The translations under genes and the position numbers were made by a program. 33,165 bases of DNA from an uncultured Alphaproteobacteria bacterium. GTDB lineage: Bacteria > Pseudomonadota > Alphaproteobacteria > RF32 > CAG-239. How positions within the stretch are numbered: position 1 is the first letter of the stretch; every line of letters starts with the position of its first letter. This document shows positions 1 through 33,165 of the stretch, piece after piece. The stretch covers positions 1-33,165 of the forward strand of contig CASFTO010000048.1 in the NCBI GenBank assembly GCA_949297665.1. The letters run 5' to 3'. The notes beneath the pieces are model-generated. The model did not search any database and had not been told where the DNA came from. It saw only the letters and a program-made list of their open reading frames with translations.

Positions 1-396
1 ATCCATCATTGGTTGATTGAGCTCTAATGTGGAGGCTTCGGCTTTTTGCACGGCAGTTTTGGCGGCTTTTTTCGCATTGACCATCTTGCGTAAAGCTTTT
101 CTTGCTTTTATGGTAGCTTTCATGGCTTTTTTACTTGCCTTTTGAGCTTCTTTTTCGGCAGCTTTTTCAACCGTCTTTAACGTGGTTTCTATGGTGCGTT
201 CCACTATCTTTTTCGGAGCAGCTTTGGCGGCTGCTGGTATCTTTTTAATTTTTTCGGCAACCGGAGCAATAACTTTTTTCTTGCTCTTTATTTCTTCGGT
301 TGGCTCAGGAGCGATTTTCGGAGCGGCTTTTGCCGGACTCTTTTTCGCTTTTGTCTGGGCAGGGGTTGCGGCTTTACGCTTTGTGGTTTTTGCCAT
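1..396 (-). CDS. Lys/Ala-rich protein, 3' end outside window
   Basis: This reading frame stays open from an ATG at 396 down to the window edge (132 codons, no stop). The product starts MAKTTKRKAA and is extremely rich in Lys and Ala, with AKK/KKA/EKA runs resembling histone-H1-like or phasin-tail (AlgP/PhaF-like) sequences. Residues about 60-125 look like a long charged helix (ETTLKTVEKAAEKEAQ). Three ATGs lie in a row (402, 399, 396); an AAAGGAA motif just upstream is best spaced for the one at 396. A DNA-binding or granule-associated role would fit the composition, but composition alone does not establish it. The overlapping plus-strand frames are hydrophobic mirror translations and are not genes. 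Confidence 0.6.
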   Translation of the reverse strand, partial: MAKTTKRKAATPAQTKAKKSPAKAAPKIAPEPTEEIKSKKKVIAPVAEKIKKIPAAAKAAPKKIVERTIETTLKTVEKAAEKEAQKASKKAMKATIKARKALRKMVNAKKAAKTAVQKAEASTLELNQPMMD

Positions 397-592
397 CATC
401 ATTTCCTTTCTGTTGCGACTTTATCTTGTTTCATATTTACTCATATTCGGTTAAAGCATGGTTAATATATATGGTTTTTATGCGGGTTTTGTATATGGCG
501 CAGGGGCTTTTTTGCTTGACTTTGCGCGTTGGCGTGTTACCTTTATGCTCTGAGATTAATTATTTTGAGTGTTGTTTTAAAGTATTTTGATT

Positions 593-1177
593 ATGCAGAA
601 AGATGAAAAATCAGCAAAGGTTCTTAATTCTAAATATTTGATGAAAGAACCGTGGTGCACGTTGCGTGAAGATGAAATTCAACTCGCTAACGGGGTGATT
701 ATTCCAAAATATTATGTGTTGGAATATCCGAATTGGGTCAATGTTTTGGCGATTACCAAAGATAAAAAGTTTTTGATGATACGTCAATATCGTCATGGTA
801 CGCAAACTGTCAACTATGAACTTTGCGGCGGTTGTGTTGATCCGACAGACGCTTCTCCTCTGGAAGCTGCGCAACGTGAACTCTTGGAAGAGACCGGATA
901 CGGCAACGGAAAATGGACGTTTAATCTGAAACTTTCCGCTAACCCTAGTACGACTAATAATTGGACGTACAACTTTATTGCCGAAGATGTGGAACCTATC
1001 GGAACGCAACATCTGGACGGCGGAGAGGATATTTCCGTACATCTGCTCTCTATGGATGAAGTGCTGGAGTTGCTTAAACAAAATGAAATTATCCAATCGG
1101 TGCACGCGTGCGCGTTTTGGAAGTATTTTGCCACGCATTCGTCTTTGGCTGATTCTTCCGCTTTTAAGGAAAAATAA
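593..1177 (+). CDS. Nudix hydrolase, ADP-ribose pyrophosphatase-like
   Basis: A 194-residue protein of the Nudix superfamily, which cleaves nucleoside diphosphates linked to another moiety. Residues 59-77 (FLMIRQYRHGTQTVNYEL) resemble the ADP-ribose/NDP-sugar pyrophosphatase strand that precedes the Nudix box. The box spans about 79-103 and contains RELLEETGY, so the metal-binding REx2EE core is intact. The first conserved Glu of the consensus (Gx5E) appears to be Ala, with an Asp beside it. I chose the ATG at 593; a TTG at 587 is also in frame and neither has a clear ribosome site. The gene stands alone, with no obvious operon partner. Family assignment is firm; the substrate is not determined. 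Confidence 0.85.
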   Translation: MQKDEKSAKVLNSKYLMKEPWCTLREDEIQLANGVIIPKYYVLEYPNWVNVLAITKDKKFLMIRQYRHGTQTVNYELCGGCVDPTDASPLEAAQRELLEETGYGNGKWTFNLKLSANPSTTNNWTYNFIAEDVEPIGTQHLDGGEDISVHLLSMDEVLELLKQNEIIQSVHACAFWKYFATHSSLADSSAFKEK

Positions 1178-1261
1178 GTAGGGGCGTTGGGGCTATTTGT
1201 TTTAAGCAGTGTCTTTGTGTTTGTGGTATTTTTTTGTTTTACAATTTAATTCTTATTTTTT

Positions 1262-1663
1262 ATGGACAAGAAACAACGTGAACAGGCAATTAATTTGTTT
1301 GTTTTGAAGTATCGCCAAACTCCTAAAGAATATGGCGTGCCGGCGGTTGATGTTTTTAAACCGCAGAGAGCTTATATCTATGCGCCGACCGAAAAAATTG
1401 CCAAAGCCTATAAGTGCTCGCAAGGGCTTATTCGCTGGATGTTTAAATGGGCTTTATGGCCGCTTGCTATTCCGTTACTTATTTTGTTGGGGTATTCGTT
1501 TCCTAATTTTGTGCAGAATGGGGCGAAATTTGATGCGATTACTATTGCGGCGGTGGTGTTCTTTTTTGCGTGGTGCGCTTTGGTGTTAGGGCTTTGTTTT
1601 TATGGTATTTGGCAGGATAAAAAGTGTAAAAATCGTGTTCTTTACATTAATTATGTGTATTAA
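1262..1663 (+). CDS. Two-helix membrane protein, family A (paralogue 1)
   Basis: A 133-residue protein of unknown function. It has a cytosolic-looking N-terminal segment of about 60 residues (MDKKQREQAINLFVLKYRQT...), two hydrophobic helices at about 62-82 and 92-116, and a short basic tail. The N-terminus matches the proteins starting at 1856 and 2810 (consensus MDEKLKKQAIDLFVxxYGVTP, then VPVIDI and FLFG), so the three are paralogues. The start ATG is preceded by a T-rich stretch without a Shine-Dalgarno site, nearly the same as before the other two. A terminator hairpin follows at 1706. I do not recognise the family. Confidence 0.75.
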   Translation: MDKKQREQAINLFVLKYRQTPKEYGVPAVDVFKPQRAYIYAPTEKIAKAYKCSQGLIRWMFKWALWPLAIPLLILLGYSFPNFVQNGAKFDAITIAAVVFFFAWCALVLGLCFYGIWQDKKCKNRVLYINYVY

Positions 1664-1705
1664 CACTATGATTTTGCAATGCTTTTATGATGCCGTTTTG
1701 ATTGA

Positions 1706-1730
1706 GGGGGCTTTATGCTCCCTTTTTATT
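1706..1730 (+). terminator. Rho-independent terminator
   Basis: GGGGGC and GCTCCC (one G-U pair) flank a five-base loop and are followed by a T-rich tract. The same arms recur in the terminators after the genes at 2275 and 2810. Confidence 0.7.
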
Positions 1731-1777
1731 TGAATGCTTATTTGCACTCGGCGAAATCGTTATCAAAAAATATTTTC

Positions 1778-1806
1778 TTGACAAAAATACGGCAGAGTGA
1801 TACTTT
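1778..1806 (+). promoter_or_regulatory. Extended -10 promoter
   Basis: TTGACA (1778-1783), a 17-base spacer and TACTTT (1801-1806), with the TGN extended element directly before the -10. It lies about 50 bases upstream of the ATG at 1856. Confidence 0.6.
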
Positions 1807-1855
1807 TCTTTTACAGTTTTTATTTTTTTGTTTTACAATTAATGTTTATTTTTTT

Positions 1856-2263
1856 ATGGAAGAAAAACTTAAAAAACAAGCGATTGATTTATTCGTCGCT
1901 CAGTATGGTGTTACGCCTCAGGATAAAGGCGTTCCGGTGATTGATATCGGTTCGAAACAAGATACTTTCTTGTTTGGGGTTGATGAAAACGCGCTGAGTG
2001 CTTATAAAAAAGCCGACGCACTTAACGCTTTTGCTCGAAAAACTTTGTGGTTGTCGCCTCTGTTGGCATTGCTTATGTATGCGGCAGGCGCGGGAATATG
2101 TGTCTTTCCTCATTACAAAGAGCTGTTTATTGTTGCGATTTGTGTATTCTTTTGCGCGCTGTTGGGGTGGGGCGGTGTCTTGTTTTACTTCCGGCGGAAA
2201 TTTCTCGACGCAAGGAAAATATCAAAGGATAAAGTTATTGAAATCGGTTGCAGAATCTTTTAA
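1856..2263 (+). CDS. Two-helix membrane protein, family A (paralogue 2)
   Basis: 135 residues, unknown function. The start at 1856 is chosen because its N-terminus (MEEKLKKQAIDLFVAQYGVT) aligns from the first residue with paralogues at 1262 and 2810; the longer frame from 1715 reads through promoter and leader. Two hydrophobic helices lie at about 64-84 and 89-112, followed by YFRRKFLDARK, a basic positive-inside tail. No Shine-Dalgarno site is present: a T-rich leader containing TTTTACAATTAAT precedes the ATG. It ends 11 bases before the next gene, so the two are probably co-transcribed. Confidence 0.8.
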   Translation: MEEKLKKQAIDLFVAQYGVTPQDKGVPVIDIGSKQDTFLFGVDENALSAYKKADALNAFARKTLWLSPLLALLMYAAGAGICVFPHYKELFIVAICVFFCALLGWGGVLFYFRRKFLDARKISKDKVIEIGCRIF

Positions 2264-2274
2264 TACTGTTACTT

Positions 2275-2646
2275 ATGATTGACGGTAATAAAAATTATTT
2301 TAATCATTTGGGGAAATATCCCGAAGATGACGGTTTGTTTTTTATCGGTGTCGATAAGAAAAATAAAGTGTGTCTGTATGCTAAAGTCGGAACCGATGTG
2401 AGTGATTATATCAGCTATGATGCTCGTGTCTTTGTTGCGCAGTTTGTCTTGTGGGGCGTTATTATCGCGTTTGCGTTGGCAATGTTTTATTGCTTTACTT
2501 TGGAGCCGCAATGGTGGATTTTGGCCGTGGTGTATGTCGTGTGCGTCCTTTTGTGTATCGAAGGCTATAGGGCCGTGGTGCGATATTTCAAAAAACTTAA
2601 GAAAAAATGCCGCGAAAAAATGTTTAAAATGGATTATGAAATTTGA
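2275..2646 (+). CDS. Two-helix membrane protein, divergent family A member
   Basis: 123 residues from the ATG at 2275; an in-frame ATG at 2248 would overlap the previous gene. The layout matches its neighbours: about 50 soluble residues, helices at about 54-74 and 80-98, and a strongly basic tail (YFKKLKKKCREK). N-terminal sequence similarity is faint (KYPEDDGLFFIGVD against the FLFGVD region of the 1856 product), so paralogy is an inference. It follows the 1856 gene after 11 bases and is closed by a terminator. Function unknown. Confidence 0.7.
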   Translation: MIDGNKNYFNHLGKYPEDDGLFFIGVDKKNKVCLYAKVGTDVSDYISYDARVFVAQFVLWGVIIAFALAMFYCFTLEPQWWILAVVYVVCVLLCIEGYRAVVRYFKKLKKKCREKMFKMDYEI

Positions 2647-2681
2647 TGTTCGTTTATTTTGAACTTTTGTTTCATTTTTTG

Positions 2682-2706
2682 GGGAGCTTTTCGGCTCCCT
2701 TTTTTG
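2682..2706 (+). terminator. Rho-independent terminator
   Basis: GGGAGC / GCTCCC stem with a six-base loop followed by seven T; ends the 1856-2646 pair. Confidence 0.8.
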
Positions 2707-2733
2707 TGGCTTAACAAGACCGCGTTTTGTTTG

Positions 2734-2762
2734 TTGACAAAATCGGGGAGAAATGTTATCCC
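2734..2762 (+). promoter_or_regulatory. Extended -10 promoter
   Basis: TTGACA (2734-2739), a 17-base spacer and TATCCC (2757-2762), preceded by TGT. It has the same architecture as the promoter at 1778 and lies 48 bases before the ATG at 2810. Confidence 0.6.
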
Positions 2763-2809
2763 TTGTACTCAAGTTTTATTTTTTTGTTGTATCATTTAAT
2801 TTTATTCTT

Positions 2810-3208
2810 ATGGACGAAAAACTTAAAAAACAAGCGATTGATTTATTCGTTGCTCATTATGGCGTGACACCTGAAAAGTTTGGTCATCCGGTGATTGAGG
2901 TTTATCAAGAAAAGAAAGAATTTTTGTTTGGCAGAAACCGTGAAGTGATTGAAGCGCGTTTGACTGAGCTTAAATTACAAAGCTTTTTTGAAAAGGCTTA
3001 TTGGGTGCCAATATTTCTTATCGTCATAACGGGACTGCAGGTAGTTTTTATGTTCTTGTTTCAGTGGTATAGACCTTATTTCAGGGACGGATTATTGTTT
3101 TTGATTTTTTTGTTGCTGTGTTGGGGCGGTGTTTTGTATTTTCAATGGTTGAAATTACAGGAAGCACGGGAAAAAACTCGAGAAGGCTTGATGGAGATTT
3201 TTTATTAA
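2810..3208 (+). CDS. Two-helix membrane protein, family A (paralogue 3)
   Basis: 132 residues. The first 20 residues (MDEKLKKQAIDLFVAHYGVT) are almost identical to the 1856 product, followed by HPVIEV and EFLFG. Predicted helices are at about 65-85 and 93-112, the second ending in CWGGVLYFQW, close to GWGGVLFYF in paralogue 2. The tail is charged. The in-frame codon at 2753 falls inside the promoter, so the start is at 2810. As in the other copies there is a T-rich leader, no Shine-Dalgarno motif, a private promoter and a private terminator. Function unknown. Confidence 0.8.
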   Translation: MDEKLKKQAIDLFVAHYGVTPEKFGHPVIEVYQEKKEFLFGRNREVIEARLTELKLQSFFEKAYWVPIFLIVITGLQVVFMFLFQWYRPYFRDGLLFLIFLLLCWGGVLYFQWLKLQEAREKTREGLMEIFY

Positions 3209-3264
3209 AAAAGTCTGCCTTTGCTGATGTTTTTTCAGCATGAGCAATGTTCGTTTTATCTTTG

Positions 3265-3287
3265 GGGGGCGTTTGCTCCCTTTTTTT
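3265..3287 (+). terminator. Rho-independent terminator
   Basis: GGGGGC / GCTCCC stem, GTTT loop and seven T; the third copy of the family A terminator. Confidence 0.8.
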
Positions 3288-3330
3288 GGGGCTGTAAGCG
3301 GTACAGTTAATTTGCGGGAAAAGATGACGC

Positions 3331-3570
3331 CTATCTGCCGGAATCTTTTTTGTTCCATAGGCGGGTTTTGTAATTTGAGGCGTAGCCTTTTATCATTTTT
3401 TCAGCGTATAATTTTGCTTTTAGTTTGCTGCCGGAGATGATTTTATTCTTCCATTTAACGCCTTTTAATTTTTCTAGTGGTAGAGATTGGAGGTCAAATG
3501 TCAGCGGAAATTTGGTGTTGTCTATATAGAGAAAAGCCAATGTTTCCGGTAACTCCATAAACTTTGCATT
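3331..3570 (-). pseudogene. Detached C-terminal tail of the LRR gene (out of frame)
   Basis: The minus-strand frame starting MELPETLAFLYIDNTKF repeats the C-terminal part of the upstream LRR gene (MELPQTLAFLFINDTKF) almost residue for residue, then continues into a unique tail ending KDSGR. It has no start signal of its own. It lies within and beyond a 208-bp direct duplication. Because 208 is not a multiple of three, the second copy is read out of frame by the intact gene. I read this as the original 3' end, cut off by the duplication, rather than as an independent gene. Confidence 0.7.
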
Positions 3571-3826
3571 TCTAATCTGTACGCCCGAAAGGTCTATTCC
3601 ATATAAGTTTGGGTATTAATTTTGCTTTTAGTTCGCTGCCGGAGGTGATTTTATTCTTCCATTTAACGCCTTTTAATTTTTTTAGTGGTAGAGATTGGAG
3701 GTTAAATGTCGGCGGAAATTTGGTGTCGTTTATAAACAAAAACGCTAATGTTTGAGGCAATTCCATAAACTTTGCATTCCTAATCTGTACGCCAGAAAGG
3801 TCTATTCCGTATAAGTTCGGGTATAG
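3411..3826. repeat. 208-bp direct tandem duplication
   Basis: Copy 1 is about 3411-3618 and copy 2 about 3619-3826. Landmarks such as TTTTGCTTTTAGTT and CCATAAACTTTGCATT recur exactly 208 bases apart, with scattered substitutions. The duplication covers the 3' part of the minus-strand LRR gene and changes its reading frame at the junction. Confidence 0.85.
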
Positions 3827-4738
3827 TTTGGCGATGGAATAATCGGTGTTGATGTTTTTGCATTCCGGCATGTATAATGAGCGTAGTCGGGGGAGGCGGG
3901 GAAGTTTGCTGTAATTTAAGTCATTGCCTTTGCTGATGCGTAAGTTTTGTAATTTGGGGTGATGCGTCAATAAATGAAGGTTTGTGAGCAGAGTGGAACT
4001 GTTTAGCTCTAAAGTTTCTATTGTCAGAGGTATTGTGTTAAACTCAAAATTGTGTAAATCTATGTTGTTTAAGCGGAGTTTTTTTAAGTTGGGAAGGTAG
4101 GGAATTTCCCAGTGTTTCGGAAAGTTTTTGATGTCTTGCAACTCTATGAACTCAACTGTTTGCGGAAATACAACATCATGCGTGCTCCAGTCTAATCCTT
4201 TGAGTTGGAGTGTGGTTAATCTTTTACCACTGGTTAAATCCAGATTTTGCGGCAAGCCATCGCTTTCTGCTTGCGGGTTTTTATAATATGCGCCGATAAT
4301 CGTTGCTTTTTCTCCTTGTGGATTGAGCATTAAACTATCTACATTTGCCCACTCGGGATACCAAAACGTAACCTCATCGGGGACTAAATGCGCGGTTTGG
4401 CGCGTGTTTGATGAACGCAAAATGTATTCTTTCGCATGGCGTTCGCTAAAATCAAACTCTATCGGATAGCCCAAACGCTTGAGCCGATTGCTGATTTCTT
4501 GCGGTTGTTCTCGCCTCGTACTCATTGCCGATAGGGTTTCTGCAAAATCTTCAGGACGATTGGTCTTTTCTATTAAATACAAAAGACGCTTGATGATAAC
4601 CGGCGCGTTGGTGTGACTTAGTAAGTCTAATCCTACTTCATTCGTAATCGGGAGCGGATCCGTGCTTCGCATATACGGTAACATCAAGGTTCCGCAGCCT
4701 AGCACTGATTTCGGGTCGGTTATATCTACAAAAGCCAT
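3572..4738 (-). CDS. Leucine-rich-repeat protein with family B N-terminal domain
   Basis: 388 residues with no signal peptide or membrane helix. Residues 1-110 (FVDITDPKSVLGCGTLMLPY..., later REQP and YPIEFDF) match the N-termini of the proteins at 7865 and 9411 (VDIENPKSPL, NREQP, SGYGIEF), defining a shared domain of unknown function. The second half is LRR-like, with segments such as LKKLRLNNIDL, IETLELNSSTL, LQNLRISKGNDL and LYGIDLSGVQI. AAAGGAG lies six bases before the ATG. The last residues after SELKAKL (IPKLIWNRPFGRTD) are a frameshifted reading of the duplicated unit, so the natural C-terminus seems lost. Probably a cytosolic binding or scaffold protein; the partner is unknown. Confidence 0.8.
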   Translation of the reverse strand: MAFVDITDPKSVLGCGTLMLPYMRSTDPLPITNEVGLDLLSHTNAPVIIKRLLYLIEKTNRPEDFAETLSAMSTRREQPQEISNRLKRLGYPIEFDFSERHAKEYILRSSNTRQTAHLVPDEVTFWYPEWANVDSLMLNPQGEKATIIGAYYKNPQAESDGLPQNLDLTSGKRLTTLQLKGLDWSTHDVVFPQTVEFIELQDIKNFPKHWEIPYLPNLKKLRLNNIDLHNFEFNTIPLTIETLELNSSTLLTNLHLLTHHPKLQNLRISKGNDLNYSKLPRLPRLRSLYMPECKNINTDYSIAKLYPNLYGIDLSGVQIRNAKFMELPQTLAFLFINDTKFPPTFNLQSLPLKKLKGVKWKNKITSGSELKAKLIPKLIWNRPFGRTD

Positions 4739-4759
4739 TTGTCGCTCCTTTATTCTTTT

Positions 4760-4788
4760 AGACTAGCCGATGGAGAGGGAAAAGTCAA
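4760..4788 (-). promoter_or_regulatory. Promoter of the LRR gene
   Basis: On the minus strand: TTGACT (4788-4783), 17 bases, then TAGTCT (4765-4760), about 20 bases ahead of the start codon at 4738. Confidence 0.5.
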
Positions 4789-4817
4789 TAAAATTGTCGG
4801 ATAAGCGTGCGAAATGC

Positions 4818-4846
4818 TTGACACTCTAAGTGCTTCAGCTTATTTT
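4818..4846 (+). promoter_or_regulatory. pgi promoter
   Basis: Consensus TTGACA at 4818-4823, a 17-base spacer and TATTTT at 4841-4846, placing the transcript start about 30 bases before the pgi start codon. Confidence 0.65.
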
Positions 4847-4882
4847 ATCCGCATTAGTGATAATTTTTGTAGGAGATTGAAT

Positions 4883-6547
4883 ATGGCTGTGTCTAATGCC
4901 GTTGCTACTCTTTTAGAGGAATATAAACGCTTTAACTCCGTGCAGATGAAAGATTTGTTTGCTAACGATGATAAGCGTGCTGAAAAATATACACTCAATT
5001 TTGGCGAGCTGACTTTTGATTATTCTAAAAACCGCTTTGATGATAAAGTCCTAAAGGCTTTGTTTGAACTGGCCGAAGAACATCATTTGAAAGAACGTAT
5101 TGAAGATATGTTTTCGGGCAAAAAAATTAATGTGACCGAAAATCGTGCTGTTTTGCATACTGCATTGCGTAATTTCTCCGGTAAGCCGGTTTTTGTGGAC
5201 GGTAAAGACGTTATGCCCGAAATCCTTAGAGTTCAGGCTAAAATGAAGGAATTTTCCGACGCCGTTCGTAACGGTACTTTCAAAGGCGCTACCGGCAAAA
5301 AATTAAAAAATATTGTTAATATCGGTATCGGCGGTTCGGATTTGGGCCCGTATATGGTAACTTGCGCTCTTAAAAAATATTGGGCGAAAGATATTCAATG
5401 CTACTTTATTTCCAATATCGACGGCACAGCTTGCGCAGAAGTTTTAAATAACGTTAATCCGGAAGAAACTCTCTTTATTGTTGCGTCCAAAACCTTTACC
5501 ACTATTGAAACTTTAACTAATGCGCGTACTTGTCGCGAGTGGTTGGTTAAAGCTCTTGGCGAAGAGGCGGTTAAACACCACTTTGTGGCTCTTTCCACCA
5601 ATGCGAAAGCTGTTGCGGAATTCGGTATTGATGTGAACAATATGTTTGAGTTCTGGGATTTTGTCGGCGGACGTTATTCCCTCTGGTCTGCTATCGGTTT
5701 GTCTATCGCTTTGGCGGTTGGGTTTGATAACTTTATGGAACTCTTAAAAGGTGCTGAAGCTATGGATAATCATTTCCGTAGCGCTCCTTTGGATAAAAAT
5801 ATTCCGGTCATTATGGCTTTGCTCGGCATTTGGTATAACGATTATTACAATATTCATCGCTATGGCGTTATTCCTTATGACCAATATCTCAAGTTCTTGC
5901 CTTCTTATCTGCAACAGCTTGATATGGAAAGTAATGGTAAATCCGTTCGTTTGGATAATAAAAAAATTACTGACTATGCAACAGGTCCGGCTCTCTTTGG
6001 CGGTGCGGGGACGGATGTTCAACACTCTTTCTTCCAACTTTTACACCAAGGAACACAACCGGTGCCGGTAGACTTTATTATTCCGGCTATCTCTCATAAC
6101 GAAAACGGTAAGCATCACGAAATCCTTATCGCCAATGTTTTGGCTCAGGCAGAGGCTTTGATGAAAGGTAAAACCGTTGAAGAAGCCGCTGAAGAATTGC
6201 GTGCGGCCGGTAAAGACGAGGCTACGATTGAAAAATTGAAGCTTAACAAGAGCTTTGACGGTAACCGTCCTTCTAATATGTTCTTGTTGAAGCAAATTAC
6301 GCCTTATGCGCTCGGTATGTTGATTGCTATGTATGAGCACAAAGTCTTTACGCAAGGGGTTATTTGGGAAATTGATTCCTTTGACCAATGGGGCGTTGAA
6401 CTGGGTAAGCAGTTGGCACTTAAAATCTTGCCGGAATTGGAAGGTTCCGCTTTGGCTCAACATGATAGCTCTACCAGTGCTTTGATTGCTAAAGTGGTGG
6501 CTTTGCGTGCGGAATGCAAGAAAGAGCAAGCCGAAAAAGTCGCTTAG
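4883..6547 (+). CDS. pgi: Glucose-6-phosphate isomerase
   Basis: 554 residues, close to the 549 of E. coli Pgi. It interconverts glucose 6-phosphate and fructose 6-phosphate in the cytosol. Family landmarks include IGIGGSDLGP, ASKTFTT (phosphate-binding loop), FVGGRYSLWSAIGL near residue 259, QLLHQGTQ near 388, and GMLIAMYEHKVFTQG followed by DQWGVELGK near 476-505. The start is fixed by AGGAG seven bases before the ATG; the longer frame from 4814 begins upstream of the -35. The usual GEPGTNGQH motif carrying a catalytic Glu reads GGAGTDVQH here. The gene is monocistronic, with a consensus promoter and a structured 3' region. Confidence 0.97.
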   Translation: MAVSNAVATLLEEYKRFNSVQMKDLFANDDKRAEKYTLNFGELTFDYSKNRFDDKVLKALFELAEEHHLKERIEDMFSGKKINVTENRAVLHTALRNFSGKPVFVDGKDVMPEILRVQAKMKEFSDAVRNGTFKGATGKKLKNIVNIGIGGSDLGPYMVTCALKKYWAKDIQCYFISNIDGTACAEVLNNVNPEETLFIVASKTFTTIETLTNARTCREWLVKALGEEAVKHHFVALSTNAKAVAEFGIDVNNMFEFWDFVGGRYSLWSAIGLSIALAVGFDNFMELLKGAEAMDNHFRSAPLDKNIPVIMALLGIWYNDYYNIHRYGVIPYDQYLKFLPSYLQQLDMESNGKSVRLDNKKITDYATGPALFGGAGTDVQHSFFQLLHQGTQPVPVDFIIPAISHNENGKHHEILIANVLAQAEALMKGKTVEEAAEELRAAGKDEATIEKLKLNKSFDGNRPSNMFLLKQITPYALGMLIAMYEHKVFTQGVIWEIDSFDQWGVELGKQLALKILPELEGSALAQHDSSTSALIAKVVALRAECKKEQAEKVA

Positions 6548-6692
6548 GGGGGCGTGCTAAAACAGCGTCATGTCGCAGATTTTGAAACTTATGTACTCAT
6601 TTTGTACACCGCGCTTCAAAATCTGCTTCCAGCCCGCTATTTTATCCTACCCATTGCAAAAACAGGAGCGGAAGCATAACGCTCCTGTTTTT
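6548..6692 (+). repeat. Structured 3' repeat, copy 1 (after pgi), with terminator
   Basis: Starts at the pgi stop codon. An outer stem (TAAAACAGCG with CGCTATTTTA, one mismatch) encloses a perfect 12-bp stem (GCAGATTTTGAA / TTCAAAATCTGC), inside which TGTAC / GTACA can pair. A fixed linker (TTTATCC, ACCCATTGCAAAAA) then leads to a terminator hairpin (ACAGGAGCG / CGCTCCTGT, T-run) at 6658-6692. About 110 bases recur nearly verbatim after the PBP1A gene at 32939, where one outer base pair has changed on both sides. Confidence 0.85.
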
Positions 6693-6710
6693 CGGTTTTA
6701 AATGGGGGGC

Positions 6711-6795
6711 AACTTGGGGTGCTTGCACCCACTTACTTTAGTCCTTTATGGGGCGGGGTTTTGAGCGCAACGCTCGGGCTTCTTACATTTTTGCC
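6711..6795 (+). repeat. TT-loop hairpin module, copy 1
   Basis: GGGTGC-TT-GCACCC (6717-6730), then the fixed block ACTTTAGTCCTTTATGGGGC and a GAGCG-caa-CGCTC hairpin with GGGCTTCTTA. The module recurs at 6937, 7066, 7129 and 33098. Confidence 0.75.
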
Positions 6796-6820
6796 GCGGA
6801 CTTTTGGGGCGTATCGGTAA

Positions 6821-6930
6821 GCGGGTAGGTGCTTTGTGGTTTGTACACCGCGTTGTCTGATTTAACAATAGCACCACCCTTTATCCCACCCATTGCAAAA
6901 ACAGGAGCGGAAAATAACGCTCCTGTTTTT
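6821..6930 (+). repeat. Structured repeat, divergent copy with terminator-like hairpin
   Basis: Shares TTGTACACCGCG and the linker TTTATCCCACCCATTGCAAA with the pgi and PBP1A copies but lacks the 12-bp inner stem. A different outer stem (GGTGCT...TTGT with ACAA...AGCACC) takes its place. The ACAGGAGCG / CGCTCCTGT hairpin and T-run follow at 6901-6930. Confidence 0.7.
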
Positions 6931-6936
6931 CTGTTT

Positions 6937-7010
6937 GGCAACTTGTTGCCGTTGACTTAGTTTTTTATGTAGCGGAGTTTCGGGCGCAACGCACGGGCTT
7001 CTTATTTTGT
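6937..7010 (+). repeat. TT-loop hairpin module, copy 2
   Basis: GGCAAC-TT-GTTGCC (6937-6950), then GACTTAGTTTTTTATG, GCGGAGTTT and GGGCTTCTTA. The arm sequence differs from copy 1 but is fully complementary. Confidence 0.75.
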
Positions 7011-7020
7011 TGCAGTGGGG

Positions 7021-7080
7021 GCTTGGTGCACTTGTGGGGTGCTTGGTGTACTTGTGGGGTGCTTGGTGCACTTGTGCACG
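7021..7080 (+). repeat. 20-bp tandem repeat, three units
   Basis: Three consecutive 20-base units (GCTTGGTGCACTTGTGGGGT and variants) run directly into the third TT-loop hairpin (GTGCAC-TT-GTGCAC, 7066-7079). Confidence 0.85.
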
Positions 7081-7170
7081 CTTACTTTAGTTCTTTATGG
7101 GGCGAGTATGTTTTTATACGCTCGGGGTGTGCACTTGTTGCCGTTGACTTAGTTCTTTATGGGGCGGGGT
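7066..7170 (+). repeat. TT-loop hairpin modules, copies 3 and 4
   Basis: Copy 3 has GTGCAC-TT-GTGCAC (7066-7079) and CTTTAGTTCTTTATGGGGCG. Copy 4 has GTGCAC-TT-GTTGCC (7129-7142) and GACTTAGTTCTTTATGGGGC. Copy 4 combines the left arm of one type with the right arm of another, so only part of its stem can pair. Confidence 0.7.
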
Positions 7171-7226
7171 TGGCACTATCTCTTTGCTGAGCTTTTTTTA
7201 TCTTACTTTGGCAAAGGGTAGGTGGT

Positions 7227-7541
7227 GGCGGTGTGTGATTAAAAGTCGCAAAGTTCTCCTTTGTTGCTGAGCTTTTTTATCTTGCTTGGCAAAGGGGAGG
7301 TGATGGCGGTGTGTGGTTAAAAGTCGCAATGTTCTCCTTTGTTGCCGTGCTTTTTTATTTTCCTTGGCAAAGGGGGAGGTTGTGGCGGTGTGTGATTAAA
7401 AGTCGCAAAGTTCTCCTTTGTTGCCGTGCTTTTTTTATTTTCCTTGGCAACGGGGGAGGTTGTGGCGGTGTGTGGTTAAAAGTCGCAATGTTCTCCTTTG
7501 TTGCTGAGTTTTTTCTTTTCCTATCCAAAGGGATGAGATGG
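7227..7541 (+). repeat. Four 78-80-bp tandem units
   Basis: Units begin at 7227, 7305, 7384 and 7464 with GGCGGTGTGTG(A/G)TTAAAAG. Units 1 and 3 read GATTAAAAGTCGCAAAG and units 2 and 4 read GGTTAAAAGTCGCAATG, so the array looks like a doubled two-unit block. A partial unit precedes it from about 7171. The stretch 6548-7864 contains no gene I can support; frames crossing the array are repeat artefacts. Confidence 0.85.
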
Positions 7542-7593
7542 GGAGGTTTGGTGTTTAAATTCCGATTGTCCTATTGGGAATATGAATCAGCAG

Positions 7594-7760
7594 CCCTTCG
7601 GGGCAAGTTTGCCCTCGCAAACTTGATAGCTTATTTTTTTGATGTATGGCTTGTACGATAAGAGAGAAATTGTCAAAAATATATACAATTTTATGGTTGT
7701 AATGAGGAGAGCCGTTGTCCTTCGGGGCAAGTTTGCACACGCAAATTTGTTTGCTTGCTT
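7594..7760 (+). repeat. Two copies of a short hairpin repeat, 124 bp apart
   Basis: CCTTCGGGGCAAGTTTGC occurs at 7595 and 7719, each followed by four bases and an inverted arm (GCAAACTT or GCAAATTT), then AGC/TGC-rich sequence and a T-run. Both could form an 8-bp hairpin. Confidence 0.65.
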
Positions 7761-7804
7761 TTTTTGAGGAGGCGAGCTTTTAGGGAAAATGCTTCTTTTT
7801 TCGG

Positions 7805-7833
7805 TTGCGCAATTTCTTTTTTTATGCTATTCT
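7805..7833 (+). promoter_or_regulatory. Extended -10 promoter
   Basis: TTGCGC (7805-7810), 17 bases and TATTCT (7828-7833) preceded by TGC. The next paralogue has the equivalent TTGCCG / TGG-TATTCT at 9353. Confidence 0.55.
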
Positions 7834-7864
7834 TTTCTTATGTTAGGTTATGGGGAGAGCGCAA

Positions 7865-9340
7865 ATGTTTGTAGATATTGAAAATCCTAAATCTCCATTG
7901 AAAGTTGCCAATATTTTGACGGCGTATGATAAAGGCGTGGTTGTTAAAGGTGTGCGTCAACCCAAAGAAAAACTGACACCGGAAGTGTGTTTGGATATTC
8001 TTAAATCTACAAACCATCCGCGTTGTATTCAAAATATGCTCCAACTTATTGCTAAATTGCCGGATGAAGAGCAAGTGCAATTCAAAGAAGTTGTACTCTC
8101 TTGCTTTGATAATCGGGAACAGCCAAAGCCTGTTTTAGATGTGGGGCAAGAATTAGCGGAAAAATCCGGCTATGGGATAGAATTTGCGCAAGTTCAAAAA
8201 ATTAAAGAGGGATTGTTTTTGTCTTCTGATGCGGTGGCTCTGAAATGTTTGATGTGCAAAGAAAGTGAGTTTACAAATGAAGACTTTAGCGCGTATGATA
8301 AAGTGATTTTTTTAAGTGATAAAAAAATTCAATTTAAATCGCAATTAAAATTATATGTGAAGTTTCCGAAAAATATGGAATTTCCAAACTCGCTAGATGT
8401 TTCTTTTTATGATGAAAACGGATGGGGCGGGTTGAATTTGTTAGGAGTGCAAAGCATTCGCTTTAAAGAGGGCGCTAAGGTTAATTTGAAAGGTGCAAAA
8501 AATTTACCGGATAATCTTGATGTTTCTCAATGTCTTGAAGTGAATTTGAGTGAATGTGATTTGAAGGGACTGTCTCATCTTTGCTTTAAGGATGGCGCTG
8601 AGGTTGATTTGAAAGATGCAAAAAATTTACCGGCTGACTTAGATTTTTCTCGGTGCGTGATGGTGGATTTATTAGGATGTAATCTGAGAAAGCAGCTTAA
8701 TCTTCGCTTTAAGGATGGCGCTAAGGTTGATTTGGAGCGAGCTAAAAAGTTACCTCCTAATCTTGATTTTTCTTGTTGTGCTGATATTAGCTTGAGAAGC
8801 TCGGATTTGAGCGAACAATCCAATCTTCGTTTTATGGAGGGCGCATCAGTTGATTTGAGTGGTGTGAAAAATTTACCGGCAAACCTAGATTTTTCTCAAT
8901 GTAATGAGGTATGGTTGTGCGATTGTGATTTGAGTGGACAGCCTAATCCTCGCTTTAAGAATGGTGCAAAGGTTGTTATGCAAAGTGCTTATAATTTCTC
9001 CGAAAAAATTGATTTTTCTCTCTGCTCTGAAGTGGTTTTAAACTGTTGTGATTTAAAAGACGTGTCGTATCTTTGCTTTAAAGATGGTGCTATTGTGGAT
9101 TTGACGTTTGCCTATAATTTGCCGGAAAATCTTGATGTTTCTATGTGCGCTAAAGTGGATTTGGATGAGTGTGATTTCAGCACGGTTAAAGAGTTGGTGT
9201 TCAAAAATCGCGAACAGATGGAAAATAGTCATGCCAAACTGCCGGATGACTGGAAAGGAAAATTAGTCTTTACCGATGAGGTGCCGCAAAATGATTTGAA
9301 TTTGGTGATGACGGCGGCGAAAACAAAAGGCGGACGCTAG
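7865..9340 (+). CDS. Family B protein with 41-residue repeats
   Basis: 491 residues, no signal peptide. Residues 1-110 form the family B N-terminal domain (MFVDIENPKSPLK, NREQPKPVL, EKSGYGIEF). From about residue 195 six repeats of 41 residues follow, with consensus LRFKDGAKVDL-x2-AKNLP-x-NLDFSxC-x-EVxL-x2-CDL. A regular hydrophobic beta pattern with Cys at fixed positions suggests a solenoid. The C-terminus (LPDDWKGKLVFTDE... DLNLVM... AAKTKGGR) is shared with the 9411 product. I start at 7865 because GGGGAG is well spaced there and the paralogue aligns; the ATG at 7850 lies upstream of that site. Function unknown; likely a cytosolic interaction protein. Confidence 0.8.
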   Translation: MFVDIENPKSPLKVANILTAYDKGVVVKGVRQPKEKLTPEVCLDILKSTNHPRCIQNMLQLIAKLPDEEQVQFKEVVLSCFDNREQPKPVLDVGQELAEKSGYGIEFAQVQKIKEGLFLSSDAVALKCLMCKESEFTNEDFSAYDKVIFLSDKKIQFKSQLKLYVKFPKNMEFPNSLDVSFYDENGWGGLNLLGVQSIRFKEGAKVNLKGAKNLPDNLDVSQCLEVNLSECDLKGLSHLCFKDGAEVDLKDAKNLPADLDFSRCVMVDLLGCNLRKQLNLRFKDGAKVDLERAKKLPPNLDFSCCADISLRSSDLSEQSNLRFMEGASVDLSGVKNLPANLDFSQCNEVWLCDCDLSGQPNPRFKNGAKVVMQSAYNFSEKIDFSLCSEVVLNCCDLKDVSYLCFKDGAIVDLTFAYNLPENLDVSMCAKVDLDECDFSTVKELVFKNREQMENSHAKLPDDWKGKLVFTDEVPQNDLNLVMTAAKTKGGR

Positions 9341-9352
9341 AGATTTTTTAAG

Positions 9353-9381
9353 TTGCCGAATTAGCTTTTTTGTGGTATTCT
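9353..9381 (+). promoter_or_regulatory. Extended -10 promoter
   Basis: TTGCCG (9353-9358), 17 bases and TATTCT (9376-9381) with TGG before the -10. It resembles the promoter at 7805, suggesting the two repeat-protein genes are separate, similarly controlled units. Confidence 0.55.
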
Positions 9382-9410
9382 CTTCTTAGGTTAGATAAAG
9401 GAGCGGGGAA

Positions 9411-10994
9411 ATGATTGTCGGAATTCCTGATTTTAAGTCGGCGTTGGCCATTGAAAATATCTTAACCCCCTATAAAAAAGGGCGGTTGGCCCCTGATAAA
9501 AAAACGCGGTTGCCTAAAGAAAAAATAACGCCTGATGTTTGTATGGAAATTCTTCAATCCACCAACTACGCCCGAAACATTAAAGATATGCTCCAATGCA
9601 TTGCCGAACTTCCGGTTTCTGAGCAAGGGTATTTCAAAGAGGTGGTGCTTACGACCTTTTCTAATCGCGAGCAGCCGGAGGCTATTCTTCAATTAGGCCG
9701 AGAATTGGCGGAAAAATCCGGCTATACCGAAAGATTGATTAAAGCGCAAGCACTCAGTGAGGGAAGATATTATCACTCGGCTCCACAGCCGTGTAAGTCT
9801 TATATTTCTTTACAAGGTGATGTTCAAGAGCGGAATTTTTCGGACTATGATGCTTTAATCTGCCTTAATAAATTGAAACTGAACGCTCAAGGGGTGACGT
9901 ATTTTCCACCTGAAATTGATGCTTCGGATACGAAGTTGCTTATTTTTGATAATTGTGATTTGTCCGGCGTGCAGAGCTTCAAAATGAAAGAGGGGGTGCA
10001 TGCTTCGTTTAAAGAGGCTTCTCATCTGCCGCATGATTTGGATTTGTCTTTATGTGCAAACGTCAACTTATATGGGGTTGATGTCGGCTCTTTGGATGGG
10101 CTGAAGTTTCGGGACGGGGCTACGGTTAGTTTGGATGATGCTTTGAACGTTCCGCATGATTTGGATGTTTCACCGTGTTCTTCCATTACGCTTGATTGGC
10201 AGGAATTAGACCGCTTTGATGAACTCAAGTTTCGCGACGGGGCAAAAGTATATTTGCGTCAATGCGGTGATGTGCCGGCAGATTTGGATTTCTCTATGTG
10301 TTCGGAAGTGGATTTTGAAGAAGATAATTTGGGCAACGTTCAAAGACTTTGTTTCAAAGACGGGGCAAAGGTCTTGTTTAATCATGTGATATCTTTTCCG
10401 AAAGATATGGATGTGGCTAATTGCGATATCTTGTATTTTAAGGCTGCCGATTTGAAAGACCTCCCGCAACTTGATTTGAAAGACGGGGTGGAGCTATATC
10501 TGAATAACGCCAGAACGCTCTCTCCTTTATGGGATTATTCTCGCACAAAGGTGTTTAGCGCCGCTTCTTGTGATTTTTGGGGCTTTGATGAGCTTAAGTT
10601 TCGTAAAGATGCAAAAGTTGATTTGTCTTCAGCTTATCATTTGCCGAAAGTTTTGGATGTTTCGGAATGTGCCGAGGTGGAGCTGGGCGGATGCGATTTG
10701 AGCCGATACGATGAGATGACTTTTGGGGGAAAGGTTACGTTTCACAAAACGTCTAATACCGTTACCAAAATGCCGAAAAAATTAGATTTGTCGCATTGCA
10801 TCAGCGTTTGGGTGGAACATAACAGCGCCGATTTTAGCGCAACCAAGCAGATTGTTTTTGCCAGTCGTGAACATCAGAAACGAAACAATATTCCACTTCC
10901 CGATGACTGGAAAGGGGAGGTTATCTTTGCAGATGAACAGCGTGAGGCGGATTTGAATTTAGCGATGGTCGCAAAAACTAAAGGTAGCAGATAG
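9411..10994 (+). CDS. Family B protein with 41-residue repeats (paralogue)
   Basis: 527 residues. The N-terminal domain (IVGIPDFKSALAIENILTPY, NREQPEAIL, AEKSGYTE) and C-terminal cap (LPDDWKGEVIFADE... DLNLAMVAKTKGSR) match the 7865 product. Between them are about seven to eight diverged repeats of about 41 residues (LKFRDGAKVYL, VPADLDFSMCSEV). Its repeats are less alike than those of the 7865 protein, so it has diverged longer or escaped recent homogenisation. AAGGAG lies eight bases before the ATG. No transmembrane segment or signal is evident. Function unknown. Confidence 0.8.
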   Translation: MIVGIPDFKSALAIENILTPYKKGRLAPDKKTRLPKEKITPDVCMEILQSTNYARNIKDMLQCIAELPVSEQGYFKEVVLTTFSNREQPEAILQLGRELAEKSGYTERLIKAQALSEGRYYHSAPQPCKSYISLQGDVQERNFSDYDALICLNKLKLNAQGVTYFPPEIDASDTKLLIFDNCDLSGVQSFKMKEGVHASFKEASHLPHDLDLSLCANVNLYGVDVGSLDGLKFRDGATVSLDDALNVPHDLDVSPCSSITLDWQELDRFDELKFRDGAKVYLRQCGDVPADLDFSMCSEVDFEEDNLGNVQRLCFKDGAKVLFNHVISFPKDMDVANCDILYFKAADLKDLPQLDLKDGVELYLNNARTLSPLWDYSRTKVFSAASCDFWGFDELKFRKDAKVDLSSAYHLPKVLDVSECAEVELGGCDLSRYDEMTFGGKVTFHKTSNTVTKMPKKLDLSHCISVWVEHNSADFSATKQIVFASREHQKRNNIPLPDDWKGEVIFADEQREADLNLAMVAKTKGSR

Positions 10995-11076
10995 CGCACC
11001 AATGTTCTTATAAAATATCGGTGTTTCGTCTGTTTGGTTGGCTAAAAATATATCTTATCTTTCTTCTTATAAAAGA

Positions 11077-11101
11077 AAACCCCGCAATTAATACGGGGTT
11101 T
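11077..11101 (-). terminator. tolB terminator
   Basis: AAACCCCG / CGGGGTTT hairpin. On the minus strand it is followed by TTTTCTTTTAT, so it best serves tolB; it may also stop the convergent plus-strand transcript. Confidence 0.75.
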
Positions 11102-11129
11102 ATCTTTGAGCTTGTTTACTCTTTTATTT

Positions 11130-12461
11130 TTACAGCAACGGAGACCATGCCGGATCGCTGCCATCGCCGGGGGTGATGACTAAGCGTTCGTTCGTGCCGG
11201 TGATGTCTACCGAATATAATTGTTTTGCTCCGTCAGTCGTTGCCGTGCCACGATTTTGGCGGTAGAACATAATTACACGACCATTCGGAGACCATGTCGG
11301 ACCTTCCAGATAAAAGCCGGTGGCGAGGGTTCTTTCGCCGGTGCCGTCCGGATACATCACGCCAAGATTAAAGGTGTTGCCTTCCATACGGGTAAAGGCG
11401 ATGTAATCTCCTCGTGGCGACCATACCGGAGTGGCATAGCGGCTGCCTTGTCTGAAACTGATACGGTGTACGTCTGAGCCATCTCGGTTCATCACGTATA
11501 ATTGCTGATTGCCGCCTCGGTCTGAGTTAAAGACAATCTTGGAACCGTCCGGCGAATAGTTCGGACTGGTATCTATTGCCGGACCAGAGGTTAACTTTTT
11601 GGTTTCTCTGGTGCTCAAATCCATCTCGTAAATATCGGTTACGCCGTTTCTGGCATAGCTCATCAGTAAGTATTTGCTATCCGGTGAAAACGCCGGCGCA
11701 AAGGTCATGCCGGGGAAGTTACCCAATAATTCGGTGCGTTGGGTTCTTAAATTATACAAATATACACGTGGCTTGTTGTTCACATATGACAAGTATGCGA
11801 TGTATTGCATATCCGGTGAAAAACGAGGGGTTAACACTAAATTTGCACCGCTGGTTAAAAATTGATGTCCATCGCCGTCTTGATCCATCAATGCTAAGCG
11901 TTTAACCGGTCGGCTGGACGGACCGCTTTCTGAAATATAGGCGATGACTGTATTGAAATAGCCTTTATCTCCGGTTAGGCGTTCATATATCGCATCCGCC
12001 ATGGAGTGCGCCATTCTTCTCCAGTTGGATTTTGCAGAAGTGTATACTTCATACATCAATTCTTTTTGGCTGACGATGTCCCATAGCTTAAAGCGCAATT
12101 TCAGCTCGTCGCCGTTTTCTTCTAAAATAAAGGATTGCACCAATACTTGCGCATTTAAAACACGCCAGTCGCCGAATATCGGTTGTTGGTCAAATGAGGT
12201 AAATCTTTGGATATAACTACGCTGATTAATGATGCGGAACAGACCGCTTCTTTCTAAGTCGGCAAGCACAACGTCGCGTACTTTATCCGCATACGAAAAT
12301 CCTAAAAACGCGCCGATGCCGTTGTTATCTGATAATATATCCGGAAAAGCCACAGGAATCGGTTCTTGTTGCGCACCGCTGATGGTTACGTTTAATTGCG
12401 CCATGGCGGGAGCACTGCAAAACGCCCACATGGCTATGATTAGGGAGAACAATTTTTTCAT
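11130..12461 (-). CDS. tolB: Tol-Pal system periplasmic protein TolB
   Basis: 443 residues, the usual TolB length. The signal peptide MKKLFSLIIAMWAFCSAPAMA ends near residue 21. The N-terminal domain extends to about 165 (DVVLADLERSGLFRII, QSFILEENGDELKLRFKLWD). It is followed by a six-bladed propeller of TolB/WD40-like repeats containing SPDMQYIAYLSY, FSPDSKYLLMSY, YSPDGSKIVFNSDRGG and WSPNGRVIMFY. TolB links the inner-membrane TolQRA motor to peptidoglycan-associated Pal during outer-membrane constriction. GAGAGGA precedes the ATG. No tolQRA, pal or cpoB gene flanks it, which is unusual because these genes are typically clustered. Confidence 0.96.
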   Translation of the reverse strand: MKKLFSLIIAMWAFCSAPAMAQLNVTISGAQQEPIPVAFPDILSDNNGIGAFLGFSYADKVRDVVLADLERSGLFRIINQRSYIQRFTSFDQQPIFGDWRVLNAQVLVQSFILEENGDELKLRFKLWDIVSQKELMYEVYTSAKSNWRRMAHSMADAIYERLTGDKGYFNTVIAYISESGPSSRPVKRLALMDQDGDGHQFLTSGANLVLTPRFSPDMQYIAYLSYVNNKPRVYLYNLRTQRTELLGNFPGMTFAPAFSPDSKYLLMSYARNGVTDIYEMDLSTRETKKLTSGPAIDTSPNYSPDGSKIVFNSDRGGNQQLYVMNRDGSDVHRISFRQGSRYATPVWSPRGDYIAFTRMEGNTFNLGVMYPDGTGERTLATGFYLEGPTWSPNGRVIMFYRQNRGTATTDGAKQLYSVDITGTNERLVITPGDGSDPAWSPLL

Positions 12462-12585
12462 TTCAATCCTCTCATAAAGCTAAAACTCGAGTTGAGGAAA
12501 TAATAATGAGATGCCCCGAAAAGTAAAGTACAAAATCAAGAATATAAACTAAAATCTATCTCTCTTTGGGGGCGGAAAATAGAAG

Positions 12586-12613
12586 TTGCATAAATAAAAA
12601 ATTTTCTTATAAT
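12586..12613 (+). promoter_or_regulatory. Sigma-70-like promoter
   Basis: TTGCAT (12586-12591), a 16-base spacer and perfect TATAAT (12608-12613), about 47 bases before the ATG at 12661. Confidence 0.7.
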
Positions 12614-12660
12614 CTTTCGATAGGAAAAAAATTATTGTTTTACTTATTAAACTTATTTGT

Positions 12661-13224
12661 ATGGATGAATTTGTTAGTACTTCGGATTTGTCCGAAAGAA
12701 ACGAAAAAATCGATTTGGACGTGAATGGTGTTGTTTTTAAACCTTCTCTCAGTATGCTCAGCGAATGTACTTTGCCGCCGCCGCAATGCGGTGTTTTGGC
12801 CGTTTTGGTCTTGGTGTGCTTGATGTGCTTGCTCAGAGCTGTTTGGGCGCCTTTGGTGGAAATGAATCAAATCTTTTTTAATCCGCATTTGGCTATTGTT
12901 CCCGATAGTTGGTTGATGTTCGGGCGTGCGGGGATTTATTCCGCAGAAGTCGTCTTTGTGATGACTTGGGCGTTCTTGTATGCTTTGGACAATCGTAATG
13001 AGGAAATGTATTGGGTGATGTTTTGCTTAAATCTGTCGGCAATTATGCTTCTTGCCGCTTATTTGGTGATTGTTTGCACAATTGTCGCTACCGCCGATAA
13101 GTGGGGGATGTCTCTTTGGGGCGATTGGCGCTTAATTGCTCGTGATCAGTTCTTTTTGGGTTTTGTCTTTGTGATTCTTAAATCCGAATTTCAGAGAGAG
13201 CGTTCGAAAGTTATAATGTTGTAA
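12661..13224 (+). CDS. Multi-pass membrane protein, unknown
   Basis: 187 residues. A soluble N-terminus of about 40 residues is followed by hydrophobic segments at about 43-63, 90-109 and 116-144, and perhaps 163-174, then a basic tail (SEFQRERSK). No family is recognised. The ATG is preceded by ATTGTTTTACTTATTAAAC, a T-rich leader resembling those of family A, without a Shine-Dalgarno site. The gene at 13247 starts 22 bases after its stop, so they likely form an operon ending at the 13624 hairpin. Confidence 0.75.
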   Translation: MDEFVSTSDLSERNEKIDLDVNGVVFKPSLSMLSECTLPPPQCGVLAVLVLVCLMCLLRAVWAPLVEMNQIFFNPHLAIVPDSWLMFGRAGIYSAEVVFVMTWAFLYALDNRNEEMYWVMFCLNLSAIMLLAAYLVIVCTIVATADKWGMSLWGDWRLIARDQFFLGFVFVILKSEFQRERSKVIML

Positions 13225-13246
13225 AAAAAAATTAAAAATAGCAACT

Positions 13247-13603
13247 ATGAAGAATAACAGATTGTTTTTTTATGGGGCTCTTCTTATTGGCGTTGTTTGC
13301 GCTTTCAGTGCCTTTATCTTGTTTTTTGCAGATAGTGAAAATTGGATGATTAACGTCGGCGCTTGGGTTACAACTTGTATCTCGTTTGTTGCATTTGGTT
13401 ATGGTGAATGGCGCAATCAAAAAGAAAAGATATTGTCGTTGGCCTTGTTATGGCTGATGAGATGTGACCTTCTGTTTGTATTGGCGTTTGCGGCGGAGAA
13501 TATCGGACGGAATTTTCTGGCCTTCATCTTGTTTTGCTTGGCGTTTATCGTCTTGTGGTTTCTTATTATTCATGTCGTGGCCAGTTGGCGACAGCGTCCG
13601 TAA
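13247..13603 (+). CDS. Small four-helix membrane protein, unknown
   Basis: 118 residues, almost entirely hydrophobic. Segments lie at about 7-27 (FYGALLIGVVCAFSAFILFF), 35-52, 63-82 and 88-111, with basic connectors (GEWRNQKEK) and a basic end (SWRQRP). No catalytic motif is visible. It lies 22 bases behind the preceding membrane protein and shares its operon by inference. No Shine-Dalgarno site is evident. Function unknown. Confidence 0.7.
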   Translation: MKNNRLFFYGALLIGVVCAFSAFILFFADSENWMINVGAWVTTCISFVAFGYGEWRNQKEKILSLALLWLMRCDLLFVLAFAAENIGRNFLAFILFCLAFIVLWFLIIHVVASWRQRP

Positions 13604-13623
13604 TGAATGTTTTTGGCAAAATT

Positions 13624-13654
13624 AAAGGCTTCTTTCTTTTAAGAGAGGAGCCTT
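13624..13654 (+). terminator. Bidirectional terminator
   Basis: AAAGGCT / AGCCTTT hairpin with further pairing, followed by T6 on the plus strand. It lies between convergent genes and may serve both. Confidence 0.7.
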
Positions 13655-13682
13655 TTTTGTTTTTTATACTTATGTGAGTGTT

Positions 13683-14042
13683 TTATTTTTCTTCTTTATC
13701 GGTAGATGGCGTGCTGTCCTTTTCAGCGTCGCTTTCGGCTTTTTCTTTGGCGACATCTGCACGTGTCTTCATTTCTTTGTAGACTTGTTTTAATTTGCTG
13801 AGGGCTTTTTTGCCACGCTCAGCCAAATCGTCAGCATTGGCTTCTACGCTGGCAATATATGCATCATGGTTTTCTTCCATCTTTTTGCCGATTTTATTCA
13901 TCGCTTCAGAGAGTTTGCGTGCATTTTCGTTGTCATTTTCTTCGGCCGATTTTGCGCCGTAGTCTTCTAATTTTTTAACCGCTTTGCCGGTTAACTTAAA
14001 CAACGTGTCTGCAATAACTCCTACTTTTTTTCCTACTGACAT
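13683..14042 (-). CDS. Small charged helical protein
   Basis: 119 residues, predicted almost wholly alpha-helical and rich in Lys, Glu and Ala (KKLEDYGAKSAEENDNENAR, GKKALSKLKQVYKEMKTRAD), with a disordered acidic end (STPSTDKEEK). GAGGGAG precedes the ATG. It has no signal or membrane segment. Size and composition suggest a coiled-coil or phasin-like cytosolic protein, but there is no diagnostic motif. It is transcribed convergently with the 13247 gene. Confidence 0.65.
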   Translation of the reverse strand: MSVGKKVGVIADTLFKLTGKAVKKLEDYGAKSAEENDNENARKLSEAMNKIGKKMEENHDAYIASVEANADDLAERGKKALSKLKQVYKEMKTRADVAKEKAESDAEKDSTPSTDKEEK

Positions 14043-14251
14043 GAAAAACTCCCTCGTTTTGTGGTTTCTTTCTATTTATATAGTTGTATAGTATGAAAAA
14101 ATAAATAAAATCTTAAAAAATCTATCTTCTTCCGAAAAGATTATTTTGCTAAAAAAGTATGTAAAACCTGATTTTAAAGCTATGTTAAGAAGTTGTGAGT
14201 TATTTTTAAAAAGAGTTGTAAGTGTTTTTTTGAAACGATACGTTGGGACTT

Positions 14252-15454
14252 ATGATAACAGGTAGTCAGCATATATTTGAGGTTCTTAAAAAGAGCGTGC
14301 GGGCAGGGCTCGGAACGGCGCTCTGTTGTGCGGTGTTCTTGACGGCAACCGCTGTTGAGGCGTGGGCGAAAAATACCATTAAAGATGTGCGTACCGGTCA
14401 GCAAGTTGACGGTGTCAGAATCGTTTTGGATGGTACTGAAGATTTTGAATATGACGCGTTTTTGTTGGATTCTCCTAACCGCTTGGTGATTGATTTAAAA
14501 GATACGCAAATTTCCGGAACGCCTAAAATTTCTAAAAATAAACTTATCAGCGATTTTAGAATTGGTAATCAGTCTAAAATTAACGGAAAACGTTTGGTCT
14601 TTGAACTTTATAATAATGTCAATATCAAAAAGAAATTTACGATTGAACCGCAAGCCGGACAGAAAAATTGGCGCTTGGTGATTGATTTGAGTTCGCAGGG
14701 ACTTTCTGACCCGTCGCCGAAATCTAATCTGAAGAGTAATTATACCGGTGCGGTTAAACGCAAGAAAATTGTCGTGCTTGATCCGGGACACGGCGGTAAA
14801 GATCCCGGTGCTATCGGGCGTTCTTATAGAACATACGAGAAAAATATTACACTCTCTATGGGTAAAGAATTGCAAAAACAACTGGAGGCTCAAGGCTTTA
14901 AGGTTTATATGACACGCTCTACCGATATTTTTATTCCGCTTCGTAAACGTGTGGCAATTGCCAGAAATTATCACGCCGATTTGTTTATCAGTATTCATGC
15001 GGATAGTGCGCTTAATCGTAATGCCAGAGGCTTATCCGTTTATACCCTTTCTGAAAAAGCGTCCGACAAAGAGGCTGAGGCTTTAGCTGAAAGAGAAAAT
15101 AAAGCCGATATTATTGATGGTATGGACTTTTCGGATAATTCGCCGGAAATTAACGATGTCCTTATTTCTCTATCTCAAAATGACAGCCGTAATAAGTCTT
15201 CTAAATTTGCTGGTTATGTCGTGACAGAGATGAAACAACGAGTTAAACTTGTCAGCAATGCGCATAAATTTGCCGGTTTTGCCGTGCTTAAGGCGCCGGA
15301 TATTCCGTCGGTGTTGATTGAGTTGGGCTATCTTTCCAACTATTCGGAAGAGAAGTTTTTGCGTCAGCCGTCTTATCGTAAAAAGTTAGGTGAGGCGATT
15401 ACGAAGTCCGTGGTTCGGTATTTCAAAGATCCGGAAATCGCTTCCGCTTTATAA
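14252..15454 (+). CDS. amiC: N-acetylmuramoyl-L-alanine amidase (AMIN + Amidase_3)
   Basis: 400 residues. It cleaves the amide between N-acetylmuramic acid and L-alanine of peptidoglycan during daughter-cell separation. An N-terminal signal segment (ALCCAVFLTATAVEAWA) precedes an AMIN-type domain at about residues 40-145. The zinc-dependent Amidase_3 domain spans about 170-395. Likely metal ligands and catalytic residues are His180 (DPGHGGKDPG), Glu196 (YEKNITL), His249 (SIHAD) and Glu357 (LIELGYLSN). The start at 14252 gives a sensible signal peptide; a TTG at 14243 is also in frame. amiC is used in the sense of the AmiA/B/C family; the exact orthologue is not established. Confidence 0.92.
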   Translation: MITGSQHIFEVLKKSVRAGLGTALCCAVFLTATAVEAWAKNTIKDVRTGQQVDGVRIVLDGTEDFEYDAFLLDSPNRLVIDLKDTQISGTPKISKNKLISDFRIGNQSKINGKRLVFELYNNVNIKKKFTIEPQAGQKNWRLVIDLSSQGLSDPSPKSNLKSNYTGAVKRKKIVVLDPGHGGKDPGAIGRSYRTYEKNITLSMGKELQKQLEAQGFKVYMTRSTDIFIPLRKRVAIARNYHADLFISIHADSALNRNARGLSVYTLSEKASDKEAEALAERENKADIIDGMDFSDNSPEINDVLISLSQNDSRNKSSKFAGYVVTEMKQRVKLVSNAHKFAGFAVLKAPDIPSVLIELGYLSNYSEEKFLRQPSYRKKLGEAITKSVVRYFKDPEIASAL

Positions 15455-15614
15455 TATAAAATATGGGTATTTATTGCTTGAGGTGTAAAAAAAGTCAGCC
15501 TTTACTTTAGATGGCAGAGGTTTCTTCTTTTGGGGATAATGCGCTTTTTTGATGATTCTTTATTTATTTTTCCTATAATCTTATTGTTGTTGATCGAAAA
15601 TCGGAGTTGTGGGA

Positions 15615-16124
15615 ATGGTGCAGAAAATCATTATCGTTTTGACGGTGTTGATTGCGTTCTGGTTAAACTTAAAACAAATTAATGCGCAAGAGTTAAGCTC
15701 TAATCCTTGGCTTGAAGCTAATGACGAGGAGGCTATTGAAGCGGTTTATCAAAAAGAACAAAAACGCGCTCGTCGACAGTCTACTCTTCACTACCAAACC
15801 GAGGAGGCTACTACTATCGATCGTACGCACGCCTATATTCAACCCGAAGAGAGCGGAGAAGACGAGGGATTTTTTGATTCGGTTAAAAATTTGATGAGCG
15901 ATGACGATAATCAAGAACAAGCGTTGGTGCCGAATACTCAAGCTAATCGGCAGGCTATCGCCAGACAACAACAACAAGCCGCTGATAGTGGTTCCGGATT
16001 TAGTTTGCTAGGGTTGCAAAATGGTTTGAAATTGCCAAAACTCCCCAATGCTAATGCGCTTATTCAAAAATTTGAACGCGCTACGGGTGTCGATTTCAAA
16101 AGTATGGGTAAATATTTGCGATAG
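15615..16124 (+). CDS. Exported low-complexity protein, unknown
   Basis: 169 residues. CGGAG eight bases upstream supports the ATG at 15615 over the in-frame GTG at 15609. Residues 1-25 form a signal peptide (KIIIVLTVLIAFWLNLKQ, then INAQ). The mature part is hydrophilic, with many Glu/Gln/Asp (ANDEEAIEAVYQKEQKRARR), a QQQQ stretch and a compact end (LPNANALIQKFERATGVDFK). No known family. It lies between the amidase and trmJ, on the same strand. A periplasmic location is inferred from the signal. Confidence 0.75.
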   Translation: MVQKIIIVLTVLIAFWLNLKQINAQELSSNPWLEANDEEAIEAVYQKEQKRARRQSTLHYQTEEATTIDRTHAYIQPEESGEDEGFFDSVKNLMSDDDNQEQALVPNTQANRQAIARQQQQAADSGSGFSLLGLQNGLKLPKLPNANALIQKFERATGVDFKSMGKYLR

Positions 16125-16175
16125 ATGTGTTCGTAAGGGAGCGAGTTTGCGGAATGTTTGGGGTGGAGGCAGTGT

Positions 16176-16290
16176 GCGACTTTAGTGTAGAGGTGATGGG
16201 CGACTTGCGGCTTGCGACTTTAGTGCAGAGGTGAGGGGCGGCTTATGGTTTGCGACTTTAGTGCAGAGGCGAGATTTTAATGCAGATGTT
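16176..16290 (+). repeat. 38-bp tandem repeat, about three units
   Basis: GCGACTTTAGTG(C/T)AGAGG recurs at 16176, 16214 and 16252, exactly 38 bases apart, the third unit being partial. It lies in the 275-base gap before trmJ, where no gene is seen. Confidence 0.8.
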
Positions 16291-16399
16291 GGGGGGATGG
16301 TTTGCTCGTGATGTCTTGACAAAGTGGGTTCTTTGATTTATGTGGAAAAAAGTTTTTGTGGCTCGGTGGAGCTTTTTTGTTTTTTTAGGAGTTTGAACA

Positions 16400-17119
16400 G
16401 TGAGTGAATTTATGGCACCGGTCGTTGTTTTGGTTAAACCGCAGTTGGCGGAGAATATCGGTATGGCCGCAAGAGCTATGAAAAATTGCGCGCTTAAAGA
16501 ATTGCGTATCGTGCAACCAGAACAGTCGCCCACTTCCGAGATTGCTCTGCGCGCTTCTTCCAATTCCGAAGAAATTCTCCTTAATGCGAAAATCTATGCC
16601 TCCACGCAAGAGGCTTTGGCGGATCTCACGATGGTTTATGCCGCTACCGCTCGGCCTCGCCATCAGGTGAAAGAGGTGTTTACCGCGGAATATGCCGCTC
16701 AGCATTTGCCTCAAGATGCCAAAGTCGGGTTTATGTTCGGATGTGAGCGCACGGGGCTGGAAAATGAAGATATTTCTTTGGCCGATGCGATTATTGAAGT
16801 GCCGCTTAATCCGGAACATTGTTCGCTCAACCTTGCGCAAGCGGTGCTTGTTATCGGCTATGAATATTATAAAACAACTATTGCTCCCGAAGGACGGCGC
16901 TTTATTACCAACGGCGGACAAGTGGCCGATAAAGAAAAGTTGTTTAAGTTTATTGAAAATCTGAATGGACGAATTAAGCAAAGTCCACGGCTTAAAGATG
17001 AAGAACATACTAAGAGTTTGCTCCGCAACATCAGCAATATTTTTACACGCGCGCAAATCACCGAACAAGAATTGAATTCGCTTTACGGTATTGTCAATAT
17101 CTTAAGTGATGGAAAATAA
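16400..17119 (+). CDS. trmJ: tRNA 2'-O-methyltransferase, TrmJ type
   Basis: 239 residues of the SPOUT (SpoU/TrmH) class, which use S-adenosylmethionine to methylate ribose 2'-OH; TrmJ acts on tRNA position 32. The N-terminal motif VVVLVKPQLAENIGMAARAM is typical. The trefoil-knot motifs are MFGCERTGLENED and EVPLNPEHCSLNLAQAVLV, near residues 112-155. The C-terminal helical extension is also TrmJ-like. AGGAG lies eight bases before a GTG at 16400, so GTG is preferred over the ATG at 16412. TrmJ is the best match, but another SpoU specificity cannot be excluded by eye. Confidence 0.9.
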   Translation: MSEFMAPVVVLVKPQLAENIGMAARAMKNCALKELRIVQPEQSPTSEIALRASSNSEEILLNAKIYASTQEALADLTMVYAATARPRHQVKEVFTAEYAAQHLPQDAKVGFMFGCERTGLENEDISLADAIIEVPLNPEHCSLNLAQAVLVIGYEYYKTTIAPEGRRFITNGGQVADKEKLFKFIENLNGRIKQSPRLKDEEHTKSLLRNISNIFTRAQITEQELNSLYGIVNILSDGK

Positions 17120-17268
17120 TCCTTCTTTATCTTGTTGATTTAAAACTTTTTTTAGGTGCTGAGTTGGTGCGCCTTTTGTGTATGTTCTTTGTTGTGAGTT
17201 GCTTTATTCTTTTATCAAAAATTTTTAAGCGTAGCGTGTCTATTGAGCGGTGTTTATGGGGCGAGGTT

Positions 17269-18024
17269 CTACATTAAGGAGCCTTGGTCGGTAATAGTGA
17301 CGGTATGATAAAAGTCTGAGAGTATCATAAAATTAGTCGGTAAGAGCATAAACGTTATTAAGATGTAAACAATAATCCAAAACCAAGTAAGCGGGCTCTT
17401 TAGGCTTTTTGTTTCCTCAGGTGTTGATGTGGAAGTTTCCTCCGGTTTCATCTGCTTATTCGTCTTTTTTATACGAAAGAGAGCAAGATGTGCGCAGAGG
17501 GTGATTATGCAGAAAATCAAATAGATTGGCCAGTACGAGATAAGGAACATATACAAAGTAGGTATAGTTGTACTTCCAATCGGCAAAATTTCAAAAAAAT
17601 GGGCTAAGGAAAGAGGTGTTAACGGTATTGATATTAAGATGAGAGTGGTATAATAGACAACCAGCGAGTGAAACTTCTTGTATTTATCGGCACTGGTGGG
17701 TTGGTGTTTTAAGGCCGTTTTGAAAAGGCAGGTCAGTGTGGTGTTATTTAGGTATGCTTTTCCGTTGATTATGGGAAACATTATGAGCGCTATGTTTTGC
17801 ATATACCAACGCCCCATATTTGCAAAATAGACGCATAGATAATATATCCAAGGGTACTTTTTAAGCCAGATGGCTATCGATACTACGGAGATAATTAAAG
17901 AGATGGTAAAAAGCAAATCTAGGGTAAAGCTATAGTCTTCAAATGGGGGGCGTGGTTTTAGTTTGTAAAATATTGCGGCGATAATGGGGAAAATTATTCT
18001 GTGGTATTTTTTTGATTGTATCAA
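17269..18024 (-). CDS. Multi-pass membrane protein; start ambiguous
   Basis: 251 residues from a TTG at 18024. About six hydrophobic segments (FTLDLLFTISLIISVVSIAI, YTTLILISIPLTPLSLAHFF, YWPIYLIFCIITLCAHLAL, WFWIIVYILITFMLLP) and a hydrophilic KKTNKQMKPEETSTSTPEE loop are visible. No family is recognised. The TTG has no ribosome site. Sixteen bases upstream, an ATG at 18040-18038 with a well-spaced AGGA begins MLKKIFDTIKK in the other frame. Losing one A from either of two seven-A tracts (minus strand, 18034-18028 or 18013-18007) would join it to this protein. A slip, a sequencing error or a genuine TTG start are all possible. Confidence 0.65.
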   Translation of the reverse strand: MIQSKKYHRIIFPIIAAIFYKLKPRPPFEDYSFTLDLLFTISLIISVVSIAIWLKKYPWIYYLCVYFANMGRWYMQNIALIMFPIINGKAYLNNTTLTCLFKTALKHQPTSADKYKKFHSLVVYYTTLILISIPLTPLSLAHFFEILPIGSTTIPTLYMFLISYWPIYLIFCIITLCAHLALFRIKKTNKQMKPEETSTSTPEETKSLKSPLTWFWIIVYILITFMLLPTNFMILSDFYHTVTITDQGSLM

Positions 18025-18148
18025 ATATTTTTTTGAGCATAGCCGTATCCTTTTCTATGACCATTATGGTTAGCGTAGGATGAAGTTCACTTAGAGTCAA
18101 CCTTGCAGAGGTTTTTCTCCACAGTCAAAAATAAGGAGGGTCAGATAT

Positions 18149-18817
18149 TTATTTGGGGTTTTGTTTGCTCAATAAGGCCAGTTGTTTCTCCAAAGCACTG
18201 ATGCGTTCTTCGTACTCGGCTATCTTCTTTTCATACGGGTCTTCGCTCTTGGCATCTATACCATACGGCATGAATGCTTTGCTCTTAGATTTCTCAACCG
18301 GTATTGCCGCCGTGCCGATGACGGTGGTGTTTTCCGCAACATCTTTTACTACCGTTGCGTTTGCGCCGATTTTGGCATTTTTCCCTATGGTTATCGGACC
18401 TAAAACCAACGCACCGGCGCCGATAATTACATTATCTTCCACGGTTGGGTGGCGTTTGCCTTTCTTCCCGCCATAAGATTTCGTTCCGCCTAAAGTGACA
18501 CCGTGATACATTGTCACATTGTCCCCGATGATTGAGGTTTCGCCTATGACGACTCCCATGCCGTGGTCGATAAAAAAGTTTTTGCCGATTTTAGCGCCGG
18601 GGTGTATCTCAACCCCCGTCAGCCAGCGCCCTAATTGCGAAACTAATCTTGCCGGCAATCGCCAGCCTTTTTCCCACATATAGTGCGAAAGTCTGTAAAA
18701 TAGTATCCCATGATACCCCGAGGAGCATAAAAACGCTTCTAATCTTCCGCTTGTTGCCGGATCTTTGCTGGTTATCGTGTCTAGGTCTTGCAGAATCTGC
18801 TTGAAATTTGATTTCAT
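18149..18817 (-). CDS. cysE: Serine O-acetyltransferase
   Basis: 222 residues. It acetylates L-serine with acetyl-CoA, the first step of cysteine synthesis. A helical N-terminal region (FRL-type [16 protein letters not shown]) leads to a left-handed hexapeptide-repeat beta-helix ([58 protein letters not shown]). His residues at IDHGMG and TMYHGV are the expected active-site positions. The C-terminus adds a coiled coil ([19 protein letters not shown]), as in EpsC-like forms. GAGGAG lies about 12 bases before the ATG. It is divergent from the alpha/beta hydrolase gene at 18919. Confidence 0.94.
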
Positions 18818-18918
18818 TTCTGATATAACTCCTCTTCGTGTTAATACCTAATTAAGAATCTTTAGGTTAATATAACGGCTATATGAGTTAAATCAAGAGA
18901 AAATAAAGAGTATATCAC

Positions 18919-19749
18919 ATGGTTGAAGTTATCATTAACGGGCATGCCGGTAGATTAGAGGGACGTTATCATCAAGCAAAGCGTCCGGACGCTCCGGTGG
19001 CTCTTATTTTACACCCGCATCCGCAATACGGCGGAACGATGAACAATAAAGTCGCTTATGCGCTCTTTACTTGTTTTAAAGATTTAGGTTTTTCGGTGTT
19101 GAGATTTAATTTTAGAGGTGTCGGACGTTCGCAGGGGGCTTTTGAAGACGGACCGGGGGAACTTTCGGATGCCACTATCGCTCTCGATTGGTTGCAGGCG
19201 CAAAATCCTGACGCAAGACAGTGTTGGATTGCCGGTTATTCTTTTGGCGCTTGGATTGGGTTGCAACTCTTAATGCGAAGACCCGATATTAATAATTTTA
19301 TCGCTGTTTCTCCGCCGGCTAATGAAAAAGATTTCGGTTTCTTGGCGCCGTGCCCAACTTCCGGCTTGATTATTCAGGGCGGTATGGATGATATCGGTGA
19401 TCCGAGAGTTGTTGAAGATTTGGCTTTGAGATTAAATAATCAACGCCATGTCGATGTCGATTTTGCCATGATTGAAGAGGGCGACCATATGTATAACGGT
19501 CATTTGGTTGACTTGTACAAAGTTGTCGGGCAATATGTTATTGCCGCTCTCTCGAAAAGAGCTCCCGCTAAGAAAAGACGCGGGCGGCGTAAAAAATCCG
19601 AAATCGCAGAACAGATGTTGTTGGAGGGTAAGTCTTCTGACGCTGCTGAGGACGATTATGTCGATGATGACGAGGATTTTGATGATGATGAATATAACGA
19701 CGACGATATGAACGATGATTTTGACGACGAAGAGGATGACGAAAAATAA
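18919..19749 (+). CDS. Alpha/beta hydrolase with charged C-terminal tail
   Basis: 276 residues. The first 210 form an alpha/beta hydrolase of the COG2945 type: HPHPQYGGTMNNKV (oxyanion region), FNFRGVGRSQG, nucleophile motif GYSFGAW, acid-loop region GGMDDIGD and catalytic His in EGDHMY. The physiological substrate is unknown. The remaining roughly 65 residues are unlike a hydrolase: a basic patch (KRAPAKKRRGRRKKS, about 213-227), then an almost purely Asp/Glu tail from about 241 to the end. Such a tail should be disordered and could bind nucleic acid, basic proteins or metal; that is inference. The start has only a weak purine-rich ribosome site. Confidence 0.85.
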   Translation: MVEVIINGHAGRLEGRYHQAKRPDAPVALILHPHPQYGGTMNNKVAYALFTCFKDLGFSVLRFNFRGVGRSQGAFEDGPGELSDATIALDWLQAQNPDARQCWIAGYSFGAWIGLQLLMRRPDINNFIAVSPPANEKDFGFLAPCPTSGLIIQGGMDDIGDPRVVEDLALRLNNQRHVDVDFAMIEEGDHMYNGHLVDLYKVVGQYVIAALSKRAPAKKRRGRRKKSEIAEQMLLEGKSSDAAEDDYVDDDEDFDDDEYNDDDMNDDFDDEEDDEK

Positions 19750-19825
19750 ATCTTTGTGGTTGAGGGCGTGCATTCTCTGAACGGTTTGCGGTTTATCCAA
19801 GAGCAAGGGCTGAGGCGGTGCACGG

Positions 19826-19956
19826 AGTTGCGAAAGCGGTGGTGCGAAGTTGCGAAAGCGGTGGCGCGGAGTTGCGAAAGCGGTGGTGCGAAGTTGCCAA
19901 AGCGGTGGCGCGGAGTTGCAAAGGCGGTGGTGCGGAGTTGCAAAAGCGGTGCGCGG
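19826..19956 (+). repeat. 22-bp minisatellite, six units
   Basis: Six units of AGTTGCGAAAGCGGTGG(C/T)GCG(A/G) begin at 19826, 19848, 19870, 19892, 19914 and 19936; the last is one base short. Unit ends alternate TGCGA / CGCGG in the first four. Twenty-two is not a multiple of three, so the period passes through all frames and every frame crossing it looks open. I see no gene in 19750-20167 apart from this array and the 20105 terminator. Confidence 0.9.
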
Positions 19957-20102
19957 TGTTGCTGTAATTCTGAGGCATCGTGCGCTTAGATATTTAAGGG
20001 GCTTGGAGCCTTATGGTCGCGCGCTTAGAGCAGAGTTGATTCTTTGTTTATCGGTGGGCGTTTAACTTCAGAGTGTTAAAATTTTTTGTTTTATCAGACT
20101 AA

Positions 20103-20134
20103 AAAACAGGTGTCACCATAAGGACACCTGTTTG
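20103..20134 (-). terminator. Terminator of the 20168 gene
   Basis: AACAGGTGTC / GACACCTGTT hairpin; read on the minus strand it ends in a run of T, directly downstream of the small membrane-protein gene. Confidence 0.8.
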
Positions 20135-20167
20135 TGTTAATTAATCAAATGAATTTAGTGCTTAGGT

Positions 20168-20371
20168 TTATTTGCCGCGGATGAGCAAAATGGTTAGTTT
20201 GGCTATAATAAACCAAATAGCAATTACTAGTAAGAGCCATTTGAAATTATCGGCGTTGATGCCGAAATTTAGAACGTTTGGCAAAACAATGGCACTTAAT
20301 CCTAATGCCCAGAAAATGGCGATGATGATGGCGAAGAGAACCAGACCATCTTCAAATCTTAATTTTCTCAT
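20168..20371 (-). CDS. Small two-helix membrane protein
   Basis: 67 residues: a short charged N-terminus (MRKLRFEDG), helix 1 (LVLFAIIIAIFWALGLSAIV), a loop, helix 2 (WLLLVIAIWFIIAKLTILLI) and RGK at the end. The ribosome site is weak (AAAG). A strong terminator follows its stop codon, which supports its being a real transcription unit. No family recognised. Confidence 0.6.
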   Translation of the reverse strand: MRKLRFEDGLVLFAIIIAIFWALGLSAIVLPNVLNFGINADNFKWLLLVIAIWFIIAKLTILLIRGK

Positions 20372-20537
20372 AGTCTTTAGTTTTGTGGAACGCGGGCTTA
20401 TGGTCCGAGTTTCCGGTTGTTAAAATAATTTGCATATCTCTAAGTTATTGTCTGAGAGAGTAGCATATTTTAGGGCTGCATGCAAGATATTTTTTTATTG
20501 GGGGCGGCGAATATTGCCCATATTGACAAAATAATGC

Positions 20538-20565
20538 TTGATTTTTTCTTTTTTTATGTTATCAA
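20538..20565 (+). promoter_or_regulatory. Extended -10 promoter of WG-like gene 1
   Basis: TTGATT (20538-20543), 16 bases and TATCAA (20560-20565) with TGT before the -10. Weaker than the equivalents at 22369 and 23872 but in the same position relative to the conserved leader. Confidence 0.5.
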
Positions 20566-20569
20566 GGCT

Positions 20570-20685
20570 TTTGTTAAATGAGTTATTTTGTCTATTATAA
20601 AGCTATTTTTCTTTACGCTTGGTGCAAACTAACCTTTAACATTGTGATTTGTTTTTTTAGTGTTTTATTTCTAATCCTAAAAATT
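20570..20685 (+). promoter_or_regulatory. Conserved leader of WG-like gene 1
   Basis: Shares GTTAAATGAGTTATT, TGTC(G/T)ATTAT, CTATTTTTCTTTA, TTAACAT(T/C)GTGA and TTTCTAATCCTAAAA with the leaders at 22400 and 23905. A frame from the ATG at 20578 (MSYFVYYKAIF...) reads without a stop into the main gene. Confidence 0.7.
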
Positions 20686-22299
20686 ATGGAAACAGAAAGA
20701 TTTGTTTTTGACACGCCTAAGACGTGTTTTAATTCCCAAACAGGTAAAAAAATTGCGGACAATGTTACCGCTTTGATTTTGTTTCAAGACAACTGGGTCT
20801 ATGCCTTGCTTGATAAGCAAAAAGATGTGCTTTTTGATGAAAAAGGACAGAAAGTGGCAGAGAATGTTAATCTTGATCAAGTCGGTAAGGCTTGTTATGT
20901 CGTCGGTAATGATGATGATAAAACTGTCTCTTTGCTGACTGCCGACGGTAGAGTGTTGTTTGATCATGTGCAAGATGTCGAACTCTTTGATTGCGGTTGG
21001 TTCGTCGTGCAACAAAATGATGTATGCGCTCTTTATCGTCAAGACTTGTCTCTCGTTATTAAAGGGTTTATTCAGGTGACTTTGCTCGGCGACGGCGAAT
21101 TTATTGTTGCAGAACATGAACCCGAGCTCTTGACTATCTATCGTGGCGACGGTTCGATTTTGGCTCAGAATGTTAAAGATTTTCAGTTTATGACTTCAAC
21201 TTTCTATTGGTTGAGATTTGAAGATAAAACAATTATCTTTGACGATATCGCTAAAACTCAATCCGTCTGCGAGGGGGCACTGCCGGAATTGTTGTTGGGT
21301 AATATGTACAAGGCGGTTTCTAACGGTCTTTTACACCTCTATCGTGCCGACGGACAATTGGTCTTGGCTGCTCATAAAGATTATTACTGTTTTGATAACG
21401 GAATGATTTTGGCGCAGCGTGATGACGATTCTTGGCTCCTCTTTAATCCGCATATGGAGGTCGTTGCTGATGAAATTGTGGATTTTTCAGGCGGATTTGA
21501 TGATGAGTTTTTGGCCGTTTCTACGAAAGAATATGACTATCTCTTTGATGATAAAGGAAATCTGGTGCGCGAGGATGTCTTTATCAAACGTTGCGGACAT
21601 CGATGCTTCTTGCTCAAAGAGAACGGCTTTGAGGCCGGCGGCTTGTATCGCTATGATTTAACCGAACTCGAAACCGGTGTCGTTGATGCGGATGTTTTCG
21701 ATAACGGTTGGAGTGTCAGAGAAAAATCACCGCTTCCGGGACAGAAGGAAACTTATTATAAACTCGTTGATGATGAGAATCTTTTTGTCGCTTCTTCTCC
21801 GTCCTATATTGATTATCAGGAAACTTACGGGACGTGGATTATTTGTAACGAGAAAAATAAGTTTTCTTTCCATCATTTCGAACGGGGCACACTCTTGGAA
21901 GATGCTGACAAAATTATTGCGATTGGGGCTTGTCTGCTTGTCAGACGCAGCCTTATGGTTGAAATTTACTCATTGCCTCAACTTGTTGAACCGCAACCTT
22001 TGGGGGCAATACCGCAACCGTGGATGCCGATTTGGAGCGGGGATATTCTCTCTTTGAAAAAATCCGTTTCTTTCTGCGGCGGGACTTGTTTTGGCGGTGA
22101 GGTTGATTTTCACTTTCTTATTGACGATGCCCCAATGGTAGAAATTGGTGTACGAGTTGTTGTTGCTGATAAAGAAGACGATGATGTTGAGGACGGTAAC
22201 GACGCAGATGCGCGGCAAAAATCCGATGCTAATGCTACCGCAACAAATGCCAGTGATGCGCCGAAATCGCCTATTGACGGTGGTGAAACGCAAAAGTAA
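20686..22299 (+). CDS. WG-like repeat protein 1 (family C)
   Basis: 537 residues. I start at the ATG at 20686 because the leader upstream is conserved as DNA in all three paralogues; the in-frame ATG at 20578 would add 36 hydrophobic residues. The protein consists of loosely repeated 40-45-residue beta units (WFVVQQNDVCALYRQDLSLV, NGLLHLYRADGQLVLAAH, DYLFDDKGNLVRE) resembling WG/KWG repeats, probably a propeller or solenoid. The end is a low-complexity acidic/Ala tail (ADKEDDDVEDGNDADAR, ANATATNASDA). No signal peptide if started here. Two paralogues follow. Function unknown; no Shine-Dalgarno site. Confidence 0.75.
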   Translation: METERFVFDTPKTCFNSQTGKKIADNVTALILFQDNWVYALLDKQKDVLFDEKGQKVAENVNLDQVGKACYVVGNDDDKTVSLLTADGRVLFDHVQDVELFDCGWFVVQQNDVCALYRQDLSLVIKGFIQVTLLGDGEFIVAEHEPELLTIYRGDGSILAQNVKDFQFMTSTFYWLRFEDKTIIFDDIAKTQSVCEGALPELLLGNMYKAVSNGLLHLYRADGQLVLAAHKDYYCFDNGMILAQRDDDSWLLFNPHMEVVADEIVDFSGGFDDEFLAVSTKEYDYLFDDKGNLVREDVFIKRCGHRCFLLKENGFEAGGLYRYDLTELETGVVDADVFDNGWSVREKSPLPGQKETYYKLVDDENLFVASSPSYIDYQETYGTWIICNEKNKFSFHHFERGTLLEDADKIIAIGACLLVRRSLMVEIYSLPQLVEPQPLGAIPQPWMPIWSGDILSLKKSVSFCGGTCFGGEVDFHFLIDDAPMVEIGVRVVVADKEDDDVEDGNDADARQKSDANATATNASDAPKSPIDGGETQK

Positions 22300-22319
22300 T
22301 GCGCTAAGCTCAATTTTAA

Positions 22320-22354
22320 CCCCTTTTCTCTTTAGTGAGAAAGGGGGTTTTTTT
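22320..22354 (+). terminator. Rho-independent terminator
   Basis: CCCCTTTTCTC / GAGAAAGGGGG stem with loop TTTAGT and a long T-run, after WG-like gene 1. Confidence 0.85.
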
Positions 22355-22368
22355 GGTTATGATTCAAC

Positions 22369-22396
22369 TTGAAATTTTGTTTTTTCGTGGTATAGT
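22369..22396 (+). promoter_or_regulatory. Extended -10 promoter of WG-like gene 2
   Basis: TTGAAA (22369-22374), 16 bases and TATAGT (22391-22396) preceded by TGG. Nearly identical, spacer included (TTTTTCGTG), to the promoter at 23872. Confidence 0.75.
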
Positions 22397-22399
22397 GAC

Positions 22400-22504
22400 G
22401 GACGTTAAATGTGTTATTGTGTCGATTATGAGGACTATTTTTTTATCTCTGACCGATGCATCTTGTGAGTTTTTTTTTGTTTTTTCTAATCCTAAAACTT
22501 ATTT
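22400..22504 (+). promoter_or_regulatory. Conserved leader of WG-like gene 2, with short frame
   Basis: Carries the family C leader blocks, ending in TTTTCTAATCCTAAAA. A 19-codon frame (22409-22468, MCYCVDYEDYFFISDRCIL) lies inside it and starts like the frames in the other two leaders. Confidence 0.6.
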
Positions 22505-23803
22505 ATGATGAAAAGATTTTATGAAAAAAAAGGAAACGTTGCGTTTCCTCACTATCAACTGACGCAATTTATCTGTTATGGTACGGATACAATTGAAAAT
22601 TTGAGAAACGAACAGGGGATGGTCTTGCTTGATGCTAAGCGGCAAACTCTGGGGACTAATCTGAAAATTGTTGCTTGTGAGCTCAATTACTATCTGGTAT
22701 TGGTTAATTCAACTTACTCCTTGTTTCGGCGGGACGGAACCTTGATTTGCGACGGTATCTCGTGTTTTGAGATTTACGTTTCTCATTGGATTGCCGTGGC
22801 GCGGAATAATGGTGTTTCTCTCTATCGTCCCGATGCTACTCTCGCGTTTGATGGCGCTGAAGATTTTTATGTGCCTGATGATGGGGGGACTTTTTTGGCT
22901 AAGGGAAAAAACGGGCTTTGGAAATTCTTTGAGGCTAATGGAAATCCGATTGCCGAGAATATTGTTGATTTTAATTTTTATTCTTCGACTTTTTATGCCC
23001 TTAAGTTTGCCGATAACCCGAAAACCGTCGTTTTTGACCGTGAGGGTAAACGTGAGAAAATTGTCGATTTTGATTGTCAAAAAATGAAACTGCACGGTGC
23101 GAAAATGTTTTCCGTTTCTCTTAATGATAAGGGGCTGCTTTATTCCGCCGGCGGTAAATTGCTTTTGTCCAGATATCGGTCTTATCACGCGTTTGATAAC
23201 GGGTTGGTGTTGGCGCAGACTTTTAATGATACCAAAGTGTTGTTCAATGTCGCGTTTGATACCGTGCTGCTCAATGTCGAACAGGTGGTTTATAATCCTC
23301 GGTTCAGTCCGCTGATGTTGGTGAATGGTAAATATGGCTGCTTTATCTTTGATGCTTTCGGTAAACTTATTTACAGAGCCGCTAAGGGGACTTTGCGTTT
23401 GGCCGGTAAGGATTGTTTCTTGCATAAAGACGAAAAAAGCGATAAATGGAAACTGTTGCGCGGTGATTTGTCAATCTTAGACGATGATTGTTATGCGGCC
23501 GATGTTTATCCGAACGGCTGGATGGTACTGGTTAAAAATCACGCAAATTCTCAAGCGAAGATTTATTATGAATTGCGGAATGCGCAAAATGAAACGGTGG
23601 TTGATGATGCGTTATATATTGCGTATTTGTCTTTGAGCGGCGCTTATCTGGTTAATCGCAATGCTCGTTTCTTCCTCTATGACGCGAAAGGAAAATGTAT
23701 TGTTCATGATGCCGATTGTATTTATACTTCCGAGTATTGGTTTGCGGTTGGCAGAAAAAATCAACCTGCCGAAATCGGTTTGTTAGGAAACTTCGTTGAT
23801 TGA
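22505..23803 (+). CDS. WG-like repeat protein 2 (family C)
   Basis: 432 residues, paralogous to its neighbours. Repeated beta units include YSLFRRDGTLICDGISCFEI, GVSLYRPDATLAFDGAEDFY, GLWKFFEANGNPIAENIVDF and GLLYSAGGKLLLSRY. The GLWKF-x-NG-x-PIAENI unit is the closest to a canonical WG repeat. No signal peptide, membrane helix or catalytic motif is visible, and it lacks the acidic tail of protein 1. Starts ATG-ATG with no Shine-Dalgarno site. It has its own promoter, leader and terminator. Cytosolic beta-propeller or solenoid binding protein by inference. Confidence 0.75.
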   Translation: MMKRFYEKKGNVAFPHYQLTQFICYGTDTIENLRNEQGMVLLDAKRQTLGTNLKIVACELNYYLVLVNSTYSLFRRDGTLICDGISCFEIYVSHWIAVARNNGVSLYRPDATLAFDGAEDFYVPDDGGTFLAKGKNGLWKFFEANGNPIAENIVDFNFYSSTFYALKFADNPKTVVFDREGKREKIVDFDCQKMKLHGAKMFSVSLNDKGLLYSAGGKLLLSRYRSYHAFDNGLVLAQTFNDTKVLFNVAFDTVLLNVEQVVYNPRFSPLMLVNGKYGCFIFDAFGKLIYRAAKGTLRLAGKDCFLHKDEKSDKWKLLRGDLSILDDDCYAADVYPNGWMVLVKNHANSQAKIYYELRNAQNETVVDDALYIAYLSLSGAYLVNRNARFFLYDAKGKCIVHDADCIYTSEYWFAVGRKNQPAEIGLLGNFVD

Positions 23804-23823
23804 TTTGACGGGCTTTATTATGG

Positions 23824-23858
23824 GCACTCTTTTCTTTAGGGAAAAGAGTGCTTTTTTT
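23824..23858 (+). terminator. Rho-independent terminator
   Basis: Perfect GCACTCTTTTC / GAAAAGAGTGC stem with loop TTTAGG and T7; the terminator at 25383 shares GCACTCTTT. Confidence 0.9.
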
Positions 23859-23871
23859 GTCTGAATTTTAC

Positions 23872-23899
23872 TTGAAAATTTGCTTTTTCGTGTTATAGT
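23872..23899 (+). promoter_or_regulatory. Extended -10 promoter of WG-like gene 3
   Basis: TTGAAA (23872-23877), 16 bases and TATAGT (23894-23899) with TGT before the -10. Confidence 0.75.
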
Positions 23900-23904
23900 G
23901 GCGC

Positions 23905-24018
23905 TCGTTAAGTGAGTTATTCTGTCGATTATGATTCCTATTTTTCTTTTATCAGACCGATTATTTACTTTAACATCGTGAGTTTTTATTTATTTTCTAA
24001 TCCTTAAATTTTGCAAAA
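23905..24018 (+). promoter_or_regulatory. Conserved leader of WG-like gene 3, with short frame
   Basis: Contains GTTAAGTGAGTTATT, TGTCGATTATGA, TTAACATCGTGAG and TTTTCTAATCCTTAAA. A GTG-initiated frame (23912-24007, 31 residues, MSYSVDYDSYF...) aligns with the start of the frames in the other two leaders. Confidence 0.6.
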
Positions 24019-25365
24019 ATGAATGGAATTTATGAAGTGATGCGTGGCGAGATTTCTCGTTGCTGTCCATTGTTTGGACATTCTAAATGTTTTAAGTACA
24101 ACATGTTTCCGTTTCAGTTTTATAAAGACAACGGATGTGTGCTCTATGGAAAAGATAAAAAAGTCTTAGGCGAAAATTTGGATATCGTTACTTGCTTTCG
24201 CGATATTTTCGGTGTCGTGAAAGATAATGCTTATGCCTTTTTTAAATCCGACGGTACATTGATTGCCGATGCGGTCGAAAATTTTAAAATCTTTGAATCC
24301 GGTTGGTTCGTGTTGTTGAAAAACGGTGTTGAGAATTTGTATCGTCCAGACGGCTCCTGCGCTCATCGCGGCGCTTCCGATTATCAGATGCCGCTTGACG
24401 GTGAGCTCTTCTTGGCGCGGATTGGTGAGGATTTTTCAAAGCTCTTTGAAAACAATGATGAAAATCTTTTGACGAGAACTGAGGAAAGTCATTGGGCGCT
24501 CTTTGATGTCGACGGTACATTGATTGTGGATAATATTTTGAGCTTTTCTTTGAAGTCTTCCGATTTCTTTGCCCTACGTTTTGGCGACGGTAGGGAAATC
24601 GTTTTTGATAAAAAACAAAACTCCAAATTTTTAGTCCCAAAAGATGCTAAAATCGAATTGCTTGATGGTGGTAAATTCGTGGTTGAGCAAAATCATAGGT
24701 CTGTCTTGTATCGTTCCAACGGTGTGAAATTGCTTGAAGGTAAACATACTTATTTGGGTTTTAAAAGCGGAATGGTGTTGGTTGATATGTTGACACGGGA
24801 TAGCTGTTTGTATGATGATAATATGAATCTTGTCTTACAGGTGCCAGAGTTGTGCTTTGGGGATGAGGTCGGATTTATTTTCAGAGCAGACGGTGAGTAT
24901 GTCTTTGATTGCAACGCTAAGCTGGTGGCTACTTATCCAACTGGTTGCGTACTTGCTTGCGGAAATGGTTATTATTTGGCTTGGAACGAAGAGCAAAATC
25001 AGGTTAGTCTGCATCGTCCGGATGATTCATGCGTCGCAAAGGTTTTGGTTGAGGCGGTGGTGTTTAATAATGACTGGAAATTGTTGTTTCGTTCGTCGGA
25101 TAATGATGATGAGGAAAACTCAGTTCGCTATGTCTTGCTCGACGATGGGGATAATGTCGTCGTGCAAAGTGCAGATCATATTTACTATATTGAAGATTTC
25201 GGGGCGTATGTTGTCGGGAGGAACGATAAGTTCTCTCTGATTTGCGCTAACGGGGAAACTGTCGTCTGTGACGCAGATTATATCCATGTTTTCGGCGATC
25301 TTTATGTGGTCGAACGTACGGGACAAAAATCCGAGGCTTATTTCTTAACCAATCTTGAAGCCTAA
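24019..25365 (+). CDS. WG-like repeat protein 3 (family C)
   Basis: 448 residues. Units such as AYAFFKSDGTLIADAVENFK, GVENLYRPDGSCAHRGASDY, HWALFDVDGTLIVDNILSFS and RSVLYRSNGVKLLEGKHTYL repeat every 40-45 residues and align with proteins 1 and 2. Beta-rich, with no signal, membrane helix or enzyme motif. Start uncertain: the ATG at 24019 gives a non-conserved N-terminus (MNGIYEVMRGEISRCC), and the ATG at 24103 before FPFQFYKDNG is an alternative. No Shine-Dalgarno site at 24019. An IS200-type element sits just past its terminator. Confidence 0.75.
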   Translation: MNGIYEVMRGEISRCCPLFGHSKCFKYNMFPFQFYKDNGCVLYGKDKKVLGENLDIVTCFRDIFGVVKDNAYAFFKSDGTLIADAVENFKIFESGWFVLLKNGVENLYRPDGSCAHRGASDYQMPLDGELFLARIGEDFSKLFENNDENLLTRTEESHWALFDVDGTLIVDNILSFSLKSSDFFALRFGDGREIVFDKKQNSKFLVPKDAKIELLDGGKFVVEQNHRSVLYRSNGVKLLEGKHTYLGFKSGMVLVDMLTRDSCLYDDNMNLVLQVPELCFGDEVGFIFRADGEYVFDCNAKLVATYPTGCVLACGNGYYLAWNEEQNQVSLHRPDDSCVAKVLVEAVVFNNDWKLLFRSSDNDDEENSVRYVLLDDGDNVVVQSADHIYYIEDFGAYVVGRNDKFSLICANGETVVCDADYIHVFGDLYVVERTGQKSEAYFLTNLEA

Positions 25366-25382
25366 ATCGGTCTTAAATTTTA

Positions 25383-25417
25383 GCACTCTTTCTCCTCAGG
25401 GGAAAGAGTGCTTTTTT
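25383..25417 (+). terminator. Rho-independent terminator
   Basis: GCACTCTTTC / GAAAGAGTGC stem with inner CC/GG pairs and T6, after WG-like gene 3. Confidence 0.9.
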
Positions 25418-25433
25418 AATGCCTTGTAGAAAA

Positions 25434-25961
25434 CCACCACTTTAGTGGTGGATGAATAAAAAGTCGGCGATATAATAAAGATATGCAATTTGTAGAGAGT
25501 TCACATAGCGTATACAGTTTAAGTTACCATATAGTGTGGGTAACCAAATATCGCCGACGTATCCTAAATCCCGGCGTAGTTGATTATTTGAAGAGTATTT
25601 TTCCGAAGCTACTAAGAAGTATCCCAGGGGTAGTTATTGAAGAGATTGGCTTTGATAAAGACCATATTCATTTTGTAATGATAATTCCCCCCAAATATAG
25701 CATATCAGATGTGGTAGGAAAATTAAAAAGCCAATCAGCTTCAATGATGAGAGAGCGTTATAATTGGTTATCAAGGGTGTATTTTAAGGAAAATGTGGTT
25801 TGGTCAACGGGATACTTCGTTAGTAGCGTTGGTGCGAATGAAGAAGTAATTAAAAATTATGTAAAGTATCAAGGACAAAGGGATTTAGGTCAACTCCATT
25901 TGGAGTTGTAAAGAAAGGCACCTTAATGGTGCCTTTCCAAGAACCCCGGGTTTACCCGGGG
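25434..25961 (+). mobile_element. IS200/IS605-family element, tnpA only
   Basis: Bounded by two hairpins of the same geometry: left CCACCAC-TTTA-GTGGTGG (25434-25451) and right CCCCGGG-TTTA-CCCGGGG (25944-25961), 7-bp stems with TTTA loops. These are the expected subterminal recognition hairpins of single-strand transposition. Exact cleavage sites lie outside them and cannot be fixed without an empty site. A third hairpin (GAAAGGCACC / GGTGCCTTTC, 25913-25937) follows the transposase. No tnpB is present and the transposase is full length, so the element may be active. Confidence 0.9.
25483..25911 (+). CDS. tnpA: IS200/IS605 family transposase TnpA
   Basis: 142 residues, standard length for this family of Y1 HUH single-strand transposases. 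The HUH motif is His61-Ile-His63 (DKDHIHFVM) and the nucleophile is probably Tyr126 (IKNYVKYQ). SLSYHIVWVTKYRR is the typical N-terminus. It cuts and rejoins single-stranded ends at hairpins. There is no clear ribosome site, as is common in this family. The last codons coincide with an 8-bp palindrome (CAACTCCA / TGGAGTTG). Confidence 0.95.
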   Translation: MQFVESSHSVYSLSYHIVWVTKYRRRILNPGVVDYLKSIFPKLLRSIPGVVIEEIGFDKDHIHFVMIIPPKYSISDVVGKLKSQSASMMRERYNWLSRVYFKENVVWSTGYFVSSVGANEEVIKNYVKYQGQRDLGQLHLEL

Positions 25962-25982
25962 ATATCTATCTTATTTCCTTAT

Positions 25983-26249
25983 TTAACGGTGGGATTTTAG
26001 CTTTGCTATCAAGTTTAATACCGGCTCTTCCAACCATGCCTTATATACGATGTAAACCGCTAAAAACAGTATGGAATATCCCAGTATTACCAACAATATC
26101 GGCAGTAACGTCAAGAAAATGAACAAACCGCCCAAGAGCACCAAGCCCATTATTAAACAGCCTAAGGTGTTTTCTTTTTGCATCTTTTTAATTTGCGCTT
26201 CAATATCTTTGTTATCATCGGGGTCGGGGTATATGTATTCAATTTCCAT
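25983..26249 (-). CDS. Small two-helix membrane protein
   Basis: 88 residues from the ATG at 26249. AAGGAG sits five bases before this ATG, while the in-frame GTG at 26255 overlaps the ribosome site. An acidic N-terminus (YIYPDPDDNKDIEAQIKKMQ) precedes two adjacent hydrophobic helices (LGCLIMGLVLLGGLFIFLTL and ILLVILGYSILFLAVYIVYK), then an amphipathic end (EEPVLNLIAKLKSHR). No known family. It lies between the IS element and the PHP gene on the minus strand and has good translation signals. Confidence 0.75.
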   Translation of the reverse strand: MEIEYIYPDPDDNKDIEAQIKKMQKENTLGCLIMGLVLLGGLFIFLTLLPILLVILGYSILFLAVYIVYKAWLEEPVLNLIAKLKSHR

Positions 26250-26317
26250 GGTCACTCCTTTGTTTTGGGTTACTCCTATCTATGTAGGGGGTGTTTTATT
26301 AAAAATCAAGTTTGCGC

Positions 26318-27217
26318 TTAAAGAACTTTTTCTATTTCGGTATAATAACTTGTGGATGGTGTCTTTTCGCTTCTTAATTCGCTTAATATCATATACGGCA
26401 TATTCAGATTATGAAAACGACCAGTGCCTAATTTGTTTTCCGGATGCGCCGTACCGCCGTGAAAGTCTGAACCGCCCGATGCCAATAACCCCAGATCTTT
26501 GATGATGTCTAAATAGATTTGACGATTGGCTCTTGGTTGCGCAGAGTGAAAAATCTCAACCCCGTTCAAACCATATCCTTGCAACTCTTTGATTGTATTG
26601 TATAAATCTTCTTGAGCTAATTTGGTGTGCACCGGATGGGCTAAAATTGCTTTCGCACCGTTTGCGCGGATGAATTCAATGATTTCTTGCGCCGGTTTGG
26701 GTTTGTTTTCTACATAGGCCACACCGCCACGGGCAAAGAGAACTTTGTAGGCTTCTTGCGCATTTTGAATATATCCTTTTTTTAACAACACATCCGTAAA
26801 GTGCGGACGGCGAATTTGAGTACGCTTTCTGCCGTGTTCGTCCTTGGCGACTTCTTCAAACTCTATATCTATACCTAAATTTTGTAATAACTCAAGACGC
26901 TTATGTGCCATTTGTTCACGGCGTTCTACTTCTGATTGTTGATAAGCTTCAAACGCAGGCAGATTTTTTTCGGGTATATCCAGCGCTAAAATTTCCATTT
27001 GCACATGCGGATAATACACCGATAATTCCGAACCGTTGACGAGTTCTATTTTGCTGTGGCTTGCAAGCGCTGCTTGGTGCAATTCTTTTAAGCCTGATAC
27101 CGCGTCGTGGTCGGTTAAGGCGAGCGCTTCTAATTCTAATTTTTCTGCGGCGCGCAGTAATTCGCTCGGGGTTAAAAAGCCGTCGGAGGCGTTTGAGTGA
27201 GTGTGCAAGTCTATCAT
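26318..27217 (-). CDS. PHP-domain phosphoesterase (RNase AM / YciV type)
   Basis: 299 residues. The metal-binding PHP motifs are complete: HTHSNASDG (residues 4-12), LTDHDAVSG (about 34-42), AHPVH (about 190) and GGSDFHGG (about 245). Members act as 5'-3' exoribonuclease trimming rRNA 5' ends (RNase AM, formerly YciV/TrpH) or as 3',5'-nucleotide bisphosphate phosphatase; sequence alone does not separate these here. Length fits E. coli RNase AM (about 293). The ribosome site is weak (GAAAGAA). A small lipoprotein gene lies 84 bases upstream on the same strand. Confidence 0.9.
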   Translation of the reverse strand: MIDLHTHSNASDGFLTPSELLRAAEKLELEALALTDHDAVSGLKELHQAALASHSKIELVNGSELSVYYPHVQMEILALDIPEKNLPAFEAYQQSEVERREQMAHKRLELLQNLGIDIEFEEVAKDEHGRKRTQIRRPHFTDVLLKKGYIQNAQEAYKVLFARGGVAYVENKPKPAQEIIEFIRANGAKAILAHPVHTKLAQEDLYNTIKELQGYGLNGVEIFHSAQPRANRQIYLDIIKDLGLLASGGSDFHGGTAHPENKLGTGRFHNLNMPYMILSELRSEKTPSTSYYTEIEKVL

Positions 27218-27301
27218 TTCAGTTCTTTCAGTCTCGTTTTTGTAGGCATGCTCAACAGAGCGATTGTTGCGTCGCTCTTGCGGTCTTATTCTTTACATAA
27301 C

Positions 27302-27427
27302 TTAAAAGCGTAAAGTCAAGATGTTTGTGAAAATGCTGGCGTTGGCTCCGCTGGAGCTGCCGGCACTGCCGCTCGCTTGGCAAGCGCATAAGCTGATGGT
27401 CAAAAGCAATATCGCAAGGTGGCGCAT
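27302..27427 (-). CDS. Small lipoprotein (41 residues)
   Basis: A short frame with a good ribosome site (AAGGA, six to seven bases before the ATG at 27427). It begins MRHLAILLLTISLCACQASG: a charged start, a hydrophobic core and a lipobox (LCAC) with the modified Cys at residue 16. The mature peptide would be only about 26 residues, Ser/Gly/Ala-rich (QASGSAGSSSGANAS) with a short hydrophobic end (IFTNILTLRF). The layout recalls entericidin-like mini-lipoproteins, but sequence identity is not claimed. A longer frame on the same strand (27473-27252) is in another register and lacks these features. Confidence 0.7.
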   Translation of the reverse strand: MRHLAILLLTISLCACQASGSAGSSSGANASIFTNILTLRF

Positions 27428-27561
27428 CGTCGTTCCTTTTTCTGTTTTTGGTTATTTTCTTGATATTTTGCAATTTAGGGCGGAAATGTAAAAAAATATT
27501 TAACTTTTTTGATTTATTAATATCTTTCTGTGTGGATATTTGATATAGGATAAAAAAGGTA

Positions 27562-28110
27562 ATGAAGTTTAGATTTTTGAGTTTACTGTTTATCGCTATG
27601 TTTGTTGTGGCGGGTAATGCCAGAGCAGGGGCGATTGAAGATTATTTCAGCGACTTGAAACAAGATGTTAAGCAAACTTATGACGAGGGAACTTGGAACT
27701 TGATGATACCCTTAAGAGTTTGGCATAACCGATGGACTTATGATGACGAACATATTGATAAATATAACGAGGAACCTTGGGGATTGGGGTTTGGCTTAAC
27801 ACGTTATGAGGGCGAAAATTGGCATGGACTTTATGCGATTGCGTTTAAGGACTCAAATGACTATATGCAGACAATGTTTGGTTATGCTTATCTGATTAAC
27901 AAGGCGATTGACGAAGAAAAAGATTGGCATTGGGGATATGGATATACTTTGGGGGTGACACAACGTCACGAGTATTCTTATATTCCTATTCCGTTACCAT
28001 TGCCGATTGCCGCTTTGACGTATAAAAATTTCTCACTTAACGCCACGTACGTTCCGGGGGTTAAGAACGATGGTAATGTGCTCTTTACTTGGTTGAGAGT
28101 GGATTTGTAG
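27562..28110 (+). CDS. pagP: Lipid A palmitoyltransferase PagP
   Basis: 182 residues. Signal peptide 1-22 ends NARA. The mature part follows the PagP pattern: WNLMIPLRVWHNRWTYDDE, YNEEPWGLGFGLTRYEG, NWHGLYAIAFKDS, GYGYTLGVTQR, YSYIPIPLPLPIAAL and a C-terminal beta strand NVLFTWLRVDL. Catalytic His55 (VWHNRW), Asp97 and Ser98 (FKDS) match the His-Asp-Ser of the E. coli enzyme. PagP is an eight-strand outer-membrane barrel that moves palmitate from phospholipid to lipid A, increasing resistance to cationic peptides. The gene is monocistronic with a strong terminator; the ribosome site is AAAAAAGG, close to the ATG. Confidence 0.93.
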   Translation: MKFRFLSLLFIAMFVVAGNARAGAIEDYFSDLKQDVKQTYDEGTWNLMIPLRVWHNRWTYDDEHIDKYNEEPWGLGFGLTRYEGENWHGLYAIAFKDSNDYMQTMFGYAYLINKAIDEEKDWHWGYGYTLGVTQRHEYSYIPIPLPLPIAALTYKNFSLNATYVPGVKNDGNVLFTWLRVDL

Positions 28111-28158
28111 TAGAGGAAAAGAAGCAATTTACTTGATTATCTTCTTATTTTTAAAAGA

Positions 28159-28190
28159 AAAACAGCCTGAATTTTTAGGCTGTTTTTTTG
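28159..28190 (+). terminator. Terminator after pagP
   Basis: AACAGCCT / AGGCTGTT hairpin with T7. A-rich sequence on the other side could let it serve gpt on the minus strand too. Confidence 0.85.
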
Positions 28191-28213
28191 ATTGATAGGG
28201 CTTTGCGAGGGGC

Positions 28214-28651
28214 TTATTCATCCCACGGGAAAACTAACCAAGCATCTCCGGGGAGGTTGACCGCTGTTAAATCCGGATTTTCATTACAGCAATCTTTGGT
28301 GATTAATGTGCATTGTCTGGCTTGCGGAAAACGGCTTCTTAAATAACGTACCGTTTCACCGCTGTCAGCTAAATCGTCTATGAAATATACGTCATCGCCA
28401 TCAAACAAACGGTCGGTGGAAATATCTTTGGTTTCGCCACGTTTGTTTTCGTTGTCGTATGAAATTAATTTCATGACACGGATGTCACGGATGTTTAATT
28501 TGTAGGCGATTAATTGCGCAGGAACAAGACCGCCTCGTGATACCGCAACTAAGGTCATTTGGCTGATGTCTGCACAATCAGCGGCAATTTTTTCGGCGAT
28601 TATGTTGCTCCAGTTTTGGATTTCTTCCCAAGAGATATAATGCTTGTTCAT
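28214..28651 (-). CDS. gpt: Xanthine-guanine phosphoribosyltransferase-like
   Basis: 145 residues, close to E. coli Gpt (152). The type I phosphoribosyltransferase fold is shown by VAVSRGGLVPAQLIAYKLNI, the PRPP-binding loop VYFIDDLADSGETVRYL and the C-terminal GDAWLVFPWDE, close to the TWIEQPWD end of Gpt. It would convert guanine or xanthine plus PRPP to the nucleotide. AAGGA precedes the ATG. It lies downstream of the DUF1015 gene on the same strand, with an AGGGGC / GCCCCT hairpin between them (28679-28697) that has no T-run. Hypoxanthine preference cannot be excluded. Confidence 0.85.
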   Translation of the reverse strand: MNKHYISWEEIQNWSNIIAEKIAADCADISQMTLVAVSRGGLVPAQLIAYKLNIRDIRVMKLISYDNENKRGETKDISTDRLFDGDDVYFIDDLADSGETVRYLRSRFPQARQCTLITKDCCNENPDLTAVNLPGDAWLVFPWDE

Positions 28652-28715
28652 CTTCTGTCCTTTTTATTATAATGCGAGAGGGGCGCAATTTGCCCCTCGT
28701 GGTGTTAGTTCTTTT

Positions 28716-29978
28716 TTATGATGCTTTTGCTGTCGGTTGAGCGAAAATTTCGGTGTCGCTCGGTTTGGAAACGATACCGTCGGCTAATTTCGGCTCAAAC
28801 CATGTGGATTTTGGCGGCATCAACATCTTTTTATCCGCTACCGCAATCAGCTCTTCCACAGAGGTCGGATAAACCATAAAGCCGACACTGTACGGACGAG
28901 CGTTGACGAGTTTTTCTATTTCCGCCGTGCCTCGGATACCGCCGACAAATTCAATACGCTCATCGTTGCGCAGGTCGGTGATGTTTAAGATTTTATCCAA
29001 GACTTTGTCACTTAAGATACTTACATCTAATTGAGATACGGGGTCGTCTCCGAGAGGTGCTCCTTTGTAGGTCATTTCGTACCACTGGTTATTTAAGTAC
29101 ATCATAAATTGACCTTTTTTCTCCGGTTTGCGACATTCTGACGGAACAACCGAAAATTCATGACTCAACGCACGCATAAATTCGTGGGTGTTTTTGCCGT
29201 TTAAGTCATGTACAAAACGGTTATAATCCCAAATTTTCATCTCATCTGCAAAAAAGGCCACTGCCAAGAAACGCGCGGTTTCAGAGGTGCCGTCTTCGGC
29301 TGCCAAGCGAGAGGCGGCGGCGGAACGATGGTGCCCGTCGGCTATGTATGCCTCGTTTTGCGCATTGAAGGCTTCGGTTATCAGGTTAATTTCTTTATCG
29401 TTGTCAATTATCCATAAACTGTGGCGGACATTGTTATCGCCGATGACGCTGATGTATGGCGCTTCGTTTAAGATTATTTGTTGCAAGAGATGTTTGATTT
29501 CTGGTATCTCTTTATTGATGAGCAGAGCAGGACCGGTTTGCGCGCCAACGGTGCGAATCTGTTTAACGCGGTCGTTTTCTTTGACTACTCTGGTTAATTC
29601 GTGGCGCTTGATGCGGCCTTCATCATAGGCTTTGACAGAAGCGGCTACGGCTAAGCCGGTTTGGATATGTTCGCCCATTACCATTTGATATACATAGTAG
29701 CAGGGTTTGTTTAATTCTTGCAACACGCCTTCTTGCATTAATTTTTGGAAGTTAGCGGCGGCGCGCTCGTATACGCATTCTTCATAAGGAGACATTTCTC
29801 CGGGGAAATCTATCTCTGCCTTGGAGATATGTAAAAAGCTGTATGGATTGCCCAATGCTTTTACTTTAGCTTCTGATGAGGACAATACATCATACGGAGG
29901 AGCTGCCACTTGACCGGCATAAAACGGGGTCGGAATTATTCCCTTAAACGGGGCGTATATCACATTTTCATCTGTCAT
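28716..29978 (-). CDS. DUF1015 family protein
   Basis: 420 residues. The N-terminus (IYAPFKGIIPTPFYAGQVAA, PPYDVLSSSEA) and the central motif YIADGHHRSAAASRLA are hallmarks of DUF1015 (conserved in many bacteria, biochemical role not firmly established). Other family-like parts are EEDGT-type turns, AFFADEMKIWDYNRFVHDL and SVEELIAVADKKMLMPPKST. AGGA lies about seven bases before the ATG. No signal peptide. It precedes gpt on the minus strand. Confidence 0.88.
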   Translation of the reverse strand: MTDENVIYAPFKGIIPTPFYAGQVAAPPYDVLSSSEAKVKALGNPYSFLHISKAEIDFPGEMSPYEECVYERAAANFQKLMQEGVLQELNKPCYYVYQMVMGEHIQTGLAVAASVKAYDEGRIKRHELTRVVKENDRVKQIRTVGAQTGPALLINKEIPEIKHLLQQIILNEAPYISVIGDNNVRHSLWIIDNDKEINLITEAFNAQNEAYIADGHHRSAAASRLAAEDGTSETARFLAVAFFADEMKIWDYNRFVHDLNGKNTHEFMRALSHEFSVVPSECRKPEKKGQFMMYLNNQWYEMTYKGAPLGDDPVSQLDVSILSDKVLDKILNITDLRNDERIEFVGGIRGTAEIEKLVNARPYSVGFMVYPTSVEELIAVADKKMLMPPKSTWFEPKLADGIVSKPSDTEIFAQPTAKAS

Positions 29979-30223
29979 TTATTTTATCCTTTTCTTATCG
30001 GCGCTTTTTATTTTGCGCTAAAACGCTCAAACTTTATCTGTTCTTTTAGGGCTTGTCTAATGAAATACGCACGTTGTACACTTTTTTTGCGCTTTTATAT
30101 ATAAGGGGGCAACTTTATGTTGGGAGAAGAAGGCATGAGTAAAAAGTTTGGGAGTAATTGTAATTTTTTTTTGTGTAAATTTAGTTATTTATCAGAAAAA
30201 ATCAAAAACTTTAAAAAAAACTC

Positions 30224-30252
30224 TTTACATTCAAATAAATTTGCGCTATTAA
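30224..30252 (+). promoter_or_regulatory. tRNA promoter
   Basis: TTTACA (30224-30229), 17 bases and TATTAA (30247-30252), 13 bases before the tRNA. A second promoter-like pair (TTGTAC 30074, TATATA 30096) lies upstream with no convincing gene behind it. Confidence 0.65.
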
Positions 30253-30265
30253 CTCTTTCATTCAC

Positions 30266-30342
30266 GCAATCGTAGCTCAACTGGATAGAGCATCTGACTA
30301 CGGATCAGAAGGTTGTGAGTTCGAACCCCGCCGAGTGCACCA
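30266..30342 (+). tRNA. tRNA-Arg (anticodon ACG)
   Basis: Cloverleaf with encoded CCA. D stem GCTC/GAGC, anticodon stem TCTGA/TCAGA with loop CTACGGA (anticodon 30300-30302) and T loop TTCGAAC. The acceptor arms GCAATCG and CGAGTGC leave one A-G mismatch, and the T stem GTGAG/CCCGC leaves one A-C mismatch. ACG is normally edited to ICG and reads CGU/CGC/CGA. Confidence 0.9.
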
Positions 30343-30349
30343 GTTAAAG

Positions 30350-30379
30350 TCTCCGATACCACCGTCGGAGATTTTTTTT
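30350..30379 (+). terminator. tRNA terminator
   Basis: TCTCCGA / TCGGAGA hairpin and eight T, seven bases after the tRNA CCA end. Confidence 0.9.
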
Positions 30380-30523
30380 GTGTTATAAGTTTGCTTGCCG
30401 GTTGTTTTGGTGCTAAAAAATCTAATATTATGGGTATAAGGATTAAATAGGGGTTGCGTTGCTTTATCCCCGTTTGTATATTTATGCGAATATGTGAAGC
30501 TTGTTTATTCAATAGGGGCGTTT

Positions 30524-32929
30524 ATGGCTAAGTTTTTGGTTAATCTTATTAGTTTTGGTTTGTTGATGGCGGTGTTGCTTTTTGCCGGCATCTTTATTTG
30601 GTTCAAAACTTCCGGCTTTGATATTCCGGATTATTCGAATCTGGCTACTTATGAACCGCCGGTTACCACTCGCCTTTATGCCGGTGATGGACAGGTTATG
30701 ATGGAATATGCCGCTGAAAAACGTATCTTTGTGCCCGAAGATAAAATTCCTGAACGCGTTAAACAGGCCTTTATTGCCGCTGAAGATAAACATTTTTATT
30801 CACACCCCGGTATTGATTTAATCGGTATCGTTCGCGCCGTCTTTACGAATGTGGTGAATTATGCCAAAGGTAAACGCTTGGTCGGCGCTTCCACCATTAC
30901 ACAACAAGTGGCTAAAAACTTCCTTCTTTCTTCCGAACGTTCGCTTATTCGTAAAATTAAAGAGGCTATCCTTGCTTATCGTATCAGTAAGGCCTTTTCT
31001 AAAGAACATGTGTTGGAACTTTATTTAAACGAAATTTATCTCGGGAATCGTGCTTATGGTGTGGCGGCCGCAGCGCTTAACTATTTTAATAAATCACTTT
31101 CCGAGTTAACGCTTGAAGAAACGGCTTATTTGGCGGCACTTCCAAAGGGACCGAACAACTATAATCCGAAAAAACGTTATGACGCTGCTATTGCTCGTCG
31201 TAACTGGGTTATCGGGCGTATGCTTGAAGATGGTTATGTGACCGAAGAAGAAGCTAAAGAGGCGCAGGCTAAACCGCTGGTTACCGTTGATAAAAAATTC
31301 GGCTATCTTAAAGACAGCGAATATTTTAGCGATGAAGTCAGACGCGTGATTTCTAAAAGCTTGGGCGAAGATGCCGTGTTTGAAGGTGGTTTGATGGTGC
31401 GTACCACTCTGGATCCAAAGTTACAGGAACTCGCCACAAAAGTCTTTCGCAAAGGTTTGATGAATTATGACCGCCGTCATGGCTTTAGAGGGGCTACAGC
31501 TCGTATTGACTTGAATGGTAATTATCAGGAAGAACTTAAAAAAGTTGAACTTCCCAAAGGGGCGGAGAAGTCTTGGAAAAAGGCGGTGGTGTTGACGGTT
31601 GCTCCTCAGCAGGCTAAAGTTGAAAATGTCGATGGAAAGCAAGGTATTATTACACTTAAAAGTTTGGCTTGGGCTCGTAAAACTCTTAAAAATCAACAAG
31701 TCAGCGCTGCTCCGACAAAAGTTACCGATGTACTTAAAGCCGGCGATGTGATTTATGTGGAAGAAGTTAAAGATGGCGTGTTTGAACTTCGTCAGGTGCC
31801 TAATGTTGAAGGCGCTATGGTGGTGCTTGATCCACATAATGGTAAAGTGTTGGCGATGGTGGGCGGTTTTTCTTTTAATAAATCGCAATTTAACCGCGCG
31901 ACACAGGCTTATCGTCAAACAGGTTCTACCTTTAAACCTATTGTTTATGCAGCGGCGCTTGAGTTAGGTTATTCTCCGACAGACCTTATTCTTGATGCTC
32001 CGTTTGTGCTTGATCAGGGGCCGGGGTTGCCTCTTTGGAAGCCTTCTAACTATTCGGCAGGGTTCTCCGGCTTGACAACTCTTCGTCAGGGAATTGAAAA
32101 ATCCAAAAACCTTATGACCGTGCGTTTGGCACAAGATGTCGGTATGGATAAAGTGGCCGCTATGGCGAAACGTCTTGGGGTTGATGATAATTTGCCGCAA
32201 CTTCTCTCTATGTCTTTGGGGGCGGATGATACTCGCTTGGTGGATATGGTAACCGCTTATGCCGTCTTTGTGAACGGAGGTAAAAAAGTTACACCGTATT
32301 TGATTGAGCAAATTCAAGACCGCTATGGCAAGAGTTTGTATAAAAATAACGATAACCATTGTATCGGCTGTAAAGTGGCGCATTTTAATCCTGATGATCC
32401 GGTGCCGGAAATTACTGATGACAGAGAGCGGGTTTTAGATGAATTAACCGCTTATCAGATGGTGTCTATTTTGCAAGGTGTGGTACAACGTGGTACGGGG
32501 GCTCGTCTTTCTCAACTCGGTAAAACGTTGGCCGGAAAAACCGGTACGACTAATGATACCAAAGATGCATGGTTTATCGGCTTTTCTCCGGATTTGGTGG
32601 CCGGCGTGTATATCGGCTTTGATGATCCGCGCACACTCGGTCGGGTGGAAACCGGTGCCGCCGCCGCTCTGCCTATCTTTTATGACTTTATGAAAGACGC
32701 ACTCAAGGATAAGCCGAATTTGGAATTTCGTGTGCCGAAAGGTATTCGTTTTGTGCGCATTAATCCCAAAACCGGTAAGCCGGCGACACTTGACGATAAA
32801 GTGGTGATTACCGAAGCACTCAAACCTGATTTTGACTACAATAATACGCAACGGGTTATCGGGGACGGTGGCAAGTCCATGCTCGAAGATAAGAGTGAAG
32901 AAGAGTTTGGGCTCGGCTCCGAATACTAA
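30524..32929 (+). CDS. mrcA: Penicillin-binding protein 1A, bifunctional
   Basis: 801 residues. A single N-terminal membrane helix (about 8-28) anchors a periplasmic enzyme that polymerises glycan strands and crosslinks stem peptides. The GT51 domain (about 60-235) contains the catalytic Glu87 motif EDKHFYSHPG, GASTITQQVAKN and ELYLNEIYLGN. An OB-like insert lies at about 325-420. The transpeptidase domain has Ser468 (STFK), SKN at about 527 and Lys672 (KTGTT). The start at 30524 has AGGGG properly spaced; the frame's GTG at 30494 does not. In many alphaproteobacteria this gene sits beside the amidase gene, but here they are 15 kb apart. The stop is followed by the same repeat as pgi. Confidence 0.96.
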   Translation: MAKFLVNLISFGLLMAVLLFAGIFIWFKTSGFDIPDYSNLATYEPPVTTRLYAGDGQVMMEYAAEKRIFVPEDKIPERVKQAFIAAEDKHFYSHPGIDLIGIVRAVFTNVVNYAKGKRLVGASTITQQVAKNFLLSSERSLIRKIKEAILAYRISKAFSKEHVLELYLNEIYLGNRAYGVAAAALNYFNKSLSELTLEETAYLAALPKGPNNYNPKKRYDAAIARRNWVIGRMLEDGYVTEEEAKEAQAKPLVTVDKKFGYLKDSEYFSDEVRRVISKSLGEDAVFEGGLMVRTTLDPKLQELATKVFRKGLMNYDRRHGFRGATARIDLNGNYQEELKKVELPKGAEKSWKKAVVLTVAPQQAKVENVDGKQGIITLKSLAWARKTLKNQQVSAAPTKVTDVLKAGDVIYVEEVKDGVFELRQVPNVEGAMVVLDPHNGKVLAMVGGFSFNKSQFNRATQAYRQTGSTFKPIVYAAALELGYSPTDLILDAPFVLDQGPGLPLWKPSNYSAGFSGLTTLRQGIEKSKNLMTVRLAQDVGMDKVAAMAKRLGVDDNLPQLLSMSLGADDTRLVDMVTAYAVFVNGGKKVTPYLIEQIQDRYGKSLYKNNDNHCIGCKVAHFNPDDPVPEITDDRERVLDELTAYQMVSILQGVVQRGTGARLSQLGKTLAGKTGTTNDTKDAWFIGFSPDLVAGVYIGFDDPRTLGRVETGAAAALPIFYDFMKDALKDKPNLEFRVPKGIRFVRINPKTGKPATLDDKVVITEALKPDFDYNNTQRVIGDGGKSMLEDKSEEEFGLGSEY

Positions 32930-32935
32930 TGGGGG

Positions 32936-33165
32936 ATGTGGGGCGTGCTAAAACAGTGTCATGTCGCAGATTTTGAAACTTATGTACTCATTTTGTACAC
33001 CGCGCTTCAAAATCTGCTTCCAGCACACTATTTTATCCCACCCGTTGCAAAAATAGGAAACTTGAGATAAGTTTCCTATTTTTTTGTTTTAAATAGGGTG
33101 CACTTGTGCACGTGGACTTAGTCCTTTATGGAGCGAAGTTTGGGGTATTACGCGCGTGCTTTTTA
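32936..33165 (+). repeat. Structured 3' repeat, copy 2 (after PBP1A), with terminator
   Basis: About 110 bases nearly identical to 6548-6657. The inner 12-bp stem and the nested TGTAC/GTACA are unchanged; the outer arms are now TAAAACAGTGT / ACACTATTTTA. The terminator stem (33051-33081, AAATAGGAAACTT / AAGTTTCCTATTT) differs from the pgi one on both arms yet pairs fully. It is followed by GTGCAC-TT-GTGCAC (33098-33111), GACTTAGTCCTTTATGGAGC and further repeat sequence to the window end. Confidence 0.85.

Follow-up and report, generated by a model that had tools for sequence, protein, structure and literature searches.

What is the foldable sequence that recurs behind the stop codons of two genes in this contig? 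We analysed a 33,165-nt stretch from the genome of an uncultured alphaproteobacterium (the window). The original prediction, made from its letters alone, was that the compensatory changes between the copies reveal selection on a fold, either that of a 3′-UTR RNA or that of a DNA hairpin spread by a transposase.

Two complete hairpins lie behind pgi and mrcA

The predicted repeat behind pgi and the PBP1A gene (mrcA) is real. The pgi ORF ends at 6547 and copy 1, a complete hairpin, occupies 6548..6652 directly 3′ of the stop codon; the mrcA ORF ends at 32929 and copy 2, also complete, runs over 32940..33044, starting 10 nt past the stop. The parts of the element and the terminators located below are on the plus strand. 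The repeated stretches (6548-6660 and 32940-33058) share 95% identity over 119 nt. The core of the element occurred twice in the window and not at all in 100 shuffles, and none of 200 shuffles folded as well as copy 1 or copy 2 (z -5.3 and -4.2). R1, a covariance model of the inner hairpin, matched both copies (6576-6625 and 32967-33016, E 1.8e-15 each) and found at least 5 full copies in the window genome; copy counts from R1 are lower bounds throughout, as limited candidates per genome were scored.

In copy 1, the 5′ strand of the outer stem P1 (6550..6562) pairs imperfectly with the 3′ strand at 6640..6652 (TTTTATCCTACCC). Inside it, the 5′ strand of P2 (AGCG, 6564..6567) pairs with CGCT at 6635-6638, and the 5′ strand of the inner stem P3 (6575..6588), which covaries fully across the family, pairs with 6613..6626. 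These arms enclose the conserved tip (6589..6612), made of TTA, P4 TGTAC (6592-6596), a loop, P4′ GTACA (6604-6608) and CCGC. As had been claimed, the inner inverted repeat GCAGATTTTGAA/TTCAAAATCTGC is identical in the two copies, and the outer stem reads AGCG/CGCT in copy 1 and AGTG/CACT in copy 2. The mrcA copy of a relative, G006, carries the intermediate AGTG/CGCT, so that the C-G pair of P2 in copy 1 is a T-A pair in copy 2 and a T-G wobble in G006.

Two details of the original prediction had to be corrected. The third copy near 6821, taken for a diverged full copy, is by sequence comparison the right half (6843..6891, GTACACCGCG to TTTATCCCACCC) of a second subfamily, full copies of which lie elsewhere in the window genome (G000:C29, C2, C32); the same truncated form also stands 3′ of mrcA in G009. 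Nor does the terminator necessarily belong to the element: the intrinsic terminator of pgi (6658..6692, AAAAACAGGAGCG..CGCTCCTGTTTTT) is carried by G008 and G009 without it. By its sequence, a terminator also follows copy 2 (33049..33083, AAAAATAGGAAACTT..AAGTTTCCTATTTTTT), and sequence and fold place a second terminator hairpin 3′ of the right-half copy (6896..6932).

The window holds other repeats as well. A second intergenic family (ACTTAGTYCTTTATGGGGCG..GTTT, with a small GCGCAACGC hairpin) occurs at 6738-6785, 6957-7004, 7133-7171 and 33102-33165; it follows the pgi terminator as well as that of mrcA, and is also present in relatives. Four tandem repeats of 78-80 nt (GTTCTCCTTTGTTGCYGWGCTT) lie behind the pgi 3′ region at 7194-7552. 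They are followed by two adjacent genes for repeat proteins (7850-9340 and 9411-10994) with ~41-residue repeats and 123-nt periodic DNA; relatives of these proteins are found near several element copies in the genus.

A nearly invariant tip is carried by covarying stems

Members of the family measure ~100-115 bp, and the hairpins of the window ~105 bp. From the outside in they consist of P1, P2, a short pair step, an internal loop, P3, an asymmetric loop, P4 and the tip loop. P1 is often AAAAACTCG../..CGAGTTTTT or GGGGGCTTG../..CAAGCCC, and the pair step after P2, read by eye, is UAC/GUA, AAC/GUU or UG/CA. The inner parts are a UU/UUC loop, a P3 of 10-13 bp, the loop UUA/CNNC, P4 UGUAC/GUACA and a tip loop of variable length, and the conserved asymmetric loop and tip hairpin together read CTTA-UGUAC-loop-GUACA-CCGCG. 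The tip, CTTATGTAC-loop-GTACACCGCG, is nearly invariant and is conserved between phyla together with the internal loops, and most variants of P4 are compensatory (TTTAC/GTAAA, TGTAT/ATACA, TGTGC/GCACA). In the matches to the tip pattern, the sequence of the flanking stem differs each time and is usually complementary; in P3, all Watson-Crick pair types occur at nearly every position.

For 39 diverse sequences, a set from which low-pairing ones were excluded, the covariation score was 0.695, compared with 0.153 ± 0.015 after shuffling, and none of 500 shuffles reached it. Standard pairs accounted for 91% of the whole structure and 87.6% of P3 alone. When 119 stems were taken without selection for pairing, 79% of positions were Watson-Crick versus 34% in re-paired controls. 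When hairpins were scanned for with the tip sequence left free, 127 of the 143 two-level hairpins had the same tip, a measure of its dominance and not of its discovery, because the scanned loci had been fetched on account of the tip. Covariation across other copies, which the original prediction had made decisive, is thus far above that of shuffles in the window's order. These results strongly support selection on, or mechanistic maintenance of, a fold.

The element occupies the 3′ end of genes

The other decisive point, placement relative to genes and strand, proved non-random in the order. With ORFs called mechanically and 38 copies inside called ORFs (nearly all short) left out, 112 of 122 scorable copies stood behind a co-oriented gene and 10 otherwise. 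The tip was at most 60 nt from the stop codon in 83 of these 112, which means that the element begins at or just past the stop (~0-15 nt), and orientation was sense in 65 of 72 tandem contexts. Judged from the protein sequences, the upstream genes included rpoA (8), rplA (6), rpsA (5), rpsD (4), nusG (4), rplJ and mrcA, frequencies that are biased because the loci fetched were the best-scoring ones. Some stems extend into the coding end of rplA. Behind rpoA, the element directly follows the stop codon in 13 species with 11 different P3 stems, in which 168 of 169 pairs are formed (167 Watson-Crick and 1 G-U, with 1 mismatch); in other relatives the rpoA slot is filled by a plain intrinsic terminator. 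Recurrence behind rpoA, rplA, rpsA, rpsD and nusG in several species could reflect vertical retention of a functional 3′ element.

Outside the window's genus, a run of at least four T follows the outer stem in 93 of 110 copies and an A-run lies to its left in 85 of 110; by sequence, the outer stem there usually resembles an intrinsic terminator, that is, a hairpin plus T-run behind a gene. Within the genus, the T-run is present in 31 of 50 copies and a separate terminator follows the element. In three species (L076, L079, L092) the element sits between rplJ and rplL within the operon, where its outer stem does not end in a T-run and an intercistronic role is possible. Elusimicrobiota copies also lie close behind genes, with no strand preference in tandem contexts (11:11), and the Moraxella copies show no strand preference either.

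Copies are gained, lost and exchanged

Close relatives differ at the same slots. The window genome (G000) and G006 carry the element at pgi, where G008 and G009 have the same terminator alone; at mrcA, three genomes (G000, G006 and G008) have a full copy and G009 has a half copy, with none in more distant species; at rpoA the element is present in some species and absent from their relatives. One slot (L006, L037) has the same flanks in G000 and G008 but a different inner module in each. Among pairs of P3 arms, 13.9% within genomes versus 0.67% between genomes were more than 85% alike, one Elusimicrobiota genome places near-identical inner modules in two different outer stems behind many genes, and hybrid stems occur among the copies. 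Because modules are shared and exchanged within genomes, part of the apparent compensation between loci is whole-module exchange, which qualifies the original reading of compensatory change. Palindromes that correct themselves may be a further reason why stems are near-perfect and wobble is scarce.

With regard to a TA target duplication like that of Correia elements, the TA of the stop codon lies at the left edge of the element, and about half of the rpoA copies have a TA at the right edge. Many intact copies are followed by right halves repeated in tandem (79-90-nt units; L224, L120, L109, L067, L113); slippage, a break at the palindrome tip and repeated insertion are candidate origins. One copy of G014 (L032, ~1501-1640) has a hairpin-rich insertion of ~100 nt in its apical loop.

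The conserved loops fold better on the opposite strand

Conserved positions that stay unpaired are rich in pyrimidines on the strand of the gene and in purines on the opposite strand, where these loops could pair as tandem G-A and G-U. With RNA parameters, 88 of 101 copies folded better on the antisense strand, with DNA parameters 94 of 100, and among Elusimicrobiota copies 43 of 44. Beside P4, a G-U to G-C exchange exists only on the antisense strand. In P3, G-U pairs on the sense strand outnumber A-C mismatches (46 vs 31), which by itself favours the gene's strand and speaks against the antisense one. On balance, we regard the bottom strand as the more likely bearer of the functional fold.

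The family is found in at least two phyla

A scan of 84,980 genomes with the tip pattern found matches in many gut and rumen Alphaproteobacteria MAGs, and further ones in Moraxella, Endomicrobia, Solimonas, one Peptococcaceae MAG and one betaproteobacterium. R1 matched at least 83 of 100 genomes of the window's order, with up to at least 36 copies per 1.8-Mb genome, and at least 12 of 150 Elusimicrobiota genomes, again with up to at least 36 copies. One Moraxella held at least 44 copies, and hardly any other genome of its family was matched; among the candidates scored, none of 397 other sampled Pseudomonadota genomes was. Phage records and viral contigs gave no match to the element, and a phage origin was rejected on these records.

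Rfam returned no match over the element at gathering score in the window and 19 loci from several lineages, and only chance matches at relaxed thresholds (Termite-leu and miRNA hits, far below gathering). At locus L109 (27-141), upstream of tsf in a relative, RF01815 (rpsB sRNA) was matched at 48 bits, the gathering score being 40. Literature searches on the tip sequence and on REP-like, Correia-like and Elusimicrobia repeats found no description of the hairpin family in the papers covered. It is apparently a wide family of at least two phyla that has no name.

No mobilising enzyme tracks the copies

The Y1 transposase domain (PF01797) was absent from seven genomes with 17-28 copies, and its presence elsewhere did not match the element: G087 has 7 Y1 matches and 3 copies, and G003 has 2 Y1 matches and 0 copies. 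A Y1/RAYT transposase as carrier is thus largely refuted by its absence from copy-rich genomes. The window does contain an IS200/IS605-type TnpA gene (25483-25911) with its own hairpin ends, CCACCACTTTAGTGGTGG on the left and AAGGCACCTTAATGGTGCCTT on the right; the IS200 ends in the window genome are unrelated to the hairpin element. Reverse transcriptases did not track copy number, and the lack of RVT_1 in most copy-rich genomes speaks against a retron, a group II intron or another RT-borne RNA. No ORF was found in the apical loop of any copy, and the search for an autonomous ORF-bearing version ended in tandem right-half copies, which account for the large gaps. Nor was a recurrent mobile gene found near copies. 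The lack of a mobilising enzyme and of a clear target-site duplication counts against reading the family as a mobile element. For Correia-type elements, too, the mobilising mechanism had not been determined as of 2009 (PMC2649163).

Interpretation and alternatives

The two options of the original prediction did not fare equally. A dispersed DNA repeat accounts for the data better than a purely cis-acting 3′-UTR RNA, because close relatives differ in its presence at the same slot, inner modules are common to copies within genomes and the antisense strand forms the conserved loops better; the transposase that was to spread it was not found. We favour, with a rough probability of 0.5, a non-autonomous, MITE-like family of Correia/ERIC-like hairpins that often double as the gene's terminator. 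The tip and internal loops would be recognised by a copying factor in folded single-stranded DNA of the bottom strand, antisense RNA being a less likely form of recognition. The fold would be kept as the substrate of dispersal, copies would survive where a hairpin is harmless or useful, as in the terminator slot, and the transcribed hairpin would then end or protect the upstream mRNA. What we see is perhaps a dispersed element that was copied and then domesticated. A more specific version is unlikely in our estimation: an enzyme would recognise the mobile hairpin at its tip and not at its ends, bind the folded bottom-strand GUAC tip with its purine-rich loops and copy it into the loops of terminator hairpins behind genes, leaving the stems free, and this trans-acting dispersal would be common to Alphaproteobacteria, Elusimicrobiota and Moraxella.

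The family could instead be a cis-acting 3′-UTR RNA whose sense hairpin stops transcription, shields the 3′ end of the mRNA or influences termination by the ribosome, with a host protein bound to the tip and dispersal secondary. The sense orientation at stop codons, the 11 different and fully paired P3 stems behind rpoA, the A/T tracts at the outer stem and the element kept between rplJ and rplL in three species all agree with such a role, and REPs no more than 15 nt from a stop codon reportedly make ribosomes stall and reduce translation (PMC12306157). We nevertheless hold it to be possible and somewhat unlikely, given the better antisense fold of the conserved loops, the gain and loss at slots that hold plain terminators in relatives, and the missing strand preference in Moraxella and Elusimicrobiota. 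The strand asymmetry and the wobble/Watson-Crick exchange beside P4 would be expected of an antisense ncRNA, transcribed from the far side towards the gene, folded with purine-rich loops and acting in trans or on the neighbouring mRNA, and the outer stem looks terminator-like in both directions. Yet visual inspection past the outer stem showed no conserved flank resembling a promoter, and genomes with tens of copies of different stems, together with the tandem right-half arrays, make this RNA improbable.

Mutation might also suffice: long quasi-palindromes would restore their own pairing through template switching, ordinary gene conversion and tandem slippage would spread them, and perfect complementarity would require no selection. 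This would explain why intermediates are almost missing (as in the rpoA P3 stems), why modules are exchanged and stems hybrid, why right halves form arrays and why stems run into the coding end of rplA. It leaves unexplained the conservation of tip and internal loops from one phylum to another, the fixed unpaired mismatches, and the fixed position and strand, and we find it doubtful as the main cause. Movement by a Y1 transposase, as in REP/RAYT or IS200-like systems, is suggested by hairpin repeats behind stop codons and by the TnpA gene of the window; the copy-rich genomes without a Y1 domain, the mismatch in G087 and G003, the unrelated IS200 ends and the lack of a GTAG head leave it hardly credible.

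For the favoured reading of a dispersed hairpin, a near-fixed tip on stems that covary freely, in a family of at least two phyla, reveals where the constraint lies, and the tip hairpin of the bottom strand offers a concrete bait for finding the copying factor. If the sense hairpin is also a terminator, essential genes, among them rpoA, rpsA and rplA, would have had their 3′ ends taken over by mobile hairpins. The family is in addition an unlisted structured family of interest for Rfam and for terminator annotation.

Comparison with known systems

Integron attC sites were considered because they, too, follow stop codons. They carry R and L boxes at the hairpin foot; by description, the conserved part of attC is thus at the foot, whereas that of the hairpin family is at the tip. 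REP/BIME sequences are likewise palindromes close behind stop codons, and 83 of 112 copies start within ~15 nt of the upstream stop, as do the REPs of one subclass. However, REPs measure 14-40 nt, have a GTAG/GTGG head and are associated with RAYTs, whereas the ~105-nt element has no GT(A/G)G head at the foot of its palindrome and PF01797 is absent from its copy-rich genomes. Membership among REPs therefore fails on head, size and transposase.

Rickettsia palindromic elements and the CIR of Caulobacter and Brucella are dispersed palindromic repeats of Alphaproteobacteria (PMC2229807). Compared by description and not residue by residue, the former also occur inside genes and the latter consist of two arms and a linker. 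ERIC/IRU are stem-loops of ~100-130 bp in transcribed intergenic regions, non-autonomous and able to affect mRNA stability (PMC2229807). The family resembles them and other enterobacterial MITEs in this size range, in its stable stem-loop and in its non-autonomy; the sequence differs, and we found no report of free stem covariation around a fixed tip in ERIC/IRU.

A close likeness is to the CREE/NEMIS of Neisseria, whose size and layout have been described (PMC2649163), and to the CREE-like elements of Moraxella sp. S5R_Sa_41. Common to all are a length of ~104-108 bp, a long imperfect hairpin, dispersal, non-autonomy and a conserved core with a GTAC..GTAC tip, and the dispersed, ORF-less, ~105-bp multi-copy hairpin agrees in size with CREE (104-108 or 153-157 bp). 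CREE end in terminal repeats TATAGTG(G), whereas the gut alphaproteobacterial and Elusimicrobiota copies have highly variable outer stems without TATAGTG ends and sit behind stop codons; the copies of the window and its order start with GGGGGC.. or AAAAACTC.. instead. We also take the tip loops of the family to differ from the Neisseria Correia consensus. The Moraxella copies are inverted-repeat elements of ~107 bp, TATAGTCGATTAAAAT..GACTATA, with the tip of this family inside; only they have the ends TATAGTC...GACTATA, and an 82% match to them lies on a plasmid of Conchiformibius (Neisseriaceae). In size and core layout they match the short CREE class of Neisseria. We do not file the family under CREE, since the defining ends are lacking in the order; through the union of this tip with Correia-type ends in Moraxella, the gut family is linked in kind to the Correia-type elements.
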